A DNA stretch of 64,000 bases, taken from Dehalococcoidia bacterium (GTDB lineage: Bacteria > Chloroflexota > Dehalococcoidia > SZUA-161). The DNA is taken from positions 1 through 64,000 of the forward strand of contig JACWAE010000016.1 of NCBI GenBank assembly GCA_014874385.1, read 5' to 3'. The number at the start of each line of letters is the position of its first letter. Position 1 is the first letter of the stretch. The notes beneath the pieces are model-generated. The model was not told the origin of the DNA and did not search any database. It saw only the letters and a list, made by a program, of their open reading frames with translations. A program made the position numbers and the translations under genes. This document shows, piece by piece, positions 1 through 64,000 of the stretch.

Positions 1-299
1 GGCATGGGGCCGCCCGCCACTGGATAGCAATTGGAAGATAATTAACCGGAGCCATTGACAAAAAATATGTAGTATGATGTGCAATAGTTGGAGGAGCCGC
101 AATAACCTGTTTGGGAAGGCATTGGGTTCAAACCAGAATTTCTGGAACCCTGATCGGGGACTATGGAGTCTGTTTAACGATGCCAAAGATTTAGTTGATT
201 TTTGATCAAAGAAACAATAAAATCAGGGTATCGGTAGACCTAGCGAACAGACACCCTGATTTTCTGAAAAATCCTCGAGCTGCTCCGGCCATTTGAAGC

Positions 300-347
300 T
301 GGTGAGCGGTGTGGGACTCGAACCCACGACACCCTGATTAAAAGTCA
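300..347 (-). pseudogene. 3' half of a tRNA-Lys(TTT) gene
   Basis: Read on the minus strand, this segment has an anticodon loop CTTTTAA (anticodon TTT, 338-344), the 3' anticodon strand TCAGG, a variable loop, a perfect T arm (GTGGG-TTCGAGT-CCCAC), the 3' acceptor strand ACCGCTC, discriminator A and an encoded CCA at 300-302. Upstream of the loop only three bases pair (TGA/TCA), and no D arm or 5' acceptor strand (GAGCGGT) follows in the expected space. A tRNA cut at the anticodon is what site-specific recombinases leave at the far end of an integrated element, so this is read as an attachment-site relic. It is unlikely to be a working tRNA. Confidence 0.75.
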
Positions 348-664
348 CTAGTATGTTTTTCTTTTACCAGGGTGAAATTTCGAAGCTATTGTTGTGGAAA
401 CCACCCCGATTCTTTGACCGAATCAGGGCATCATCTTTCCTCCAGCTCGCTGAACAGATTTTACTTGCCTACATTATAACATGCTTGCCTAGGGGGCAAG
501 TATTGCAGGTCTTGCGACGTCGGTCATTTTAGAGTTCTGATGTCTCTGTGCATTGATCGATGACATCATTTGTGATTTTGGAGACACGCGGTTTAGGAAG
601 CCGCTATCAGATCTGACACTACCCAACCACCCAAGCACACAATATATAGTGCAATATCATGCTT

Positions 665-686
665 AAGACACAATATATTGTGTCTT
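665..686. promoter_or_regulatory. Perfect 22-bp AT-rich palindrome
   Basis: The half-site AAGACACAATA is followed directly by its exact reverse complement. A related, less perfect copy (CACAATATATAGTG) lies about 30 bases upstream, near 637-651. The spacing and symmetry fit a dimeric repressor operator. No gene start is seen close by on either strand: the CBS gene ends at 840 and reads leftwards into it. The rest of 1-839 holds the tRNA relic, a few copies of a short AATCAGGGT-like motif (near 219, 252, 330 and 415) and no convincing gene. Confidence 0.45.
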
Positions 687-839
687 CTAGCCCTGTCGTT
701 TTTCGTTGCTTTTTCCGGGTTAGGGTGTCAACCTCCTGACCAATTGCGAGGATATTGTAAAGGAAATTGGGGAAAAATTAAAGGGCATGGAGAAATAGCT
801 TTCAAATAATTGGTCTTGTGAATATGACTTAGATTTCAA

Positions 840-1481
840 TCACCGCTCCCTCTCACAAACTTCGTAACCCAACTGCTCTATAGCTTGTATGGCCGGGGAG
901 CAATCTTCTACTTCGAGATGTACTACCAAGTCGTGTTTCTTTGCCTCCGGCATATCAATTGTGAACAGGGTAGTGATCTCAATCCCGGCTCTGTTTATGG
1001 CGGCTATCACTTTTTCTACATCTCGGCCTCTGTAGCAATTGCATACAACAATACGAGAGCCGGACATTCCTATGCCAAGTATATGATTCAATACTTTGTA
1101 AAAGAAATCATTGGTCGTTACAATTCCCACGATCTTGTGGTCTTGTAGAACTACCAATGCGCCAACCTTTTTAGTCTGCGCTAATGCCACAGCTTTCTCC
1201 GCTGTGGTATCGGGAGATACTGTAACAACTTCTTTTCGCATTACCTTCTCAACTGTAATTCGATTCAATAAGTAGCTTAGCTCATGAACGCTGAAAGTGG
1301 TCAGTTGAGACGGCCCAGTTCTATCAAGTGTATCCTTAGTAATGATGCCAACCAATTTATTCCCGTCTACTATAGGTAACCTTCTGAACTTGTGCGCATC
1401 CATTATTCTTCTAGCATCCGACAAAGAGGTATGGCTAGGAATAGTTACCACATTCTTAGACATGACATCGCTTACCAGCAT
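840..1481 (-). CDS. CBS-domain protein with C-terminal ACT-like domain (AcuB-like)
   Basis: A 213-residue cytosolic protein with two CBS motifs (about residues 3-55 and 73-130), each with the typical VSDVMSKNVVTI or VEKVMRKEVVTV opening and a GIVTTNDF-type ending. The tail (about 140-205) has the alternating strand/helix pattern of an ACT domain. CBS pairs usually bind adenine nucleotides and ACT domains bind amino acids or other small ligands, so a sensor or regulatory role is likely; the target is unknown. The longer GTG start at 1496 is less likely: GGGAGG (inside that extension) lies 7 bases before the ATG at 1481. The gene stands alone, with a relic upstream. Confidence 0.8.
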   Translation of the reverse strand: MLVSDVMSKNVVTIPSHTSLSDARRIMDAHKFRRLPIVDGNKLVGIITKDTLDRTGPSQLTTFSVHELSYLLNRITVEKVMRKEVVTVSPDTTAEKAVALAQTKKVGALVVLQDHKIVGIVTTNDFFYKVLNHILGIGMSGSRIVVCNCYRGRDVEKVIAAINRAGIEITTLFTIDMPEAKKHDLVVHLEVEDCSPAIQAIEQLGYEVCERER

Positions 1482-1535
1482 CTTTATACCTCCCACCTAT
1501 ATATTTCCCCATTGAAATTGGTGTACTATTTCACA

Positions 1536-1940
1536 CTACGATATATATCTGCCTGCCTCTATGACTGCGTCCGCGATGTTTCTTCTGAGTTGCGCTGTAT
1601 TAACAGGAGTGAATTGAGTAAGCTTCCTCAATATCTCTAGTTCCTTACGAAGCTCATCGCCGCTGTACATAGTGGTTAATATCTGCAGTGTATAGTTAAT
1701 TATGCTTAACATGGCATCATTCACATAAAGTTGTACCAAATTTATTTAAGTTTTCGTCTCATGCTCACCGACAGAGGCAAGTGATTTGAGAGCCCTGAGC
1801 AGTCCACTATCCATGGCATATATTTCTTGAACTATATTGCTCAGGGGTCCCAAGATATCCTGTTCCTCATCAACAGCCGCCCCGTATTTCCGTGCTACTT
1901 CATCACATAGCAGAATGAGGACTCCTTTTGCTCTATTCAC
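1536..1940 (-). pseudogene. Acyl-CoA dehydrogenase, C-terminal relic with in-frame stop
   Basis: Two short reading frames, 1746-1940 and 1536-1739, lie in the same frame and are separated by a single TAA (1746-1748). Together they read like the last ~125 residues of a long-form acyl-CoA dehydrogenase: a CDEVARKYG..EEQDILG segment, an EIYAMDSGLLRALK helix, then a DELRKELEILRKLTQFTPVN segment and a final IADAVIEAGRYIS. The N-terminal ~450 residues with the FAD and substrate sites are absent. The relic lies beyond the distal end of the catabolic block, so it may be what is left of an acyl-CoA dehydrogenase that once served the pathway. The family call is from recognised sequence pattern only. 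Confidence 0.65.
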
Positions 1941-1949
1941 AATCTTACA

Positions 1950-2339
1950 TTGGTATTAGAGGGGCTTTTCAGCCTAGAAATTATTCAAATATTATAACGA
2001 GCGAATCCGAGCTTCTAAAAATTGACCACAACCATCCTTCATACAAAACGGAGGGCCTTTCAGTGCAATGAAAAGTTCTATCTCTTTGCAATCCGGATTA
2101 ACTAGGAGTGTTGGCAGAGTAAGAGCTTGCATGTCTTCCGGACTCCAGACTGGTGCTACTTCATTTAACAATAGCCCTTTAACTGTAACTTCTATTACAG
2201 CGACATCGGTTACAGTTAGGTCTACACACCCAGGAGCAGTTAGAAGCACGCTACATTACCTTACTATCTTGAGTTTACCATCTTTCGTTGTATGTTCAGT
2301 TGCTGCGACACGTGGTGCAACTGCTTAGATTACATACTG
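1950..2339. other. Stretch without an assignable gene
   Basis: This 390-base stretch lies between the acyl-CoA dehydrogenase relic and the CoA-transferase. Overlapping open frames exist on both strands (85 residues at 1992-2249 minus, 86 residues at 2068-2328 plus). Neither shows a recognisable motif, and neither has a clear ribosome-binding site. The minus frame could be a decayed remnant of the same old operon. No function is proposed. Confidence 0.3.
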
Positions 2340-3542
2340 TCAAATGACTTCCAAGTCCTGCAGCCTGGCGATATCCGACCACGTATAGCCTTCCTCCAGG
2401 AGTATTTCCTCCGTGTGCTGTCCTAACTCAGGCGCATCCCTCGTCATCACAAGCGGTGTGCCCAGCATTTCAAATGGGAACCCCAACCACTTGATTGTAC
2501 CCAAAACCGGATGATCATAATCATAGATATACTGGTTTGCTTCTATCTGCGGATCTCTGAGCAAGTCAGATAGTCTGTTCACGGAACCGAATATCAGATC
2601 CGCTCGTCTGAAGATTTCATCCCATTCGTGAAATGTCTTGGTCGAAAACGTCTCGTTCAGGATTGGGACCAGTTCCCAACCATGTTCTGCCCTCTTGGAC
2701 ATACTGTCGAACCGAGGATCGCTAGCCATTTGTGGCAATCCAATGGCTTCACACAGTACCGGCCACTCGTTGTCCCTGACAACGGCTAAGAACCCCCATA
2801 TACCATCTGCGCACTTGTAGAAATTCCAAAGCGGGCTCCTGGCGACGTTCACTCGAGGGGATTCTTTCCCGCTAAACAGGCCCGCAGTAAGCAGCCAGCT
2901 CTGCAATTCAAGCATAGCACTTAACTGAGATGTGGTGACCATTTGTCCCTCGCCAGATCTCTCCCTCGCTAGTAGTGCACTTACGATCGCAAAAGCAAGT
3001 GTCACCCCTACGCCTATATCCGACATGCCGGGTACTAGCCAAGTAGGTGGCCCACCTTCCTCGCCGCAACTCATCGCCATACCGCTCCGGGTAAGACCTA
3101 CCCCATCGAGGACGGGAAGGTCTGAGTCCGGGCCCTTTAGGCCGTAACCGGTCGCCTGTGCGTACACCAGTCTGGGATTATGCTGACGCAATATCTCGTA
3201 CGTTAACTGCAGCTTTTCGAGTACTAGTCGCCGATAGTTTGTGAGAAATACGTCAGACCTTTCTACCAAACGATTGATAATCTCCTTACCCTCAGGCTTA
3301 GTGATGTCTAGCGCAATTCCCCTCTTGTTTCGATTCATGCGAGCAAACCCCATATTCAGCCCGCTAGAATGCTGTTGATTTATACCAATAACCGTATGCA
3401 CGCCTCGCTGGGGATCACCAATCTGCCGCTGCTCTATTTTAATTACATCTGCGCCCATATCACCGAGCAAAGCACCTGCTTCGGGGCCAGCAACATAGAG
3501 AGAGAAATCTAGTACTCTGAAACCGTTCAGTGATGTTGCCAT
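2340..3542 (-). CDS. Family III CoA-transferase (CaiB/BaiF type)
   Basis: A 400-residue protein with the hallmark opening GFRVLDFSLYVAGPEAGALLGDMGADVIKIE and the NRNKRGIALDI and LTNYRR segments. Family III enzymes move CoA between carboxylic acids through an aspartyl-CoA intermediate; the Asp candidate lies in the PVLDGVGL segment. The length matches the family. The start is supported by AGGAGG about 7 bases upstream. It ends the long minus-strand catabolic block, 320 bases after the SDR. Members of this family (for example FldA, HadA) load CoA onto 2-hydroxyacids before dehydration, which fits the dehydratase subunits upstream. The substrate cannot be read from sequence; formyl-CoA, carnitine or succinate-type transferases look alike. 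Confidence 0.88.
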   Translation of the reverse strand: MATSLNGFRVLDFSLYVAGPEAGALLGDMGADVIKIEQRQIGDPQRGVHTVIGINQQHSSGLNMGFARMNRNKRGIALDITKPEGKEIINRLVERSDVFLTNYRRLVLEKLQLTYEILRQHNPRLVYAQATGYGLKGPDSDLPVLDGVGLTRSGMAMSCGEEGGPPTWLVPGMSDIGVGVTLAFAIVSALLARERSGEGQMVTTSQLSAMLELQSWLLTAGLFSGKESPRVNVARSPLWNFYKCADGIWGFLAVVRDNEWPVLCEAIGLPQMASDPRFDSMSKRAEHGWELVPILNETFSTKTFHEWDEIFRRADLIFGSVNRLSDLLRDPQIEANQYIYDYDHPVLGTIKWLGFPFEMLGTPLVMTRDAPELGQHTEEILLEEGYTWSDIARLQDLEVI

Positions 3543-3860
3543 ATCATGCCTCCTGTCTTTTTCTCCTCAGGCTTGAGTTTGCCGAGCAACTAGTTGAGCC
3601 GACTCAGAATGCAGAACCAAGCACTCACCTCGAATGCTGACTAACCTACCTCAGTGGCATCACTAAGTTTCCTCAGACCGAATTGGGCAGTCACTAATGT
3701 GCTAATTGGATTTTGGCTGAGTGCTAGCCAATGCATATTTGATAACATGAGATTATCCCATCGGTTCTGCAAACTTCGAGAAGTCACTTACCAGAAGCAG
3801 AACTTTTCACTGCGGTCTCGCGCAGTCACTGAGAATCCTCCGATCTGTTTCTCCATTAAC
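3543..3860. other. Intergenic stretch, nothing recognised
   Basis: About 320 bases between the SDR stop and the CoA-transferase ribosome-binding site. No hairpin with a T tract, no recognisable promoter pair and no small gene was seen. A plus-strand frame crossing it overlaps the SDR gene and is treated as a shadow. Confidence 0.4.
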
Positions 3861-4622
3861 CTACCAGGCGAGCCATCCGCCGTCAACTCCTATTGTCTCG
3901 CCTGTAATAAAGGCAGACGCGTCCGTCCCGAGAAAGACGGCAAGACCAGCCACCTCATCTGGTTGGCCTGCTCTGCGCATGGGTATCTTGCTCAGGTTGA
4001 ACTGCCTTATTCTTTCATCGGACTCTATGTCGCGCTGCGCCATCTCCGTCACTATATAGGAAGGCGCTATGGCGTTTACTCTCACATTGTACCTTCCCCA
4101 TTCGACAGCAAGTCCCTTGGTAAGCTGGACGATGGCCCCTTTGCTCGCTATGTAGGGCGAGATATTTAGGAATCCCCTTAGTCCGAACACCGAGACCATA
4201 TTGATCACGCTCCCGTACTTCCTCTCCACCATACCCTTTCCAAAGGCTTGGCAGCAGTAGAAACAGCCTTTGAGGTTGGTGTTCATGACAGCGTCCCAGT
4301 CAGTTTCTTCCAACTGCAAGAAGGGCTTCACGAGATTGATGCCGGCGTTGTTCACGAGAATGTCCACTTTGCCGAAAGCCTTGAACGACTCGGACGCTAA
4401 GGCATCTACGTCCTTCCTTTTTGAGACATCTGCCCTTATGGCCAGTGCTTTGCCGCCGGAGCCGTGTATCTCTTTAACGACCTTGTCCAGCGCTTCCTGG
4501 CGCCGACCACATATCACCACATAGGCCCCCACTTTGGCCATTGCCTTTGCGATAGCCTCGCCAAGGCCTGTCCCCCCTCCAGTTATCACTGCGACTTTTT
4601 CCGAGAGATCAAATATATTAAT
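3861..4622 (-). CDS. Short-chain dehydrogenase/reductase (SDR)
   Basis: A classical SDR of about 253 residues, probably an NAD(P)-dependent 3-hydroxyacyl-CoA or alcohol dehydrogenase. Visible motifs are the cofactor loop TGGGTGLGEA, NNAG, the catalytic Ser in NMVSVFG and the Y-x3-K pair in SPYIASKGA, ending in GETIGVDGGW. The first standard start codon, GTG at 4589, would cut into the first beta-strand just before TGGGTGLG. The frame stays open upstream to an ATT at 4622, placed 6 bases after GGAGG, which overlaps the stop of the crotonase gene. ATT is therefore the likely start. It is tightly coupled to the crotonase (10-base gap). Confidence 0.85.
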   Translation of the reverse strand: MNIFDLSEKVAVITGGGTGLGEAIAKAMAKVGAYVVICGRRQEALDKVVKEIHGSGGKALAIRADVSKRKDVDALASESFKAFGKVDILVNNAGINLVKPFLQLEETDWDAVMNTNLKGCFYCCQAFGKGMVERKYGSVINMVSVFGLRGFLNISPYIASKGAIVQLTKGLAVEWGRYNVRVNAIAPSYIVTEMAQRDIESDERIRQFNLSKIPMRRAGQPDEVAGLAVFLGTDASAFITGETIGVDGGWLAW

Positions 4623-4632
4623 GGCACTCCTC

Positions 4633-5421
4633 CTACTTGCCCTTAAAGTCGGGCTTGCGTTTTTCCAAGAAAGCCTGCCTCCCCTCTTTGAGATCCTCCA
4701 TCAGCAGAAGCCCGGGCGAAAGCAGGTCTTCCCATCTGTAATCATCATCGCAGCCACGGTGCAGCATCTTCTTAATAGTCCGCACTGCCAGCATCGGATG
4801 CTGCGAAATTACTATGGCCAGCCGCTGCGCCTCAGACATTAGCTTCTCCTGAGGCACAACCTTTGCCACAATACCCCAGTTTTCAGCTTGAACTGCGTCC
4901 AAGGTCTCGCCAGAAAGGAGGAGATACCCCAGCCTTCCTCGCGATATTACGCTCCTTCCTCTGCCAAGCGTAATCATATGAACCGCTCCTACCTTTACAC
5001 CTTGTAGGCCGAACTGTGCATTCTCAGACGCTAAGGCAATGTCGCTTACAATTGGGATTTTGCACCCATACCCGAACGCATATCCATTGACAGCGGCGAT
5101 AACAGGCTGGGGAATGTTCTCGATGTGTCGAAACATTTCTGCATCAGTGCGGATGTAGTCCGTAGATTCCTTGAGATCTCTGAAGTCCAATTCGTCGAAG
5201 TCAACTCCGGCACTAAACGCCTTATCTCCAGCACCGGTAATAATCACTACACGTATCGTGTCGTCTCGCTCGATTGCCTTAAGAGCAACTGTGATTTCCT
5301 CGAACATCTTGAGGTTGCATGCATTCAGTTTTTCCGGACGGTTCATGGTTATCGTAGCAACACCGTCCATTTGATAGAGAAGTATAGTCTCAAATGCTGT
5401 CTGGCTCAAATCTCTGAACAT
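4633..5421 (-). CDS. Crotonase-family protein (enoyl-CoA hydratase/isomerase-like)
   Basis: A 262-residue crotonase with the fold's landmarks: ITMNRPEKLNA, the oxyanion-hole segment AFSAGVDF and the VNGYAFGYGCK loop. In true enoyl-CoA hydratases two glutamates act as acid/base, one after GGGC and one in the xPEV motif. Here those places hold Lys121 (GYGCK) and Gly141 (FGLQGV). The protein therefore probably does not hydrate enoyl-CoA in the standard way; other crotonase reactions (isomerisation, ring hydrolysis, decarboxylation) are open. It is the first gene of a two-gene unit with the SDR, 263 bases after the flavoprotein gene. Confidence 0.85.
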   Translation of the reverse strand: MFRDLSQTAFETILLYQMDGVATITMNRPEKLNACNLKMFEEITVALKAIERDDTIRVVIITGAGDKAFSAGVDFDELDFRDLKESTDYIRTDAEMFRHIENIPQPVIAAVNGYAFGYGCKIPIVSDIALASENAQFGLQGVKVGAVHMITLGRGRSVISRGRLGYLLLSGETLDAVQAENWGIVAKVVPQEKLMSEAQRLAIVISQHPMLAVRTIKKMLHRGCDDDYRWEDLLSPGLLLMEDLKEGRQAFLEKRKPDFKGK

Positions 5422-5684
5422 TGTCTACTCCGTTAATGTTTGATCACATATGATAGTATCTTCTCCTTGCATCCATCTAGTAATTATTCTCTCCTTCAAG
5501 TATCCGCCAATTCTATCACTAGAAGAGCATACTACATGGTGGCTAGTGTATTATCTCCAACGCTTCGTTAGCTCGTCTGGAGTCGGAAAGAGTAGATTGT
5601 GGGAAAACGTACTCGTGGCTCTAATTCCGACCTTTATCCCACAACCAGCGTTATTCAGTAAGTATTGCATTGGACAGGCTATAT

Positions 5685-7739
5685 CTATATCTGCTGCCCG
5701 ATGAGAAAACCAGATGTGGTGGCTTCGAGCAGCCTGCCAGGCTCGGCACAGTCGCCGACGGGATAAATAGAAAAGCCCTTAGCAGAGAGTTCCCCAGCCA
5801 GCTCTGTATTCGGTACGAGCCTGACTGCTATAACCACGGTATCCGCCTCTACAAACTCCGTTGAGCCGTCTTTGCTTATCTTCACACCTTTGTCGGTTAT
5901 CTCCACAACTCTAGCCCCAGTCTCCAACCGGGTGCCTGCCTCCTTCAACTGCCTCATCCAGACCCACCTGTGAACGATACCGACATCGTAGCCGATGCGT
6001 CTGGATTCCTCAATTACGGCCACCTTCTTCCCTCTCTCCGTTAAAGTCACCGCGATCTCACACCCGGCGAAGCTTCCACCGATAACGGCAACACGTTTCC
6101 TGAAAGGGAAACCGAATATCAGCATCCACCTGATCAGCGAAGGATTGTAGTACAACCTTAGGAATAAAGCCTCCAGTCGGGACACCGCTCTCTGCCCGAA
6201 TCCACCCTTCCCAACGCCCCATCCGGTAAACATCTCCTTTATATCGCGATGGTACAGAACATTAGAACCGCTACCGCCGGGAACTTCCAGACCCGGAGCC
6301 ATACCTCCGGCCGCCAGGACGACTGCATCGGGCTTTCTCTCATCGAGGAGGGCGGGGGTTATCTCAGTATTCAGTTTTACGTCTATGGGAAGCCGCTTCA
6401 CCAGCCTGTCCAGATACCTGACAACGTTCCCTATCCTGCGGTTGGTTATTGCTGCCAGAAGCAGGCTGCCGCCGATCTTGTGGCCCCTGTCGCAGAGAGT
6501 CACTTTATGGCCCCTCAGGGCGGCTATTCTAGCAGCCTCCACTCCTGCCGGCCCACCCCCGATAACGAGCACATGCTTGCTCTGTGCAGCAGGCGTATCA
6601 GCAGGGTATTCATACTCCCTACCCAGCCTAGCGTTGACACTGCAGTATACCGGCGGCGCATCCGAAGCCTCAATACAGCGGCAGCAGTTCATACAGGGCC
6701 TGATATCGGCAAGTCTCCCCTCCCTCGCCTTATTCGGCAGCTCGGGGTCGGCGAGCAGAGCCCGGGCCATATAGACCATATCCGCCTTGCCCTTGGCCAC
6801 TACCCTTTCGGCAATACGAACATCCTGGATTTGAGTGCCGGCGGCTACCGGAATGCTGACAGCCTTTTTTACAGCCTCAGCCATGTAGGCCCAGCGTCCC
6901 TGGGGAACATCCGTCTGTATTATTGGAACCTGGGCGTTGTGCCAGCCAGACATCACGTCGATTTCATGAATACCCACCTTTTCCAGTACCTGCGCCATCT
7001 GGGCTGTGTCCTCGACGGAATACCCGCCCTGGAGCAAATCGGATCCGCTGAGGCGGCAGGTATAGGTAAAATCGTCTCCGGCTTTTCTCTTCATGTTCTC
7101 TATTATCTCGAGTAGAAAGCGCATCCTGTTCTCTAGACTTCCGCCGTACTCATCGGTCCTTTTATTTGTCAGCGGAGACAGAAACTGGCTAATGATATAG
7201 CCCACGCTGGCAATAACCTCGACGGCGTCGAAGCCGGCTTCACGTGCCCTCCTTGCGCCATCGCCGTATGCTTCCACAATCCGGTGTATCTCATCTATGG
7301 AAAGAGCCCGCGGCATGGTAGGCTCCAGAGGACCGCCCATTCTGAAAGGTGTGCCGGGACGCCCAGACAGGGAGACCCCGGAAGGGCCGACTACCTCGAC
7401 AGTACCGTCGCCAAAAGCCCAGCTGTAGCCTACGCCCATTTGAGCGTAAATCTTCGCGCCGTGCGCGTGGACGGCGCTGGACAGCTCTCGCAGCCATTTG
7501 ATGAATCCGTCATCGTACAGTCCCAGCATGGGGTCCTGTATCAGTCTGGTCGGCGTACAGCTTACGCCGATTATGGCAACGCCGCCCTTCGCCCTCTCGA
7601 CGTAGAAGGCCTTCAAGTGGTTAATCACGACGTCCTCTGATCCCGGCGGTACTACGGCCATGGCCGGCATTTTTATCCTGTTCTTCAACTCCAGGTTGCC
7701 GACCTTTATTGGTTCGAAAATTCTCCTGATTTTTACCAT
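5685..7739 (-). CDS. Enoate/2,4-dienoyl-CoA reductase-like FMN-FAD-[4Fe-4S] flavoprotein
   Basis: A 684-residue protein of the old-yellow-enzyme/FadH family. The N-terminal half (about 1-340) is the FMN barrel (IFEPIKVGNLELKNRIKMP; RTDEYGGSLENRMRFLLE). A cysteine cluster follows (CMNCCRCIEASDAPPVYC), then an FAD/NAD domain with two dinucleotide loops (VIGGGPAGVEAA and VIGGSFAGCEIA). Family members reduce C=C bonds of enoyl- or dienoyl-CoA or free 2-enoates. The start is the internal ATG at 7739, 6 bases after GGAG; the longer frame from 7760 adds seven unconserved residues. Lying downstream of a 2-hydroxyacyl-CoA dehydratase, it is a good candidate for reducing the enoyl product. It is paralogous to 25826-27826. 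Confidence 0.88.
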   Translation of the reverse strand: MVKIRRIFEPIKVGNLELKNRIKMPAMAVVPPGSEDVVINHLKAFYVERAKGGVAIIGVSCTPTRLIQDPMLGLYDDGFIKWLRELSSAVHAHGAKIYAQMGVGYSWAFGDGTVEVVGPSGVSLSGRPGTPFRMGGPLEPTMPRALSIDEIHRIVEAYGDGARRAREAGFDAVEVIASVGYIISQFLSPLTNKRTDEYGGSLENRMRFLLEIIENMKRKAGDDFTYTCRLSGSDLLQGGYSVEDTAQMAQVLEKVGIHEIDVMSGWHNAQVPIIQTDVPQGRWAYMAEAVKKAVSIPVAAGTQIQDVRIAERVVAKGKADMVYMARALLADPELPNKAREGRLADIRPCMNCCRCIEASDAPPVYCSVNARLGREYEYPADTPAAQSKHVLVIGGGPAGVEAARIAALRGHKVTLCDRGHKIGGSLLLAAITNRRIGNVVRYLDRLVKRLPIDVKLNTEITPALLDERKPDAVVLAAGGMAPGLEVPGGSGSNVLYHRDIKEMFTGWGVGKGGFGQRAVSRLEALFLRLYYNPSLIRWMLIFGFPFRKRVAVIGGSFAGCEIAVTLTERGKKVAVIEESRRIGYDVGIVHRWVWMRQLKEAGTRLETGARVVEITDKGVKISKDGSTEFVEADTVVIAVRLVPNTELAGELSAKGFSIYPVGDCAEPGRLLEATTSGFLIGQQI

Positions 7740-7968
7740 CTGTGCTCCTTCAGGCATCATTGCAACGAGCCCAGCGGGGCTAGCGCCTCCCTACAAGCTT
7801 CATTGTATCTCAGATGCACCTTTGAGCAGCTTTTATATCTTGGCATCTATAGATATGTGTCGATCCTGTACTACTTGGCTATAGCCTAAGCGCTAGGGAA
7901 GACCTATCTACTTGTTACACACAGTCTAGCTGTTGCGGGACATTTCGGCATCTTGAACAAGCTACTAG

Positions 7969-9237
7969 TTACCGCGTTTTCTCTATCTTGGGATATTTTC
8001 GAGCCTCGAGCATCTCGATAAAAGACTGAATACGCTCCTTCACCTCAACAGCATCAAATCCCCTCGGATCCACCATATCAGCCTCAAACATCAGGCTGGG
8101 AAGCCCGAGTTCCTCCTTCAGAATGTGTCCGACTTCATACTGATAGGCCGTACAGAACCTGCAGGAATGGTTGGAGTGGAATACAATACCGTCAACACTG
8201 TAATCGCGCACGCGCTTCTTGTACATCTCCGCCTTTCCCCAAGAAGCAGACCTGTTGAAGAAGCATAAATACCTTTCCGCAAGGCTGCCGAAAGGATCGG
8301 AAGGGTTCAGACGACCGCTGAATGCGTTTCCATAGAGGTCAGTCACGAAAGCAGCGCCGAATTCCGCGAAGTAGTTCAGGAGTTTCATGTTGTGATATAT
8401 GGGGAAAAGGTCCCAGATGAGTCGGAACCTCTCATCGGGAACAAAGCCGATACCTTTGTTCACACGCTCCTTGACTTCATCCCTGAGCTCTTCATAGAAG
8501 TCTACTGCCTCTGGCATTCCTCTCAGGGTGACCAAAGGAAACAGGCAGGTGAAGACATCAATCTGGCTTACAGGTGTCGGGATGGCTTTCCTGAGATCGT
8601 CTATGTCGTCCCAGAGAAGGCTTGCCCTGTCTGCGAGTGAAATCACTTCACGAAGTTTCGTCATATCAAGCTTCCTGCCAGTATGCTTCTCCATGAGGGA
8701 AGTCATTTCCCTCAACTGAGCTTCCATATATGCTTTCTGATGAGAGGCGAGGCTTTCGCTGTCCACCGTGTATGCGACATCGATGACAACTAGGGGGCAC
8801 TTGAAATGTCTTTGCAGGGCTTCCCACCATTTGATATGGGTAGTGCAAGCACCTTGAGTAGCTAGAAGGATATCCGGCGCCGGGGGGCCCTGATCTCCGA
8901 AAGCACCCCTTTTCTCAAAGATAGAGCCGAACATACACCGAGCATAAGCACAAAGGTCCTGAGAGTAGCCCTTGCTTTCTGCAGCCTGGCAGAGCTCCGA
9001 CGCTACCTTGCGTGAGGAACAAAGAGCGGCGTAGTTCTCAGGAAAGAATGGAATGCAATTAAAAGCATAGACTATTTCAATGGGGGCCAATGAAGTTATC
9101 CACACCACGGGCTTACGTTCGGCTTTCGCTCTTGCAAGGTCTTTGTAGTATTTCTCATTAAGTGTACTTAGTTCCGCCGACGCAGTTAGCCTGCCCGCTC
9201 TTTCTTTGTCCGTCTGTTTGTCCTGTCTGCTATTCAC
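7969..9237 (-). CDS. 2-Hydroxyacyl-CoA dehydratase / benzoyl-CoA reductase-family subunit (HgdB/BcrC-like)
   Basis: A 422-residue member of the 2-hydroxyacyl-CoA dehydratase D-component family. It carries the PVVWITSLAPIEIVYAFN opening, clustered cysteines (CSSRKVASELC, LCAYARCM) and the C-terminal HSNHSCRFCTAYQ...ELGLPSLMFEADM pattern typical of [4Fe-4S]-binding subunits. Such subunits work in pairs and dehydrate 2-hydroxyacyl-CoA by a ketyl-radical mechanism, or reduce benzoyl-CoA. The GTG start at 9237 has GGAG, formed by the end of the previous gene, 8 bases upstream. It follows its partner subunit by five bases. The ATPase activator that normally injects the electron is not encoded in this block. 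Confidence 0.85.
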   Translation of the reverse strand: MNSRQDKQTDKERAGRLTASAELSTLNEKYYKDLARAKAERKPVVWITSLAPIEIVYAFNCIPFFPENYAALCSSRKVASELCQAAESKGYSQDLCAYARCMFGSIFEKRGAFGDQGPPAPDILLATQGACTTHIKWWEALQRHFKCPLVVIDVAYTVDSESLASHQKAYMEAQLREMTSLMEKHTGRKLDMTKLREVISLADRASLLWDDIDDLRKAIPTPVSQIDVFTCLFPLVTLRGMPEAVDFYEELRDEVKERVNKGIGFVPDERFRLIWDLFPIYHNMKLLNYFAEFGAAFVTDLYGNAFSGRLNPSDPFGSLAERYLCFFNRSASWGKAEMYKKRVRDYSVDGIVFHSNHSCRFCTAYQYEVGHILKEELGLPSLMFEADMVDPRGFDAVEVKERIQSFIEMLEARKYPKIEKTR

Positions 9238-9242
9238 GTGGA

Positions 9243-10349
9243 CTACTCCAACATCTCGATGAAGGCCTGGGCCATCGTCCTAAATCTGCCGCTTGTCCAG
9301 CCCGTATCGCTGTGTTCGATAGAGAGAACGGGGAGCCCTTCTTCCCGAAGTCTGCTCTCTATCCATGGGCGATCATATAGATGTGTATCGCAGTATTTCT
9401 GGACTACTGTTATCACTCCCTTGACCCTGTAGCTTTGCGCTAGCCCAAGGATGCGCTCCAATCTGGACTCTGCGGGGTGCTTGCACGGGCACCTCACTTC
9501 TCGCAGATACCTTTCGGCGATCGCTCTCATCGGTTCCCGTTCTTCTGCGACTCCTGCCCCGTAGTACCTGCTTCCGGTATCCAGGTCGTTGATGACAATC
9601 CTTCCCCCGCAATCTTCTATTGTCTCCAATAGCTCGATGCTCTCGAAATTGTTGCCAGTTACCATCAGTCTCGGGCTGCTCCGCCCGGAATTACTTCCCT
9701 CAGGCAGTCTCCTTAATAGATTCCGAACCATCGCGCTATGCTCTTCCTTCGGCATCACAAGTCCGGCGATCTCAACAGCGAATACATCGCTGCCCGACAA
9801 GGGAGGCGACTCCCTTGTCCCTAGTTCGTAGACTTCCTGCACTAAGGATCGGTTTTGGTTGTAAATTCTAATCGCACAATCCAGGGATTCATCCGTTATC
9901 CGGTTCCCGGAGAAGTCCTCGAGTGATTCTCGAAAAAGGCCCAGTTCGTGCATGGTATATTCAACAGCCTCATCAGTGCCCTGTCCCGGAAGTGGTAAGA
10001 ACCAATAATAAGGAAGCGGAAGGTTGCGTTTCCAAATGCTGTAAAGAACACGGGTCATATCACATGTCTTGGGGAAAACCAGTCCGTCGAGGTAGCCGTA
10101 CGAACCCTTGAGCCCCTGATCGAGGGCGCCCCTCATGTAGGAGCAACAAAACGATGGCAAATGCGCATCAGCCAAGCTTATGTTCTCGGCCGTCCCCCTG
10201 ATCCGCACCGGTATAAGCCCTGCAGCGTATATCAACTCTTCCGGAGTTAGACTGCAGAAATACCCTACTAGCTTTCTGCCCCTCTGCCTCCACCCCTCAG
10301 CCAGTTGGTGTCTGTTTCTGTAGCTCTCGTAGAATTCGGATGAAATCAC
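9243..10349 (-). CDS. 2-Hydroxyacyl-CoA dehydratase / benzoyl-CoA reductase-family partner subunit
   Basis: A 368-residue homologue of the same dehydratase family as its downstream neighbour. It shows LVGYFCSLTPEELIYAAGLIPVRI at the N-terminus, FCCSYMRGALDQG and FPKTCDMTRVLY in the middle, and a C-terminal VVQKYCDTHLYDRPW...EEGLPVLSIEHSD segment. The cysteines in FCC, KTCD and KYCD are candidate cluster ligands. The ATG at 10349 overlaps the stop of the ligase gene (ATGA), showing translational coupling. With the next gene it should form the alpha/beta dehydratase component. Class I benzoyl-CoA reductase subunits are the main alternative, but their ATPase subunits are absent here. Confidence 0.83.
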   Translation of the reverse strand: MISSEFYESYRNRHQLAEGWRQRGRKLVGYFCSLTPEELIYAAGLIPVRIRGTAENISLADAHLPSFCCSYMRGALDQGLKGSYGYLDGLVFPKTCDMTRVLYSIWKRNLPLPYYWFLPLPGQGTDEAVEYTMHELGLFRESLEDFSGNRITDESLDCAIRIYNQNRSLVQEVYELGTRESPPLSGSDVFAVEIAGLVMPKEEHSAMVRNLLRRLPEGSNSGRSSPRLMVTGNNFESIELLETIEDCGGRIVINDLDTGSRYYGAGVAEEREPMRAIAERYLREVRCPCKHPAESRLERILGLAQSYRVKGVITVVQKYCDTHLYDRPWIESRLREEGLPVLSIEHSDTGWTSGRFRTMAQAFIEMLE

Positions 10350-11995
10350 TCTTTATCTAACCCCAGTTCCTTGACAGCCGACTGCCTGATGACGAATTTC
10401 TGTATCTTGCCAGTGGCTGTCATAGGATAATCCTCGACGAATCTCACATATTTAGGTGCCTTGTAATTCGCCATTCTCTCCCTGGCGAACTTGATGATTT
10501 CATCCTGCGTGGCCGTCTCACCTGGCTTTAGCTTGATGAAAGCCATGCCTACTTCGCCCATCCTGCGATCAGGTACGCCCACCACCGATACAATGCTTAT
10601 CTTTGGGTGTGTAAGCAGATAGTTTTCGATTTCAGCCGGATAGACATTCACTCCACCGGTGATGAACATATCCTTGAGTCTGCCCGTGATCTTGATGTAA
10701 TCCTTTTCATCCATGATGCCGAGGTCGCCCGTGTGAAACCATCCCTTGCTGTCAATGGCCATTGCTGTCTCATCCGGCATCTTGTAGTACTCTGTCAGAA
10801 CGTAAAACCCTCGACTGCATAACTCGCCCTGTGTGCCACGAGGCACTTCCTCACCGGTGTCTGGGTTCAGCACCTTCAATTCGCAGTCGGGGAATATCAG
10901 CTTGCCCGCCGTGTGGGCGATAACCTCGGGTGGGTCTCCCGGCTGGGTCATGGTACTCACACCCGTATTCTCAGTGAGACCATAGGCGGATATCAGCTCC
11001 TTGATTCCCATCCTGTCCATTATGGTTCGCACCAAGTCAGGAGACACATCAGCGGCACCGATCATCGAGCTCCGAATAGAGGTTGTATCCCGCTTAGGGA
11101 AGTCGGGGTGATCGAGCATCATGATATACATGGTCGGTGAGCCAGCGAATTTGCTGACCTTCTCCTCCTGAATCAGACGCAGTGCTTCGCTGGGGTCGAA
11201 TGACTCCATGGGAAGGATACACGCCCCATTACAAGCACCCAGCAACATACCCGTCATGTTGCCCATGTTGTGGCTGAACGGGGATACCACCAAAATGCGG
11301 TCGTGGTCCGACATGTTGAGCCTGGCGCTAATACCCTCCATGACCCTGAGGTACTGGTAATGAGTCGTTACCACGCCTTTCGGAAACCCCGTTGTGCCCG
11401 AAGTAAAAGGGATGATATATACGTCTTCCTGTTTCACAGCTTCTTGGGCTTTCTTGAACTCATCGCTCTTCGAATAGTTCTTGCCCGAATTGAGCACAGC
11501 GTAATAGTCTAACATCCCTGGATAATGGCGTTCACCGAACATGATTATCCGCTTTAAGAAAGGAAATGATTCACAGTCGAGCTGACCGGGTTTTGAATCC
11601 TTGAGCTCGGGGCATACGTCATCGATAATAGGAACATAATCGATATTGAGGAAGTGGTCCATCATGAACAGAGTGGTGGAGTCGGACTGCCTGAGTATAT
11701 GCTCGAGTTCATAGGCCTTGTACCTCGTGTTCAGTGGGACAACGGGTGCCCCGATTTTGCTGCAGGCGTAATTAGCGTATACCCACTCCGGCTTGTTCCC
11801 CATCCAGATAGCTACTTTGTCACCTTTCTTTACTCCTAGCTTGAGCAGGGCGTTGGCTAGAGAGTCAACCCTGTCCATCAGGACATCGTAGTTGATCCGC
11901 TGCTGCCCCGCGACAATCGCCTCCCTCTTCGGGTAGGTCGCTGCCACGCCGCTTATGATGCTTCCCAGAGTATCACCTGCGGTCAGCTTCAACAT
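10346..11995 (-). CDS. AMP-forming acyl-CoA synthetase/ligase
   Basis: A 549-residue ANL-superfamily enzyme that activates a carboxylic acid to its CoA thioester through an acyl-adenylate. It has the P-loop FTSGTTGFPKG (about residue 197), YGLTENTGV, GWFHTGDLG, the hinge GRLKDMFITGG and the C-terminal catalytic lysine in PMTATGKIQK. The frame opens at GTG 12001, but GAGGAG lies five bases before the ATG at 11995. It is sandwiched between the fused 2-oxoacid:ferredoxin oxidoreductase and the dehydratase subunits, so it may activate a 2-hydroxy or enoic acid (as FldL does) or the acyl product of the pathway. Substrate unknown. Confidence 0.9.
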   Translation of the reverse strand: MLKLTAGDTLGSIISGVAATYPKREAIVAGQQRINYDVLMDRVDSLANALLKLGVKKGDKVAIWMGNKPEWVYANYACSKIGAPVVPLNTRYKAYELEHILRQSDSTTLFMMDHFLNIDYVPIIDDVCPELKDSKPGQLDCESFPFLKRIIMFGERHYPGMLDYYAVLNSGKNYSKSDEFKKAQEAVKQEDVYIIPFTSGTTGFPKGVVTTHYQYLRVMEGISARLNMSDHDRILVVSPFSHNMGNMTGMLLGACNGACILPMESFDPSEALRLIQEEKVSKFAGSPTMYIMMLDHPDFPKRDTTSIRSSMIGAADVSPDLVRTIMDRMGIKELISAYGLTENTGVSTMTQPGDPPEVIAHTAGKLIFPDCELKVLNPDTGEEVPRGTQGELCSRGFYVLTEYYKMPDETAMAIDSKGWFHTGDLGIMDEKDYIKITGRLKDMFITGGVNVYPAEIENYLLTHPKISIVSVVGVPDRRMGEVGMAFIKLKPGETATQDEIIKFARERMANYKAPKYVRFVEDYPMTATGKIQKFVIRQSAVKELGLDKE

Positions 11996-12004
11996 GTTCA
12001 CTCC

Positions 12005-14095
12005 TCAAACCAGATTCCCGGCAGTCAACCTTTCTAGGTTGCTCTCTACCTCCGCTTGGATTTCTGCGACTTGAGCTTTCGTGAGGTGCGAGAATCTCCC
12101 CTGCTTCATGAGGTATTCTTCCACGGGTTTCCTGTCCTTGGGCAACTTATTGAGAGTTAGCTTTCGATTTTCGTACTCATAGAGCACAACAGTCCCTGTC
12201 TCCACCGCGAGACGGGAGATTTCAATGCTGAGGGCTGGGTCATACTCCCATCCAGGAGGGCAAGGACAGATAATGTGTATGAAAGATGGTTTGTTCAGTC
12301 CCCTTGCCTTCTTTAACTTTCGCTTCAGATCTGAGGGATAGGCTGGTGATGCGGTTGCTATATAGATGTCTCCATGAGCGGCAACGATTTGCTCGATATT
12401 CTTGACCCTGCCCTTTCTTCCCTCGAGTGTAGTCTTCGTCTTCGCGGCGTATGGCGTGGACCCACTGCTCTGGACTCCGGTGTTCATGTAAGCCTGGTTG
12501 TCGTAGCAGATGTAGATTATCCTGTGGCCCCGCTCCAGCGCTGCCGAAAATGTCTGAAGTCCAATGTCATACAATGCACCATCCCCGGCTATCAGAACTA
12601 GGTCGGCCTTTATCCCCTTCAGCTTCATCGCGACTTCAATGCCGCTAGCCGCTGCTCCAGCGTGGCTGTAGGTGAAGAAAAAATACGGAACGCGCCATGC
12701 GGTCGTAGGGTAGAGATTACTAAACGCCATACCACAGCCCGCGTTGCTCACGACCACGGTATTCTTGCCGAAGGCATCCATAGCCTGACGGATTGCGCCC
12801 GCGCTCATACAGCCGACACAGGCCACAGTACCCTTGCCCAGGGGACTTTCCCCCTCATTCACGACTTCCCTGTCAACCTGCTCTCCATTCACCAGCTTCT
12901 CGTAGTTGTCCCAGCCACAGAGTGTTGCCGTTCTCTCGTCATCTACAGCCTGGAACCACTCAACCCACTCACCGTCGCTCTTGAACCACTTGTTGAGGAT
13001 CTCGTCAGTGGGGCGGGCTGTGATATCTCTCGCGCTGATAATCATATTAGAGATGGTCGACTTCGATTTCTGTAGCGCCGCCCTGACCTCGATGCATGAT
13101 ACCCCGTAGGTGGCTCCCGGCGAACACGCCCGATCGATAACCAGCACCTTCCCGGCATGCGACAGCGCCGCTCTGACCTCCTCCTCTGGGAAGGGCCTGA
13201 AAACGCGTATTTTCAGGAGGCCAATCTTCTTACCCTGGGCCCGGTACTCATCGATCTTCTCCCTCAATATGCTCACCACAGATCCCATCGCAACTACCAC
13301 CATTTCCGCGTCATCCGTCTTGTAGGCTTCTACCAGGTCATATTTGCGGCCGAACATCTCAGCAAACTCCCTGCATACCTCCCTTATAACAGGTTTGGCA
13401 TCCTGCATCGCCTGGTACTGATGCCGCTTGAAATTGACATAGTGCTGCATGACTCCAATCCCGACCACCATCGGATAGTCCAAGTCTACGAAGACATGCT
13501 TGGGCCTGTAGGCCGGCAGAAACCTGTCAACAAGATTCTGCTCCGGAACATCTACCGGCTCGAAGCTGTGGCTCATGCGGAGTCCCTCGGAAACCACAAA
13601 AGAAGGCAGTAGTACCTTCTCATTCTCGCCGATCTTGTACGCCATGATCAAGGAGTCGATTATCTCCTGGTTGTTCTCACATATGTACTGAATGAAGCTC
13701 GCGTCCCGCTCCGACAGGCAATCGGAATGGTCGCTCAAGAGTCCCTGTGGTAACCCTATCTCTCGGCTGTTGATTGCGAGCACGATAGGTAGTGCCATGC
13801 CAGACGCTGCCCAAAGCATCTCGCGCATGAGGGCCAATCCTTGGGAGCACGTGCAACTGAAGCTCCGGCAACCCGCCGCCGTAGCACCGGCGCAGATTCC
13901 CATAGCGCCTATCTCGGATTCGGCATTCACGATCTGCGCATCAAGCTCGCCTCGCTTGCTCATCATATGAAGTTCTTCGGACGCAGGCGTTGCGGGTGTA
14001 ATTGGATAAGCACTCACCACCTGCACCCTGGATAACCTTGCACCATGTGCTATGCTCTGATTTCCGGACAGGAACATCCGCATCTCATACCTCAC
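12005..14095 (-). CDS. 2-Oxoacid:ferredoxin oxidoreductase, fused alpha-beta subunit
   Basis: A 696-residue fusion of PorA and PorB. Residues 1-390 are the alpha part (SGNQSIAHGA, VVSAYPITPATPASEEL) and about 420-696 the beta part. The beta part has cluster cysteines C426, C429 and C454 plus the IICPCPPGW pair, and the thiamine-diphosphate motif GDG at 504-506 followed by YDNQAYMNTG. The enzyme oxidatively decarboxylates a 2-oxoacid to acyl-CoA, or runs in reverse, with ferredoxin. Gene order gamma, delta, alpha-beta and the short overlaps support one complex. The block also encodes a 2-hydroxyacid dehydrogenase and ligase, so aromatic or branched-chain 2-oxoacids from amino acids are plausible substrates, but pyruvate is not excluded. 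Confidence 0.92.
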   Translation of the reverse strand: MRYEMRMFLSGNQSIAHGARLSRVQVVSAYPITPATPASEELHMMSKRGELDAQIVNAESEIGAMGICAGATAAGCRSFSCTCSQGLALMREMLWAASGMALPIVLAINSREIGLPQGLLSDHSDCLSERDASFIQYICENNQEIIDSLIMAYKIGENEKVLLPSFVVSEGLRMSHSFEPVDVPEQNLVDRFLPAYRPKHVFVDLDYPMVVGIGVMQHYVNFKRHQYQAMQDAKPVIREVCREFAEMFGRKYDLVEAYKTDDAEMVVVAMGSVVSILREKIDEYRAQGKKIGLLKIRVFRPFPEEEVRAALSHAGKVLVIDRACSPGATYGVSCIEVRAALQKSKSTISNMIISARDITARPTDEILNKWFKSDGEWVEWFQAVDDERTATLCGWDNYEKLVNGEQVDREVVNEGESPLGKGTVACVGCMSAGAIRQAMDAFGKNTVVVSNAGCGMAFSNLYPTTAWRVPYFFFTYSHAGAAASGIEVAMKLKGIKADLVLIAGDGALYDIGLQTFSAALERGHRIIYICYDNQAYMNTGVQSSGSTPYAAKTKTTLEGRKGRVKNIEQIVAAHGDIYIATASPAYPSDLKRKLKKARGLNKPSFIHIICPCPPGWEYDPALSIEISRLAVETGTVVLYEYENRKLTLNKLPKDRKPVEEYLMKQGRFSHLTKAQVAEIQAEVESNLERLTAGNLV

Positions 14096-14381
14096 TTTCC
14101 ACCATCATGATTGCACCATGAGGACATTCGTGGGCGCATATCCCACAACCCTTGCAGTACTCCATGTCTATCCTGATGCGCGGAGTGGATGATGGAGCCG
14201 ACTTATCTACATTGAGCCTCTCTATGCAGTAATCGGGGCATAACTCGGAGCAAATCTTGCATCCCTTGCATTTTTCATACTCAATAACCGGTTCGCTCAA
14301 CCTCCAACTCCCCGTCTTATTGATGAGGGCCATGTTATCCGATAGGTGAATCGCCGTTCCTCTGATGTATGCCTTAGCCAT
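14085..14381 (-). CDS. porD: 2-Oxoacid:ferredoxin oxidoreductase delta subunit (2x[4Fe-4S] ferredoxin)
   Basis: A 98-residue ferredoxin-like subunit with two CxxCxxCxxxC sites: CKGCKICSELCPDYC and CKGCGICAHECPHG. It passes electrons from the thiamine-diphosphate site to free ferredoxin. It overlaps the gamma gene upstream by 8 bases and the fused alpha-beta gene downstream by 11 bases, so the three are translated together. The N-terminal 30 residues resemble the usual PorD leader. Confidence 0.9.
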   Translation of the reverse strand: MAKAYIRGTAIHLSDNMALINKTGSWRLSEPVIEYEKCKGCKICSELCPDYCIERLNVDKSAPSSTPRIRIDMEYCKGCGICAHECPHGAIMMVESEV

Positions 14382-14910
14382 GCTTCACCTCTTCATAGCC
14401 AGCCCTAATGGCTTGGATGTTCGCCTTCTGCTTCTCCTGCGATAACCACGCCAGCATCAAAGATGCGGACTTCTCCAGTGATGCCAGGCTAACAAGACCT
14501 GTAATAGCTGCGAATGCACCAAGCATTACCGTGTTGGGAATCGGCATCCTAAGGATTTCGAGTGCGATTCTTCTGGCGTTGACATACGTCGCCTCGTGCT
14601 TCATTCCTAGAGGTTTAGAAGCGTTTACCACTAGTCTGCCCCCTTCGACCATACCGGCTTCCACGTCAACCACTCTCACAAGAGCTGGGTTCAAGACTAC
14701 CACTATATCAGGATCAATGATGGCGCCCCGTTCTGCGACGAACTTGTCACTGATCCTGGCGTAGGCTTCGACCGGCGCTCCCCTTCTCTCGAAACCAGCT
14801 CCCATGCTTGACTGGCCGTACTTCCCATCATAGGTGGCCGCTGCGCACAGAATATGAGCGAACGTAACTGCCCCCTCGCCTCCTCTACCGTGGACCCTTA
14901 TCTTCACCAT
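14374..14910 (-). CDS. porG: 2-Oxoacid:ferredoxin oxidoreductase gamma subunit
   Basis: A 178-residue PorG with the glycine-rich start VHGRGGEGAVTFAHIL and the family block GQSSMGAGFERRGAPVEAYARI, typical of CoA-binding gamma subunits. Length is normal. It follows the 2-hydroxyacid dehydrogenase gene by 49 bases and overlaps porD. It belongs to the same complex as the two downstream genes. Confidence 0.92.
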   Translation of the reverse strand: MVKIRVHGRGGEGAVTFAHILCAAATYDGKYGQSSMGAGFERRGAPVEAYARISDKFVAERGAIIDPDIVVVLNPALVRVVDVEAGMVEGGRLVVNASKPLGMKHEATYVNARRIALEILRMPIPNTVMLGAFAAITGLVSLASLEKSASLMLAWLSQEKQKANIQAIRAGYEEVKHG

Positions 14911-14959
14911 TTAATTAACTCTCCAAAACGATATTTGTCCGTAATGGCCTGCTCAATCA

Positions 14960-15946
14960 CTAGTTGACGACATACTTTGGTTCTTCACCTCGTACAACCC
15001 TGATTATGTTCCCCAGCGAAGTCTCGTAGAAATTCCTGTGAAGATCCTCTGCGGTCACCCCGCCGATGTGAGGTGTCAGTACGACGTTGTCGAGCTTGAG
15101 TAACCTGCTATTCTTGGGTGGCGGATCGCCATGCTCAGCATAAACGTCCAGGCCTGCACCGCGAATTTTCTTCTGCTCCAGTATGTCAGCCAGGGCCTCT
15201 TCGTCGACTATTGCGCCTCTGGAGGTGTTTATCAGATATGCCGTGGGCTTCATCATCTCCAGTTGTTTTCTGCCGATAAGGCCTCTGGTATCAGGGGTGA
15301 GCAAGGCGTTTATACTGACGTAATCGGAGGTCTTCAACAGCTCATCCAGAGAAACTGATTTGACGGTGAAATCGAGGTCCTTGGTGTCCTTGCGATATGG
15401 GTCAAAATATTGAATCTTCATCCCGAATCCGTTGGCTAGCCTGGCAACCTGAGCGCCTATCTTGCCCATACCCACGATTCCAAGAAGCTTGTCCCTGAGT
15501 TCGTAGACTCTGCCCACGCATTCTTCCAGTATATACTCCCCAGCCTTCATCGTCCGGTCACACCTGACTAAGTTCTTCGAGATAGCGAGCATAAGCATAA
15601 GCGTGTGCTCAGCAACAGGGATGACGCCGGCTCCGCCAGCGTTTGACACGTTGATGCCTCTCTCCCTGGCCGCCTTCAAGTCAATGTTATCATAGCCAGC
15701 GCCACACTGCTGAATGAAAATAACCTTGTCGGCCTTCTCTAATATATTGCGGTTCACCCTGTTCCGGGCACTCACTAATATGTCCACGCCTGGCACTTTC
15801 GCTACTAACTCTTGCTCGCTGCCCTGCTCAACCACCTCGAAATCTAGCCTAGCCGCATCTTCGGGAAATCTATTTTTCGCATGATCGATCATGCTCCTAA
15901 GCATGGGGTCCGCGATAAGAACCTTGAATCTTCTGCTTGACATCAT
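14960..15946 (-). CDS. D-isomer-specific 2-hydroxyacid dehydrogenase
   Basis: A 328-residue NAD-dependent dehydrogenase that interconverts a 2-oxoacid and a D-2-hydroxyacid. It shows the Rossmann loop GIVGMGKIGAQVARLA, the substrate-binding arginine in INTSRGAIVDEEAL and the catalytic histidine in LTPHIGG. Phosphoglycerate dehydrogenase, glyoxylate reductase and D-aryl-lactate dehydrogenase share this fold. As first gene of the operon, next to a 2-oxoacid oxidoreductase and a 2-hydroxyacyl-CoA dehydratase, an aryl- or alkyl-lactate dehydrogenase role is the best fit. The GTG at 15955 belongs to the GTGAGG ribosome-binding region; the start is ATG at 15946 or 15943. Confidence 0.88.
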   Translation of the reverse strand: MMSSRRFKVLIADPMLRSMIDHAKNRFPEDAARLDFEVVEQGSEQELVAKVPGVDILVSARNRVNRNILEKADKVIFIQQCGAGYDNIDLKAARERGINVSNAGGAGVIPVAEHTLMLMLAISKNLVRCDRTMKAGEYILEECVGRVYELRDKLLGIVGMGKIGAQVARLANGFGMKIQYFDPYRKDTKDLDFTVKSVSLDELLKTSDYVSINALLTPDTRGLIGRKQLEMMKPTAYLINTSRGAIVDEEALADILEQKKIRGAGLDVYAEHGDPPPKNSRLLKLDNVVLTPHIGGVTAEDLHRNFYETSLGNIIRVVRGEEPKYVVN

Positions 15947-15955
15947 AAACCTCAC

Positions 15956-16425
15956 ATTGATTTGCTTCCACGACCCTGATGACTTGAACCAGCCCCCTCT
16001 ATGAAGTTATCGACCAACTCACAACCCGTTCCTTGAGGAGTTCATCTCTGTGACAGATTCGCACGTACCTTTCATTTAACAGTTGTCGCAGACCACATAT
16101 AATACATTGGCGTTGTATAATGGCCTGGTTTGCTAAATTCTTTGGTAGCACCCCTGCCTATATCGCATGACCGTTTGTTTCAATCAAGCCACGCGCACTC
16201 AGACGTGCCTAGCTGATTTCTCCGTGCAATTCACTAGTACATCTTCGCATTAACTCAGCCTTCATCGAAAGGGGTATAACAGTGATATCTCCATACTATT
16301 CCTGTAATCTTGCATCCGTCGTTCCATTTCTCGGAGCCAATATCATATTCCCACTCTATCCACATTGCCTGTAGCTTAACGTAAGTGCACGGAATACTGC
16401 CGTACCATATTATTCAAAATAATTT
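15956..16425. other. Long leader of the catabolic operon
   Basis: About 470 bases separate the first gene of the minus-strand operon from the operator at 16426. If the promoter at 16453-16481 is the one used, this is a long 5' untranslated leader. No recognised riboswitch, small gene or T-tailed hairpin was seen in it. A plus-strand TTGTATAATGG near 16108 resembles a -10 box, but nothing starts behind it. Confidence 0.4.
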
Positions 16426-16481
16426 ACCAAACGTTTGGTCAATACTTTTTGTATGCTAGCACGAACTATTCCGGTTGTCAA
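16426..16481 (-). promoter_or_regulatory. Promoter with overlapping TetR-type operator before the catabolic operon
   Basis: On the minus strand a -35 TTGACA (16476-16481) and -10 TAGCAT (16453-16458) are separated by exactly 17 bases. Thirteen bases after the -10 lies a perfect 14-base palindrome ACCAAACGTTTGGT (16426-16439). The same palindrome core sits at the same relative place behind the tetR promoter and behind a promoter at 28240-28269. It is very likely the operator of the adjacent TetR protein, with the repressor covering the first transcribed bases. Confidence 0.75.
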
Positions 16482-16559
16482 GAGGTAATAAGGGTGGTTC
16501 CGTTCATCTTGGTTGATTTCAATCTCTCTTAATCATCATTACGAGCAAGAGACCACCTA

Positions 16560-16868
16560 TCACTCCCCCCACCTCCGGCGATTTGGCCTACACGCCTTTG
16601 GGTATTTATTACAGATTTCCCTCGCCTGTCTGAATTCTCGGGCAGGACAATATATTTGGCGATAACATTTAACAACTTCACTTATAATTATGTAATGAAT
16701 TAATAGACACGTTCCTATTGTAATTAGTATAATTCCAATAATTGGGGAGGAGGGCATTAACATCTCTCCTGCCCGCTCAAGAATAAAGCCGATGATAAGG
16801 CGTTCGATGCCTCGAACACCTTTCCTCTTCTGGTAATATTCCTTTGACTTATACTGTACCTCGCACAC
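16560..16868 (-). CDS. Possible small membrane protein
   Basis: A 102-residue frame with one or two hydrophobic helices (about residues 38-65: PIIGIILITIGTCLLIHYIIIS) and a basic, cysteine-bearing C-terminus. It lies between the divergent tetR promoter and the operon promoter. The GTG start has no well-placed ribosome-binding site; an internal ATG (MLMPSS, near residue 37) is an alternative. No family is recognised, and it could be a chance frame. Confidence 0.35.
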   Translation of the reverse strand: MCEVQYKSKEYYQKRKGVRGIERLIIGFILERAGEMLMPSSPIIGIILITIGTCLLIHYIIISEVVKCYRQIYCPAREFRQAREICNKYPKACRPNRRRWGE

Positions 16869-16875
16869 CTCATGC

Positions 16876-16932
16876 TTGACACATGAAACTATTCGTGATA
16901 ATCTTACACAATAGGCTTACCAAACGTTTGGG
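16876..16932 (+). promoter_or_regulatory. tetR promoter and operator
   Basis: A strong promoter: -35 TTGACA (16876-16881), 17-base spacer, -10 TAATCT (16899-16904). Fourteen bases further on is the palindrome CCAAACGTTTGG (16920-16931), ending three bases before the first ATG of the TetR gene. The arrangement predicts negative autoregulation. Confidence 0.8.
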
Positions 16933-16934
16933 AA

Positions 16935-17543
16935 ATGTATCTTATGCCAGAAGCTAAAAATAAAAGGAAACAAGAGATTTTGACAATTGCGGCAAGGTTA
17001 TTTCGGCAGAAAGGTTACAACGCTACAAGCATGAATGATTTGGCCAAGGAGTGTGGGCTATTTAAAGGCAGCTTATATCACTATTTTAAAAATAAGGAAG
17101 AAATCCTACAAGAAGTTATTCAACCATACTTTGAATATTTACTACCGCATTTGGAAGCAATAGATAGCAGTAAGATGATGCCGACGGAAAAACTACGCAT
17201 GAGTCTGGAAATTCAAATGAGAGCAATAGAGGCGAACCGCGATGCTGTAAGCGTCGCGCTCAGAGAGGATCGCGCTGTAGCGAATGCTTATAGGGAAACA
17301 TATATTGCACAGCGTAACCGTCTCGAAGACCATTTGGTAGCTATTCTTGAAGAGGGGATAGAAAAGGGTATGTTCAGGAAAGTGGACATCAGATTGATGT
17401 CGAAAGCCATCCTTGGCATGTGCAATTGGGCGACTGTGTGGTACAGTACTAGCGGCAGGTTAAGCTCGAAAGCGATTGCTGAACATTTTACAGATTTGGC
17501 TATCTCCGGCCTTGAAACCAAGCACCTTAGCCGGCTTGATTAG
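16935..17543 (+). CDS. TetR/AcrR-family transcriptional repressor
   Basis: A 202-residue regulator with the N-terminal helix-turn-helix AARLFRQKGYNATSMNDLAKECGLFKGSLYHYFKNKEEIL (two stretches, about residues 17-58) and a helical ligand-binding C-terminal domain. Members acting on fatty-acid and aromatic catabolism typically bind acyl-CoAs. Two in-frame ATGs occur (16935 and 16944), neither with a good ribosome-binding site. The operator CCAAACGTTTGG precedes it and recurs before two catabolic operons in this window, so it likely represses itself, the 2-hydroxyacyl-CoA dehydratase block and the reductase gene at 25.8 kb. The inducer is unknown. Confidence 0.9.
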   Translation: MYLMPEAKNKRKQEILTIAARLFRQKGYNATSMNDLAKECGLFKGSLYHYFKNKEEILQEVIQPYFEYLLPHLEAIDSSKMMPTEKLRMSLEIQMRAIEANRDAVSVALREDRAVANAYRETYIAQRNRLEDHLVAILEEGIEKGMFRKVDIRLMSKAILGMCNWATVWYSTSGRLSSKAIAEHFTDLAISGLETKHLSRLD

Positions 17544-17546
17544 CCC

Positions 17547-17759
17547 TTACCGCTTCAGGATACGAAAAACAGTACTCATCGAGACGTAACGTCCTCTAGC
17601 ATCGACAAGCTTCAAGGCCAACTGCCGGGACAAGAACTCCGGTGATACCCCTGCCAAGGTCAGTATCTTTGCCTCTTCCTCGAGTAATTGAACCCACATG
17701 CTGGCAAGATGCCGCTTTATCCATATCTCATGGAGTTCTAGCCGGATAGGTGAAGACAA
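17547..17759 (-). pseudogene. IS3-type transposase fragment
   Basis: A 70-residue frame ending in SPEFLSRQLALKLVDARGRYVSMSTVFRILKR followed by a stop. (Key residues: S-RQLALK, STVFRILKR.) This matches the segment just before the DDE core in IS3-group OrfB transposases, where SxRELA...SESTVYRLLKR is typical. The catalytic domain and terminal repeats are missing, so it is a decayed insertion-sequence remnant. It starts three bases after the tetR stop, on the other strand. Confidence 0.5.
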
Positions 17760-17761
17760 GC

Positions 17762-17965
17762 TCAGTCCTGGAACAGCACCGAGAGGTTTCCTCCATTCTG
17801 TGGAGCTATATCATCAGCAACCTTGGCGGTAAGCCCGGAAGTATTGAGCATATAGGCCAGTCTTTCAATTGGTTCAGCCCTCGCCGCATCCTTTTTCTGC
17901 GTCTCTGCGACGAAAATTATACGCTTTGGTGCCTTCGAGCCCAGAGGTCTGGCAGCTGATAACAC
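17762..17965 (-). pseudogene. Ketopantoate reductase-like (PanE/ApbA) fragment
   Basis: A 67-residue frame whose centre (KRIIFVAETQKKDAARAEPI...MLNTSGLTAKVADDIAPQ) looks like the middle strand of 2-dehydropantoate 2-reductases, between the NAD domain and the helical C-terminal domain. Both flanking domains are missing. It adjoins the transposase fragment, which may mark the break. The family call is tentative. Confidence 0.35.
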
Positions 17966-18085
17966 TTCACATCCGAAAGGTGCTCAGACTCCATGAGGAA
18001 CAGGATATGCGTGCTGTTGTCTCCTCATAATTATCCAGGGGTAGGGTGTCCCTATCACGAATAGTACCTACTTGCTTTTGAGAGG

Positions 18086-18424
18086 TCACTTCCGCCATGT
18101 CATGATGGGCTCATACACCGCCTGCCAGGGTGCTTCAAACTCTTCCCCTGCCCATGTTTTCTTTGTGTCAGCTACGGCAGCGGCCATAAAAGGGCTTGCA
18201 AACCACGCTTCGACGCCCCCCTTATCTTTGAAGTCGTAGGTTGTCAGATACGTAGGGTTTTGCCCCTCGATTACAGGCACCAGCTTATATCGGGTCACAG
18301 ACATAACGTGTTCGGACTTAAACAGAAGTGGAATGTGTGTTTCGTTGTACCATTTGTTGAACTTATCATCTTGTCCGGGTCTACATTGGATGCCTCCCAG
18401 GTATATTGTCGGCTTGTTTACCAC
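18086..18424 (-). CDS. Small dimeric alpha/beta-barrel-like protein
   Basis: A 112-residue protein with the pattern of ferredoxin-like dimeric barrels of the EthD/YCII/Dabb type: a first strand IYLGGIQCRPG, then DDKFNKWYNETHIPLL with the conserved HIP-like histidine, a strand VTRYKLVPV, and a C-terminal helix/strand FASPFMAAAV. Such proteins often serve small-molecule catabolism as isomerases, lyases or stability factors. It is divergent from an SDR gene across a perfect palindrome with two -35 boxes, so the two are probably co-regulated. The reaction is unknown. Confidence 0.7.
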   Translation of the reverse strand: MVNKPTIYLGGIQCRPGQDDKFNKWYNETHIPLLFKSEHVMSVTRYKLVPVIEGQNPTYLTTYDFKDKGGVEAWFASPFMAAAVADTKKTWAGEEFEAPWQAVYEPIMTWRK

Positions 18425-18490
18425 TTTTTCCTCCTTTGGCTATTACTCCGCTCTAGTATCGTAGAAATAATAGAGTTTCGTCTACCTGTC

Positions 18491-18510
18491 TGTCAAGCAT
18501 ATGCTTGACA
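18491..18510. promoter_or_regulatory. Perfect 20-bp palindrome carrying two divergent -35 boxes
   Basis: The half-site TGTCAAGCAT is joined to its exact reverse complement. Each arm contains TTGACA, one per strand (18505-18510 plus; 18491-18496 minus). On the minus strand TATTAT follows after 18 bases; on the plus strand a weaker CTATTA follows after 18 bases. It lies between the divergent genes 18424 (minus) and 18585 (plus). A dimeric repressor bound here would block both -35 elements at once. It differs from the CCAAACGTTTGG operator, so another regulator is implied. Confidence 0.65.
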
Positions 18511-18584
18511 AATTAATTATGTCTGTTACTATTACCGACGAGTTATTCTTAGCTGGCTTGAAACAATAGACCGCGGAGGAAACA

Positions 18585-19358
18585 ATGAGATTTGAAGATA
18601 AAGTAGCGGTGGTAACTGGAGCTGGTACAGGCATCGGCAAAGCAACTGCCCTCGCCTTTGCACGAGAGGGCGCAAATGTAGTGATCGCTGATATAGATCT
18701 CGAATCAGCAGAAGCAGTAACAAAGGAAATTAAGTCGCTCGGGCGGAAAGCTCTTACGATAAAGACCGACGTGTCTAATAAGCCCGATGTAGTTCGGATG
18801 GTAGATAAGGTTGTACAAGAGTTTAGAAAGATAGACATTCTGGTTAACAACGCCGGCGTTGTTGTGGTCTGTCCTACAGAGGAACTCGCGGAAGCAGATT
18901 GGGATAAAGTCGTATCTGTTGACCTCAAGGGAACGTTCCTATGTAGTCAGGCAGTTGCCCGCCAGATGATAAAACAAGGTTCAGGGAAAATTGTGAGTCT
19001 GGCATCGACTGCTGCACACAGGGGATTCTACGGTCTCGGAGCATATTGTGCGAGCAAAGGTGGGGTGCTTTCGCTTACTCGTCAGATGGCGGCAGAGTGG
19101 GCAAAATACAATATAAATGTTAACACGGTAAGTCCCAGTACTACGTTAACTGAAATGGTTAGGAAATACTATGAAGACACTGGAAAAAGCAAGGAAGACC
19201 AGATTAGATGGATACCGCTCGGACGATTGAATGAACCGGATGATGTATCCGCTGCCATTCTGTTTCTAGCTTCTGCTGATGCTGATAATATCACAGGTCG
19301 GGATATATTGATAGATGGGGGAGTGGCAACTCTTTTCTGGCCAAAGGGCGAACAATAG
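18585..19358 (+). CDS. Short-chain dehydrogenase/reductase
   Basis: A 257-residue SDR with TGAGTGIGKA, NNAG, the Ser in VSLASTAAH, and the Y-x3-K pair in GAYCASKGG. The end (ITGRDILIDGG...FWPKG) is shared with its paralogue at 19510-20280. The start follows a good GGAGG site (9 bases). It faces its paralogue tail to tail and is divergent from the small barrel protein. The substrate is unknown; 3-oxoacyl/3-hydroxyacyl or cyclic alcohols are typical. Confidence 0.88.
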   Translation: MRFEDKVAVVTGAGTGIGKATALAFAREGANVVIADIDLESAEAVTKEIKSLGRKALTIKTDVSNKPDVVRMVDKVVQEFRKIDILVNNAGVVVVCPTEELAEADWDKVVSVDLKGTFLCSQAVARQMIKQGSGKIVSLASTAAHRGFYGLGAYCASKGGVLSLTRQMAAEWAKYNINVNTVSPSTTLTEMVRKYYEDTGKSKEDQIRWIPLGRLNEPDDVSAAILFLASADADNITGRDILIDGGVATLFWPKGEQ

Positions 19359-19509
19359 CCTTGTCCAGGTCTTTGACTACCACTCCCAAATGGTATAACC
19401 TTGAGGAACTGACTTCTCTATCTCGATAAACTTCATATCCCCCCCCCGCTTAGCAGGCTGCTTGCTGGTATGAAGATATGCTTCAAGGTTATTGCTTCTG
19501 CGGGAGAGC

Positions 19510-20280
19510 TTAACCCTTTTCCGGCCAGTAAAGGATGTTCGTTCCTCCATCCACTACGATGTCTTCTCCGGTTATGTTGCGTGAATCGTTAGATACCAGG
19601 AACAGGACTGCGTTGGCTATATCCTCCGGCATGTTATCTCGCTCGAGAGGTACGTACTTAAGGTGGGCTTTAGGGTCTATTCCCTGCTCCTCGAAATATC
19701 TCTGGAGAAGACTTGTAACGGTAGTGCTCGGGCTAATTGTATTTACGTTAATATTGTATTTCCCCCATTCTACGGCCAGTTCTCTGCTGAATCCGCAGAT
19801 ACCGGCTTTGCTGGCGGCATAAGGTGCGATATATGCCAAACCCTTGTGTGCAGCGAGAGAGGCAATGCTCACAATCCTTCCGCTTCTCTGCTTAATCATG
19901 TGCTTGCCGACCTCTCTGCAGCAGAGGAATGTGCCCTTCAGGTTCAGAGTAACCACCTTATCCCAGTCCTCCTCGCTCAATTGTTCGGTCGGGGATGGGA
20001 TGGTAGTGCCCGCGTTATTGACCAGTATGTCTACTCTCCCGAAATGGGTTAGGGTCTGTTCGACCATTTGGCTAACCTCACTACTATTGGTCACGTTTGT
20101 CTTGATTGCTATGGCTTCGCCGCCAGATGACGCGATTCTTCCCGCCACGCCTTGGGCAGTTTCCTCGTTGATGTCTGCAATCACCACTTTGGCACCTTCT
20201 TTTGCGAGAGTGACAGCAATTGCCTCTCCAATTCCCTGTCCGCTACCTGTTACTATTGCCACCTTTCCGTCAAGTTTCAT
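19510..20280 (-). CDS. Short-chain dehydrogenase/reductase, paralogue of the preceding SDR
   Basis: A 256-residue SDR with TGSGQGIGEA, NNAG, the Ser in VSIASLAAH and the Y-x3-K in APYAASKAG. The C-terminal ITGEDIVVDGGTNILYWPEKG resembles the neighbour at 18585-19358, so the pair probably arose by duplication. It is the last gene after the livHMGF-binding protein series, 218 bases downstream of the binding protein, and a strong hairpin lies in that gap. Confidence 0.88.
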   Translation of the reverse strand: MKLDGKVAIVTGSGQGIGEAIAVTLAKEGAKVVIADINEETAQGVAGRIASSGGEAIAIKTNVTNSSEVSQMVEQTLTHFGRVDILVNNAGTTIPSPTEQLSEEDWDKVVTLNLKGTFLCCREVGKHMIKQRSGRIVSIASLAAHKGLAYIAPYAASKAGICGFSRELAVEWGKYNINVNTISPSTTVTSLLQRYFEEQGIDPKAHLKYVPLERDNMPEDIANAVLFLVSNDSRNITGEDIVVDGGTNILYWPEKG

Positions 20281-20340
20281 AGGGTGTGCAACCTCCTATA
20301 AGTTTCAACATTACTTTTGTGCTTTCCAAGACGAGATACT

Positions 20341-20376
20341 CTGTACAGAGAGGGGCAAAAGCCCCTCTCTGTACAG
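20341..20376. repeat. Perfect 16-bp stem-loop, loop of four
   Basis: CTGTACAGAGAGGGGC, loop AAAA, then the exact reverse complement. It lies after the binding-protein gene and before the SDR gene, both on the minus strand. There is no T tract after it, so it is either a processing or mRNA-stabilising hairpin or a copy of the intergenic hairpin repeats seen elsewhere in the window. A full rho-independent terminator is unlikely. Confidence 0.6.
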
Positions 20377-20498
20377 CGGATATATGCGCACAAATTCTAG
20401 CAATCCACGCCAGAAACCCTGATAACTTTATGTTGCTCAGGTGAGGTCAGCTAAATCTAATTGAGAGGCCCTCGCCTTGCCCAGAATGCTATCCGGCT

Positions 20499-21719
20499 TC
20501 AGGGTATATCCATTTTTGTTACGGAAATTTGTGTGAGGTTTCCATTTACTACCTTGCTGAGTCCCTGATAGCCCTCCAATTGTCTCAGTGCTCCGTATGT
20601 CTGGAGTCCTGCCATCTTTGCCTGTGTGTCTCCCCAGTATGAAAACGTCCAATTGGGGTCATCAAACACCTTGAGCACCTGCGCGGGGTCTGTACTGCCG
20701 GCTTTCTGTATAGCCTGGACATATATATTAATTACTGCGTACCCAAGGTAAGTGTCGAAATCCATGTCTGTTTTGTATTTCGCCTTCCATTCAGCAGCCA
20801 CATCTCTTACAGCTTTAGGCCATAATGGGCTAGAGAAATCGGAGATTACAAACCTTCCGCCCTCAAGATTTTGCAGACCGACTATACTAACCAGCTGGTC
20901 CCAAGTTGATTCGCCAGCCCAGATTTGCCCCTTATATCCCAGCTCTCTGGCTTGTGCGATAACTAAGTCCATGGTAGAGCCCTGGGTAAGCGCTGTAAAT
21001 ATAACATCGGGGTTTTCCTTTACCACAGGGGTTAATATTGAATAGAAGTCGGTGGTGCCGGGAGCAAAGAACACATCTTTCACTTGGAGACCGAGCTTGT
21101 CTGTTGTCACATGAGTGGCAGCGGCCGCACTATGTCCAAAGTCGTCATCGCTGTTGATCTGTACAATGGTTTTCACATTAGGGCTTAGCTTGAGGTTAGC
21201 GGTAATCATAGCACCGAGCCATGCCCAATTAGGATAGGAGCAATTCCAGTAGTAGGTATAGCCCTTGGGTACGGCTATTTTCAGATACTCGCCAGCGCTT
21301 ATCCCAGAACAAAGGGTTTCGGCCTTTTGAAAGATGGGCATAGCAGCCTGCTCACCATCATATGAAAGAGGGCCAAAGACAAAATGAATGCCTTCGTCCA
21401 CGATTTGGGCAGCCGCGGTTGCGGTAGCGGTACCACTATATTGGTCGTCGAAGCTCTCTAAGTTTATCTTGTACATGACATTGCCTACTTTGAAGCCGCC
21501 CTGTTCATTAATCAGATCTACAGCAAAATGAGCGCCATCGTCGAGTGGTATGCCCCAAGCCGCGACAGGCCCAGAGAGTGTATTTAAAGATGCCATTTTT
21601 ATCGTTTGAACAGAGGGGGTCGCAGAGGGGGTCGCCTTACTCCCACAGGCTATACCCACTCCTAAAATCAGAGCTAAAACAACAATCATAGTAACACTGA
21701 TTATAAAGCCTTTTCTCAT
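20499..21719 (-). CDS. Branched-chain amino-acid-type ABC transporter substrate-binding lipoprotein
   Basis: A 406-residue periplasmic-binding-type lipoprotein. The start is the ATG at 21719, preceded by AAAGGAG; it gives a clear signal peptide with the lipobox LGVGIAC. The frame upstream to 21827 is not part of the gene. The mature protein begins with a low-complexity T/P/S linker, then IKMASLNTLSGPVAAWGIPLDDGAHFAVDLINEQGG, the LivJ/LivK family start. It captures a small ligand (amino acid, amide or aromatic acid) for the LivHMGF permease encoded just upstream, 312 bases away. Confidence 0.9.
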   Translation of the reverse strand: MRKGFIISVTMIVVLALILGVGIACGSKATPSATPSVQTIKMASLNTLSGPVAAWGIPLDDGAHFAVDLINEQGGFKVGNVMYKINLESFDDQYSGTATATAAAQIVDEGIHFVFGPLSYDGEQAAMPIFQKAETLCSGISAGEYLKIAVPKGYTYYWNCSYPNWAWLGAMITANLKLSPNVKTIVQINSDDDFGHSAAAATHVTTDKLGLQVKDVFFAPGTTDFYSILTPVVKENPDVIFTALTQGSTMDLVIAQARELGYKGQIWAGESTWDQLVSIVGLQNLEGGRFVISDFSSPLWPKAVRDVAAEWKAKYKTDMDFDTYLGYAVINIYVQAIQKAGSTDPAQVLKVFDDPNWTFSYWGDTQAKMAGLQTYGALRQLEGYQGLSKVVNGNLTQISVTKMDIP

Positions 21720-22031
21720 TTTTCTCCTTTCAATCGTACCAAGGTTTTTTCCGCTTGCACCCAAAGTAAACGAACGAACCGTTGTGTCCAGTGCAATGGG
21801 ACTCAGTTTAAATGTTGTTATTCCCACCCCCTTTCAGTAAAGCCACCGCCGTACCTAGCGTTACAGTGTTGACTTCACTCGCATCTAGTTGTTCAATACT
21901 GGTCGATTAGAGGCTAGTTGCAACTTTTTTCATTAGACTACGCCGGTCAAAGTGAAATCTTTCCCTGCGGAGGGGGTCAGATTATAATAAAAAAGACAAT
22001 TGTAAATAGAGACGAATCATGGGCAAGCTTT

Positions 22032-22745
22032 CTATATGCCTAGGTAAGCCCTTTTTACGTCTTCGCTCTCTTTAAGTTCTTTGGTAGTGCCCTGTAAAAT
22101 TACTTTGCCAACCTCAAGAACATAGCCGCGGTGAGCAAGCGATAGTGCCATGCTGGCATTCTGTTCCACTATGATTGTCGTTACCCCAAGCGTCTTGTTA
22201 AGGTTCTTGATTATCTCGCTTATCTCTTCCACCATCAGAGGCGATAACCCGAGGGACGGTTCATCGAGTAATAGAAGGCTTGGACGTGCCATTAGCGCTC
22301 TGCCAATAGCAACCATCTGTTGCTCCCCGCCACTCAATGTCCCTGCTGCTTGCCTTGTCCTTTTCTTTAGAATAGGGAAGTGCTTATAAACCTCCTCGAT
22401 GTCCTTCTCTATTTCTTCCCGTCCGTCGGTTCGTTTGTAGGCACCCATTTTCAGATTATCAATAACTGACATGTACGGAAACATTCCCCTTCCTTCAGGA
22501 ACGTGGGCAACACCCATTTTGACAATGTTGGCTGGAGACTCTCCATCAATTCTTTTGCCCTTAAAATATATCTCCCCTGACGTAATGGTATTAAGTCCTG
22601 ATATAGTCCTCAAGATAGTGGTCTTACCTGCTCCATTTGAGCCGATGAGTGTCACAATATCACCATTAAATACCTCAAGAGAGACGCCTTTGACGGCCTC
22701 CACTTTTCCGTAGTGCACTCTTATATCAACGACTTTAAGTAGCAT
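22032..22745 (-). CDS. livF: Branched-chain amino-acid-type ABC transporter ATPase
   Basis: A 237-residue ATPase with Walker A GSNGAGKTT, signature LSGGEQQ, Walker B LLLLDEPSLGL and the H-loop-equivalent region TIIVEQNA, typical of LivF. The start at 22745 overlaps the end of livG by 11 bases; the frame upstream to 22772 is not needed. It energises uptake with LivG through LivH/LivM. Confidence 0.92.
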   Translation of the reverse strand: MLLKVVDIRVHYGKVEAVKGVSLEVFNGDIVTLIGSNGAGKTTILRTISGLNTITSGEIYFKGKRIDGESPANIVKMGVAHVPEGRGMFPYMSVIDNLKMGAYKRTDGREEIEKDIEEVYKHFPILKKRTRQAAGTLSGGEQQMVAIGRALMARPSLLLLDEPSLGLSPLMVEEISEIIKNLNKTLGVTTIIVEQNASMALSLAHRGYVLEVGKVILQGTTKELKESEDVKRAYLGI

Positions 22746-23505
22746 TTGCCTTGGCTCCGAGATAGGCTTCAATTACCGCAATGTTCTGCGTTATTTCTTT
22801 GGGCGAGCCCTCGGCAATCTTCTTACCGTAATTCAGCACTATAATTCTTTCACACAATCCCATAACTGCTTTCATATTGTGTTCCACTAGGAGAACGGTT
22901 GTGCCCATTTCCTGCATCATCTTTCTTATCATAGACATAGTGGACGCCGTCTCCTCGGCGTTCATACCGGTTACGGGTTCATCCAGCATTATCACGTCAG
23001 GATTAGAGGAAAGGGCTATCGCCATTCCCAGCAACCGCTGATATCCGTGGGGCAAATCTCCAGAGCGTTCGTTACTTCGAGTTGCCAAACCGAGCACCTC
23101 CATTAGCTCCGTTGCGCGGCGCTCTAGCTCAGTTCGCTTATGTGCAGTTCGGAAACCGAAAAGTGCATCGAACAGTCCGGATTTATAGTGCAGATGCAAA
23201 CCTGCTAGCACGTTTTCCCGTACGGTTAAATCTGAATATAGCAGAGTATGCTGGAAAGTGCGCACTAAACCTTTACTTGCTATCTTGTCTATGCTGAGAC
23301 CGGTAATATCTTCCCCCTTGAAAAACACCTTTCCTGCAGATGGTTTAAAATATCCACTGATGACATTGAATGCGGTACTCTTACCAGCGCCGTTCGGACC
23401 AATGAGACCGAGTATTTCTCCTTTATTAATTTCGAGGTCCAGGTGATCTACCGCCACCAGCCCTCCAAACTCCTTGGTCAACCCTTTAACTTGAAGTATT
23501 GCCAT
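22735..23505 (-). CDS. livG: Branched-chain amino-acid-type ABC transporter ATPase
   Basis: A 256-residue LivG-type ATPase with Walker A GPNGAGKST, the family-specific signature LPHGYQR in place of LSGGQ, Walker B VIMLDEPVTGM and VLLVEHNM. It overlaps livM upstream by 20 bases and livF downstream by 11. Order livH-livM-livG-livF is canonical. Confidence 0.92.
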   Translation of the reverse strand: MAILQVKGLTKEFGGLVAVDHLDLEINKGEILGLIGPNGAGKSTAFNVISGYFKPSAGKVFFKGEDITGLSIDKIASKGLVRTFQHTLLYSDLTVRENVLAGLHLHYKSGLFDALFGFRTAHKRTELERRATELMEVLGLATRSNERSGDLPHGYQRLLGMAIALSSNPDVIMLDEPVTGMNAEETASTMSMIRKMMQEMGTTVLLVEHNMKAVMGLCERIIVLNYGKKIAEGSPKEITQNIAVIEAYLGAKANAT

Positions 23506-24520
23506 ATGGCTCGTTATCCTTTTTGCTCGAAGCTTTTCTGAACCAGCCTGGAATACTTTCCAGCAAGGAGCTTATCCCCTTGGGGAAACGCAGCATCACC
23601 ACGATCAGTATAACCCCGAGAATAATAGGCCCTATTTTGGGGTCGTAGTGGGGTATATAAGTAAGTCCTGTTGTAATACCCGTCATAATTACGACACCGT
23701 AGACCGGCCCCCAAACACTATAAACGCCTCCGATTACTGCATAAAGGAGTATTAGGATCAGCACGTTGAAGTCGAACGTAGATGGTTGGATAGAACCCAG
23801 GTAGGAAGCAAAAAAAGCCCCTGCGATACCGGCAAAAAAGCACCCGATGCAAAACGCGGTGATAGAATATAACATAACGTTGACCCCACTGGACCTTGCG
23901 AGGTCTGCATTAATACCTATACAGCGCAGCGTGAAACCGAAACGAGATTTTTCAATGCGGGACATAACAAGCATGGTTATTACTGCGAGAACTAGGGCAA
24001 GATAAAAATAGGAAACTAGACTTCCGAACTCTAAGCCAAATATCGTGTTAGGGGCAGATATGTTGAATATGCCACTAAAACGTCCAAAAAAGGGAAAAGT
24101 ACTCCATATTAAAACCAGGACAGAGGCAAAAGCTAGAGTAGAGATAGCGAAAAATATCCCTTTCAATCTGAGCAGTATGCGTCCGATGATTGCCGCGGAG
24201 GCTGCTGCAAAAACGCCAGCCAGAAGAGTGCTGAGCCACCAATTCCAATTAAGCCGTGTCACAAATAACGCTAACGTATAGGCTCCGATGCCAAAGAACG
24301 CCTGCGGTGCCATACTGAAAATGCCGGCACTGAGCGCCAAACGGAAACCCGCTACTAGCATTATCATGTATAGCATACTGATGAAGATACGCAAGTAAAA
24401 CGAGCTAGATACGAAGGTTGGAATAAGGAAAAGTAGGATGAGTATGACAATGGTTATCACTGGTTTACTATAAAAGCGCCAGGCTGTTTTAACCTTTACT
24501 CCTGACTGTACCGGATGCAC
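23486..24520 (-). CDS. livM: Branched-chain amino-acid-type ABC transporter permease
   Basis: A 344-residue integral membrane protein with about eight to nine hydrophobic helices and the LivM hallmark ALSAGIFSMAPQAFFGIGAYTLAL. It starts one base after livH. The C-terminal tail after GWFRKASSKKDNEP is polar and cytoplasmic. It pairs with LivH to form the channel. Confidence 0.92.
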   Translation of the reverse strand: MHPVQSGVKVKTAWRFYSKPVITIVILILLFLIPTFVSSSFYLRIFISMLYMIMLVAGFRLALSAGIFSMAPQAFFGIGAYTLALFVTRLNWNWWLSTLLAGVFAAASAAIIGRILLRLKGIFFAISTLAFASVLVLIWSTFPFFGRFSGIFNISAPNTIFGLEFGSLVSYFYLALVLAVITMLVMSRIEKSRFGFTLRCIGINADLARSSGVNVMLYSITAFCIGCFFAGIAGAFFASYLGSIQPSTFDFNVLILILLYAVIGGVYSVWGPVYGVVIMTGITTGLTYIPHYDPKIGPIILGVILIVVMLRFPKGISSLLESIPGWFRKASSKKDNEPYGNTSS

Positions 24521-24521
24521 G

Positions 24522-25379
24522 CTACATCTCCTCGATTCCTAGCAGGCCTTTTGGTCTCATTAGTAGAACAACGATAGCTGCTAAAAAGACCAACATAGTA
24601 GCGTAGTTGCTTCCCAGATATGAAGTTGTAATGCTATTAATGAAACCTACAATGAAGGCCGCGATTATGGTACCCGGGATGCTGCCCAAGCCGCCTATGA
24701 TGATTATCACAAAGCCCATTAAAAGTTGAGGGCTCCCTATGTAAGGATTGATAAAGAATAAACCTCCAGCCAAGACACCGCCAGCAGCAGCAAGTGCGCA
24801 ACCGATTCCTATGGCAAGTGAAGACACACCGTCTATGTTCACTCCCATCAGTCGAGCTGCGTCTGGATTCTGAGTAGCCGCCCGCATGGCGCGCCCTGCC
24901 TTAGTCTTTGACAGGAAGAGCAATAGTGCTACTGTGAGAATAACGCCGATAACTATGGTGACAATTCGCTCTTGAGAAAGCGTAGCGCCTGCCAGGGACA
25001 CAATACCTTGAAGGCTTGAAGGGAAAGCTATACTCTTGTCTTGCGCGCCCGCGGTCACCAGCATGGTTGCCTGAAAAAACCACATAAGCCCAAGTGTCAC
25101 TATTGCGGCGGGGAGCAAGTTGCCACGGAACGGCTTGAGAATAAACCTCTCTAATATTACCCAGAGCAGCCCCACAGCTACCATGGATAAAACCATCCCT
25201 AGAAAAAAGTTCATGTTGAGGATATGTGTGAAAAGCCATGCGCCGTAGGCACCCAGCATGTACACTTCGCCGTGTGCGAAGTTGATGACGCGCATGATTC
25301 CGAAAATCAAGCTGAGTCCCAGGGCGAACAAAACAAAGAGAACGCTCAACATGATGCTATTTGCTACGATTTGCGCCAT
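24522..25379 (-). CDS. livH: Branched-chain amino-acid-type ABC transporter permease
   Basis: A 285-residue membrane protein with the LivH signature LSLIFGIMRVINFAHGEVYMLGAY and a GRAMRAATQNPDAARLMGVN cytoplasmic loop that contacts the ATPases. It is the first gene of the transporter operon; AAAGGAG lies shortly before the ATG. The strongest promoter candidates upstream were not clear. Confidence 0.92.
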   Translation of the reverse strand: MAQIVANSIMLSVLFVLFALGLSLIFGIMRVINFAHGEVYMLGAYGAWLFTHILNMNFFLGMVLSMVAVGLLWVILERFILKPFRGNLLPAAIVTLGLMWFFQATMLVTAGAQDKSIAFPSSLQGIVSLAGATLSQERIVTIVIGVILTVALLLFLSKTKAGRAMRAATQNPDAARLMGVNIDGVSSLAIGIGCALAAAGGVLAGGLFFINPYIGSPQLLMGFVIIIIGGLGSIPGTIIAAFIVGFINSITTSYLGSNYATMLVFLAAIVVLLMRPKGLLGIEEM

Positions 25380-25825
25380 CGTTCTCCTTTTTCCTTCTGG
25401 GCGTCATCAACTAAATCCAACGCGCCGCATAACAAGACTCACGGTACGTTACTGATTTTCCATGATTACATAGCTTCTCCGATTGCTGAAGTTCAATGGC
25501 AGGTGCTGACTGGTTATACGGTAACAGATTGGTCATGCCAAGCACCAGCAACACGGTATCTCCCCGGAGGATGGCGGACGAAGTATCAATCGACTCTGCC
25601 AGACTGAAACAGCTGGGGGGTTCCTCCATATTTCGATGTTACCTATGTCAAGAAGCTCTTAGCCAGGGACTATATACTCACAATACTGTCACAGTTCTGG
25701 CAACTTCCTCTACGTGACCTCCTGCATTCAGGTTTTTTCCTTAGACCATCCATGATGGTCTAAATTAACCTAAACAAGCAGAGCCAACCTGGATAAAGCC
25801 TTGTTTCGAACTTATGGTTCTGTTC
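25380..25825. other. Intergenic stretch upstream of livH
   Basis: About 445 bases between two minus-strand operons. Small open frames on both strands (for example 25411-25629 minus) show no recognised motif. The only clear structure is the inverted repeat at 25741-25763. It should also hold the livH promoter, but no convincing -35/-10 pair was found. Confidence 0.35.
25741..25763. promoter_or_regulatory. Inverted repeat TTAGACCATC-CAT-GATGGTCTAA
   Basis: Two exact 10-base arms with a 3-base spacer. It lies about 60 bases past the stop of the 25826 reductase gene and 360 bases upstream of livH. It lacks a T tract in the direction of transcription, so it looks more like a regulator-binding site than a terminator. 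The repressor is unknown. Confidence 0.45.
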
Positions 25826-27826
25826 TTAGACGCGCCGCCCGGCATGATAACCCTCATGCACGGCATTAATAATCTTGCGGGCTTTTACCGCATCGCCAAC
25901 AACAAGCACTTCAATGGGTAACTTCTTTAGCTCATTGTACAACGTCAGGTCTGCGGTCATGCCCATAGCTACCACCACTGCATCACCTTCGATGGACTTA
26001 TCGGCGCCTTCTAAGGTGCAGCTTATACTCTTTGAGCTTATTCGGTTAATGCAATGGTTAACTCTGACATCCACTTTGTCTTCTATTAGACGAGATTGCA
26101 ATACCCACTGTGTAAACTCCATCTCTTCCGGTGCCACTGTTGGCAACATGTCCACCAGCACCACCTTCTTCTGGTGGCTCTCCGCCAGGTACATGGCCAC
26201 CTCAACGCCAATCAGCCCAGCCCCACAGACGATGACCCGCTTCCCTTGGGGAATCTTACCGCCAAGGACATCAATTGCATCATAAATGCCGGTATCATTA
26301 ATGCCATCAATCTGTGGTCTAGATGGACGGGCTCCGCTGGCTACAATGACCACGTCAGGCTTTTCACTCTGAACTAACTTTGTTGTTACCTCAGTGCCAG
26401 TTACAACAGATACCCCGCATTCATATAATTGATGTTTCTGGTATTGCAGAAAATCACGGATATCCTTTTTGAACTCAGGCACCGATGAGTAACGCATCAT
26501 GCCGCCGAGTTCCTTGCTCTTTTCATACAGTGTCACTTTGTGCCCTCTCAGTGCCGCTACCCGCGCCGCTTCCATCCCACCTGGTCCACCTCCAACAATC
26601 ATGACTTTTCGTGGTTTCTCAGCATGGACAAGCACTACGAAAGACTGCTCTTCCCTACCAGCCACAGCATTGACTGCACAGCCGAGGCTGCGGTAGGAAG
26701 TTGCGGTGCCAAGACATTCGTTGCAGCGTATACAGCGCCGTATCTCCTCTGGTTTGCCAGCGATTACCTTATTCGGCCAGTCAGGGTCTGCTATGCTCTG
26801 GCGGCCGACCGCCACTAAGTCAGCCTTGCCGCTGGCTATGGCTTCCTCGCCCAGCTCAGGAGAAATACCACAGACAGCGATAACCGGTATCGAGACGTGC
26901 TTCTTCATTGCCTCAGCAAGACGAATCATGTTTCCACGTGGTACATACATGGGTGGTACCCAGACTACCGTGCTGATACCATCGCTCAGCTTCTTGCCAG
27001 CGGGTGACTCTTTCCCAGCCAATACGTTCCGAAAGATTTCCACCTTACTGTCAAAGGAGCCCGCCGAAACATGTATTGCGTCTGCACCCGCTTCCTCAAC
27101 CCACTTAGCGAATTGTGTGGTTTCCTCAAGAATGAGACCGTCTTTGAGGTATTCTTCTGCCGAGATACGCCAGATCAAATTGAAATCCGGCCCTGCTGTC
27201 TCTTTAATAGCTCGAATGACTTCCAATCCGAATCTGGCTCTATTCTCAAGGCTGCCGCCATACTCATCGGTGCGGCGGTTGTTGTAGCGAGACAGGAATT
27301 GCTGTGGCATATAGCCATGTGCCCCGTGCACCTCGACAGCATCGAAACCGGCTAGTCTCGCCAACCTAGCGGACATGGCATACGTTTGTACCAGCTTATG
27401 AATCTCATCAATCGTCATTTCCATAGGCTTGTCGTCGGGGAGGAGCACCGTCGGAACGCCCGATGGAGTGTACGGCTTCATGCCGGTAATCGTCTCTGAG
27501 CCAAACCATCCAGCATGTGCTAGCTGTAGAGCAATCTTGGCACCATTAGCATGTACGGCATTGGCGAGCCGCGATAGACCGGGGATAAATTGTATGCCGG
27601 AGACCTCCAATTGAGCGGGGATACACTTGCCCCTTAGTTCCGGGGTGGTGGCCTCGACAATAATCATCCCGATTCCACCATTAGCACGCGCAGCGTAGTA
27701 GTTGATAATTGAGTCAGTTACGGTGCCGTCGGTGGTACCGAGGTTGGTTCCCATTGGCGGCATCACCATACGATTGCGCAGTGTCATGGTACCGACATTA
27801 ATTGGTTGCACTAGATGCTCAAACAT
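25826..27826 (-). CDS. Enoate/2,4-dienoyl-CoA reductase-like FMN-FAD-[4Fe-4S] flavoprotein (second copy)
   Basis: A 666-residue relative of the 5685-7739 protein. The FMN barrel has FEHLVQPINVGTMTLRNRMVMPPM, VEVHGAHGYMPQQFLS and RRTDEYGGSLENRARFG. The cluster motif is CIRCNECLG...GCAVN. The C-terminal FAD/NAD domain has IVGGGPGGMEAAR and VCGAGLIGVEVA. The length is close to that of clostridial 2-enoate reductase and of FadH. The start at 27826 has TAGGAGGT nine bases before it and overlaps the small upstream gene. Its promoter carries the CCAAACGTTTGG operator, linking it to the TetR regulon and the dehydratase block. Confidence 0.9.
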   Translation of the reverse strand: MFEHLVQPINVGTMTLRNRMVMPPMGTNLGTTDGTVTDSIINYYAARANGGIGMIIVEATTPELRGKCIPAQLEVSGIQFIPGLSRLANAVHANGAKIALQLAHAGWFGSETITGMKPYTPSGVPTVLLPDDKPMEMTIDEIHKLVQTYAMSARLARLAGFDAVEVHGAHGYMPQQFLSRYNNRRTDEYGGSLENRARFGLEVIRAIKETAGPDFNLIWRISAEEYLKDGLILEETTQFAKWVEEAGADAIHVSAGSFDSKVEIFRNVLAGKESPAGKKLSDGISTVVWVPPMYVPRGNMIRLAEAMKKHVSIPVIAVCGISPELGEEAIASGKADLVAVGRQSIADPDWPNKVIAGKPEEIRRCIRCNECLGTATSYRSLGCAVNAVAGREEQSFVVLVHAEKPRKVMIVGGGPGGMEAARVAALRGHKVTLYEKSKELGGMMRYSSVPEFKKDIRDFLQYQKHQLYECGVSVVTGTEVTTKLVQSEKPDVVIVASGARPSRPQIDGINDTGIYDAIDVLGGKIPQGKRVIVCGAGLIGVEVAMYLAESHQKKVVLVDMLPTVAPEEMEFTQWVLQSRLIEDKVDVRVNHCINRISSKSISCTLEGADKSIEGDAVVVAMGMTADLTLYNELKKLPIEVLVVGDAVKARKIINAVHEGYHAGRRV

Positions 27827-28073
27827 GATTACCTCCTAAATAGGAAATCCCTTGCTTACACGCAGCATAGTGCTTGCTAGTAATCCCCTTTTGTGTAACT
27901 AACTTCTCGGACTCTGCGGCTTCTAGAATCAGTTCGGTGGCAATTTCCGCCGCCCTCTGGCATACCTTGCCGCAATAATCATGAACATTTGGAATAGCAC
28001 TTACCTTCACAAGCTCTTCAGGCCTCTCATGTCTTAGGCCCTTCCTAAAACTATCTTCCGTACATCGTGGCAC
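27819..28073 (-). CDS. Small hypothetical protein in the reductase operon
   Basis: An 84-residue frame that starts with GTG and overlaps the reductase start by 8 bases, placing it directly behind the operator-controlled promoter at 28240-28269. The middle is helical (QRAAEIATELILEAAESEKL) and there are paired cysteines (HDYCGKVC, AACK). No family is recognised. The overlap argues for a real, co-translated gene, but the composition would also allow a fragment of a larger helical protein. Confidence 0.4.
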   Translation of the reverse strand: MPRCTEDSFRKGLRHERPEELVKVSAIPNVHDYCGKVCQRAAEIATELILEAAESEKLVTQKGITSKHYAACKQGISYLGGNHV

Positions 28074-28207
28074 TTGTAACTACCATATTGTTTCTCAAAT
28101 AACTTGTTTAACCACCGCCTGACCTAAATTTGAGGGGCATTATCTCATCTAATCTTTCGTTTTTTTAAATATCGAACCAATGTTTATCATAACGCTATAA
28201 TATGCCG

Positions 28208-28269
28208 ACCAAACGTTTGGTAAATATAATCTTGGTGGAATCGTATCATAGAAATATTAACGTTGTCAA
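28208..28269 (-). promoter_or_regulatory. Promoter with CCAAACGTTTGG operator before the second reductase operon
   Basis: Minus-strand -35 TTGACA (28264-28269), 18-base spacer, -10 TACGAT (28240-28245), then after 18 bases the perfect 14-base palindrome ACCAAACGTTTGGT (28208-28221). It is identical to the site at 16426-16439. It should place the two-gene unit 28073-25826 under the TetR protein of 16935-17543. Confidence 0.72.
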
Positions 28270-28387
28270 GCCTGTGTATGAAATGTGAAATCTGGAATGA
28301 GATTGATTAATAATATTCATTGTGTTAGCCTCTCAGCAGTGAAGCTAGCTAGAGTTACGCATGAAAATCAGCACAGATTTTGCACTC

Positions 28388-28729
28388 TTATGGGAATAAT
28401 TGTATAGGAGCAGCTCTTAATTGCTTAACTCGTTTAACGAATTCATCAACTTCGTAAGCAGCAATTGCGTTACCAATTAATGTAAGTGGTAGATCATCAG
28501 GTTTCTTAAAACGTATACATGATTTACCGACATTATACTTTTGACCAGCGGTGCGGTACTCAGTCTCAAACTCTTGTCTTGCCTGCTGATCCATGTAAAT
28601 GTCAATCAGATAAATGGCCACGCGGTTCTTCTGTGAAGCCAGTACCGCATACATCAGAGGCTTCCCATTGTAGGTGTCTGGATAGATCACCAAAGGGACT
28701 TGATAGGCGATCATTCCCCAATTCATCAC
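28388..28729 (-). pseudogene. DUF1801-type protein, N-terminally truncated
   Basis: A 113-residue frame with the conserved centre and end of DUF1801 proteins: NWGMIAYQVPLVIYPDTYNGKP, LASQKN, YLIDIYMD, GKSCIRFKKPDDLPL. The reading frame continues upstream as GQGYEEV, also conserved, but then meets a TGA without a start codon, so the usual ~20-30 N-terminal residues are missing. It may still be expressed from the internal GTG/ATG after GAGGAG, but it looks truncated. The break abuts the truncated surface-protein gene on the other strand. Confidence 0.6.
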
Positions 28730-28744
28730 CTCCTCGTATCCCTG

Positions 28745-29041
28745 CCCTATGACCCAACCTCATGTCCGGAGGGTGTAGCTGAAGGAAACCTTACTATCGA
28801 CTACTTTAACGTTTTAACGGGGGAATGGGTTGAGTGTAAGTGTGAAGTGGATGTGCAAAATCACCTTGTCATAGCGCATGTGAGCCACTTCACCTTGTTT
28901 GCCATTATTGCTGAAGTCCTGGCGCCACCATTAACGCCAGCGCTAACACATATTAATTGGCCGTTGACAATAGGCATTGTAGCTGCAGTAGTTATGGCGA
29001 GCATGGCGGCTATCATTAGTGGCTACATTTTGAAGACATAA
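28745..29041 (+). pseudogene. C-terminal fragment of a cell-surface protein with membrane anchor
   Basis: The plus-strand frame (open from 28700) reads YDPTSCPEGVAEGNLTIDYF, GEWVECKCEVD, VIAHVSHFTLFAII and ends in a hydrophobic anchor (GIVAAVVMASMAAIISGYIL) plus KT. This is the pattern of the last domain of large secreted proteins, where SHFTTFAII precedes a terminal anchor. All upstream domains and any signal peptide are missing. It meets the truncated DUF1801 gene head to head, marking a rearrangement point near 28740. Confidence 0.5.
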
Positions 29042-30075
29042 GGTAATGGAGACTCCGGGGGCTTGCTCCTGCTGCTAAATTGCCTTCATCTTTAGAAGAG
29101 CAGCACCTTGATCGTAAGTTGATTAGTTGGGGGTTCTGAATCTGGGGGCGACAGCTTAACTTGGATTTTAACAGCCCAAGTCGTCGAAAACGGAATTGAA
29201 GCCGCTAATTGGAAAACCGTGGGTCTCAGATTGAGACAATTTCGAAGTTACCGACATATGAAATAAGCGAATCTGACACCCGGTTTCGATACAAGTAAGA
29301 GGCGGCTTTTCGGAATTTTTCTAACGCCGATAAGACACAAAGTCTATGCTATTCTCTGTGACACCATTACACTTGGGCCAGTGGAGCGATGCTGACCACA
29401 TTTGCGAGGACTATTGTACAGAGCCAGCTCCTTTACGGCAACAACGCGAGCCGAGTGCACAAATCGATGTAATGTTCAGGTGAAGACGCCCAAGCTGTCC
29501 GGACCCCATCGAACCTATTGCACAATCCAGAGTAGTTGAACAAGGCAATGTATTAGAGGCTTTCACGCAGAAGAAATTTCAGAAGTTTCAAGTGACTGGA
29601 CTAGCGTGGCGGGATTTAGTTATCACTTTTGAGCACCAATTCGGCAAAATAACCCCCCGCAAGTGGAAGGATTACAAAACGATGAGAAAGGACTGGGGGC
29701 AGCTTCTTGACAATCTGGTATTTCTGTCTCAAAGAGCAAATATCAAATTCTGTCCCAATTGCCCAATCTGCGAGGCTATAGGTTCAACGTAGCCCAGTAG
29801 TGAATCATTCAACAAAGCTCTTCGCCCGAGTTGCCACATACCAAATTTGGCATGCTATTGCTATTAGCATATAGTGAATAGCCTGCAGGTCTTTATATCA
29901 CAGCGGCGACTTATATGACTTCGGGCTATCTTGCAAAGTGACCGGCCTCGTATATTACTACACCAACTCGATCAATTCTTACCATTCGAAGTCCTTGGTA
30001 GTCATAGTGTTCAAAGCTAACTCTTGCAGCATCAGTAGCCTAAACTTCAGTGTTATCCACTTTCCTCATGTAGCC
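29042..30075. other. Kilobase of decayed sequence
   Basis: No intact gene is recognised. A plus-strand frame (about 29490-29792) reads VVEQGNVLEAFTQKKF, GLAWRDLVITFEHQFG, LVFLSQRANIKFCPNCPIC and then stops. It has cysteine pairs but no known family and no ribosome-binding site, and its upstream part begins after a stop, so it may be the end of a lost gene. The stretch separates the truncated-gene junction at 28.74 kb from the HTH genes and tRNA-Arg, and fits the inside of an eroded mobile element. Confidence 0.35.
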
Positions 30076-30104
30076 TTGACTTTAGGCCCGCTTGCGGGTA
30101 TAAT
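30076..30104 (+). promoter_or_regulatory. Consensus promoter giving a leaderless-type start
   Basis: -35 TTGACT (30076-30081), exactly 17 bases, -10 TATAAT (30099-30104). The ATG of the HTH gene begins 6 bases after the -10, which is where transcription should start, so the mRNA would have no 5' leader. The spacer contains the inverted repeat CCCGC-TT-GCGGG (30087-30098), a likely operator for autoregulation. Confidence 0.75.
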
Positions 30105-30110
30105 ATATTT

Positions 30111-30293
30111 ATGGGTGCTATATGTAGCGTAGATGAAGCAGCACAAAAGCTAGGCTTAGACACCAGTCAAGTAAGACGGTTGTTGAGAAGCGGTAAAATA
30201 GCAGGCAAGAGGCTAGGTCGTGACTGGGTAGTGCTGGAATTGAGTTACAAAAGGAGAAGAAAACCCAAAACAAAGAAAGGAGGTAGCAAATAA
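30111..30293 (+). CDS. Excisionase-type helix-turn-helix protein
   Basis: A 60-residue DNA-binding protein of the MerR-like/excisionase HTH_17 type: CSVDEAAQKLGLDTSQVRRLLRSGKIAGKRLGRDWVV, followed by a basic tail RRKPKTKKGG. Such proteins act as recombination directionality factors or small regulators in mobile elements. There is no ribosome-binding site; the start coincides with the predicted transcription start. The next gene follows after 2 bases. Its place beside a tRNA and an XRE gene supports a mobile-element origin. Confidence 0.78.
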   Translation: MGAICSVDEAAQKLGLDTSQVRRLLRSGKIAGKRLGRDWVVLELSYKRRRKPKTKKGGSK

Positions 30294-30295
30294 TT

Positions 30296-30464
30296 ATGCT
30301 CGATGTTAGAGGTCGATTCGAGGAAGCAGTACAAACACATGGAGTTCGAGGACTGGCTTCCAGAATAGGAGTTACTCCGGCTTATGTTTCCATGATTGTG
30401 AATGGAAAGAGGGCATTAACGCCACAAGTGTTAACAAGACTTGAAGAGGGTGTTAACAAACCAA
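30296..30464 (+). pseudogene. XRE-type helix-turn-helix regulator cut at tRNA-Arg
   Basis: The frame encodes a Cro/C1-type HTH (GLASRIGVTPAYVSMIVNGKRALTPQVLTRLEEGVNK). After residue ~56 it runs straight into the antisense of tRNA-Arg and ends only at 30565; the last ~33 residues are translated tRNA. The true C-terminus was therefore lost or never existed. AAGGAGG lies 12 bases before the ATG. Since element integrases cut at tRNA 3' ends, the junction at 30464/30465 probably marks an attachment site. The HTH may still be expressed with a tRNA-derived tail. Confidence 0.6.
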
Positions 30465-30541
<77 letters not shown>

Positions 30542-30619
30542 ACACTTTGTGCCCGTCTTGCTTGATTTTAGCATCACCGTAAGGACTTTGGCAAGCGAGA
30601 GGCTGACAGCTTAGATAGA

Positions 30620-30646
30620 CCGTTCGTGGTGACCCTGTCGAACCAC
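30620..30646. repeat. Copy of the CCGTTCGTGGTGA intergenic repeat
   Basis: This copy reads CCGTTCGTGGTGACCCTGTC and then GAACCA, sharing its first half with the hairpin at 43573-43605. It sits just past the stop of the ABC-2 permease gene, in the gap with tRNA-Arg. Confidence 0.5.
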
Positions 30647-30663
30647 TTACAGCTTCTTGGAGA

Positions 30664-31734
30664 TTATTCCCACTTGAAGAAGCGTACAGCTACTATCAGA
30701 CAAACTGCAAACCAGCCGACAAGCACGCCCACATTGATTAAGTGGGAATGAAGAGCTGAGGACTGGACCATTATCTGCCTGACCGAATCGCCCAGATAAG
30801 TTAACGGCATGGCATCCATTATGGGGCGCATGAAGCCAGGCATCATATCAATCGGGAAGAAAATCCCCGAGAGAAACATCATTGGAAACTGCACCATCAT
30901 GAGCAGGGGCATAGCCGACTCTTGCGTCTTTGCGAAAGCTGACATCATGAACCCCATGGTCAGAAACGTTAACGCCCCCAGTATCACCATGCCTGCAAGG
31001 AAGAACCAGTTCCCCAGCATGGGGACATGAAATACCAGCTTGGACACAACAATAATCAGCGCGGCTTGTCCTATAGCGATTAGTAGCCTGAAGACTACTG
31101 TGCTCAAAATCATCGTGGAACGTCTTAGCGGCGTAGCTCCCAGCCGTTTGAGCACTCGATTCTCCCGTTGCACCACTAGAGGCATCGCTGCAAAGATGCC
31201 CAACTGCATTATAGCCATAGCCAGTATGCCCGGCGTCAGATAGTCTATGGCACGGATCTCGTGGGTCTGCAACGTCACTGGATTCACGTTGATGAGCGGC
31301 GCTGGCTGCCCAAACTTTTCCAATACCTGTGTGATGATGGGCAGCAGCACCTGCCCCGACGAGCTTTCCGTCGGGTCATAATAGACATTTACCGTAGCAT
31401 TACCCCCCTGCGATACGGTCTGTCCGAATCCTGAAGGCACGATGATGACCGCCCGTCTGTCGCCGTTCTTCAGCGCCTGCAGTTCAGCACTTTGATTGCC
31501 CGTATCCAATTTGAAAGCGGGCACCTGTTGCAGCATCCCCGACAACTGTTGGGCTGCAGGTGAGTTGTCCTCCACCACCAGACCTACATTGAAAGTGACA
31601 TTGTCCCCACCACTGAAAACAGCGCCGAAGATAAGAATGAAGAAGATGGGAAAAGCGAATGTCCAGAAGAGAGCTGAACGCTCTCTAAAAAACTGTTTGA
31701 TATCTGCCACCAGGAGCTTCCCTAAGACTTTCAA
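30664..31734 (-). CDS. ABC-2 type exporter permease
   Basis: A 356-residue membrane protein: one N-terminal helix (FWTFAFPIFFILIFGAVFSG), a large external domain (about 45-170) and five to six C-terminal helices ending KWE. The layout matches YhgE/DrrB-like ABC-2 permeases with a long extracytoplasmic loop. Its ATG overlaps the stop of the ATPase gene by 4 bases. Substrates in this group are drugs, lipids or antibiotics; none can be assigned. Confidence 0.9.
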   Translation of the reverse strand: MKVLGKLLVADIKQFFRERSALFWTFAFPIFFILIFGAVFSGGDNVTFNVGLVVEDNSPAAQQLSGMLQQVPAFKLDTGNQSAELQALKNGDRRAVIIVPSGFGQTVSQGGNATVNVYYDPTESSSGQVLLPIITQVLEKFGQPAPLINVNPVTLQTHEIRAIDYLTPGILAMAIMQLGIFAAMPLVVQRENRVLKRLGATPLRRSTMILSTVVFRLLIAIGQAALIIVVSKLVFHVPMLGNWFFLAGMVILGALTFLTMGFMMSAFAKTQESAMPLLMMVQFPMMFLSGIFFPIDMMPGFMRPIMDAMPLTYLGDSVRQIMVQSSALHSHLINVGVLVGWFAVCLIVAVRFFKWE

Positions 31735-32648
31735 TCCCTGATTCTCCTGCCGGTTAGCTTCAAGAAAACGTCCTCCAGGGTGGCTTTCCTCACGTATAGG
31801 TCAGTTAATTTCATGTCCCCTTGTTTGGCCACTTCCATCAAGGCTGAGATAGTGACCGGCACCGACTTAGAGTATACCGTCACCCTGCCATTTTCCATCA
31901 CAACATTCGTTGCGCCTGCCAACTGGCGCAGCACCTCATCACCAAGTGGCCGGTCTAATTGAAACTCTATAGCTTCCTCATTGAAGTACTGACTGACCAG
32001 TCTATCAGGTCGGTCAGTAGCAATAATCTCACCATGATCGATAATCGCCACGCGCTCACAGAGACGCTCGGCTTCCTCCATGTAGTGTGTAGTTAAGAAT
32101 ACGGTCTTGCCCTTCTCCTTTTGAAGCTTGATCAGGTCCCAGATGTTGTGCCTTGCCTGAGGGTCAAGGCCCGATGTGGGCTCATCTAAGAAAAGGATTT
32201 GAGGGTCATTGACCAGAGCAAGGCCCACCGATAGCCTCTGTTGCTGTCCTCCGGAGAGATTAATGCACAGTTTGTTACTGCTGTCCTCTAATCCCACGAG
32301 CTTGATAATCTCCTCAAGCGAAACGGCTTTGGGAAAGAAGCTGCCAAAAAGATCGATCACTTCATGAACTTTAAGTCTGGGGTATAGTGAGGTGGTCTGC
32401 AGTTGCACTCCGATACTGCCTTTGATCCGCCGCGGCCGCTGCTTTATATCCATCCCCAACACAGAAACGCTGCCTGAATCAGCAGGTCGAAGCCCTTCCA
32501 CTATCTCCATAGTGGTCGTTTTGCCAGCACCGTTTGGGCCCAGCATTCCGAATATCTCGCCCTGAGCTACCGAGAAGCTGATATTATTAACTGCCTTAAT
32601 CTCTCCGTAGCTCTTGCGTAGCTTCTCAACTTCAATGACAGCGCTCAT
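31731..32648 (-). CDS. ABC-2 type exporter ATPase
   Basis: A 305-residue ATPase with Walker A GPNGAGKTT, signature LSGGQQQR, Walker B ILFLDEPTSGLD, the switch histidine in VFLTTHYMEEAE and a C-terminal DrrA-like extension (about 215-305). It drives the permease encoded downstream. Confidence 0.92.
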   Translation of the reverse strand: MSAVIEVEKLRKSYGEIKAVNNISFSVAQGEIFGMLGPNGAGKTTTMEIVEGLRPADSGSVSVLGMDIKQRPRRIKGSIGVQLQTTSLYPRLKVHEVIDLFGSFFPKAVSLEEIIKLVGLEDSSNKLCINLSGGQQQRLSVGLALVNDPQILFLDEPTSGLDPQARHNIWDLIKLQKEKGKTVFLTTHYMEEAERLCERVAIIDHGEIIATDRPDRLVSQYFNEEAIEFQLDRPLGDEVLRQLAGATNVVMENGRVTVYSKSVPVTISALMEVAKQGDMKLTDLYVRKATLEDVFLKLTGRRIRD

Positions 32649-32808
32649 TAGTTACTTCCACGGTTCTAATAATATAAATCTTAGTCCATTGCATAGGTTG
32701 CGTCAATTCACCTTCAAATTGCTTATAAACATATCAACCCTTATTCTACCTGCTCCCCCACGTCTTCAGAAGCTGAGTAACGGCTATAATCCCTGTTGCA
32801 AAGAGAGT

Positions 32809-32836
32809 TTGCAAGATTTTACAAATGCACTATAAT
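32809..32836 (+). promoter_or_regulatory. Promoter of the usp-trkA operon
   Basis: A -10 TATAAT (32831-32836) with a -35-like TTGCAA 16 bases upstream (32809-32814). It lies 53 bases before the usp start and fits expression of the three-gene unit 32890-34407. Confidence 0.6.
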
Positions 32837-32889
32837 ACTCAGAAGGATTGCGCGGGGGAACAGTAGAACTCTGAGGTAGCCTGAAGGCA

Positions 32890-33339
32890 ATGCTTAATAA
32901 TATCAGAAAAGTCTTGGTTCCTGTTAATGGGACCAAAGTTGACGAAGCTGCTATAAAACTGGCTTGCCGCTTGGCTAAAGCTGCAAAAGGCAGGATCTAT
33001 GTTACGTATGTAATCCAGGTGGATCGTACGTTACCTCTCGACGCTGAAATTAAACCTGAAATCGAGAAAGGAGAACAAGTCCTCGACCAGGCCGAGCATA
33101 TCGCTGAGGAGCAAGATTACAAAGTTGAGACTGACTTGTTACAGGCACGCGAGGTAGGCCCGGCAATAGTCGACGAGGTGATAGAACGTGGAGTTGACTT
33201 GGTCATCATTGGTATCAACTACAAGACAAAGTTTGGCGGGTTCAGCCTGGGGAGCACTGTGCCATACGTGCTTAGAAACGCACCGAGCTGGGTGCTGATT
33301 TGCCGGGAGCCCATCACCGAGGAGGATGTTGAGAGATAA
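32890..33339 (+). CDS. Universal stress protein (UspA family)
   Basis: A 149-residue UspA-fold protein: the opening IRKVLVPVNGTKVDEAAIKLACRLA and the C-terminal nucleotide-binding stretch DLVIIGINYKTKFGGFSLGSTVPYVLRNAPSWVLICR (GGFSLGS loop). ATP-binding Usp proteins often partner with ion-transport regulators. It overlaps the first trkA-like gene by one base (TAATG), so a joint role in potassium control is likely. Confidence 0.9.
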   Translation: MLNNIRKVLVPVNGTKVDEAAIKLACRLAKAAKGRIYVTYVIQVDRTLPLDAEIKPEIEKGEQVLDQAEHIAEEQDYKVETDLLQAREVGPAIVDEVIERGVDLVIIGINYKTKFGGFSLGSTVPYVLRNAPSWVLICREPITEEDVER

Positions 33340-33737
33340 TGAAAGTGGTTATAATGGGCTGTAGCCGAGTTGGCGCACAATTGGCAGCGATGATGGATGC
33401 AGAAGGGCACAAGGTTACCGTTATGGACATCGACCCCTTTAGTTTCAAGAAGCTCCCGTCAACATTTAATGGAACAGCCCTCGTAGGAAGTGGGATAGAT
33501 GAAGAGTCGTTAAAGAAGGCAGAGATAGCAGAGGCTGATGTCTTCGTAGCTGTGACACAGGGCGATAACCGCAATGTGATGGCTTGTCAGATCGCCAAGC
33601 ATATCTACAACGTTCCTAAAGTAGTCTGCCGTATCTATGACCCGATTCGCGAGGAGACGTATCGTAATCTGGGTCTACGTACTGTTAGCCCTACCAAAGT
33701 GGTGGCAAAACTTTTAAGAGACCAAATCGAAGACTAG
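33339..33737 (+). CDS. TrkA-N (RCK) NAD-binding protein, single domain
   Basis: A 132-residue Rossmann protein with MGCSRVGAQLAAMMDAEGHKVTVMDID and the DVFVAVTQGDNRNVMACQIAKHIY block of TrkA-N/RCK domains. It has no C-terminal RCK_C domain. The next gene encodes a full-length version; the two may form a hetero-oligomeric gating ring for a potassium transporter encoded elsewhere. Confidence 0.88.
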   Translation: MKVVIMGCSRVGAQLAAMMDAEGHKVTVMDIDPFSFKKLPSTFNGTALVGSGIDEESLKKAEIAEADVFVAVTQGDNRNVMACQIAKHIYNVPKVVCRIYDPIREETYRNLGLRTVSPTKVVAKLLRDQIED

Positions 33738-33744
33738 GGGAAAC

Positions 33745-34407
33745 ATGTATATCGTCATCATTGGAGGCGGCGAAGTTGGCTATCACCTTTCCAAGGTGTT
33801 GCTTAATGATGGCCATGAGGTGCTGATCCTGGAGCAAGACCTCTCCAGATGTGACGTACTCTGCGAAGAGTTGGGAAGTGTAGTTGTCCGCGGAGATGGT
33901 TGTGAGGCAGCTACCTTGGATAGTGTTGGCACCGGAAGAGCCGATATGCTGGTTGCTGTCACCGATGAAGACGCGCGCAATCTGGTGGCTTGTCAGTTGG
34001 CCAAGCACAGGTTCAACGTCAGGCGTACAATTGCACGTGTTACGAACCCATATAACGAGAATATTTTCAAGATTCTGGGCGTTGACGTTACGGTATGCAG
34101 CACCAGACTTATTCTGGCACATATCGAACAGGAACTGCCTTCACATCCCATCATCCCTCTGCTCAAATTAAGAAGCGGGACGCTTGAGGTTATCGAGGCC
34201 AAGATCCCACCAGACTCAAAGCTAATAGGTAAAAAACTCCGAGCCTTCGCCCTGCCCAAAGGAAGCGCCGTGTTGCTCGTCATAAGCAAAGAAAAAGGGC
34301 CCCAGATACCCACAGCGGACACGGTTATTGAAGCAGAAGATGAAGTTGTAGCAATTACCGAGGCTGAGAACGAAGAAGCAATACGGGCAATGCTGACCAG
34401 CAAATAA
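33745..34407 (+). CDS. trkA: TrkA-type potassium transport regulator
   Basis: A 220-residue protein with TrkA-N (residues 1-~125: GGGEVGYHLSKVLLNDGHEVLILEQD; DMLVAVTDEDARNLVACQLAKHRF) and TrkA-C (about 140-218). TrkA rings bind NAD(H) or nucleotides and gate Trk/Ktr potassium channels. It follows the single-domain paralogue by 7 bases. No TrkH/KtrB membrane subunit is encoded in the window. Confidence 0.9.
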   Translation: MYIVIIGGGEVGYHLSKVLLNDGHEVLILEQDLSRCDVLCEELGSVVVRGDGCEAATLDSVGTGRADMLVAVTDEDARNLVACQLAKHRFNVRRTIARVTNPYNENIFKILGVDVTVCSTRLILAHIEQELPSHPIIPLLKLRSGTLEVIEAKIPPDSKLIGKKLRAFALPKGSAVLLVISKEKGPQIPTADTVIEAEDEVVAITEAENEEAIRAMLTSK

Positions 34408-34441
34408 TATATAACCTCCATCGTCTGCTCAAAGGTAGAGA

Positions 34442-35263
34442 ATGACCAGAGTCGCTTTTCAAGGGGAAAGAGGCGCTTTCAGCGAAGACGCAGTAATAAG
34501 ATTCTTCGGCGACGCCGAGCTTATACCCTGCCGCTCCTTTGCTCATGTCTTCGAATCTGTAACTAAAGACGAAGGCGATTTCGGTGTCGTACCCATAGAG
34601 AACTCGCAGGCAGGCAGTATCAACGAGACCTACGACCTCCTTCTAAGATATGACCTTAATATATACGGCGAGATAGACCTCAGGGTAAACCATTGTCTCA
34701 TGGCGCTCCCGGGTGAGAGTTTAGCCAGCATAAAGACAGTCTATTCCCATCCCCAGGCCCTGGCCCAATGCGAGCAGTTCTTGAGCAAGATGGGCGTGGA
34801 AATAGTACCCACCTATGATACCGCCGGCAGCGCCAAGCTGATACGGGAGAAAAGGCTGGTCAACTGCGCCGCTGTGGCCAGCAAGAGAGTTGCTCAGATC
34901 TACGAGATGCAGGTGCTTGCCGAGAACATCCAGACAATCCCAAACAACTACACTAAATTCTTTGTCATCTCCAAGAAAAAGGCCGCGTATGCTGAAAAGA
35001 ATAAGACCTCGCTCATTTTCATTACAAAGAACATCCCTGGCGCCCTGTATCATTGTCTGGGCGCTTTCTCCAGGAGGGGCATAAACCTGACCAAGCTGGA
35101 ATCCAGGCCGATCAAGGATAAACCCTGGGAGTACATTTTCTACGTTGATTTCGAGGGACACTTAGAGGACGATATCTGCAGCCAGGCCTTGACATACCTT
35201 AAGAAGAAAACTAGTTTCATTAAGATACTTGGGTCGTATCCCAAAGCCATGGAGTCGGGATAG
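34442..35263 (+). CDS. pheA: Prephenate dehydratase
   Basis: A 273-residue monofunctional enzyme converting prephenate to phenylpyruvate. The catalytic domain starts VAFQGERGAFSEDA and includes VPIENSQAGSIN, VYSHPQALAQC and NNYTKFFVI, where the Thr corresponds to the catalytic TRF motif. The C-terminal ACT domain carries ESRP, the phenylalanine-binding motif, so feedback inhibition is expected. It stands behind the trkA genes by 35 bases and before convergent mnmA. Confidence 0.93.
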   Translation: MTRVAFQGERGAFSEDAVIRFFGDAELIPCRSFAHVFESVTKDEGDFGVVPIENSQAGSINETYDLLLRYDLNIYGEIDLRVNHCLMALPGESLASIKTVYSHPQALAQCEQFLSKMGVEIVPTYDTAGSAKLIREKRLVNCAAVASKRVAQIYEMQVLAENIQTIPNNYTKFFVISKKKAAYAEKNKTSLIFITKNIPGALYHCLGAFSRRGINLTKLESRPIKDKPWEYIFYVDFEGHLEDDICSQALTYLKKKTSFIKILGSYPKAMESG

Positions 35264-35291
35264 AAGACATCCTGCCAAAAAGCCTTGAGAC

Positions 35292-36362
35292 TTACTCAAT
35301 TATGCCCCCGCCGATAACCACATCATCCCTGTAGAAGACCACGGCTTGCCCCGGCGTGATTGCCCGCTGCGGTTCCTCGAATACAAGCCGTGCCTGCTGC
35401 CCTTGAGGATATAGCATCGCCTTTGCCTCGGGCGACTTGTACCTGATCTTGGCAGTAACGTCCGTAGGCACCTGCGGAGGTTCATCGGAGACGTAGCTTA
35501 CCTCGTTAGCAATTAGTTCGCTGCTGAGAAGCTGGTCATTAGTTCCTACTACAACGCGGTTGTTATCGGGATTAATCGACAGAACATACAGCGGCTCATG
35601 TGCAGCCAGACCCAACCCCCGCCGCTGCCCCACCGTGTAAAAGCCGATCCCGGAATGTCTACCCATAACCTTGCCCTCCGTATCGACAATGTCGCCGGGC
35701 TGGGTCATGCTGCGTTCTGACAAAAAGTGATGATAGCCCCCCTCAGCGATAAAGCAAATCTCCTGGCTTTCCGCTTTGTCCCAAACGGGCAGCCCTGATT
35801 CCTGCGCTATACGGCGTGCCTCACCCTTGCTATATGAGCCCATCGGAAGCAGTAAGTGCTCCAGCTCTTTCTGACCCAAGGTGTATAGGACATATGACTG
35901 TTCCTTGGCATAGTCAATTCCTTTGAGCAGTATATAGCTTCCATCGCGCTGCTTGATCCGGGCGTAGTGGCCTGTAGCCAGGTAATCGGCGCCGAGCGTC
36001 AAAGCCCTGTTCAACAGGAAATCGAACTTTATCCACTTATTGCAGGCGAGGCAGGGATTGGGCGTCCTGCCCCGGAGATATTCCCGGCAGAAATAGTCCA
36101 CCACATAGGTTTGGAACTGCGCCTCGAAATTGAGCACATAGAAAGGTATATCTAAGACCTGACAGACCCGCCGGGCATCTTCTACCTCCTCCAGAGAGCA
36201 ACACCGGCGATACGGAGCGGGAGAATTGCCGTTTCCCTCCGTCCAAAGCCTCATCGTCACTCCAATGACCTCGTAGCCTTCCCTCTTCAAAATAGCGGCT
36301 GCCGACGAGGAATCGACTCCGCCGCTCATAGCTACGACAACCAGCTCGCCTTTGCTGCTCAT
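35292..36362 (-). CDS. mnmA: tRNA-specific 2-thiouridylase
   Basis: A 356-residue enzyme that thiolates U34 of tRNA Lys, Glu and Gln. It shows the PP-loop AMSGGVDSSSAA, the catalytic cysteine in TPNPCLACN and the second cysteine in ESQEICFI, with the GQRRGLGLA and GQAVVFY segments of the C-terminal domains. Length and motif order are normal. It is transcribed towards pheA. Confidence 0.95.
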   Translation of the reverse strand: MSSKGELVVVAMSGGVDSSSAAAILKREGYEVIGVTMRLWTEGNGNSPAPYRRCCSLEEVEDARRVCQVLDIPFYVLNFEAQFQTYVVDYFCREYLRGRTPNPCLACNKWIKFDFLLNRALTLGADYLATGHYARIKQRDGSYILLKGIDYAKEQSYVLYTLGQKELEHLLLPMGSYSKGEARRIAQESGLPVWDKAESQEICFIAEGGYHHFLSERSMTQPGDIVDTEGKVMGRHSGIGFYTVGQRRGLGLAAHEPLYVLSINPDNNRVVVGTNDQLLSSELIANEVSYVSDEPPQVPTDVTAKIRYKSPEAKAMLYPQGQQARLVFEEPQRAITPGQAVVFYRDDVVIGGGIIE

Positions 36363-36567
36363 AGTTTGCTCTTTATATACTCGATTGTACGATCAAGCTG
36401 AGGGTCCTTCCCCTGTTGGATATCCTGCTCTGTCCCACCCTGATATTAACAGCTTTTGCCGAAGCTAGCAATTAAACTGGTGGCTGAACCCTTTCATTGA
36501 CTTTCCCATCGTGGACTGGTATCCTAAATGAGGTTGCCCGAAGCTGATTACAAGGAGGGAAAAATTA

Positions 36568-37977
36568 ATGGCCGGCATCACTTCCTATGGAGCCTATGTG
36601 CCTCTCTGGCGACTGAGCAGGGAGGCAATCATGAAAGGGGTGCGCGGGGAGAAGGCTATCCGCAACTACGATGAGGATAGCACGACCATGGCGGTGGCCG
36701 CTGCGATAGATTGTCTCAAAGGGCAGAATAGGGAGTCGGTAGACGCGGTATTCTTCGCCACCACTACCTCACCCTACAAAGAAAAACAGATATCAACCAC
36801 CATCGCTGCTGCCTGCGACCTGCGGCGCGACATAACCACATGTGACTTCAGCAGTTCCCTGAGGTCTGCCACATCAGCCATAAAGGCTGCGCTCGACGCC
36901 ATAAAGGCTGCCTCAGCAAAAGAGGTGCTAGTGGTGGCAGCCGACTGCCGTATTGGTGCCCCGGGCACCGAGTTCGAGCAGAACTTCGGCGACGGCGCTG
37001 CAGCCTTGCTCATCAGCGATAAAGACGTAGCTGCCAGCATAGACGCTTGGCACTCCATATCTAACGAGGCTCACGATTACTGGAGGCTGGACGACGATAC
37101 CTTCGTCCGCTCCTGGGAGGACAGGTTCGTTTTCAACGCCGTCTATTACGATATGGTGACGCAAAACGTGGCTGCGCTGTTGAAGAAAACCAGCTTCGCC
37201 GCCAAGGATTTCGCCAAGGTTATCATCACTGCCCCCAGTCCCAGGGTGCTTTCCGAGATACCGAAGAAGCTCGGCATCGACCCCAAAGCGCAGATGCAGA
37301 ACCCCCTGTTAGATATCATGGGCAATACCGGCGCTGCCTATGGCTTGATGCTCCTTGTCGCAGCCCTTGAGGAGGCTAAAGCAGGCGACAAGCTGCTCCT
37401 CAATAACTACGGCAACGGCAGCGATTCCTTAGTAATAACCGTCACCGACAAGATAGGCAAAAAGGTGGAAGGCCGACGCGGCATGAAGTCCCACCTTGCC
37501 TCAAAGAAGATAGTCGATGACTACAGGACATACCTCCAGTGGCGCGGCTTGCTCACATTCGAGGCTACGCCCACTCCCCCCGGAGGTTTCATCTCCGCAG
37601 CAGCGTTGTATAGAGACCGCACCCAGATTTACCCGCTGCATGGTCACAAGTGCAAGTCCTGCAATAATATCCACTTCCCGCCGCAAAGGGTCTGCCCGAC
37701 TTGCAGAGCCAAAGACCAGTACGAGGACTGGCGCCTATCCGATAGAAAAGGTACCCTGTTCACCTTCGCGGCAGACTACCTTTGCCAGAGGCGCGAGGCA
37801 CCACGTATAACCGCCATCGTAGACTTCGAAGGCGGCGGGCGCATGGCTACCGTAATGACAGACAGGGTGCTCGAGGAGCTAAAGATAGGGATGCCTGTAG
37901 AGATGAGCTTCAGAAAGCTGGCAACTCAAGACGGATTCCATAACTACTTCTGGAAATCTATCCCTCTCAGGAGTTGA
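36568..37977 (+). CDS. HMG-CoA-synthase-like protein fused to a DUF35 zinc-ribbon/OB domain
   Basis: A 469-residue fusion. Residues 1-~330 have the condensing-enzyme fold (GITSYGAYVPLWRL; FGDGAAALLI; NPLLDIMGNTGAAYG). Residues ~345-469 are a DUF35 unit with a CxxC...CxxC zinc ribbon (CKSCNNIHFPPQRVCPTC) and an OB fold. In archaea, separate thiolase, HMG-CoA synthase and DUF35 proteins form one channelling complex; here two are joined and the thiolase follows. The usual nucleophilic cysteine appears to be replaced (FSSSLRSAT, about residues 94-102; nearest Cys is C92), so condensing activity is uncertain. The start follows AAGGAGG. Confidence 0.85.
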   Translation: MAGITSYGAYVPLWRLSREAIMKGVRGEKAIRNYDEDSTTMAVAAAIDCLKGQNRESVDAVFFATTTSPYKEKQISTTIAAACDLRRDITTCDFSSSLRSATSAIKAALDAIKAASAKEVLVVAADCRIGAPGTEFEQNFGDGAAALLISDKDVAASIDAWHSISNEAHDYWRLDDDTFVRSWEDRFVFNAVYYDMVTQNVAALLKKTSFAAKDFAKVIITAPSPRVLSEIPKKLGIDPKAQMQNPLLDIMGNTGAAYGLMLLVAALEEAKAGDKLLLNNYGNGSDSLVITVTDKIGKKVEGRRGMKSHLASKKIVDDYRTYLQWRGLLTFEATPTPPGGFISAAALYRDRTQIYPLHGHKCKSCNNIHFPPQRVCPTCRAKDQYEDWRLSDRKGTLFTFAADYLCQRREAPRITAIVDFEGGGRMATVMTDRVLEELKIGMPVEMSFRKLATQDGFHNYFWKSIPLRS

Positions 37978-38015
37978 CCGATACCTATTCTCAAATAATG
38001 AGGAGGAAAAAGAGA

Positions 38016-39209
38016 ATGCCTGGCATTAGAGATAGAGTGGCTGTAGTGGGCATGGGCTGCACCCGGTTCGGAGAGCTCTTCAATATGAGTGACCAGGACC
38101 TGATGGTGGAGTCCTGCTACGCAGCTTTGGAAGATGCCAAGATGAACCTCAAGGAAATTAAAGCAGCCTGGGTCGGTATCCAGGGTGCTGAGACGGGCTA
38201 TAGCGGCTGCAAGCTCGCCCGTGCTTTGAAGACCGACTATATACCTATTACGAGGGTAGAAAACTACTGCGCCACCGGTATCGAGGCCTTCAGAAACGCT
38301 TCGTATGCCGTGGCTGCTGGCATATATGACATAGCGCTGGCTTGTGGAGTGGAGAAACTCAAGGATACCGGGGCTGCCGGCGTCACCCAGATGGGCGGCG
38401 AAGGACAGTTCGGAAGCTGGGTCTGGGCGCCCGTCATAGCACCTGCCAGGTTCGCCTTGGCTGCCACCAGGTATTTCCACACCTATGGTCTCTCTCCGCA
38501 GGAAGGCAAGCGTATGCTGGCCATGGTTGCGGTGAAGAACCATCACAACGGCAGCCTCAACCCCAGAGCGCACTTCCAGCGTGAGATAACCATAGACCAG
38601 GCTGTCAACGCACCCATGATTGCCTGGCCTTTGGGGCTTTTCGACTGCTGCGGTGTCAGCGACGGCTCGGCAGCAGCCATCATTACCACACCGGAGATCG
38701 CCAAGCGCATCAGGGATGACTATCTCCTGGTCAAAGGCTTCGGTATCTGCGCTGACGGCGGTACATTCGGGGTTATACCCAGCGATTACGACTTCGTCCA
38801 CATCGAAGCTATTGTACGCTCCGGTAAGATGGCATATGAGGAGGCTGGCATCAAGAACCCCAGGAAAGAAATAGACATCGCCGAGGTACACGACTGCTTC
38901 ACCATCACGGAGGCCATAATCTGCGAAGACCTCCGCTTTACCGAGCGCGGCAAGTACAAACAGGACATCGATGCTGGTAACTTCAATATTGAAGGTGAGG
39001 TTGCGGTCAACTCCGATGGCGGACTGAAGTGCTTCGGCCACCCCGTAGGCGCTACTGGGCTAAGGATGCTCTTCGAATCATGGCTCCAGCTCAGAGGCCA
39101 AGCAGGCGCCCGGCAGATAAAGAACGCCAGAATAGGTATAGCCCAGAACTACGGTGGTATACCTGGCGGCGGCATCTCCGGCATGGCCATCGTCGGCGCT
39201 CGGGACTAA
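38016..39209 (+). CDS. SCP-x/archaeal-type thiolase (acetyl-CoA acetyltransferase-like)
   Basis: A 397-residue thiolase-fold protein with the nucleophile in ENYCATGIEAF and the histidine in CFGHPVGATGLR. The C-terminal CGGG motif of biosynthetic thiolases is replaced by NYGGIPGGGISG, as in SCP-x and archaeal-type enzymes. The ATG at 38016 has GAGGAGG nine bases upstream; the frame from 37974 overlaps the previous gene by only 4 bases, but its extra residues are unconserved. It probably works with the fused HMGCS-like/DUF35 protein on acetoacetyl-CoA or longer 3-oxoacyl-CoA. Confidence 0.88.
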   Translation: MPGIRDRVAVVGMGCTRFGELFNMSDQDLMVESCYAALEDAKMNLKEIKAAWVGIQGAETGYSGCKLARALKTDYIPITRVENYCATGIEAFRNASYAVAAGIYDIALACGVEKLKDTGAAGVTQMGGEGQFGSWVWAPVIAPARFALAATRYFHTYGLSPQEGKRMLAMVAVKNHHNGSLNPRAHFQREITIDQAVNAPMIAWPLGLFDCCGVSDGSAAAIITTPEIAKRIRDDYLLVKGFGICADGGTFGVIPSDYDFVHIEAIVRSGKMAYEEAGIKNPRKEIDIAEVHDCFTITEAIICEDLRFTERGKYKQDIDAGNFNIEGEVAVNSDGGLKCFGHPVGATGLRMLFESWLQLRGQAGARQIKNARIGIAQNYGGIPGGGISGMAIVGARD

Positions 39210-39236
39210 CTGTGAGCATTCAGCAATCCGCTTTCC

Positions 39237-39360
39237 GTAGGGGCACAGTGTGCTGTGCCCGATAACACTAAGGGGGATTATAGAAATCCCCATGAAAATG
39301 CAAATTGTAGGGGCGACCCGCCGGGTCGCCCCTACATATTCCCCCTTTTCTAAAGGGGGG
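39237..39360. repeat. Cluster of intergenic hairpin repeats
   Basis: Three hairpins in a row: GGGCACAG-TGTG-CTGTGCCC (39241-39260), a 14-base stem with TGTAGGGGCGACCC and a 3-base loop (39306-39336), and CCCCCTTT-TCT-AAAGGGGG (39341-39359). The same building blocks, with different inner stems, recur at 43732-43793. They resemble non-autonomous intergenic repeats. Together with the smpB promoter they fill the gap between the thiolase and smpB. Confidence 0.75.
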
Positions 39361-39457
39361 CAAGGGGATTACAATAACAATATCGGAGTAGGGTAGCCAG
39401 AGGGGATTGACTCCAATCAGAAGCGCAGGATACCTCCAGTTTAGTGACTTAAATCAC

Positions 39458-39486
39458 TTGACATAACTTAATTATTGTGGTATAAG
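39458..39486 (+). promoter_or_regulatory. smpB promoter, leaderless type
   Basis: -35 TTGACA (39458-39463), 17-base spacer, -10 TATAAG (39481-39486). The smpB ATG starts only 5 bases after the -10, at the expected transcription start, and there is no ribosome-binding site. Confidence 0.75.
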
Positions 39487-39491
39487 AATAT

Positions 39492-39965
39492 ATGGCAGAG
39501 AATCAGAAAATAATCACCGTCAACCGCAAGGCGTATCACGATTACCATATCGAGGATACTGTTGAGGCTGGCCTTGTTCTCACCGGCACCGAGATCAAGT
39601 CCATCCGGGGAGGGCGAGTCAACCTCAAGGATTCCTACGCCAGCCCGAAAGACGGTGAGTTGTGGCTGGTGAACGCCCATATTGCGCAGTATCCGGGTGG
39701 CAACCGGTACAATCACGAGCCAACCAGGCCGCGTAAATTGCTGCTGCATCAAAGAGAGATATACGACCTCAGCAGCGAGGTCGAGAGGAAAGGGTACACC
39801 GTAGTGCCCCTCAAACTGTACCTTAAAAAAGGAATAGCGAAAGTCGAACTGGGTCTCGCCAGGGGCAAAAAACAATACGACAAACGCCAGTCCATAGCCC
39901 AGCGAGACGACCAGCGCCAGATGGAACGGGCGTTAAAGCAAGGCCCCAAAGCCAAGAAACGGTAG
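39492..39965 (+). CDS. smpB: SsrA-binding protein
   Basis: A 157-residue SmpB with [29 protein letters not shown], the tmRNA-binding barrel (KDSYA, NAHIAQY) and the basic C-terminal tail ending KQGPKAKKR that enters the mRNA channel. It partners tmRNA in trans-translation. The ssrA gene follows 119 bases downstream on the same strand, the usual arrangement. Confidence 0.97.
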
Positions 39966-40084
39966 GGCATACTTTACATAATGTTTTGGCGTCCCGGTCC
40001 AACGATTGTGGTTGCGTGGCCCGCAGCCACTGGCCTACAGACGAAACTAGCAGCGCAACCGAATGCCGATAAACCATTTTACTT

Positions 40085-40437
40085 GGGGACGTGTGGTTCG
40101 ACAGGGGAGTAGTGGTTCGGAGTTGCAAGCCGAGGTGCCATCCACCTCGTAAATCAGATGGCAAAAAAAGTAACTGGCGAAAGAGAATACGCCTTAGCTG
40201 CCTAACAAGGCAGCTACGCCCACCTCGACCTCTCCTCGATGGGTTGGGATTGGGCGCCGAAATGTCGAGGTGCTGCGACCCCGATGTCGGTAAGGGTCGC
40301 CTAAGAAACATCGACTGGCTCCATTGAAATCGGCCGGCGGATGACAGTGGAGCGAGAACAAACAGCCGAATAAGCTTGTAGAGACTCTGAATAGCGCTCT
40401 TCTGGACGGGGAGTTCGACTCTCCCCCGTCTCCACCA
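40085..40437 (+). ncRNA. ssrA: tmRNA (transfer-messenger RNA)
   Basis: The 5' end GGGGACG pairs with CGTCTCC before the terminal ACCA, and GGTTCGACAGGG is the conserved start of the tRNA-like domain. The 3' end has a T arm with TTCGACT and an encoded CCA. The tag frame at 40161-40205 reads AKKVTGEREYALAA and stops with TAA; the YALAA end is the normal degradation signal. Pseudoknot stems are visible after the tag (CACCTCGAC with GTCGAGGTG; GCGACCC with GGGTCGC). It releases stalled ribosomes together with SmpB. Confidence 0.96.
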
Positions 40438-40447
40438 GAAATATATT

Positions 40448-40476
40448 GAGCCCCCGGGTTCAGAACCCGGGGGCTC
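40448..40476 (+). terminator. Hairpin after tmRNA
   Basis: A 13-base perfect stem GAGCCCCCGGGTT, loop CAG, then its complement, followed by a short T-containing tail. It lies 11 bases after the tmRNA CCA end and should stop ssrA transcription. It differs from the AGGCCTCTCTTT hairpins that follow the two additional tmRNA 3' ends. Confidence 0.75.
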
Positions 40477-40509
40477 GTTCATTATGCGGATATTCAAGCC
40501 GGCAACGTT

Positions 40510-40746
40510 TCAGAGGTCATGTTTTTTCTCTTCAAACTCTGCTTTAGTTATCTCGCCACTGGCATAGCGTCTCTTCAGTATTTCGAGAGCCGTTTCTGAC
40601 CGGGTATAGCTGGTCCGGCCGCTCCTGCTGAGCCAACGAATCAGCGTAACTATCCCCCAGATAATCAGGCCCCAGAAAACTATCATTATTATCAGCATAA
40701 TCACTCCGAAACCTCCGAATCCCCAACCAAACAACGGCCACATCAT
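40510..40746 (-). CDS. SHOCT-domain small membrane protein
   Basis: A 78-residue protein: one long hydrophobic helix (GFGVIMLIIMIVFWGLIIWGIVTLI) and a C-terminal SHOCT motif (ALEILKRRYASGEITKAEFEEKKHDL). SHOCT domains are short helical interaction modules. It is the last gene behind the histidine kinase on the same strand, and so probably part of the same envelope-response unit. Confidence 0.85.
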   Translation of the reverse strand: MMWPLFGWGFGGFGVIMLIIMIVFWGLIIWGIVTLIRWLSRSGRTSYTRSETALEILKRRYASGEITKAEFEEKKHDL

Positions 40747-40799
40747 TATTTCTTACCTCCTTATCTATCATTATAACTGCATTTTGAAAACTTATGCAG

Positions 40800-41942
40800 T
40801 TACTTTGCCTGAGTCTCAGAAACAGCGGGCAACGTAAAGAAGAACGTGCTGCCTTTTCCAGGGGCGCTCTCGACCCACACTTTGCCCTTGTGCGCTTCAA
40901 CCAGCTCCTTCACCACGGTTAACCCTATGCCGGACCCTCCCGACCTCTTTCCCTTCGGTTGCGAGCCCTGATAGTAGCGATCAAAGATATGCGGGAGCTC
41001 CTCTTCGGAAATACCTTGACCGGTGTCTGCCACGGAAACAAGCAGATACTGATTTGGCCGCCCATTGCCTTTTTTAGTTGCTACGGTAACTTCAATAGCG
41101 TCCCCTTCGGAGGTGTACCGCAGGGCATTGCTGAGAAGGTTTACCACGACCTGCGATACTCTGTCCGTGTCCATCATTGCCTTGGGCAGATCCGGCTGGA
41201 TGTGCAGTGAGAGCGACACGTTCTTTCTCTTTGCTTCTGAGTCAGCAGCCGTCACAATCGATGACACCAGCGCACCGAGATCCCCCGGCGCTGGTGAAAG
41301 GTTCAATTTCCCTGCTTCTACCTGTGACAGAGTGCGTAAGTCTTTCACCAGTCGCGAAAGCAGCAGGGCCTCTTTATGAAGCGAAGAGATATTCGACGAT
41401 GACGGTTCAACCACGCCGTCGAGTATACCTTCCAGGTTGCTCTGTATTACTGCCAGAGGCGTGCCCATTTCATGCGCCAGGTCCCCCATTAGCTTGCGTC
41501 GCATATCCTGGTTCTTTTCCAATGAATCGACCATACTATTAAACGTATCTGTCAGAGTTCCTACCTCATCTGTAGAACCGGGTGTCACGCGGCATGACAT
41601 GTCTCCTCGCGCCACGCGGCTGGCGGCGACACTGAGCCGTCTCAATGGAGCCGTGATCTGGCGGGAGAATATGAGTGCAATTGAAGCCGCTATAGCAACC
41701 GCAATGCCTCCCGCTATCCACAGGGAGCTATGCACTGAGTTAAGGAACTCAGTCTCAGGGGCACCCATCATTCCACCGGCGTTACCGCCCATCATTTGAT
41801 TCATGCGCCCGATGTGCTCCAGGTAGCTGCCAAAATCTGCGTTGGTCGAGTTGCGTATCAGCAACGTTGCGACGAGGACTCCGACTACAGCCGTTGCCGC
41901 AGTGATCACGGCCATCTTAAGCCAGAGTTTATTAATGCGCAT
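40800..41942 (-). CDS. Sensor histidine kinase
   Basis: A 380-residue membrane kinase. An N-terminal helix (AVITAATAVVGVLVATLLI), a short external domain containing a methionine/glycine run (MNQMMGGNAGGMMGAPE), a second helix, a HAMP domain, the phospho-accepting His in GDLAHEMGTPLAVI, and an ATPase domain with VVNLLSNALRYT, VADTGQGI and GGSGIGLTVV. The start is the ATG at 41942, nine bases after GGAGG and overlapping the response-regulator gene by 11 bases; longer frames run through that gene. The stimulus is unknown; the Met-rich loop hints at a metal such as Cu(I). Confidence 0.9.
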   Translation of the reverse strand: MRINKLWLKMAVITAATAVVGVLVATLLIRNSTNADFGSYLEHIGRMNQMMGGNAGGMMGAPETEFLNSVHSSLWIAGGIAVAIAASIALIFSRQITAPLRRLSVAASRVARGDMSCRVTPGSTDEVGTLTDTFNSMVDSLEKNQDMRRKLMGDLAHEMGTPLAVIQSNLEGILDGVVEPSSSNISSLHKEALLLSRLVKDLRTLSQVEAGKLNLSPAPGDLGALVSSIVTAADSEAKRKNVSLSLHIQPDLPKAMMDTDRVSQVVVNLLSNALRYTSEGDAIEVTVATKKGNGRPNQYLLVSVADTGQGISEEELPHIFDRYYQGSQPKGKRSGGSGIGLTVVKELVEAHKGKVWVESAPGKGSTFFFTLPAVSETQAK

Positions 41943-42645
41943 CTGCATCCACCTCCAACTTGTAGCCCACGCCGCGCACCGTTTCGATATGACAGCCGCA
42001 TTGACCTGATGCCATCTTCTGGCGCAGGTTCTTGATATGCGCATCGATAGTGCGCTCATATCCTTCGTAATCGATCCCCTGCACAGCGTCGAGCAAATGC
42101 ATACGGCTGTATACCCTGCCCGGGGACTGGGCCAATGTAGACAGCAGCTTGAATTCAGTCGTGGTAAGGTCGAGCCTCCGGCCGCTGCAACTAGCCTCAT
42201 AACGTGCGGCGTCTATTGCCAGGTCGCCTATAGTTAGCGTCTCCGACGGAGCAGGCTGGGACGCCTGTCTGCGTAGCACCGCCCGAACCCTGGCCACAAT
42301 TTCCCTGGCGCTGAAGGGCTTGGTCACGTAGTCATCTCCACCCAGTTCGAGCCCTACTATCCTGTCTACCTCTTCTCCACGCCCGGTGAGCATAATTATA
42401 GGAACGTTGGACTGCTTCCTGAGAGTACGGCATACCTCGAGCCCATCGATGTCAGGCAGATTGAGGTCCAGGATGATAATATCGGGTTTGTAGCTCGTGG
42501 CACGTTCTAATGCCTGCCTGCCGTTGGCCGCGCTGGCTATCTGGAATCCCTCTTTCTCAAGGTACAGCTTGAGAACTTCTATAATCTTAGGCTCGTCATC
42601 AACAACGAGGACTCTGCTCTGCACCATTTCGGCCCCTGGTTCCAT
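41932..42645 (-). CDS. OmpR-family response regulator
   Basis: A 237-residue regulator with a receiver domain (VLVVDDEPKIIEV; phospho-acceptor Asp in DIIILDLNLPD; Lys in DYVTKPFS) and a winged-helix DNA-binding domain (LDLTTTEFKLLSTLAQSPGRVYSR; TIDAHIKNLRQK; VRGVGYKLE). ATGs at 42645 and 42627 are both possible starts; the frame further upstream is unconserved. It forms a pair with the kinase gene it overlaps. Confidence 0.92.
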   Translation of the reverse strand: MEPGAEMVQSRVLVVDDEPKIIEVLKLYLEKEGFQIASAANGRQALERATSYKPDIIILDLNLPDIDGLEVCRTLRKQSNVPIIMLTGRGEEVDRIVGLELGGDDYVTKPFSAREIVARVRAVLRRQASQPAPSETLTIGDLAIDAARYEASCSGRRLDLTTTEFKLLSTLAQSPGRVYSRMHLLDAVQGIDYEGYERTIDAHIKNLRQKMASGQCGCHIETVRGVGYKLEVDADAH

Positions 42646-42687
42646 ATTACAATAACGGCGACTTTCTGTACAATTAATTTGCGTCAA

Positions 42688-42718
42688 AGAGTCCGGTGGA
42701 GAAATCCCACCGGACTCT
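42688..42718 (-). terminator. Hairpin between the exported-protein gene and the response regulator
   Basis: A 12-base perfect stem (AGAGTCCGGTGG and complement) with a 7-base loop, lying 45 bases after the stop of the exported-protein gene and just upstream of the regulator start. Only two or three T residues follow on the minus strand, so termination may be partial, giving graded expression of the downstream kinase pair. Confidence 0.55.
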
Positions 42719-42763
42719 ACCGCTGAGGGAGGCCGAATTATCACTTTACCAGCTTCCCATCAT

Positions 42764-43384
42764 TCAGCCCCCGTAGCCTCCCATCATGCCGCCATAGCCT
42801 CTCTGAGGCAATGTGTTACCATCCGGCTGCTGCCCGGAGCTATCCCCGCCGTAGTAACGTCCCATCATACCGCCCATGTAATAATCCCAGCCGCTGCCGT
42901 CGTAATTCAGTTGACTGGTCACCATAGTTTGTAACCTTTCCTGAACTTGCTCGGTCAAATTATTTGCTTGGTCCTGGCTTAGATACCCGTTCTGCACCAT
43001 GAGGCTCAGATGGTTTTCGTAGGTTGCCATCATGGTCTGAATTAGCTGCTCCTGGCTGATGCCATTGGCGCTGGCAATGTCCGCCAGGGTCTTGCCTGAG
43101 TTCAGTTGAGCTGCAAGGTCAGCAGTCGTGGTACCCAGTAGCGCTGCCACCTGCTGGTTTACCGGAAAGCCAGCTCCATATCCCATCATTGCGCCAACTC
43201 CATCGCAATACCACAAACCCGTCGTGTTATCGAGGGCATTGTTAGTGCTGGCAGTCTGATAGTTGCCGGCTGGCTGGTAAACTGCGCTGTGGTCGGCGGA
43301 CTTGGCGGCTACCACACCGATTCCGGTGCCGATAGCGAGTAGACCTGCGACTATGGGGATTACGATTTTCCATTTCTTGTTCAT
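42764..43384 (-). CDS. Exported Met/Gly/Tyr-rich protein
   Basis: A 206-residue protein with an N-terminal signal or anchor helix (IVIPIVAGLLAIGTGIGVVAA). The middle holds a helical region (AALLGTTTADLAAQL; LADIASANGISQEQLIQTMM; GYLSQDQANNLTEQVQERL) resembling DUF2680-like exported proteins. The C-terminus and one inner segment are rich in Met, Gly and Tyr (GAMMGYGAG, YMGGMMGRYYGG, YGGMMGGYGG). The kinase encoded downstream has a similar MMGG run in its outer loop, so both may handle the same metal ion. The start at 43384 follows GGAG by 8 bases. Confidence 0.75.
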   Translation of the reverse strand: MNKKWKIVIPIVAGLLAIGTGIGVVAAKSADHSAVYQPAGNYQTASTNNALDNTTGLWYCDGVGAMMGYGAGFPVNQQVAALLGTTTADLAAQLNSGKTLADIASANGISQEQLIQTMMATYENHLSLMVQNGYLSQDQANNLTEQVQERLQTMVTSQLNYDGSGWDYYMGGMMGRYYGGDSSGQQPDGNTLPQRGYGGMMGGYGG

Positions 43385-43572
43385 GCTCCACACTCCTTCT
43401 TTCTTAAGCTACCTTCATTCTGCCATTTGATTGTGAAGGCAGTATGAAGACAGTCCGAAGACTTTCCCTAAATTTCATCAAAATTGCAGCCGAAACAAAA
43501 CAGCCCTTCATGGCAATTATCATCGCCACCACGAGAATGAAAATATATTCTCGCATAACGAAGAGATAGTGC

Positions 43573-43793
43573 CGTTCGTGGTGAGCTAGTCGAACCATGA
43601 ACGGGACAGATATAACCGTTCACCCTTCGACAAGCTCAGGGCGAACGGTAAAAAGGTTATTTTCAAGGTAATTAAGTTTATTAAAAAGAAGTGCAGGATT
43701 CGTCTTATGGGGGCTTGGGCCATCGCCCACTCCCCCTTTCCTAAAGGGGGATATAAGGGGGATTTACGTAGGGGCAGACCAATGTGTCTGCCC
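43573..43793. repeat. Composite of intergenic repeats
   Basis: Two related hairpins with CCGTTC/GAACGG ends lie at 43573-43605 and 43617-43649 (the second contains CCCTTCGACAAGCTCAGGG). Then comes CCCCCTTT-CCT-AAAGGGGG at 43732-43750, a second AGGGGGATTT, and GGGCAGAC...GTCTGCCC at 43772-43793. The blocks match those before smpB and at 30620 in style and partly in sequence. They fill the gap between two divergent genes. Confidence 0.75.
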
Positions 43794-43907
43794 AAATGAG
43801 ACAAATTACAGACAGAATCGTCAGGATTGACTATCCGTTATTCTACTGCTATTATGCGCCTCATTGAGACCATTGATACAAAAACAGCCAAGGAGAGTGT
43901 GCACAAC

Positions 43908-45518
43908 ATGGCTGAGAAGCAGAAGACTCGCAAGTGGGATGCTGAAGTCGATGTCATCGTAGTGGGATTCGGTGCCTCCGGTGCGGCTGCGGCCCTGGAG
44001 GCAGCTCAGCAGGGGGCCTCAGTGCTGGTATTGGACCGCTTTCACGGAGGGGGAGCCACAGCAGCCAGCGGCGGCATCGTCTATGCAGGTGGCGGTACAT
44101 CATACCAGAAAGCCGCCGGATACGAAGATGCACCGGAGGAGATGTATCGCTATCTGAAGCAAGAGGTAGGTGATGTTGTTACAGACGAGACGCTGCGTCT
44201 TTTCTGCGAACAGTCTCCGGGGATGATTGCCTGGCTGGAACAGGCAGGAGTTCCTTTCGAGGGTTCATTGTGTCCTTTCAAGACGTCCTATCCCACCGAC
44301 AAATACTATATATACTTCTCCGGCAACGAGAACCACAGCAGTTACAAGGCGAATGCGAAGCCAGCACCGCGCGGTCACCGCGCCCGGGGAAAAGGAATCT
44401 CAGGCCTTACACTCTTCCATGCCTTGGAAAAGGCTGTGCGCAAACAGGGAATCCCGGTGCGTTGCCAGACCCGCGTGGAGCGACTGGTCTTCGCTGATGA
44501 CGGGCGGGTGATCGGTGTCGAAGGCGTACCTATAGCACCTGGCATTACAGCGCGTCTGCACGGCGCCATCTCCTATATCAATGCCAAAGCGAATACCTAC
44601 GCACCACCCCTGGGAACACTGCTGCACGGTATCGATAGGATGCTCATGAGGCTGAGGGCCAAGCCCTATCGTGCGCAGGCTCGCAAGGCAGTGATTCTGG
44701 CGGCTGGAGGCTTCATCTTCAACAAGCAAATGGTCAAGGAGTGCGCTCCTATTTACTTGAACTGTATGCCTCTGGGCACCTATGGTGATAACGGGGCGGG
44801 AATCCGTTTGGGAGCGAGCGCCGGTGGAGTTACGTCGCACATGGACAAGATGAGCGCCTGGCGGTTCTATGTACCTCCGGAGGCGCTGATGCAAGGGGTA
44901 CTGGTCGATAAAAAGGCACAGCGCATTTGCAGCGAAGACCTGTACGGGGCGAAGCAGGGGGACTATATCGTGGCTGGTGGCGGCTATGCTTACCTGATTT
45001 TTGACAGCAAGACCTACAAGGAAGCTGTGAGTAAGATAGGCGAGCAGTGTGCCGCATTCCAGAAATTAACCATGATACCCATGCTGCGCCTCACCCGTAA
45101 GAAGGCTAAATCGTTCCAGAAGCTGGCAGCCAAGATCAAGATGTCTCCGGAGGCTCTGGAACAGACCATGTCCCAATACAATGCTATTGCCAGTAAGCAC
45201 GAACCCGATACATTGGGCAAGACAGAAAAGCGCTTCGTGCCTCAGGATACGCCGCCTTTCTATGCCGTTGATTGCTCCCTCAAGTCCAAGAGCGGGATAC
45301 CTACCGCATCGCTGACTCTGGGCGGTCTTGTTGTGAACGAGAAGACTGGCCAGGTACTGCGCCAGGACGGCTCATCCATCGATGGGTTATATGCCATAGG
45401 GCGGAACGCCGTAGGGGTCTGCAGTAATGGCTACTTTGCCAGCGGCATCTCCATTGCGGACTGCATATTCTCCGGCCGGCGTGCCGGCAAACATGCGGCC
45501 AGCCTTCCAGCGAAATAG
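43908..45518 (+). CDS. FAD-dependent dehydrogenase/fumarate-reductase-type flavoprotein
   Basis: A protein of about 536 residues of the flavoprotein family that includes fumarate reductase and 3-ketosteroid-1-dehydrogenase. The FAD loop DVIVVGFGASGAAAALEAAQQG, the ASGGIVYAGGG block, a KAVILAAGGF segment and the C-terminal GLYAIGRNAVGVCSNGYFASGISIADCIFSGRRAG are visible. Members oxidise or reduce a C-C bond next to a carbonyl. The start is uncertain: ATG at 43908 or GTG at 43899, both after AAGGAG; upstream residues are unconserved. It lies 163 bases before the 4-hydroxybutyryl-CoA dehydratase gene. Confidence 0.82.
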   Translation: MAEKQKTRKWDAEVDVIVVGFGASGAAAALEAAQQGASVLVLDRFHGGGATAASGGIVYAGGGTSYQKAAGYEDAPEEMYRYLKQEVGDVVTDETLRLFCEQSPGMIAWLEQAGVPFEGSLCPFKTSYPTDKYYIYFSGNENHSSYKANAKPAPRGHRARGKGISGLTLFHALEKAVRKQGIPVRCQTRVERLVFADDGRVIGVEGVPIAPGITARLHGAISYINAKANTYAPPLGTLLHGIDRMLMRLRAKPYRAQARKAVILAAGGFIFNKQMVKECAPIYLNCMPLGTYGDNGAGIRLGASAGGVTSHMDKMSAWRFYVPPEALMQGVLVDKKAQRICSEDLYGAKQGDYIVAGGGYAYLIFDSKTYKEAVSKIGEQCAAFQKLTMIPMLRLTRKKAKSFQKLAAKIKMSPEALEQTMSQYNAIASKHEPDTLGKTEKRFVPQDTPPFYAVDCSLKSKSGIPTASLTLGGLVVNEKTGQVLRQDGSSIDGLYAIGRNAVGVCSNGYFASGISIADCIFSGRRAGKHAASLPAK

Positions 45519-45681
45519 TTCCACACAGTGGGACAATCTAACTAAAGACAGCATAATCTAGTGCGCTAAAACAATCTAAAGTAAACAAGCATCAGCGCAC
45601 ATGGAAATAGTTCCTTGATCAGAACAGTTATATCTTTTCGTCCAAGACCTTGTACAATGTACTCATATGGAGGTGAAGGCC

Positions 45682-47190
45682 ATGCGGACATCAGCAGAGT
45701 ACCTGGCGGACTTGAAGCGATTGAAACCCAATGTCTACGTGGGAGGTGCGAGGGTCGGCCGTGATGACCCTAGGATTGTCCCCGGGGTCCGGGTCATGTC
45801 TACAACTTTCGAGCTGGCTAAAGACCCGAAATGGCAGAGCTTGCTTACCGCGCGCTCCCACCTCACCGGGCAGGCGGTGAACCGATTCACCCATGTTCCT
45901 CAGAACGCCTACGATCTGATGCAGAAACAAAAGATGATCCGTCTCCTCGCGCAGCGGGTCGGCGGCTGCATCCAGAGATGCATGGGCATGGACGGCATCA
46001 TAGCCCTGTCCGTGGTGACCAAGGAGATGGATGACAGGTACGGAACCCAGTACAACAGGAGATTCCTCGAGTACCTGAGATTCTACCAGGAGCACGATCT
46101 AGCCGCTGCCTGCGCTCAGACGGACATGAAAGGCGACAGGGCTAAACGCCCGTCGGAGCAGGCGGACCCTGACGCGTACGTCCACATCGTGGACGTAGGG
46201 GACAAGGGCATCTTTGTTAGGGGAGCGAAGCTATCCATAACAATGGTTGCCTATGCTGACGAGATGATCGTGGTTCCCACGCGCGCCCTCAGGGAAGACG
46301 ACAAGGACTATGCCGTCGCGTTCGCGCTGCCTGCGGACTGGGACAACGTGCACCTGATAACCCGCCCTGTCTTCGTCCGCGAGAGGCAGATGATTAAGTG
46401 CCCTTACGCGGAATTGGGCGGCTCCGACTCGGTTGTGGTCTTCGACAATGCCTTCGTGCCCTGGGAGAGGGTGTTCATGTGTGGCGAGTGGGAATTCGGC
46501 CGCAGGCTCGCGCTCCTCTTCGCCGACTCGCACCGGCACAGCTACTCAGGATGCAAACCGGCAGTATCGGATATTCTCTGCGGCGCGGCCTGCCTGGTCG
46601 CCGAGGCCAACGATATCGAGAAGGCGAGCCACGTAAGGGAGAAGCTCTCGGAGTTCGCCGGGGCTGCAGAGCTGTCATATGCGGCGGGCATTGCCAGCGC
46701 TATCTACGGCGAAAAAACTTCTTCCGGGACCTTCTTCCCCAACAGCATATACGCCAACGTAGGCAGGAGGCTAACAGGTGAGTCCATTTTCAGGGAGTAT
46801 AACCTGCTGGTTGAGATTGCGGGAGGCCTGTTGGTAACCCTTCCCTACGAGGATGACTTCAATGCGGCGGAGACCGAGGCTTACCTTAAAAAGTACATCG
46901 TCAGGAACCCCAAGATCCCGCCAGAGACCGCCCACCGCATCTGGCGGTTTGTCGAAAACCTTGCAGCTTCGTCCGTTTCTGCCTGGTCGCAGATAGCGGG
47001 TGTCCACGGCGGGGGTTCTCCGATCATGGAGACGATAGCACTGAATGCTCAGTACGACTACGAATCAAAGAAGAACATCGCGAAGTACCTGGCCGGAATC
47101 GATAAAGAGTTAGATCAGTCAAGAGACCTGGAGAGAGAGCCTGTCCCACCGAGTAGCTTGATGCGGGGTACCATGGCGCCGGATGGATGA
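45682..47190 (+). CDS. 4-Hydroxybutyryl-CoA dehydratase/vinylacetyl-CoA isomerase-type enzyme
   Basis: A 502-residue protein of the 4-hydroxyphenylacetate 3-hydroxylase/AbfD family. All four [4Fe-4S] ligands of AbfD are in place: C96 and C100 (GGCIQRCMG), H284 and C291 (DSHRHSYSGC), with the same spacing as the known enzyme (Cys-x3-Cys; His-x6-Cys). This separates it from the cluster-free oxygen-dependent hydroxylases. The enzyme turns 4-hydroxybutyryl-CoA into crotonyl-CoA by a flavin-radical mechanism in anaerobic aminobutyrate or succinate metabolism. GGAGGTG lies 8 bases before the ATG at 45682; an ATG at 45667 is in frame. 3-Hydroxybutyryl-CoA dehydrogenase is encoded at 50.6 kb. Confidence 0.88.
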   Translation: MRTSAEYLADLKRLKPNVYVGGARVGRDDPRIVPGVRVMSTTFELAKDPKWQSLLTARSHLTGQAVNRFTHVPQNAYDLMQKQKMIRLLAQRVGGCIQRCMGMDGIIALSVVTKEMDDRYGTQYNRRFLEYLRFYQEHDLAAACAQTDMKGDRAKRPSEQADPDAYVHIVDVGDKGIFVRGAKLSITMVAYADEMIVVPTRALREDDKDYAVAFALPADWDNVHLITRPVFVRERQMIKCPYAELGGSDSVVVFDNAFVPWERVFMCGEWEFGRRLALLFADSHRHSYSGCKPAVSDILCGAACLVAEANDIEKASHVREKLSEFAGAAELSYAAGIASAIYGEKTSSGTFFPNSIYANVGRRLTGESIFREYNLLVEIAGGLLVTLPYEDDFNAAETEAYLKKYIVRNPKIPPETAHRIWRFVENLAASSVSAWSQIAGVHGGGSPIMETIALNAQYDYESKKNIAKYLAGIDKELDQSRDLEREPVPPSSLMRGTMAPDG

Positions 47191-47310
47191 GAGTGGCTTG
47201 CGTAGCCGTGATCTCCAGGCTAAATGAACCCTGGGACAGACGCAATACTTACAAACTGCTACATATGTTTACAAACTTGTTAGAGGGGATGTAGGGCAAT
47301 AAGTATTCAG

Positions 47311-47340
47311 CGAGAGTTCGATTCTCCCCCTTCTCCACCA
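47311..47340 (+). repeat. Second copy of the tmRNA 3' end (attachment-site relic)
   Basis: The segment after the C at 47311 (GAGAGTTCGATTCTCCCCC, then TTCTCCACCA) matches the true tmRNA 3' end (40409-40437) at 26 of 29 positions, including the T loop and CCA. No tRNA-like 5' domain precedes it. It is followed by a 12-base perfect terminator-like hairpin AGGCCTCTCTTT-GAG-complement at 47351-47377. This is the structure left when an element integrates at the 3' end of ssrA. Confidence 0.75.
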
Positions 47341-47350
47341 AAAATCATTC

Positions 47351-47377
47351 AGGCCTCTCTTTGAGAAAGAGAGGCCT
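47351..47377 (+). terminator. Terminator-like hairpin after the second tmRNA 3' end
   Basis: AGGCCTCTCTTT, loop GAG, then the exact complement and CTTTGTT. It is nearly identical to the hairpin after the third tmRNA 3' end at 48335, so the two neighbouring segments are direct repeats in both RNA end and terminator. Confidence 0.7.
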
Positions 47378-47393
47378 CTTTGTTCATAGATAC

Positions 47394-47432
47394 TTGACAT
47401 ATTACTATATTTGTAGTACAATGTATTACAAA
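47394..47432 (+). promoter_or_regulatory. Promoter and operator of the toxin-antitoxin pair
   Basis: -35 TTGACA (47394-47399), 17-base spacer, -10 TACAAT (47417-47422). An imperfect palindrome with arms TTTGTA (47410-47415) and TACAAA (47427-47432) straddles the -10. Type II antitoxins commonly repress their own promoter, so the palindrome is the expected binding site of the CopG-like antitoxin encoded at 47740. Confidence 0.72.
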
Positions 47433-47445
47433 TATGGGGGCATAA

Positions 47446-47730
47446 TTGATCGTCATCACATATCCCTTAATCTGGACCCAAGCGGTAGTCGACAAAATTT
47501 GGCATAAACATCATGTTACTCCTGAAGAGGTTGAAGAGGCGCTTTGTGATGATAAACCGATTTGTCATAAAGTCACCTCGAGTTCATATTGTGTATACGG
47601 CCAGGCTGTATCGGGGCGCTACCTGTTTATAGTACTGGCAAGGAAAGGTAGAGGAAGTCGATATAAAGTCCTTACAGCCCGGGATATGCAAGACAAAGAG
47701 AAGCGATATTACGAAAAGCATCGGAATTAA
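47446..47730 (+). CDS. BrnT-family (DUF497) toxin
   Basis: A 94-residue protein with the DUF497 pattern: W...KHHVTPEEVEEAL near the start, the strands YCVYGQAVSGRYLFIVLARKG in the middle, and the closing YKVLTARDMQDKEKRYYEKH. BrnT is an RNase-like toxin of the RelE fold. The TTG start is preceded by GGGGG; weak initiation is common for toxins. The antitoxin gene follows after 9 bases. Toxin-first order is typical for brnTA. Confidence 0.82.
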   Translation: MIVITYPLIWTQAVVDKIWHKHHVTPEEVEEALCDDKPICHKVTSSSYCVYGQAVSGRYLFIVLARKGRGSRYKVLTARDMQDKEKRYYEKHRN

Positions 47731-47739
47731 GGAGGCGAA

Positions 47740-48285
47740 ATGGGTGTAAAGAAAGAGTTAACGCTTAAATTTGAGTCCGAGGGTAAAGAAGCGGAGCACT
47801 GGGACACACATAGCCCTCTTGACCGTGGCGCTGAGCCGAAAGCTCAGGAACTTCGGGTGAGGGGTGCCAAAGACAGACCCATAACCATTCGTCTGGATAG
47901 TCAGACACGCAAGAAACTAAATGAATTAGCTAGCCAGCGTGGTGTTGGCCCCTCCACCCTTGCGCGGTCCGTCCTAATCTCAGCGATTGAGCGCAGTAAC
48001 AGCTTACCCGGGAAAGGTGTCAACCTGGATGACCTGGTATATTTACTTGAGCCCAACCTCACCTCAGCGATAAGAGAGCATGCCGGCAGCGCTGCGAAAT
48101 ACAGAACGGCACGTGACACCGATACCCTGGCCTTCCTTATCCTTGATAAATCTCAAATGAATAAATTGGGAGAGCTTGGCTTAAAGGCCATATCCATACT
48201 GTTCGAATCGTATGGCGTGCAGGTTATTGCCCAGGAGCATACTAAATACAAGCAGATTAAAACCCTGGTACAATCCAGCACCTAA
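47740..48285 (+). CDS. BrnA/CopG-type antitoxin with a long C-terminal extension
   Basis: A 181-residue protein. Residues ~1-90 match BrnA antitoxins: FESEGKEAEHWDTHSPLD (toxin-binding stretch) and the ribbon-helix-helix KDRPITIRLDSQTRKKLNELASQRGVGPSTLARSVLISAIE. The remaining ~90 residues (from about NSLPGKG) have no counterpart in ordinary ~100-residue BrnA and no recognised family. A strong AAGGAGG precedes the ATG, so more antitoxin than toxin should be made. The unit lies between two copies of the tmRNA 3' end. Confidence 0.8.
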   Translation: MGVKKELTLKFESEGKEAEHWDTHSPLDRGAEPKAQELRVRGAKDRPITIRLDSQTRKKLNELASQRGVGPSTLARSVLISAIERSNSLPGKGVNLDDLVYLLEPNLTSAIREHAGSAAKYRTARDTDTLAFLILDKSQMNKLGELGLKAISILFESYGVQVIAQEHTKYKQIKTLVQSST

Positions 48286-48300
48286 AGTGTGAAGGCTGTC

Positions 48301-48328
48301 CGACTCTCACCCGTCTCCACCAGAAATA
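48301..48328 (+). repeat. Third copy of the tmRNA 3' end (attachment-site relic)
   Basis: Aligned with 40416-40443, 27 of 28 bases are identical, from CGACTCTC through CCA and on into GAAATA beyond the mature RNA end. The identity extending past CCA makes a directly duplicated attachment site more likely than an unrelated tRNA fragment. A strong hairpin terminator follows. Only the 3' end is present. Confidence 0.8.
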
Positions 48329-48334
48329 CTGAAG

Positions 48335-48364
48335 GCCTCTCTTTGGGAAAGAGAGGCTTTTTTT
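48335..48364 (+). terminator. Rho-independent terminator
   Basis: GCCTCTCTTT, loop GGG, AAAGAGAGGC and then a run of seven to eight T. It is the only one of the three post-tmRNA hairpins with a full T tract. Its likely origin is the ancestral ssrA terminator; it now ends transcription of the toxin-antitoxin pair. Confidence 0.85.
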
Positions 48365-48416
48365 GTTTAGGCCGACCACTTAGAAGTTCACGACTACATC
48401 CGCACACAACCAAAAC

Positions 48417-49211
48417 TTATTTGCCCGTAGTCGGCGGTTGGTCATTCTGCTTCTTTAAATCATCGAGATTCACATGAATAATCTCAGGGTTGTCTTTTCG
48501 CAAGATATTCAGGATGGCAATAGGCCAATCTGATGGTTCCGTCATGATTCCGCCCTCCATAAGCTGCACCTCTCGCCCGCCGAAGACGAAGAATCCAGCT
48601 CGCTCAAGCTCCGCGAGTGAATCCGTCAGGTCATATACCGCTTTAACGCGACTGCTGAGTTCAAGATCATTCCCGATTTCCATTAAGTCGCTGATTGCCT
48701 GTAAGAATCCTCCGACAAGATCGACTTCGTCTTGGGATTTCAATTCGTCATTATCCGTTGATAAAGCATAAGCGCTCATTACAAGGTTCAGAACCTCCTT
48801 TCCGGTTGTGAGGCGAGATAAGTAGGCAGGAATTCCTTGCTTAATCCTGCGGAACTTGAGTGGTTTTAGCTCGGGTTCTCCTGTCAGTTTCTTTGAAACC
48901 CAAGTCTCATGATTTGCTTTCATCTGTCGGAGGATATCCGCAGTAGTATAGGTGTCTGCTTGATCATCCACCATCTTATGATGGACACGGCAGAGAAGAA
49001 TAAGGTTTTCGTAGCTATCAAGCTTCCTTCGAGGATAAGAAGCGTCATACCTTGGACCATTGGGAAGTGAGGAGACAATGTGGCATTCATCGCCGACAAC
49101 AGACTCATCATCCACGGGAGTCGCATTTACCACGAGTTCATGCTTGCATATCGCACACCGATTGCCAGAGCGTCCCCACAATATCTTACGCGTCTTATCT
49201 ACTATCGACAT
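48417..49211 (-). CDS. HNH endonuclease with an uncharacterised C-terminal domain
   Basis: A 264-residue protein. The N-terminal ~100 residues form an HNH nuclease: zinc pair CAICK, VVGDECHIVSSLPNGPRYD with the catalytic His, and NLILLCRVHHKMVDDQ. The remaining ~160 residues, including the LKFRRIKQGIPAYLSRLTTGKEV linker and a helical domain, are not recognised. Stand-alone HNH proteins of this build are frequent in genomic islands and phage-defence contexts. It converges with the toxin-antitoxin pair across the third tmRNA 3' end, consistent with island cargo. Substrate (DNA or RNA) cannot be judged. Confidence 0.82.
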   Translation of the reverse strand: MSIVDKTRKILWGRSGNRCAICKHELVVNATPVDDESVVGDECHIVSSLPNGPRYDASYPRRKLDSYENLILLCRVHHKMVDDQADTYTTADILRQMKANHETWVSKKLTGEPELKPLKFRRIKQGIPAYLSRLTTGKEVLNLVMSAYALSTDNDELKSQDEVDLVGGFLQAISDLMEIGNDLELSSRVKAVYDLTDSLAELERAGFFVFGGREVQLMEGGIMTEPSDWPIAILNILRKDNPEIIHVNLDDLKKQNDQPPTTGK

Positions 49212-50066
49212 GATTTTCTCCCATGTCCAAACACCTGAAAAGGTTTGCCTACTGAGATCATCTAAGAAAAATGGTCAGTATATCTTAATATCTTAGCGTA
49301 TATAGAAACCCTATTCAATTTTGTTAACTTTACATAATGTTAGTTAGGGCTTTATAGCGCGACACTATAAATCCTAGAGTATAACCGCATGCCACGCCAA
49401 CAACAGATTTATTGAAAAAACATTTGTGAAGAAATCTCTCAGTAACCAATCGGATCTCCGCACCCAAAACCCAACCTCTCATCAAACAGTCAAGCCCCGG
49501 GTTTTGTTATGTCGAGGTCCTGCGACCCCTGGACACCCCGAGGGTTACCCAAAACCGGCCGGTAGAAATTTCCGCAAAAAGTACCCCTGAAAAGTGGGAC
49601 TTCAGGGTTGACTAGGTCTTTAGCAGGTACAAAAGGTAGTCTTTGCCTCTACAGACGCCTAGATTTCAATTCTAGGGCCTCGTGAATACGGCCTGAGTTC
49701 ACCGCAGAGACCGCGAAGGACGCAGAGCCGGTTTTAATTGATTTTTGCCCGGGACTCCTAACGGGTAAGTTGGGAGCATCTGCCCCAGGCAACCACCGGT
49801 GTTTCCAGCTTCTACAGGAAGCAAATTAGCTTCATTTTTAAGTCCCATAAGTCCGCTTTTAAAAACCTGCAAAAATCGAAGCTGTCAGATTTACATAAGA
49901 AACATAGTGCGACCATAAGCCCGTAAAAGCTGTCCCCGAAAAGTGGTAAAACTCAAAAGGGGTAAAACCTTGGGTGAGGTATGCCTGCGGACATAGAAAA
50001 GTACCCGCCAGCCTTTTTACAGCCCTATTTTTCAACTAAGGGACTTCGCAGGTTTAGCTCATGAGC
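49212..50066. other. Repeat-rich stretch without genes
   Basis: About 850 bases with no credible gene. Near 49507-49527, ATGTCGAGGTCCTGCGACCCC matches the tmRNA pseudoknot region at 40256-40276 except for one base. (Key bases: GTCGAGGT, CTGCGACCCC.) Short motifs recur: CCCCTGAAAAGTGG near 49590 and CCCCGAAAAGTGG near 49935, and CGCAGAG twice near 49703-49728. It looks like accumulated debris of repeats or insertion sequences. It should also carry the HNH gene promoter. Confidence 0.4.
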
Positions 50067-50267
50067 TTACTTCTTGTTGGGTTTGACGTCGGAGGCGAGA
50101 ACCCCGGCAGCAGCCCAGTTCTCTTTTGCGACATCTTCGAAGATGACTATGGTCGCCTCCGGCGTGGTATGAGCTATAGTGACCATGGCATCGGTGATAA
50201 CTCGCGCCAGCTCCGCCTTTTGAGCGTGCGTCCTGCCTGTCCACATCTCGATCCGTATTATCGGCAT
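50067..50267 (-). CDS. 4-Oxalocrotonate tautomerase-family protein
   Basis: A 66-residue tautomerase: after Met removal the catalytic Pro1 is exposed (PIIRIEMWTGRTHAQKAELA), followed by the two-strand/helix pattern with VIFEDVAKENWAAAGV. The family interconverts keto and enol forms of small acids, often in aromatic degradation. It stands alone between the debris stretch and a divergent small gene. Confidence 0.88.
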   Translation of the reverse strand: MPIIRIEMWTGRTHAQKAELARVITDAMVTIAHTTPEATIVIFEDVAKENWAAAGVLASDVKPNKK

Positions 50268-50286
50268 CTTAAATCACCTCCCGGAT

Positions 50287-50315
50287 TTGTTACGTTGCAA
50301 CGCTGGTGATACAAT
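50287..50315 (+). promoter_or_regulatory. Promoter before the small zinc-ribbon-like gene
   Basis: -35 TTGTTA (50287-50292), 17-base spacer, -10 TACAAT (50310-50315). An in-frame ATG at 50320 lies 4 bases after the -10, so a leaderless product is possible; otherwise translation starts at 50359. Confidence 0.55.
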
Positions 50316-50358
50316 AGATATGTTAGCCCTACAGAGCTTAACATGGAATGTACATAGG

Positions 50359-50520
50359 ATGTCTAACTGGAGAGACAGGCTGAGCCTGAGGATTAAGAGA
50401 TTCCTGGGGATAAACCCCATTTTGTGCGATAGCTGTAAATGGGATTGGCGCAGCGCTTGCCATGATCCCCAACGTCCCAACGCCACCTCTTGCCGCGAGT
50501 ACAAGAAACGCGGCACCTAA
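50359..50520 (+). CDS. Small cysteine-rich conserved-looking protein
   Basis: A 53-residue protein: a basic helical start (NWRDRLSLRIKRFLG) and a compact cysteine domain CDSCKWDWRSACHDPQRPNATSC ending in REYKKRGT. The four cysteines and one histidine suggest a zinc-binding knuckle. An alternative start at 50320 would add 13 residues. The family is not known to me by name. It is divergent from the tautomerase. Confidence 0.6.
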   Translation: MSNWRDRLSLRIKRFLGINPILCDSCKWDWRSACHDPQRPNATSCREYKKRGT

Positions 50521-50590
50521 ACCCGAACGGTAGCGCAACTCACAGCCTATTCTCAGTCCCTGTCTAATGTTATGTCAAGTAATTACAGGC

Positions 50591-51448
50591 TTACTTCTTG
50601 GTATAGTCGTAAAACCCTTTCCCAGACTTCCGTCCCAGTTGCCCTGCTGTAACCATGCGCCTCAGCAGCAGCGGAGGCGCCCATCTGGGGTCCTTAAACT
50701 CAGCATATATTGAGTCACAAACATAAAGAAGAGTATCCAATCCCACCAGGTCAGCCAGCGCCAGAGGGCCTATGGGGTGATTGTAGCCGTAAACCATAGC
50801 ATTATCTATGTCTTCCTTCGTAGCCAGTCCTGCCTCGTATACCTTTATAGCCTCAATCGACATGGGCATCGCAATGCGGTTGGCTATGAAAGCAGGCGTG
50901 TCTTTGGCTACGATGACTGTCTTCCCCAATGACTGTCCGAAGGCCTTCACCGTGTTGAAGCTCTCCTCACTGGATACAATAGTGGTCACGATCTCCAGCA
51001 GCTTCATTACGGGCACGGGGTTGAAGAAGTGAGTGCCGATCACCTTGTCAGGTCTTTTGGTCGCCATCGCTACCTCGGTGACAGATAGGCACGACGTATT
51101 CGTAGCCAGAACCACATTAGGGGCGCCAACCCTGTCGAGGTCGCCGAAAATCTTCTTCTTTAAATTCATATTCTCTGTGGCCGCCTCGATTACCAGGTCG
51201 CAATCGCCGAAGTCCTCGACCCTGGTGGTGCCCTTGAGCCGTCCCACGATGGCCGCCTCTTCCTCTCTCGACAGCTTGCCTTTCTCTACGCTCCTGGCAA
51301 GATTGCCCTTGATTACCTTCATCCCTTTGTTCAACAAATCATCGTTAATCTCCGACACCGTGACCTGGTAGCCGGATTGAGCGCACACCTGGGCGATGCC
51401 GCCGCCCATTATGCCGCAGCCTACCACGCCGACTTTCTTGATTGCCAT
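50591..51448 (-). CDS. 3-Hydroxybutyryl-CoA dehydrogenase
   Basis: A 285-residue enzyme of the short FadB/Hbd type that oxidises 3-hydroxyacyl-CoA with NAD. It has GVVGCGIMGGGIAQVCAQSG, the VIEAATENMNLKKKIF block, ATNTSCLSVTEVA, GTHFFNPVPVMKLLEIV with the catalytic His, and the C-terminal domain NRIAMPMSIEAIKVYEAG and GRKSGKGFYDY. It can take crotonyl-CoA-derived 3-hydroxybutyryl-CoA to acetoacetyl-CoA, linking the 4-HB-CoA dehydratase and thiolase of this window. Confidence 0.94.
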   Translation of the reverse strand: MAIKKVGVVGCGIMGGGIAQVCAQSGYQVTVSEINDDLLNKGMKVIKGNLARSVEKGKLSREEEAAIVGRLKGTTRVEDFGDCDLVIEAATENMNLKKKIFGDLDRVGAPNVVLATNTSCLSVTEVAMATKRPDKVIGTHFFNPVPVMKLLEIVTTIVSSEESFNTVKAFGQSLGKTVIVAKDTPAFIANRIAMPMSIEAIKVYEAGLATKEDIDNAMVYGYNHPIGPLALADLVGLDTLLYVCDSIYAEFKDPRWAPPLLLRRMVTAGQLGRKSGKGFYDYTKK

Positions 51449-51539
51449 TTATACTCCTTCTCTGCAATTGATTTTTAGCCTGTTCAAATATACCAAAGTG
51501 GGGGCAATTCAGTCAAGCTGGCATAACCCCGGCAAACGC

Positions 51540-52424
51540 CTATTCTCTGCGTGACACAGTTGCCTGAACAATTCCTCCCAGGTTCGTCACATGCCTGTTC
51601 GCGTTAACCCCTTTGAAGTATGTCTTCTTTAGCGATTCCAGGCTGATACTTTTCATTTGATAAAAACCTCTCCGGGAAAGGAACTCCCCGACAGCGTCTT
51701 CTTTCAAGGCAAACTTGGGAGGCTCACCTCTGCGCTCATAAGCTTGCCGCCATTTCTTCGCATCGCTACTCTCAGAAGCTGCATCCAGAGCTGACTGAAA
51801 TGCGTAGTCGAAAATGATAGAGCTACCTTTACCCGAATTCTCAGCCACGAAAGCCAGGGTCTCATCCACAGCCTCCGGGTCGATGTACACAGTTACACCT
51901 TCCCAGATAAAAAGGGTCTTCTTACCCTTGTCATATCCGCTTTCCAGAAGACCTTCCCCGAGCTTCCTCTCGTCTAGGTCCAGGCCGACATAGGTCACAT
52001 GGCTCGGCAGAGAACCAAATATCTTTTTGACCTTTTGTATTTTGACCCTCTGTGTGTTGGGATGGTCTACTTCGAAGACCCTTACCTTTGCCTTAAGTTC
52101 ATCAATCCGGTAGGCCCTGGAATCATAACCGGCACCCAGGATAACCAACTGCTCTATGCCATCGTCAATACACTGCTTCAAATAATCATCGATATATCTG
52201 GTTCGAGCCACCAGACTGTCGGCAGCGCCGGGTAATATCCGTTCAGCGTACCACAGCGCAATCCTGGTAAGTAATCTGCACCGGACTACAATACCGAATC
52301 TAAGGCCGAGAAAACGCCTTGCGAACTGGTCTTCACAGACTCGTTCGTCCTTTGGTCTCAGCAATTCTGCAGCCCTTAAGGCAGCGTTCCCTTCCGCAGT
52401 AGCACTTGGTTTACCCTTTTTCAT
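51540..52424 (-). CDS. SAM-dependent methyltransferase (leucine carboxyl methyltransferase-like)
   Basis: A 294-residue protein of the LCM/PPM-like family of putative methyltransferases. Visible are TRYIDDYLKQCIDDGIEQLVILGAGYDSRAYR (SAM loop), VFEVDHPNTQRVK and FIWEGVTVYIDPEAVDETL. Members methylate carboxylates or natural products; the target here is unknown. The ATG at 52424 is favoured over 52454 because family similarity begins near GNAALRAAEL. It is divergent from the phosphonate cluster. Confidence 0.82.
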   Translation of the reverse strand: MKKGKPSATAEGNAALRAAELLRPKDERVCEDQFARRFLGLRFGIVVRCRLLTRIALWYAERILPGAADSLVARTRYIDDYLKQCIDDGIEQLVILGAGYDSRAYRIDELKAKVRVFEVDHPNTQRVKIQKVKKIFGSLPSHVTYVGLDLDERKLGEGLLESGYDKGKKTLFIWEGVTVYIDPEAVDETLAFVAENSGKGSSIIFDYAFQSALDAASESSDAKKWRQAYERRGEPPKFALKEDAVGEFLSRRGFYQMKSISLESLKKTYFKGVNANRHVTNLGGIVQATVSRRE

Positions 52425-52599
52425 ATTACCATCCGTTTCTAGGTCGCTTTCCACCTAGCATACGTTAGCCGTTCAGCTTGACAATATGTAAACATTGCCA
52501 CTATACTCGTGTAAATCACCTGATATCAATTCAATAGTTTTTTCCTGTGCCAGGTATTATATCATGTTACTATAAACACTGACTCTTGACGGCTGACTG

Positions 52600-53151
52600 A
52601 TGCAAGGAATAAGTACTGCCAAGAAAATAAGAAAGGGACTCAGTAAAGCTGTGAGATTGGCAGACGTTCTCACTGGTTCCAGAATCGTTGCAGCTCCTAT
52701 AATTGTATGGCTTATATTCTCGAATGAGACGTATGCTGCTTATTACCTCTTTGCCGCCGCTGCCATAACCGACCTGCTTGATGGGTATGCTGCCAGGTGG
52801 AGCAAAAAGACCACCACATACGGAGCAACCTTTGACGGGCTGGCCGATCTCGTTCTCGTTTACACAACAATAGTTGCCCTCGCTATCAAGATGGATGCAT
52901 ACTGGCTCCTTGCTGCGGGGTTGATAACAATAGCTTTGATAATACCCGTAATGGGCCTTATCTCAAAAAAGGAAGGGAAGTTTATTTTACTGCACCTGGA
53001 TACAAACATCCTTGCTGCTTTTATCTATCCCACGGTCATGGTATACATAATCGGCTGGCGTTATGCAGAGATTCTTCTTCTTGTTGCGTTCCTGGTCATC
53101 CTAGTATATGCAATTAGATATGTGCGCCATTTACGAACCGCCTACAAGTAG
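52600..53151 (+). CDS. CDP-alcohol phosphatidyltransferase-family enzyme
   Basis: A 183-residue integral membrane enzyme with about five hydrophobic helices. The catalytic signature DGYAARWSKKTTTYGATFDGLAD matches D-G-x2-A-R-x8-G-x3-D-x3-D, the metal-binding motif of the family. These enzymes exchange CMP on a CDP-activated head group for a lipid or polyol hydroxyl. It directly precedes the PEP mutase gene (28 bases), so a CMP-activated phosphonate is the likely donor, giving a phosphonolipid. The alternative is an ordinary phospholipid synthase recruited nearby. Confidence 0.88.
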   Translation: MQGISTAKKIRKGLSKAVRLADVLTGSRIVAAPIIVWLIFSNETYAAYYLFAAAAITDLLDGYAARWSKKTTTYGATFDGLADLVLVYTTIVALAIKMDAYWLLAAGLITIALIIPVMGLISKKEGKFILLHLDTNILAAFIYPTVMVYIIGWRYAEILLLVAFLVILVYAIRYVRHLRTAYK

Positions 53152-53178
53152 ACGAAGCCATGCAGCGCCGAGGATGAA

Positions 53179-54840
53179 ATGAACAAGGCAAAGAGACTTA
53201 GAGAGCTATTCAGCCGGGAAGGCGTAATAAAGATAGTAGGCGCCCATGATGGTCTGACAGCTAAATTGGTGGAGCATCATGATTTCGATGGTGTCTGGGC
53301 CAGTGGATTTGAAGTATCAGCTTCGCACGCTGTCCCAGATGCTAACATATTAACTATGACCCAGTACCTGGAAGCAGCTTCCATCATGAATGAAGCCGTG
53401 TCCATCCCGGTCGTTGCAGATTGCGACACAGGCTATGGAAATTCAAATAACGTGGCACACTTAGTTAAGAAATATGAGGCTGCCGGCATCGCCGCTGTCA
53501 CGTTAGAAGACAAAAAGTTCCCCAAGGTCAATAGCTACATACCGGGACGTCAGGAACTAGCCTCAACAGCCGAATTCGTAGGCAAAATATTGGCGGCCAA
53601 GAACGCACAGCAGTCAGATGCCTTCATGGTTATTGCTAGACTTGAAGCGCTGATTGCCGGATGGGGTCAGGAGGAAGCATTACGGCGAGCCCACGCCTAT
53701 GTAGAAGCCGGGGCAGATGCGATCCTCATTCACTCAAAGCAAACCACCCCAATTGAGGTCGTACAATTTGCGCAGGCATGGGATTTCTCGGCACCCTTGG
53801 TCATAATTCCTACATCCTATCCCATGATTACCTTGGACGAGGTGAACCGCCTGGGCATAAAGATGGTCATCTATGCTAATCAAGGGATCAGGGCCTCCAT
53901 AAAGGCCATAAACAAAGTGCTCGCCAAAATCAAAGCAGAAGGATTACATGCTGTAAACGATGACATCGTCCCGATGAGCGAGGTCTTCAAACTCCAGGGC
54001 ATGCCCGAAATGAAGGAGCATGAGAAAATCTTCCTGACGTCGGAGGAAGAACCTGTCCAGGTAGTTATCCTGGCGGCAGGCGCACCGCGTAACCAGGAAT
54101 CGCTTGAGCCACTGCTCCGCGATATCCCTCTCGCCTGTCTGGATATTAATGGAAAGCCACTCCTGCAGAGAAATGTTGAAACCCTGAACAAGTGCAAGCT
54201 GTACAGAACTTCGGTGGTTAGAGGGTATAAGAAGGAACTCCTAAACATTGAAGGAGTAGACTACATTGATAATCCAAAGTACCAGTCAGAGCACGTACTG
54301 AGTTCCATTATGTGTGCCGAGAGCGTTTTGCGGGGCAAGACTATCATCCTATATGCGGACATACTGTTCGATGGTTCACTTATTGACCGCTTAAAATCGC
54401 TGGAGGCCGATTTCGTGGTTGTTGTAGATAATTCCTTCAGCAAATCGCTTCAGAGAAACAAGAAGCTCGAACTGGTTGCGACGAAAGAGGCTCTACCACG
54501 CGGAGATCGAGTTTTGACCTACGACCGCTTATATAATGTCGAGCGGATGGGCTGCCAATTACCTGACGAAAGAACGTGCGCGGAATTCATCGGCGTAGCC
54601 ATGTTTTCTAAGAAGGGCATCGAGATTTTTAAGCGGGAATATCATAAGGCATATGCCGAGTATCGAGACAAGCCACTAGGAGAGGCGCCAAACGTTCTGC
54701 GGGCTACTTTGGTGGATTTCCTGCAGTATCTGATAGAGCTGGGCTACAATGTCAAGGCACTCCAGGTGAACTCGGGATGGATGGAAATCCACACTTTTGA
54801 GAACTACAAATACGCTTGTTCCATGGTCTCGGCTATTTAA
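53179..54840 (+). CDS. Phosphoenolpyruvate mutase fused to a nucleotidyltransferase-like domain
   Basis: A 553-residue fusion. Residues 1-~285 are PepM, forming the C-P bond by converting PEP to phosphonopyruvate: GAHDGLTAKLVE, VVADCDTGYGN and the diagnostic EDKKFPKVNS (110-119), matching EDKx5NS. Residues ~292-553 are a sugar-phosphate/choline-phosphate nucleotidyltransferase-like domain, but its nucleotide loop is odd (VILAAGAPRNQESLEPLL instead of LAAGxGxRL). Streptomyces Fom1 has a comparable fusion (reverse order) that cytidylylates hydroxyethylphosphonate. GAGGATGAA precedes the ATG. The fused domain may have altered activity, since a canonical nucleotidyltransferase is encoded at 56975. 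Confidence 0.92.
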   Translation: MNKAKRLRELFSREGVIKIVGAHDGLTAKLVEHHDFDGVWASGFEVSASHAVPDANILTMTQYLEAASIMNEAVSIPVVADCDTGYGNSNNVAHLVKKYEAAGIAAVTLEDKKFPKVNSYIPGRQELASTAEFVGKILAAKNAQQSDAFMVIARLEALIAGWGQEEALRRAHAYVEAGADAILIHSKQTTPIEVVQFAQAWDFSAPLVIIPTSYPMITLDEVNRLGIKMVIYANQGIRASIKAINKVLAKIKAEGLHAVNDDIVPMSEVFKLQGMPEMKEHEKIFLTSEEEPVQVVILAAGAPRNQESLEPLLRDIPLACLDINGKPLLQRNVETLNKCKLYRTSVVRGYKKELLNIEGVDYIDNPKYQSEHVLSSIMCAESVLRGKTIILYADILFDGSLIDRLKSLEADFVVVVDNSFSKSLQRNKKLELVATKEALPRGDRVLTYDRLYNVERMGCQLPDERTCAEFIGVAMFSKKGIEIFKREYHKAYAEYRDKPLGEAPNVLRATLVDFLQYLIELGYNVKALQVNSGWMEIHTFENYKYACSMVSAI

Positions 54841-54881
54841 CCTCCTCTGTATCAGGCTTGTTCGGAGCATGAAGGAGTTAT

Positions 54882-55373
54882 ATGGTCAGCACCAGGCAAT
54901 TCTGCGATGTACTGAAAAAATACGGGTTTAACTTTTGCACCGGGGTTCCCTGCACCATCTTGAAAGACATCATTTTATGCCTTTCGTCTGATGCAGACCT
55001 GCCGTATATACCGGCGACCAGAGAGGATGAAGCTATGGGAATAGCCACAGGAGCCTGCCTGGCAGGAAAACAGCCCGTGGTCATGATGCAAAACTCGGGG
55101 TTGGGTAGCTCCATCAACCCGCTGGCCTCGTTGGATATTCTATATAGGATTCCCATGCTGCTATTGATCAGTTGGAGAGGCTACCAGGGAAAAGACGCTC
55201 CGGAGCACCTCATAATGGGCGAGGCTATGTTGAAGCTGCTCGACGCCCTTGGTGTTCCATATCAGGTAATATCCGAAGATAATCCCGAGGCGGCAATCTC
55301 AGCTTCAGTTACGGCGATGAGAGCAAGAGGAATACCTGCTGCTGCAATCCTCAGAAGCGGTATCGTGCAATGA
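54882..55373 (+). CDS. Phosphonopyruvate decarboxylase, PYR-domain subunit
   Basis: A 163-residue subunit equal to the N-terminal half of Ppd. It shows FCTGVPCTILKDII, IPATREDEAMGIATGACLAG (with the conserved Glu that activates thiamine diphosphate), MMQNSGLGSSINPLASL and WRGYQGKDAPEH. Ppd decarboxylates phosphonopyruvate to phosphonoacetaldehyde, pulling the unfavourable PepM reaction. Single-chain Ppd has ~380 residues; here it is split in two genes overlapping by 4 bases. Confidence 0.9.
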   Translation: MVSTRQFCDVLKKYGFNFCTGVPCTILKDIILCLSSDADLPYIPATREDEAMGIATGACLAGKQPVVMMQNSGLGSSINPLASLDILYRIPMLLLISWRGYQGKDAPEHLIMGEAMLKLLDALGVPYQVISEDNPEAAISASVTAMRARGIPAAAILRSGIVQ

Positions 55374-55939
55374 AAAGATACGACGCTATACGTGCCATAG
55401 TCCAGGCACTGGACGGTAACGAACTGCTTATCTCCTCTAATGGTATGATCAGCCGGGAGCTAATCACAGTCAGAGACGCTCCTCAGAACTTCTACATGAT
55501 AGGCTCAATGGGGCTTGCATCTTCGATAGGCTTAGGGCTGGCAATCTCGCTATCGAAAGCACAAATCGTGGTCATAGAGGGAGACGGTAACGTCCTTATG
55601 AACATGGGCTCTATAGCGACCATAGGACATTCCGCTCCTAGAAACCTGATCCAGGTTGTTCTCGACAATGAGTGTCATGATTCAACCGGCGGCCAGCCAA
55701 CTGTCTCGAGCACCATGAGATTGGAGGAGGTAGCACGAGCCTCAGGGTATCGTGTGGCTGCCAGAGTGGCAAACGAGGCCGAGCTAGGAAAGGTCGTCAG
55801 ACAGTCGTTAAGGGAGGGGCCTGCTTTCATTCTGGTCAAGGTTGAGAAGGGCAGTGTCAAAGGGATAGCGAGGGTTTCACATTCCCCGGAACAGATTAGG
55901 AGTCGGTTTCAACAGGCAGTCCGAATGTTTTCTGGTTAG
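55370..55939 (+). CDS. Phosphonopyruvate decarboxylase, TPP-binding subunit
   Basis: A 189-residue C-terminal half of Ppd with the thiamine-diphosphate motif GDGNVLMNMGSIATIG...VLDNECHDSTGGQPT and SNGMISRELITVRD near the start. Its ATG overlaps the stop of the first subunit (ATGA). Sulfopyruvate decarboxylase (ComDE) is built from similar split subunits, but the PepM gene upstream decides for phosphonopyruvate. Confidence 0.9.
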   Translation: MKRYDAIRAIVQALDGNELLISSNGMISRELITVRDAPQNFYMIGSMGLASSIGLGLAISLSKAQIVVIEGDGNVLMNMGSIATIGHSAPRNLIQVVLDNECHDSTGGQPTVSSTMRLEEVARASGYRVAARVANEAELGKVVRQSLREGPAFILVKVEKGSVKGIARVSHSPEQIRSRFQQAVRMFSG

Positions 55940-55967
55940 CTTGAGTAGGACAAGAATCTGGAGTTTC

Positions 55968-56975
55968 ATGAGTTTCAGCTTCATATTGCCTCAGAAAATT
56001 ATCTTCGGCAGGGGCTCTATTGAGTCAATCGGCGAAGAGGCGAAAAGGCTGGGCGGCAGGAGAGTATTCATTGTTACCAGCCCGGGGATGGTACAGCGCC
56101 CGCACTTAAAACAGGCCGCCGATTCGCTCAAGAAGCACAAAATGCGGTTTGATGTCTTCTCTGAAGTAACACCTGAGCCCCCGATTGAAGACGTCTACCG
56201 TTGTTTTGCGGTCGCCCGAAAGAAAGGGTCTGACCTGCTGGTCGGTCTGGGCGGAGGCAGCGTTATGGATGTGGCCAAGAAAGCAGCGGCTGACTTATCG
56301 TTGCCCAGGATAATGGTACCTACCACCGCCGGGACAGGGAGCGAGGTTACTCACGAGTCTGTGCTGAAGGTCGACGGCAAGAAGAAGGCTTTCGTAGAGG
56401 CTGGCCTGACCGCTGATGTAGCGATCGTTGACCCGAATTTGTGCCAGACTATGTCAAAGCGGCTGGCCACCAGCTCGGCGATGGATGCGCTGGCGCACGC
56501 CGTTGAGTGTCACGAGTCTAGGAAGAGTAACCCCATAGCCAGGACTCTGGCTCTGGAGGCCTACAATCTCGTGAAAGACAACCTGATGCAGGCGCTGAAG
56601 GGCGATACTCAGGCGATGGTCAACTTGTCTCTGGGGAGCCTGATAGCTGGCATGGCCTTCGGCAACTCGGGGACTACACTGGGGCACGCCCTTTCGTATC
56701 CCCTTTCAAATCGAGGAATGCCACACGGCGAGGCTGTCGCTGTTACTTTGCCCTATGCTCTCGATTTCAATGGCTCCGACCCGGCCTTCGCCAGAAAGCT
56801 GCAAAAGCTGGCGCGAACCATAGAGTTCCGATGGAACCCGGGGTGGGATGCCCGCGAGATGGCTACGGAGGTTATGCAGGATGAGAGGCATCTGGGAAAC
56901 AATCCCGTTGAGGTAACCTTCGAAGATGTCCTCGCCATATTCGAGAAAATGAAGAACGAGTTTCACAAGCGGTAA
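55968..56975 (+). CDS. Iron-containing alcohol dehydrogenase (phosphonoacetaldehyde reductase candidate)
   Basis: A 335-residue group III alcohol dehydrogenase: LPQKIIFGRGSIESIG, GLGGGSVMDVAKK (NAD loop), MVPTTAGTGSEVT, and metal ligands in AMDALAHAVECHESR and RGMPHGEAVAV. Relatives FomC/PhpC reduce phosphonoacetaldehyde to 2-hydroxyethylphosphonate in phosphonate pathways. The ATG at 55968 has GGAG four bases before it; the frame upstream to 55941 is not needed. No 2-aminoethylphosphonate transaminase gene is present, so the alcohol is the probable product. Confidence 0.9.
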   Translation: MSFSFILPQKIIFGRGSIESIGEEAKRLGGRRVFIVTSPGMVQRPHLKQAADSLKKHKMRFDVFSEVTPEPPIEDVYRCFAVARKKGSDLLVGLGGGSVMDVAKKAAADLSLPRIMVPTTAGTGSEVTHESVLKVDGKKKAFVEAGLTADVAIVDPNLCQTMSKRLATSSAMDALAHAVECHESRKSNPIARTLALEAYNLVKDNLMQALKGDTQAMVNLSLGSLIAGMAFGNSGTTLGHALSYPLSNRGMPHGEAVAVTLPYALDFNGSDPAFARKLQKLARTIEFRWNPGWDAREMATEVMQDERHLGNNPVEVTFEDVLAIFEKMKNEFHKR

Positions 56976-57706
56976 TGAAAGCCATAATACTCGCATCCGG
57001 TGTAGGTAGAAGGCTTCGTCCTTTGACCGACCAATATCCGAAATCTTTGCTGAGAGTCGGCGGCACAACTATCATAGACTACCAGTTAGAAGCCCTGGCA
57101 GAGCATGGAATTCGCGACATAGTGATAACCACTGGTCATCTCGGCAAGAAGCTTGAAGAGCACGTTCGAGAGACCAGTGCTGCCTCGATTCAGTTTGTTC
57201 ACAATCCGGAATATCAGCGCACGAACTATATCTACAGCCTCTGGCTGACCAAAGGCCTGCTTGATGACGATATCATCTTGTTGCATGGTGACCTTTTATT
57301 CGACAGCGTCCTTATCAAGAAACTGCTAGATGTGGGAGGGAATCGAGTTCTGGTAAACCGGCATATGCTCTCGCCTGAAAAGGACTTTAAAGCTCTAATC
57401 AAACGCGGAAGGGTGGTACGAATCGGTGTCAATCTATCCGGCCCGGGAACTTTCTTCTGCGCCCCGTTGTACATGTTCTCAAAAGCTGATTTCCCGCTCT
57501 GGCTCGATAAGATAGAGGATTTCGTAAGGCAAGGCAAGGTGGACTGCTATGCTGAGGATGCCTTCAACGAGATATCCGATAGCCTGTCACTCCGCCCCCT
57601 GTACTTCAAGGAATTCTGCATTGAGATTGACACCAAGGCCGACTTGGAGAGAGCGAGGAGGTACTTCCAGATAGAAAGCAGGCGGGCAAATGTCGAACGC
57701 AACTAA
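56975..57706 (+). CDS. Cytidylyltransferase-type nucleotidyltransferase
   Basis: A 243-residue nucleotidyltransferase with the canonical loop ILASGVGRRLRPLTDQYPKSLLRVGG, VHNPEYQRTNYIYSLWLTKG and the metal-binding LLHGDLLFDSVLI. It resembles enzymes that activate phosphocholine or 2-aminoethylphosphonate with CTP (LicC/PntC-like). It overlaps the dehydrogenase stop by one base (TAATG). The expected role is forming CMP-hydroxyethylphosphonate for the CDP-alcohol-type transferase at the head of the cluster. Confidence 0.88.
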   Translation: MKAIILASGVGRRLRPLTDQYPKSLLRVGGTTIIDYQLEALAEHGIRDIVITTGHLGKKLEEHVRETSAASIQFVHNPEYQRTNYIYSLWLTKGLLDDDIILLHGDLLFDSVLIKKLLDVGGNRVLVNRHMLSPEKDFKALIKRGRVVRIGVNLSGPGTFFCAPLYMFSKADFPLWLDKIEDFVRQGKVDCYAEDAFNEISDSLSLRPLYFKEFCIEIDTKADLERARRYFQIESRRANVERN

Positions 57707-58134
57707 ACGGATAGAGGTCGAGAGGCTGGATTGCTTCTGGCAGCGTAGTCAATGTTAGGCCGGAGTGTCGTCCTTCTGGCTGCTCTTGCCTTTTTGAGAA
57801 CGGCTCCTCAGAAAGGTCTTGGCTGTTCTCCAGAAAACTGGCATCGCGAAACACAATCCAACAAATGCTGCTGCGATGAGATGAAGGCTGGAACTGCCGC
57901 TTTCGTGATTGGAGCTGTCAGCCGCCAGAGCGAGGGCTGGATGAAAGAGGATGAAGACGACCGATACCGATGTCAATAGCATGAAACGTTTCATTCCGGT
58001 TCCTTACGCTGAGGCAGTGTCAATTCCATATAGATTTACAATGGACTGTGTGGATTGTACCATACAGCCTTCAGACTTGTCGAGTTGCAGACATCACGAA
58101 CATACTACTCAATCAAGATTTGGAGAGTGCGCCT
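57707..58134. other. Gap between the nucleotidyltransferase and beta-helix genes
   Basis: About 430 bases; the only candidate gene is the small minus-strand membrane protein at 57755-57994. No strong terminator or promoter pair was recognised, so whether the beta-helix gene belongs to the phosphonate operon is open. Confidence 0.4.
57755..57994 (-). CDS. Small exported membrane protein
   Basis: A 79-residue protein with a classic signal peptide (MKRFMLLTSVSVVFILFHPALALAA, in two blocks) ending in AxA, a short polar stretch, a second hydrophobic helix (LHLIAAAFVGLCFAMPVFW) and a basic, positive-inside tail. AAGGA precedes the ATG. The membrane layout argues for a real gene, although it is antisense to the general direction of the cluster. 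Family unknown. Confidence 0.5.
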   Translation of the reverse strand: MKRFMLLTSVSVVFILFHPALALAADSSNHESGSSSLHLIAAAFVGLCFAMPVFWRTAKTFLRSRSQKGKSSQKDDTPA

Positions 58135-59367
58135 ATGAAAGCATATATCGTGCAAAGCAATAAGAAGATTGAGCCTTTCGGTGACCCCCCTCGCGATTGC
58201 CTTATCGCTAACCGTAAGCTGAGTGAGATTCAGGAACAAGTGCTGCAAAGACTTGGCATAGAACTCAAAATAATACCGGATACTGCTCAGATAGAAGACC
58301 CGGATGAACATATTGTCTTAGCGGACAACCTATTCTTCACCCGAGAGTTAATGAAAGAGTTCATCTATAGGTCACGAATGCTGAAAAGTTGCACCACATG
58401 TGCCCTCAAACCAGGACTTGTTACCCTCCATAGCATGGTTGCCACCCAAGATGTGAAGATACACGCCGATAGGGTTGAATATGCTCTCCGTTATATGCCT
58501 GCCCAAAAACTGCGCGGAGAGCCTGTACCTGTAGTGATCGACCCAGAGCAGTTCTCCCAGGTCGTTCCCATGCCCGAGCATATACGTGGCTCCCAACCGT
58601 ATCGCATGCCCCTGACTGACACATTGCTGATCCAGGTAGACCACTGGACTAACCTGTGGGCGGCCAATATAGCTACCCAGCTGGCTGAAGTAGCCAGACT
58701 TATGAAGTCTCCTAAACTGAAGCTCTTGGGGTTAGCGCTGAGAGCACGCTCCCTGAATAAATGGAGAGTCCTTCATCAAGTTAATAAGATTGGTAAGAAT
58801 TGCGATATTCATCCCACAGCCTATATAGAGGGCAGCACCATCGGAGATAATGTGCTTATTGGCGCCGGCTCTGTCGTCAGGCTTTCCGTTATCGGAGACG
58901 GTTCCGCCCTCGGCAGCAACGTGACTATAGAATCTTCTATACTCGGGGAGGAATGCACCATAAATTCAGGGTGTACCGTTTTCTTCTCTGTGCTGTATCC
59001 TCGTGCCGTATCCTCGTCCAGACTGCTCTTAACGAGCACGTGCGGCAGGGATACATTTATCTCAGATTTAGCCGGCCTGGCTGACTTTCGCTTTGATGGG
59101 AAACGAATAGAAGTCATGAAAAACGGCGTCCCTGTAAACACAGGCGTTATCAACTTGGGTGCGTGCCTTGGGCACGGTGTATACCTGGGTGGCGGCTGCG
59201 GGGTTGCCCCAGCGACAGCTATCCCCAATGGATTACGAATTTTACCAAAGAAACCATTGATTGGCGAAGTCAGTCCAGACGGGACAATTCCCGGACATCG
59301 CGTAATTAACACACAACATATTTCTCGAAGCCCTGACGCTTCCCCAACCGGTAACGACAGTCCTTGA
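58135..59367 (+). CDS. Left-handed beta-helix (hexapeptide repeat) protein
   Basis: A 410-residue protein. The middle (about 220-330) shows hexapeptide repeats (CDIHPTAYIEGSTIGDNVLIGAGSVV; VIGDGSALGSNVTIESSILGEECTI), as in acyltransferases and GlmU-like enzymes. The N-terminal ~210 residues are unassigned, with paired cysteines in KSCTTCAL, and the C-terminal part has LGACLGHGVYLGGGCGVAPAT. The ATG at 58135 has GGAG nine bases upstream; the earlier ATG at 58048 adds unconserved residues. It may modify the phosphonate or its carrier, but it is 430 bases from the cluster, so this is only a guess from position. Confidence 0.72.
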   Translation: MKAYIVQSNKKIEPFGDPPRDCLIANRKLSEIQEQVLQRLGIELKIIPDTAQIEDPDEHIVLADNLFFTRELMKEFIYRSRMLKSCTTCALKPGLVTLHSMVATQDVKIHADRVEYALRYMPAQKLRGEPVPVVIDPEQFSQVVPMPEHIRGSQPYRMPLTDTLLIQVDHWTNLWAANIATQLAEVARLMKSPKLKLLGLALRARSLNKWRVLHQVNKIGKNCDIHPTAYIEGSTIGDNVLIGAGSVVRLSVIGDGSALGSNVTIESSILGEECTINSGCTVFFSVLYPRAVSSSRLLLTSTCGRDTFISDLAGLADFRFDGKRIEVMKNGVPVNTGVINLGACLGHGVYLGGGCGVAPATAIPNGLRILPKKPLIGEVSPDGTIPGHRVINTQHISRSPDASPTGNDSP

Positions 59368-59441
59368 CAGAGTATTGCGGGGCATGTATTATGCCATCCC
59401 TCAATGATAGTGCCCCTTTTTGCAAACCCGGGACCCCAGAT

Positions 59442-60179
59442 TCACCAGCCGTGGCTCAGCCTCGCCGCGAGCCCGTAGGGTAGCCCGTATTCTCTCATCC
59501 TCTGCTGAGTGCTGGCGATATCGTAAGTCACGCGGTGATGCCAGATTACGCCATGGTCACTATCGTAGATAGCGTAGCTGGCACGGGGATCGCTATCGCG
59601 AGGTTGCCCCACACCGCCGGGATTTATGATCATGCGATTACCGTCAAGGGTAAGCGGGACATCTATGGGAAACTCATGTAGCAGACATTCTCCTTCAGGG
59701 GCAAGCAGTTCAAACACCAGTGGTACATGGCTGTGTCCCACCAGGCAGAACCTGGTCTGAAAGTAATTGAAACTGAACTTGGCGACATGTGTGGAAACCA
59801 GGTACTCCCATATCGGCTCACGAGGGCTGCCGTGCGTCAGCGTGAAATCTCCCTCGCTGGTAACAAGCGGGAGATTGGTGAGATAATCTACATCCTGCTG
59901 GTCCAATTGCTGCCCGGTCCAGCGACAGGCGGCGGCAGCCTCGGGGTTGAAATCATCAACGTCTATCTTGCCTATCGCGCCCCAATCGTGATTTCCCGCC
60001 ACACAGATATGGTCGTAGTGGCGAAGCAGCTCGATGCACTCCTTGGGGTCAGGGCCATAACCGACGATGTCCCCCAGACACCAGATACGCTCGAATCCTC
60101 CCCTCGCCTCAATGTCCTGGAGCACAGCCTGGAAAGCAGTAAGGTTTGCGTGGATATCAGAGATAATTGCGCAGCGCAT
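59442..60179 (-). CDS. Metallophosphoesterase (YfcE/ApaH-like)
   Basis: A 245-residue calcineurin-type phosphoesterase with all metal motifs: ISDIHAN (DxH), CLGDIVGYGPDP (GDxxGxG), AGNHDWGAI (GNHD), LTHGSPREP and GHSHVPLVFE. It hydrolyses phosphodiesters or monoesters; the substrate is unknown. The ATG at 60179 begins right before the first strand; the frame to 60206 is unneeded. It is divergent from thiL. Confidence 0.9.
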   Translation of the reverse strand: MRCAIISDIHANLTAFQAVLQDIEARGGFERIWCLGDIVGYGPDPKECIELLRHYDHICVAGNHDWGAIGKIDVDDFNPEAAAACRWTGQQLDQQDVDYLTNLPLVTSEGDFTLTHGSPREPIWEYLVSTHVAKFSFNYFQTRFCLVGHSHVPLVFELLAPEGECLLHEFPIDVPLTLDGNRMIINPGGVGQPRDSDPRASYAIYDSDHGVIWHHRVTYDIASTQQRMREYGLPYGLAARLSHGW

Positions 60180-60223
60180 GTTACAAGCTAATATATCAGG
60201 TTTCACTGCGTTTGGCTATGTTA

Positions 60224-60252
60224 TTGTAGACTTGAACCAAAGCAGCTATAAT
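60224..60252 (+). promoter_or_regulatory. thiL promoter, leaderless type
   Basis: -35 TTGTAG (60224-60229), 17-base spacer, -10 TATAAT (60247-60252). The thiL ATG begins 7 bases after the -10, where transcription is expected to start. No ribosome-binding site is present. Confidence 0.65.
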
Positions 60253-60259
60253 CACACCC

Positions 60260-61261
60260 ATGAAAGTCTGGGAGCTGGGAGAATTCGGCTTAATCGAGCT
60301 TATCGCCGAGACTGTGGGCAAAGCTAAAAGACATGACCTCGTAGTCGGTATCGGCGACGACACTGCTGCCTGGCGCGTTGATAAGTCCATACAGCTCGGC
60401 ACCACAGATATTCTGATACAGAACGTGCATTTCACCCTGGACATCGCTACCTGGAGGGAACTGGGCTGGAAAGCGCTTGCGGTGAACATCAGCGACATCG
60501 CTGCCATGGGCGGGACGCCCAGCTTCGCAATGGTCTCACTGGGCTTGCCGCCGGAGACCGAGGTAGACAATGTTGTCGAGCTTTACCGCGGCATGAAGGA
60601 GATAGCATCTAAGTTCGATGTTGACATCGTCGGTGGCAATATCAGCAGGGCTCCTGTAGTCATCATAGACGTCAGTTTGATAGGAAAAGCATCAGGTCCG
60701 CTGCTCACCCGCTCGGCAGCAGCGCCCGGCGACCAAATCGCCGTAACCGGTTACCTGGGGCTCTCAGCGGCCGGCCTCAAGATACTGAAATCAAAGCGCA
60801 AGCTTGACTCGAAAACGATCGCCTTTTTCAGAGAAGCCCATTTGAGACCACACCCCAAGGTAGCTGAAGGTCAAGTCCTGGTGCAACATGGTGTAAAAGC
60901 AGCCATAGACCTCAGCGACGGATTGCTCGGCGACCTGACCCATATCTGCAAGGCAAGCCGCGTTGGGGCCAGAGTATGGATGAACAAGCTGCCCATACAC
61001 CCACTGCTGAAGTCTGCCTTCAAAAAGGAATCGCTGAGACTGGCGCTTTCCGGGGGAGAGGATTACGAGCTTCTGTTCACAGCCAGGAGTGAAATAATCG
61101 CTAAGCTCAAAGACATTATGTCAAGCCCAGTGACAGTTATCGGCGAGATAATAGGTGATGAGCAAGGGCAAGTTACCCTTCTAGATACGCAGGATAAAGC
61201 AGTAAAGTGGGATGAAACAGGATGGGACCACTTCAAGTCACCTGGACTAACCAAACAGTGA
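60260..61261 (+). CDS. thiL: Thiamine-monophosphate kinase
   Basis: A 333-residue ThiL that phosphorylates thiamine monophosphate to the diphosphate. Motifs: GEFGLIELIAE, VVGIGDDTAAW (metal-binding), ALAVNISDIAAMGGTPSFAMVSLGLP, DIVGGNISRAP and AIDLSDGLLGDLTHI. Thiamine diphosphate is needed by the Por and Ppd enzymes in this window. Its stop overlaps the next start (GTGA). Confidence 0.94.
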   Translation: MKVWELGEFGLIELIAETVGKAKRHDLVVGIGDDTAAWRVDKSIQLGTTDILIQNVHFTLDIATWRELGWKALAVNISDIAAMGGTPSFAMVSLGLPPETEVDNVVELYRGMKEIASKFDVDIVGGNISRAPVVIIDVSLIGKASGPLLTRSAAAPGDQIAVTGYLGLSAAGLKILKSKRKLDSKTIAFFREAHLRPHPKVAEGQVLVQHGVKAAIDLSDGLLGDLTHICKASRVGARVWMNKLPIHPLLKSAFKKESLRLALSGGEDYELLFTARSEIIAKLKDIMSSPVTVIGEIIGDEQGQVTLLDTQDKAVKWDETGWDHFKSPGLTKQ

Positions 61262-61740
61262 AATCGTTGCAGATAGTCAGCAACAGCCCGGAGCAAACTC
61301 GCAAGATAGGAATGAAGCTGGGCGAACTGGCGGCTTCAGGCGATGTCATACTTCTGGTAGGCTCCCTCGGTGCAGGCAAGACATGCCTCACCCAGGGCAT
61401 CGCCCGCGGGCTGGGCATATATGAATACACCGCTAGCCCCTCTTTCGTTCTAGTCAGAGAGTATCAAGGTAAGCTGCCTTTATATCATATAGACCTTTAC
61501 CGCCTCGACAGAATAGAAGAAGTGACACAATTGGGTCTCGATGACTATCTCTATGGCGATGGGGTATGTGTGGTGGAATGGGCGAATAAGGGATTGAATG
61601 TGCTTCCCGAGGAGCACCTGCTTATCGAAATGCAAATTGTTTCCCCGCTGAAACGCAAGCTCAGCTTTATGCCCGAAGGCACAAGATATTTGAAGATGCT
61701 ATCGAGGCTAAAGAGTGTACCACGCGGAGCCAGGAAGTAA
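61258..61740 (+). CDS. tsaE: tRNA threonylcarbamoyladenosine biosynthesis ATPase
   Basis: A 160-residue TsaE with Walker A VGSLGAGKTCLTQGIARGLG, SPSFVLVREY, HIDLYRLD and VVEWANKG. It supports TsaB-TsaD in making t6A37 on ANN-decoding tRNAs. The best start is the GTG at 61258, overlapping the thiL stop; the frame from 61222 lies entirely inside thiL. Confidence 0.93.
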   Translation: MKSLQIVSNSPEQTRKIGMKLGELAASGDVILLVGSLGAGKTCLTQGIARGLGIYEYTASPSFVLVREYQGKLPLYHIDLYRLDRIEEVTQLGLDDYLYGDGVCVVEWANKGLNVLPEEHLLIEMQIVSPLKRKLSFMPEGTRYLKMLSRLKSVPRGARK

Positions 61741-61743
61741 GCG

Positions 61744-62430
61744 ATGGAGCTAGCTATCGACACCTCAACCGATACTGCCGGCATCGCATTATCGTCACAA
61801 GGCAAGATAATTGCCGAGCTTACCTGGCATGCCGGACAGAACCACACCACTGAGCTGGCACCGAACCTCCTCTGCATTCTGGAACAGGCCAGGCTGAATC
61901 TCAAAGATATAAATGGCATTATCGTAGCGAAAGGGCCCGGAAGCTTCAACGGGTTAAGAGTGGGGATGAGCTTTGCCAAGGGACTTGCGCTGGCTCTGGA
62001 TATCCCGCTGGTGGGGGTCAGCACCCTTGAGGTAGAGGCTTCCCCCTACGCTGCTACCACCTTACCTATCTGTCCGATACAGAATGCCGGACGCGGCGAG
62101 ATCGCCGTTGCCCTTTTTCAGACTAAAAGAGGAAAGTGGTGCCGCCTGGTCGAGGAGCATATAACAACGGTAGAAGCCCTGATACCCGAAATAAATCGCC
62201 GCACCATCTTCTGCGGCAGAATCCCCCCAGAAATGGTGCTGCAACTCAGAGAAAGGCTGAAGCGAAAAGCCTTGATTGTCGAGAGCGCGGCAGGGTTGCG
62301 TCGTGCTGGTTACCTGGCTGAGCTGGGCTGGAGCAGGCTCAAGTCTGGCGACTTCGACCACTCCCCTACTCTGGAGCCGCTATACCTTAGAAGGCCAGCA
62401 ATTACCATTAGCCATAAGGTAAAACATTGA
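61744..62430 (+). CDS. tsaB: tRNA threonylcarbamoyladenosine biosynthesis protein
   Basis: A 228-residue TsaB of the ASKHA fold: LAIDTSTDTAGIAL, NHTTELAPNLLCILEQA, IIVAKGPGSFNGLRVGMSFAKGLALALDIPLVGVSTLE. It heterodimerises with TsaD, which is not encoded here. It follows tsaE by three bases. Confidence 0.94.
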   Translation: MELAIDTSTDTAGIALSSQGKIIAELTWHAGQNHTTELAPNLLCILEQARLNLKDINGIIVAKGPGSFNGLRVGMSFAKGLALALDIPLVGVSTLEVEASPYAATTLPICPIQNAGRGEIAVALFQTKRGKWCRLVEEHITTVEALIPEINRRTIFCGRIPPEMVLQLRERLKRKALIVESAAGLRRAGYLAELGWSRLKSGDFDHSPTLEPLYLRRPAITISHKVKH

Positions 62431-62516
62431 CGATCATTAATGTGCTGCATAGACTGTGAGCGCTTCGTCCCAGGTACAAACATAAATATCGCTACGTTAT
62501 GTAAAGTTGATTTGTC

Positions 62517-63041
62517 ATGAAAAGAGCTTATCTTCTCAGCGGCGAGCCCGGCAGCGGCAAGACCACTATCATTAAGGAAGTGCTGAGCAAAGTGAATAAA
62601 AGCGCCGGGGGCTTTTACACAGAGGAGATACGCAGCCAGGGTGTGCGTCAGGGATTCCAGATCATTACCCTCGATGGCAAAAGTGCCGTACTTTCCCACA
62701 CCAGTGTACGCAGCCCGCACCGCGTCGGCAAGTATGGGGTCGATACAGACAGCATGGACAAAGTGGCAGCCCCGGCTTTAAGGCAGGCCATACAAAGCAA
62801 GGATATCATAGTAATCGACGAGATCGGTAAGATGGAGCTGTTCTCGCCATCTTTCAAGGATGCTGTAATAGAGGCGCTGCAGAGCGAAAAGAAGGTCCTG
62901 GGCACAATCATGCTTGCCTCTCATCCCTGGGCTGATAGAATAAAGGAACGACCGGAGGTAGAGGTAATAGAAGTAACCAGACTTAATCGTAACGAGGTAG
63001 TCAATCAAGTGCTGGCTTGGATTGGGGCATTGTCACCCTGA
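62517..63041 (+). CDS. THEP1-type nucleoside-triphosphatase
   Basis: A 174-residue P-loop NTPase with Walker A LSGEPGSGKTTIIKE, GGFYTEEIRSQGVRQGF and the Walker B IVIDEIGKMELFS, the THEP1/YchF-like archaeal-type NTPase pattern. It hydrolyses nucleotides; the cellular role is unclear. The last residues (ALSP-stop) are encoded by the first bases of an intergenic repeat (63034-63057), so its C-terminus may have been altered by that insertion. Confidence 0.88.
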   Translation: MKRAYLLSGEPGSGKTTIIKEVLSKVNKSAGGFYTEEIRSQGVRQGFQIITLDGKSAVLSHTSVRSPHRVGKYGVDTDSMDKVAAPALRQAIQSKDIIVIDEIGKMELFSPSFKDAVIEALQSEKKVLGTIMLASHPWADRIKERPEVEVIEVTRLNRNEVVNQVLAWIGALSP

Positions 63042-63057
63042 GCAGAGCGAAGGGTCT
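63034..63057. repeat. CACCCTGAGCAGAGCGAAGGGTCT-type repeat
   Basis: A short imperfect hairpin repeat: CACCCTGAGC...GCGAAGGGTC. It is of the same general type as the CCCTTCGACAAGCTCAGGG hairpin at 43617-43649. It supplies the stop codon of the NTPase gene and lies between it and ndk. Confidence 0.6.
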
Positions 63058-63114
63058 CAGTGACTCTTAGCTTAGCTCAAAAAGACATTACTTTAACTTG
63101 TGAAGGATGGGAAA

Positions 63115-63567
63115 ATGGAAAGAACTCTTGTTTTAGTCAAGCCTGACGGTGTGCAGCGGGGGTTGATAGGCGAGATAATCTCACGATTTGAGAGGACCGG
63201 GCTCAAGCTTGTGGCCCTGAAGATGCTCCAGATGGACAGGGAGATGGCAGAAAAACATTATGCCATCCACCAGGGCAAGCCCTTCTTCGAGGGACTGGTG
63301 AGCTTCATCACCTCAAGCCCGCTTATCGCAGCCGTTTTCGAGGGCAAGAGTGCAGTCGAAGTTGTACGCAAGATGATGGGAGCAACTGACCCCGTGAAGG
63401 CAGCGCCTGGCACAATCAGAGGCGATTTAGCATTGGATATAGGGCGCAATGTGGTGCATGGCTCGGACTCGCTGGAGAACGCACAAAAGGAGATCAGCCT
63501 GTTCTTTTCTCCCCCAGAGATAGTCAGCTATGAGCGACAGGTAGAGCCGTGGATCAGAGAATCCTGA
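63115..63567 (+). CDS. ndk: Nucleoside diphosphate kinase
   Basis: A 150-residue Ndk equilibrating NTP pools. It shows [21 protein letters not shown], the [18 protein letters not shown] loop, and the active-site His in [18 protein letters not shown]. The ATG at 63115 follows AAGGATGGG; the frame from 63100 is not required. Its end overlaps the convergent rsfS gene by 14 bases. Confidence 0.96.
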
Positions 63568-63898
63568 TTACAGGGGTGGCCTTGCCCCACAACTGCTCCA
63601 GATCGTAATATTCTCGCTGGGGCTGCGCGAAGACATGCACTATAACCGTACCGAAATCGAGGAGTACCCAGCCTGAATCTGCGCTTCCTTCTCGGCGATA
63701 AATATTGATGCCTTCCCTACTCAATACCCCATCGATTTCATCGCAGATGGCGTTGATCTGGCGGTCACTTTCGGCACTGCAGATAACGAAGTAGTCAGCA
63801 AAAGAAGTCACCTGTCTGATATCCAGCATCAGGATATCAACAGCCTGTTTATCGAGGGCAGCCTCCATAGCCTTCTTGGCTATCTCCGCAGATTCCAG
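63554..63898 (-). CDS. rsfS: Ribosomal silencing factor
   Basis: A protein of about 114 residues of the RsfS/DUF143 family: [30 protein letters not shown] and the closing [30 protein letters not shown]. RsfS binds L14 and blocks subunit joining in starvation. The first ATG (63868) would delete the conserved first helix. The frame continues as [15 protein letters not shown] from a CTG at 63898, which lies 6 bases after GGGGAGG, so CTG is the likely start. No other gene is seen from 63899 to the window end. Confidence 0.85.
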
Positions 63899-64000
63899 AT
63901 TTGACCTCCCCGCTCTCCCGCTGGCTCTATTATAGCACGCCTGTCACTATGTTCAACAAAATCCTTTCAGGCTTAAAACTGCAAACACGCATTGGAACTT

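Follow-up and report, generated by a model that had tools for sequence, protein, structure and literature searches.

A cluster of six genes in the genome of a Dehalococcoidia bacterium raises the question of which phosphonate it would make and to what acceptor that product would go. The cluster lies in the window, the stretch of 64,000 nucleotides analysed here, which corresponds to contig C84 of a 2.8-Mb assembly (G000; 95% complete, 6.4% contaminated). The host is a member of the Chloroflexota, as are its kin. As the original prediction had it, the six genes run head to tail on the plus strand between positions 52600 and 57706, and all named genes give significant Pfam or NCBIfam matches (Table 1), with active-site motifs intact. 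Because the genes are tightly spaced (27 bp, 41 bp, a 4-bp overlap, 1 bp and a 1-bp overlap, in gene order), they look like a single operon. Upstream of them lies a promoter-like match (52478-52507), of a kind found about as often as chance would give.

Table 1. Genes and domains of the phosphonate cluster and its neighbours in the window
Feature	Position	Strand	Match
LCM/TIGR00027-type methyltransferase, divergent from the 52600 transferase	51540..52454	-	PF04072, E 4.2e-51
CDP-alcohol phosphatidyltransferase (CDP-OH_P_transf)	52600..53151	+	PF01066, E 1.4e-19
PepM-NTP fusion	53179-54840	+	PF13714 and C-terminal NTP_transf_3
PEP mutase domain, residues 1-289 of the fusion	53179..54045	+	PF13714, E 1.9e-56
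NTP_transf_3 domain, C-terminal in the PepM fusion	54046..54840	+	PF12804, E 2.5e-7
Phosphonopyruvate decarboxylase (Ppd) alpha subunit, N-terminal TPP domain	54882..55373	+	TIGR03297, E 3.6e-42, model 1-155
Phosphonopyruvate decarboxylase (Ppd) beta subunit, C-terminal TPP domain	55370..55939	+	TIGR03297, E 5.6e-59, model 171-358
Iron-containing alcohol dehydrogenase (Fe-ADH), predicted phosphonoacetaldehyde reductase	55941..56975	+	PF00465, E 1.1e-43
LicC/PntC-type cytidylyltransferase, predicted CTP:HEP	56975..57706	+	NTP_transferase, E 2.5e-17
Left-handed beta-helix (hexapeptide) protein	58048..59367	+	PF00132

We put at about 0.62 the probability that this is a cassette for 2-hydroxyethylphosphonate (HEP) and CMP-HEP, with all reactions and the product read from the genes. 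PepM would convert PEP to phosphonopyruvate, the two-subunit Ppd would decarboxylate this to phosphonoacetaldehyde, and the Fe-ADH would reduce the aldehyde to HEP. The enzyme encoded at 56975, a relative of LicC and PntC with a histidine at position 104, would then join HEP and CTP to give CMP-HEP, the presumed donor for a surface acceptor in decoration of the cell envelope. Neither neighbour appears to belong to this pathway. The LCM methyltransferase adjoins the 52600 transferase in the host and in the related genomes G001, G003 and G008 (loci L033, L134 and L133) and has no linkage to pepM. The beta-helix gene is separated from the cassette by a gap of 341 bp. None of 80 pepM loci encodes a homologue of its product, and the homologues found in G002, G004 and G008 are in genomes without a pepM match over the cut-off; we therefore rejected it as a pathway member and place it probably outside the cassette.

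The PEP mutase domain carries the motif EDKxxxxxNS (EDKKFPKVNS at residue 110), and its best PDB match is 5unc (349 bits). It scores below the cut-off of the NCBIfam equivalog TIGR02320 (300.5 vs 319.55 bits), which is still the top-scoring equivalog listed. Of the two nucleotidyltransferase domains that had been predicted, the standalone one alone retains the GxGxR...PK signature (GVGRR, PKSL); the domain fused to PepM lacks it. More widely, GxGxR or GxGxxR occurs in none of 73 PepM-fused NTP domains, as against 46 of 60 standalone ones. On this pattern the fused domain is probably non-catalytic, a remnant or a structural part, and we rejected it as the HEP cytidylyltransferase. Since the catalytic signature is missing from the fused domain in every case examined, the reading of earlier counts is affected: PepM-NTP fusions have been taken in the literature as evidence for nucleotidyl activation.

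The Ppd model TIGR03297 is split over two genes, each covering one half. Glu48 of the TPP site is present in the alpha subunit and the GDG...N TPP motif in the beta subunit. Both halves score below the equivalog cut-off of a model that spans the two, and sulfopyruvate decarboxylase scores lie near those of phosphonopyruvate decarboxylase (141.2 vs 144.7 and 184.2 vs 200 bits). The Fe-ADH has its catalytic and metal-site motifs (DALAH, GHALSYP and PHGEA); its best NCBIfam scores, to ErcA and lactaldehyde reductase, are all far under cut-off. Its role as a phosphonoacetaldehyde reductase is thus a prediction, as specificity is not readable from the sequence.

That this set of enzymes leads to HEP rather than to 2-aminoethylphosphonate (AEP) is well supported by genome content. 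No AEP transaminase is encoded in the cluster, as originally noted, and a PhnW search of the whole host genome gave no match above cut-off (best 225.6 vs 360.8 bits), for which reason AEP was rejected as the product. PhnW was likewise above cut-off in none of six genomes with Fe-ADH clusters (G447-G452), and both of the genomes with AEP transaminase (AEPT) clusters tested alongside exceeded it (461.6 and 384 bits). The same gene set, again without a transaminase, occurs in ANME-1 (L054), in the archaeon UBA543 (L078) and in Peribacteria. A separate observation concerns a 1164-residue protein of a Woesearchaeota contig (L068, 1145-4639), which apparently combines Fe-ADH-like, cytidylyltransferase-like, PntC-like and AEP transaminase parts.

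The cytidylyltransferase provides a second line of evidence. Its PDB matches are LicC (1jyk, E 5.6e-18) and PntC (6pd1, E 4e-15), its predicted structure (pLDDT 93) finds LicC and PntC as best Foldseek matches, and, in keeping with the ppm linkage of PntC, it shares the apparent operon with pepM. In the PntC structure Glu104 contacts the amine of AEP, and the LicC equivalent is Asp105 (PMC6697681). The window enzyme has His104 at this position and so lacks the amine-contacting acid of the AEP enzymes. When the standalone cytidylyltransferases of pepM loci are aligned, with LicC one column off and its Asp-Ala-Asp corresponding by motif, the Glu104 column is acidic (Asp or Glu) in all 15 enzymes of AEPT clusters and in none of the nine from Fe-ADH clusters, which have six His and three Tyr. 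The contrast (Fisher 7.6e-7) largely reduces to a single deep division of the tree, so that the test overstates independence, and Tyr is also found in this column in rSAM-type clusters. The tree sets an acid-bearing side, with the characterised PntC, against a His/Tyr side; a long and uncertain branch puts LicC, itself acid-bearing and only half covered, with the latter. The enzymes of the window, ANME-1 and Peribacteria form a clade (100/99). Formation of the CMP ester of HEP, as first proposed, and the predicted route from PEP through HEP to CMP-HEP as a whole are accordingly well supported by these comparisons. The data suggest an HEP-specific branch of CMP-phosphonate tailoring enzymes, definable by one residue and by the exchange of a transaminase for a dehydrogenase, that would span ANME-1 archaea, Peribacteria and a Chloroflexota bacterium. 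Marine organic phosphorus is known to include HEP esters.

Judged by its homologues, the stretch from PepM to the cytidylyltransferase is a horizontally moved cassette in this Chloroflexota genome. Its best matches come from ANME-1 and a deltaproteobacterium. Identities to the deltaproteobacterial contig (L053) are 73% for PepM, 72% for PpdA, 67% for PpdB and 62% for the Fe-ADH, and those to a 1.19-Mb ANME-1 contig (L054) are 73, 59, 55 and 52%, with 51% for the cytidylyltransferase. The Fe-ADH is also 49% identical to the dehydrogenase of the UBA543 pepM cluster (L078), and a Methanosarcinales contig (L126, 10001-12575) holds a broken PepM, 82% identical to that of the window over 217 residues, which two NTP genes adjoin. 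Between the same flanks, the sister species G001 of the same genus has a different phosphonate cassette, composed of a PepM fused to NTP, a single-gene Ppd, a radical SAM protein and an EamA transporter; its upstream flank and cassette are on two contigs, the junction being inferred from the matching flanks. The flanking genes of the two species are 83-88% identical (HBD 87, LCM 83, MPE 87, thiL 88, tsaE and tsaB 86%), whereas PepM is 50% and Ppd 37-38% identical. Since the cassette is 62-73% identical to that of a deltaproteobacterium and its PepM far more distant from that of a sister species with such similar flanks, we conclude that it was acquired by horizontal transfer. In a sample of 400 Chloroflexota genomes this type of cytidylyltransferase was found in one, the host itself; a search with the ANME-1 protein found it in one of 58 genomes in the class of the ANME-1 host. 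Transposase-like genes lie on both sides of the L053 cluster. Viral carriage was considered and rejected, the sole match on a viral contig being a distant PepM (42%).

The survey of pepM loci also brought up other arrangements. A second cassette type, with PepM-NTP, Ppd, a radical SAM/SPASM protein, an EamA transporter and mostly NTP genes as well, is found in Chloroflexota, Omnitrophota and deltaproteobacteria (L034, 6395-12156; L035, 676-7634; L063, L066, L067 and L069). At L035 (6588-7634), L033 (16752-17798) and L037 (7113-8204), NTP-transferase proteins carry an N-terminal region like a C2H2 zinc finger; they adjoin phosphonate-type NTP genes, and the zinc-finger Pfam match, tested in L035 only, is just under cut-off. 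In the deltaproteobacterial cluster (L053, 5498-7969), the cytidylyltransferase is surrounded by a HAD hydrolase and an APH-type kinase, between the transposase-like genes.

The destination of CMP-HEP turns first on the CDP-alcohol transferase at 52600. Its catalytic motif DLLDGYAARWSKKTTTYGATFDGLAD is intact and six helices are predicted; homologues begin at the residue equivalent to a GTG at 52651, which may be the true start instead of 52600. The host genome has two PF01066 genes. The other is the PI-synthase-like housekeeping gene (L036, 8444-11316), whose neighbours are genes for an inositol-phosphate synthase and a glycosyltransferase, much like a phosphatidylinositol mannoside cluster. 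In 18 genomes of the same order that were searched, each of the 17 with a match has one housekeeping-type PF01066 enzyme. The 52600 transferase is an extra copy that the host (G000) has in common with G001, G003 and G008; G386, from another family, has one that is 50% identical. Among these five genomes PepM is over the cut-off only in G000 and G001. Gene order in relatives, proposed at the outset as a check, varies. In G003 phosphonate-type NTP genes adjoin the transferase up to the contig end, in G008 (70% complete) leuS stands in place of the cassette in one unbroken stretch, and in G386 (95% complete, no pepM) DedA lies beside the transferase. The transferase is 72% identical to its G001 orthologue, as against 50% for PepM; it tracks the flanking chromosome, not the phosphonate cassette.

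In the tree the 52600 enzyme falls among PgsA-like enzymes. A 100/99 branch sets it apart from the CDP-alcohol transferases that other pepM loci encode, which were DIPPS/AIPS-like in the three cases examined. Its structure model, of moderate confidence (pLDDT 69.6), agrees: the best Foldseek matches are PgsA (7drk and 7drj, TM about 0.7), with TM 0.50 for CEPT1, so that the nearest solved fold is PgsA 7drk, with CDP-DAG bound, and not CEPT1 or DIPPS. It nevertheless scores only 41.5 bits against the PgsA model TIGR00560 (cut-off 109.1), and all five members of its clade lack two features shared by 12 of 12 PgsA-like controls: a Lys following the last catalytic Asp and an Arg-Glu pair in the fourth helix. 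We rejected a role as the housekeeping PgsA, both because these hallmark residues are missing and because the enzyme is an extra copy beside a housekeeping-type one. By these comparisons the enzyme derives from PgsA but has an altered active site, and its gene lies next to the phosphonate pathway without clearly being part of it. It is also the sole candidate final transferase seen in the locus, yet a gene of the resident chromosome. No LicD was found in the host genome, so LicD was rejected as the final transferase, nor did any dedicated acceptor enzyme come to light.

The acceptor that best withstands these results is a surface glycan, exopolysaccharide or other surface polymer, to which CMP-HEP would pass through a transferase encoded outside the window, with the 52600 gene an unrelated resident lipid gene. 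We consider this plausible, if short of probable; it is compatible with the HEP and CMP-HEP reading and competes over the acceptor only. At L054, L078 and L101, related Fe-ADH clusters are surrounded by genes for glycosyltransferases, LicD and sugars, HEP esters of polysaccharide are reported from marine dissolved organic matter (PMC9381506), and the 52600 transferase is not tied to pepM. Against a glycan stand the missing LicD and the fact that no glycosyltransferase was recognised in the cassette.

A lipid acceptor was the original prediction: with CMP-HEP as donor, the 52600 enzyme would place the HEP-phosphonyl group on the hydroxyl of a diacylglycerol-like lipid, yielding a hydroxyethylphosphonolipid. 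Such a transfer parallels the Kennedy pathway. The transferase is co-directional with PepM and 27 bp upstream of it, phosphonate-type NTP genes adjoin its G003 orthologue, and the G001 cassette probably does likewise, by way of the matching flanks across the contig break. CDP-alcohol transferases recur at pepM loci (at least 19 of 80, in a filtered gene set), and in ANME-1 (L054) and UBA543 (L078) one overlaps or abuts the cytidylyltransferase gene directly downstream of the Fe-ADH. The enzyme is an extra copy beside a single PI-type one, and the lost acceptor-site hallmarks of PgsA are consistent with a changed substrate. The PgsA-side ancestry and fold, outside the clade of pepM-locus enzymes, the shared evolution with the flanks and the occurrence without pepM in G386 and G008 all argue the other way, and we regard the model as unlikely. 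Equally doubtful is its wider form, in which a resident PgsA-derived lipid enzyme would make an HEP head group here and be paired with exchangeable cassettes, HEP in this genome and radical-SAM in the sister species. The original prediction had held that an ordinary PgsA-type enzyme with no conserved linkage to pepM would speak against it. We found that linkage is indeed not conserved and that the enzyme is not an ordinary PgsA; for the latter reason the lipid idea, though unsupported, is not refuted. As for its supposed novelty, a limited literature search found no report of an HEP lipid or of ANME phosphonate clusters, but non-AEP surface phosphonates have been proposed before (PMC12723261), so the general idea is not new.

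A pathway that ends in a small molecule, as in fosfomycin synthesis, or a cytidylyltransferase that acts on some other phosphonate, seems quite unlikely. The early steps of the fosfomycin and methylphosphonate pathways do equal the first steps of the cassette, but none of the cassette genes was recognised as encoding a Fom3-type methyltransferase, an epoxidase, a HepD/MpnS-like dioxygenase or an amide ligase. Least credible is the PgsA direction, in which CDP-diacylglycerol and the HEP hydroxyl would give phosphatidyl-hydroxyethylphosphonate: the fold and tree position fit, as does the likeness of HEP, with its free hydroxyl and phosphonate, to the glycerol 3-phosphate it would replace, but the loss of Lys and Arg-Glu across the clade argues against the same kind of acceptor and the cytidylyltransferase would have no use.

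Set beside known systems, the predicted HEP and CMP-HEP cassette would share with the early fosfomycin pathway (Fom1, Fom2 and FomC) the conversion of PEP to HEP and CMP-HEP by like reaction types. There, however, the cytidylyltransferase is a PF01467 domain at the N-terminus of Fom1, whereas in the window it is standalone and LicC-like (PF00483/PF12804), the domain fused to PepM is a C-terminal PF12804, no N-terminal PF01467 fusion is present, Ppd is split and the later fosfomycin genes are absent. The 52600 protein has the overall fold of PgsA (7drj/7drk) and its catalytic D..DG..AR...G...D...D motif, but falls below the NCBIfam cut-off and no longer has the Arg-Glu pair or the Lys that follows the last Asp. 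Phosphonolipid clusters of the Nostoc/Burkholderia type, with a CDP-alcohol phosphatidyltransferase, were predicted earlier (PMC5987646); like the window, they bring together pepM, ppd, an NTP transferase and a CDP-alcohol transferase, but they have an AEP transaminase, and in the window the transaminase is missing and the transferase is PgsA-derived. For Burkholderia, a head group with a phosphonate other than AEP has been put forward (PMC12723261). The phosphonyl tailoring (Pnt) pathways with PntC (Rice et al. 2019, PMC6697681) have in common with the cassette PepM, Ppd, a LicC-like cytidylyltransferase and a CMP-phosphonate for the surface; in the window an Fe-ADH stands in place of the AEP transaminase and His in place of Glu104, and the predicted product is CMP-HEP.
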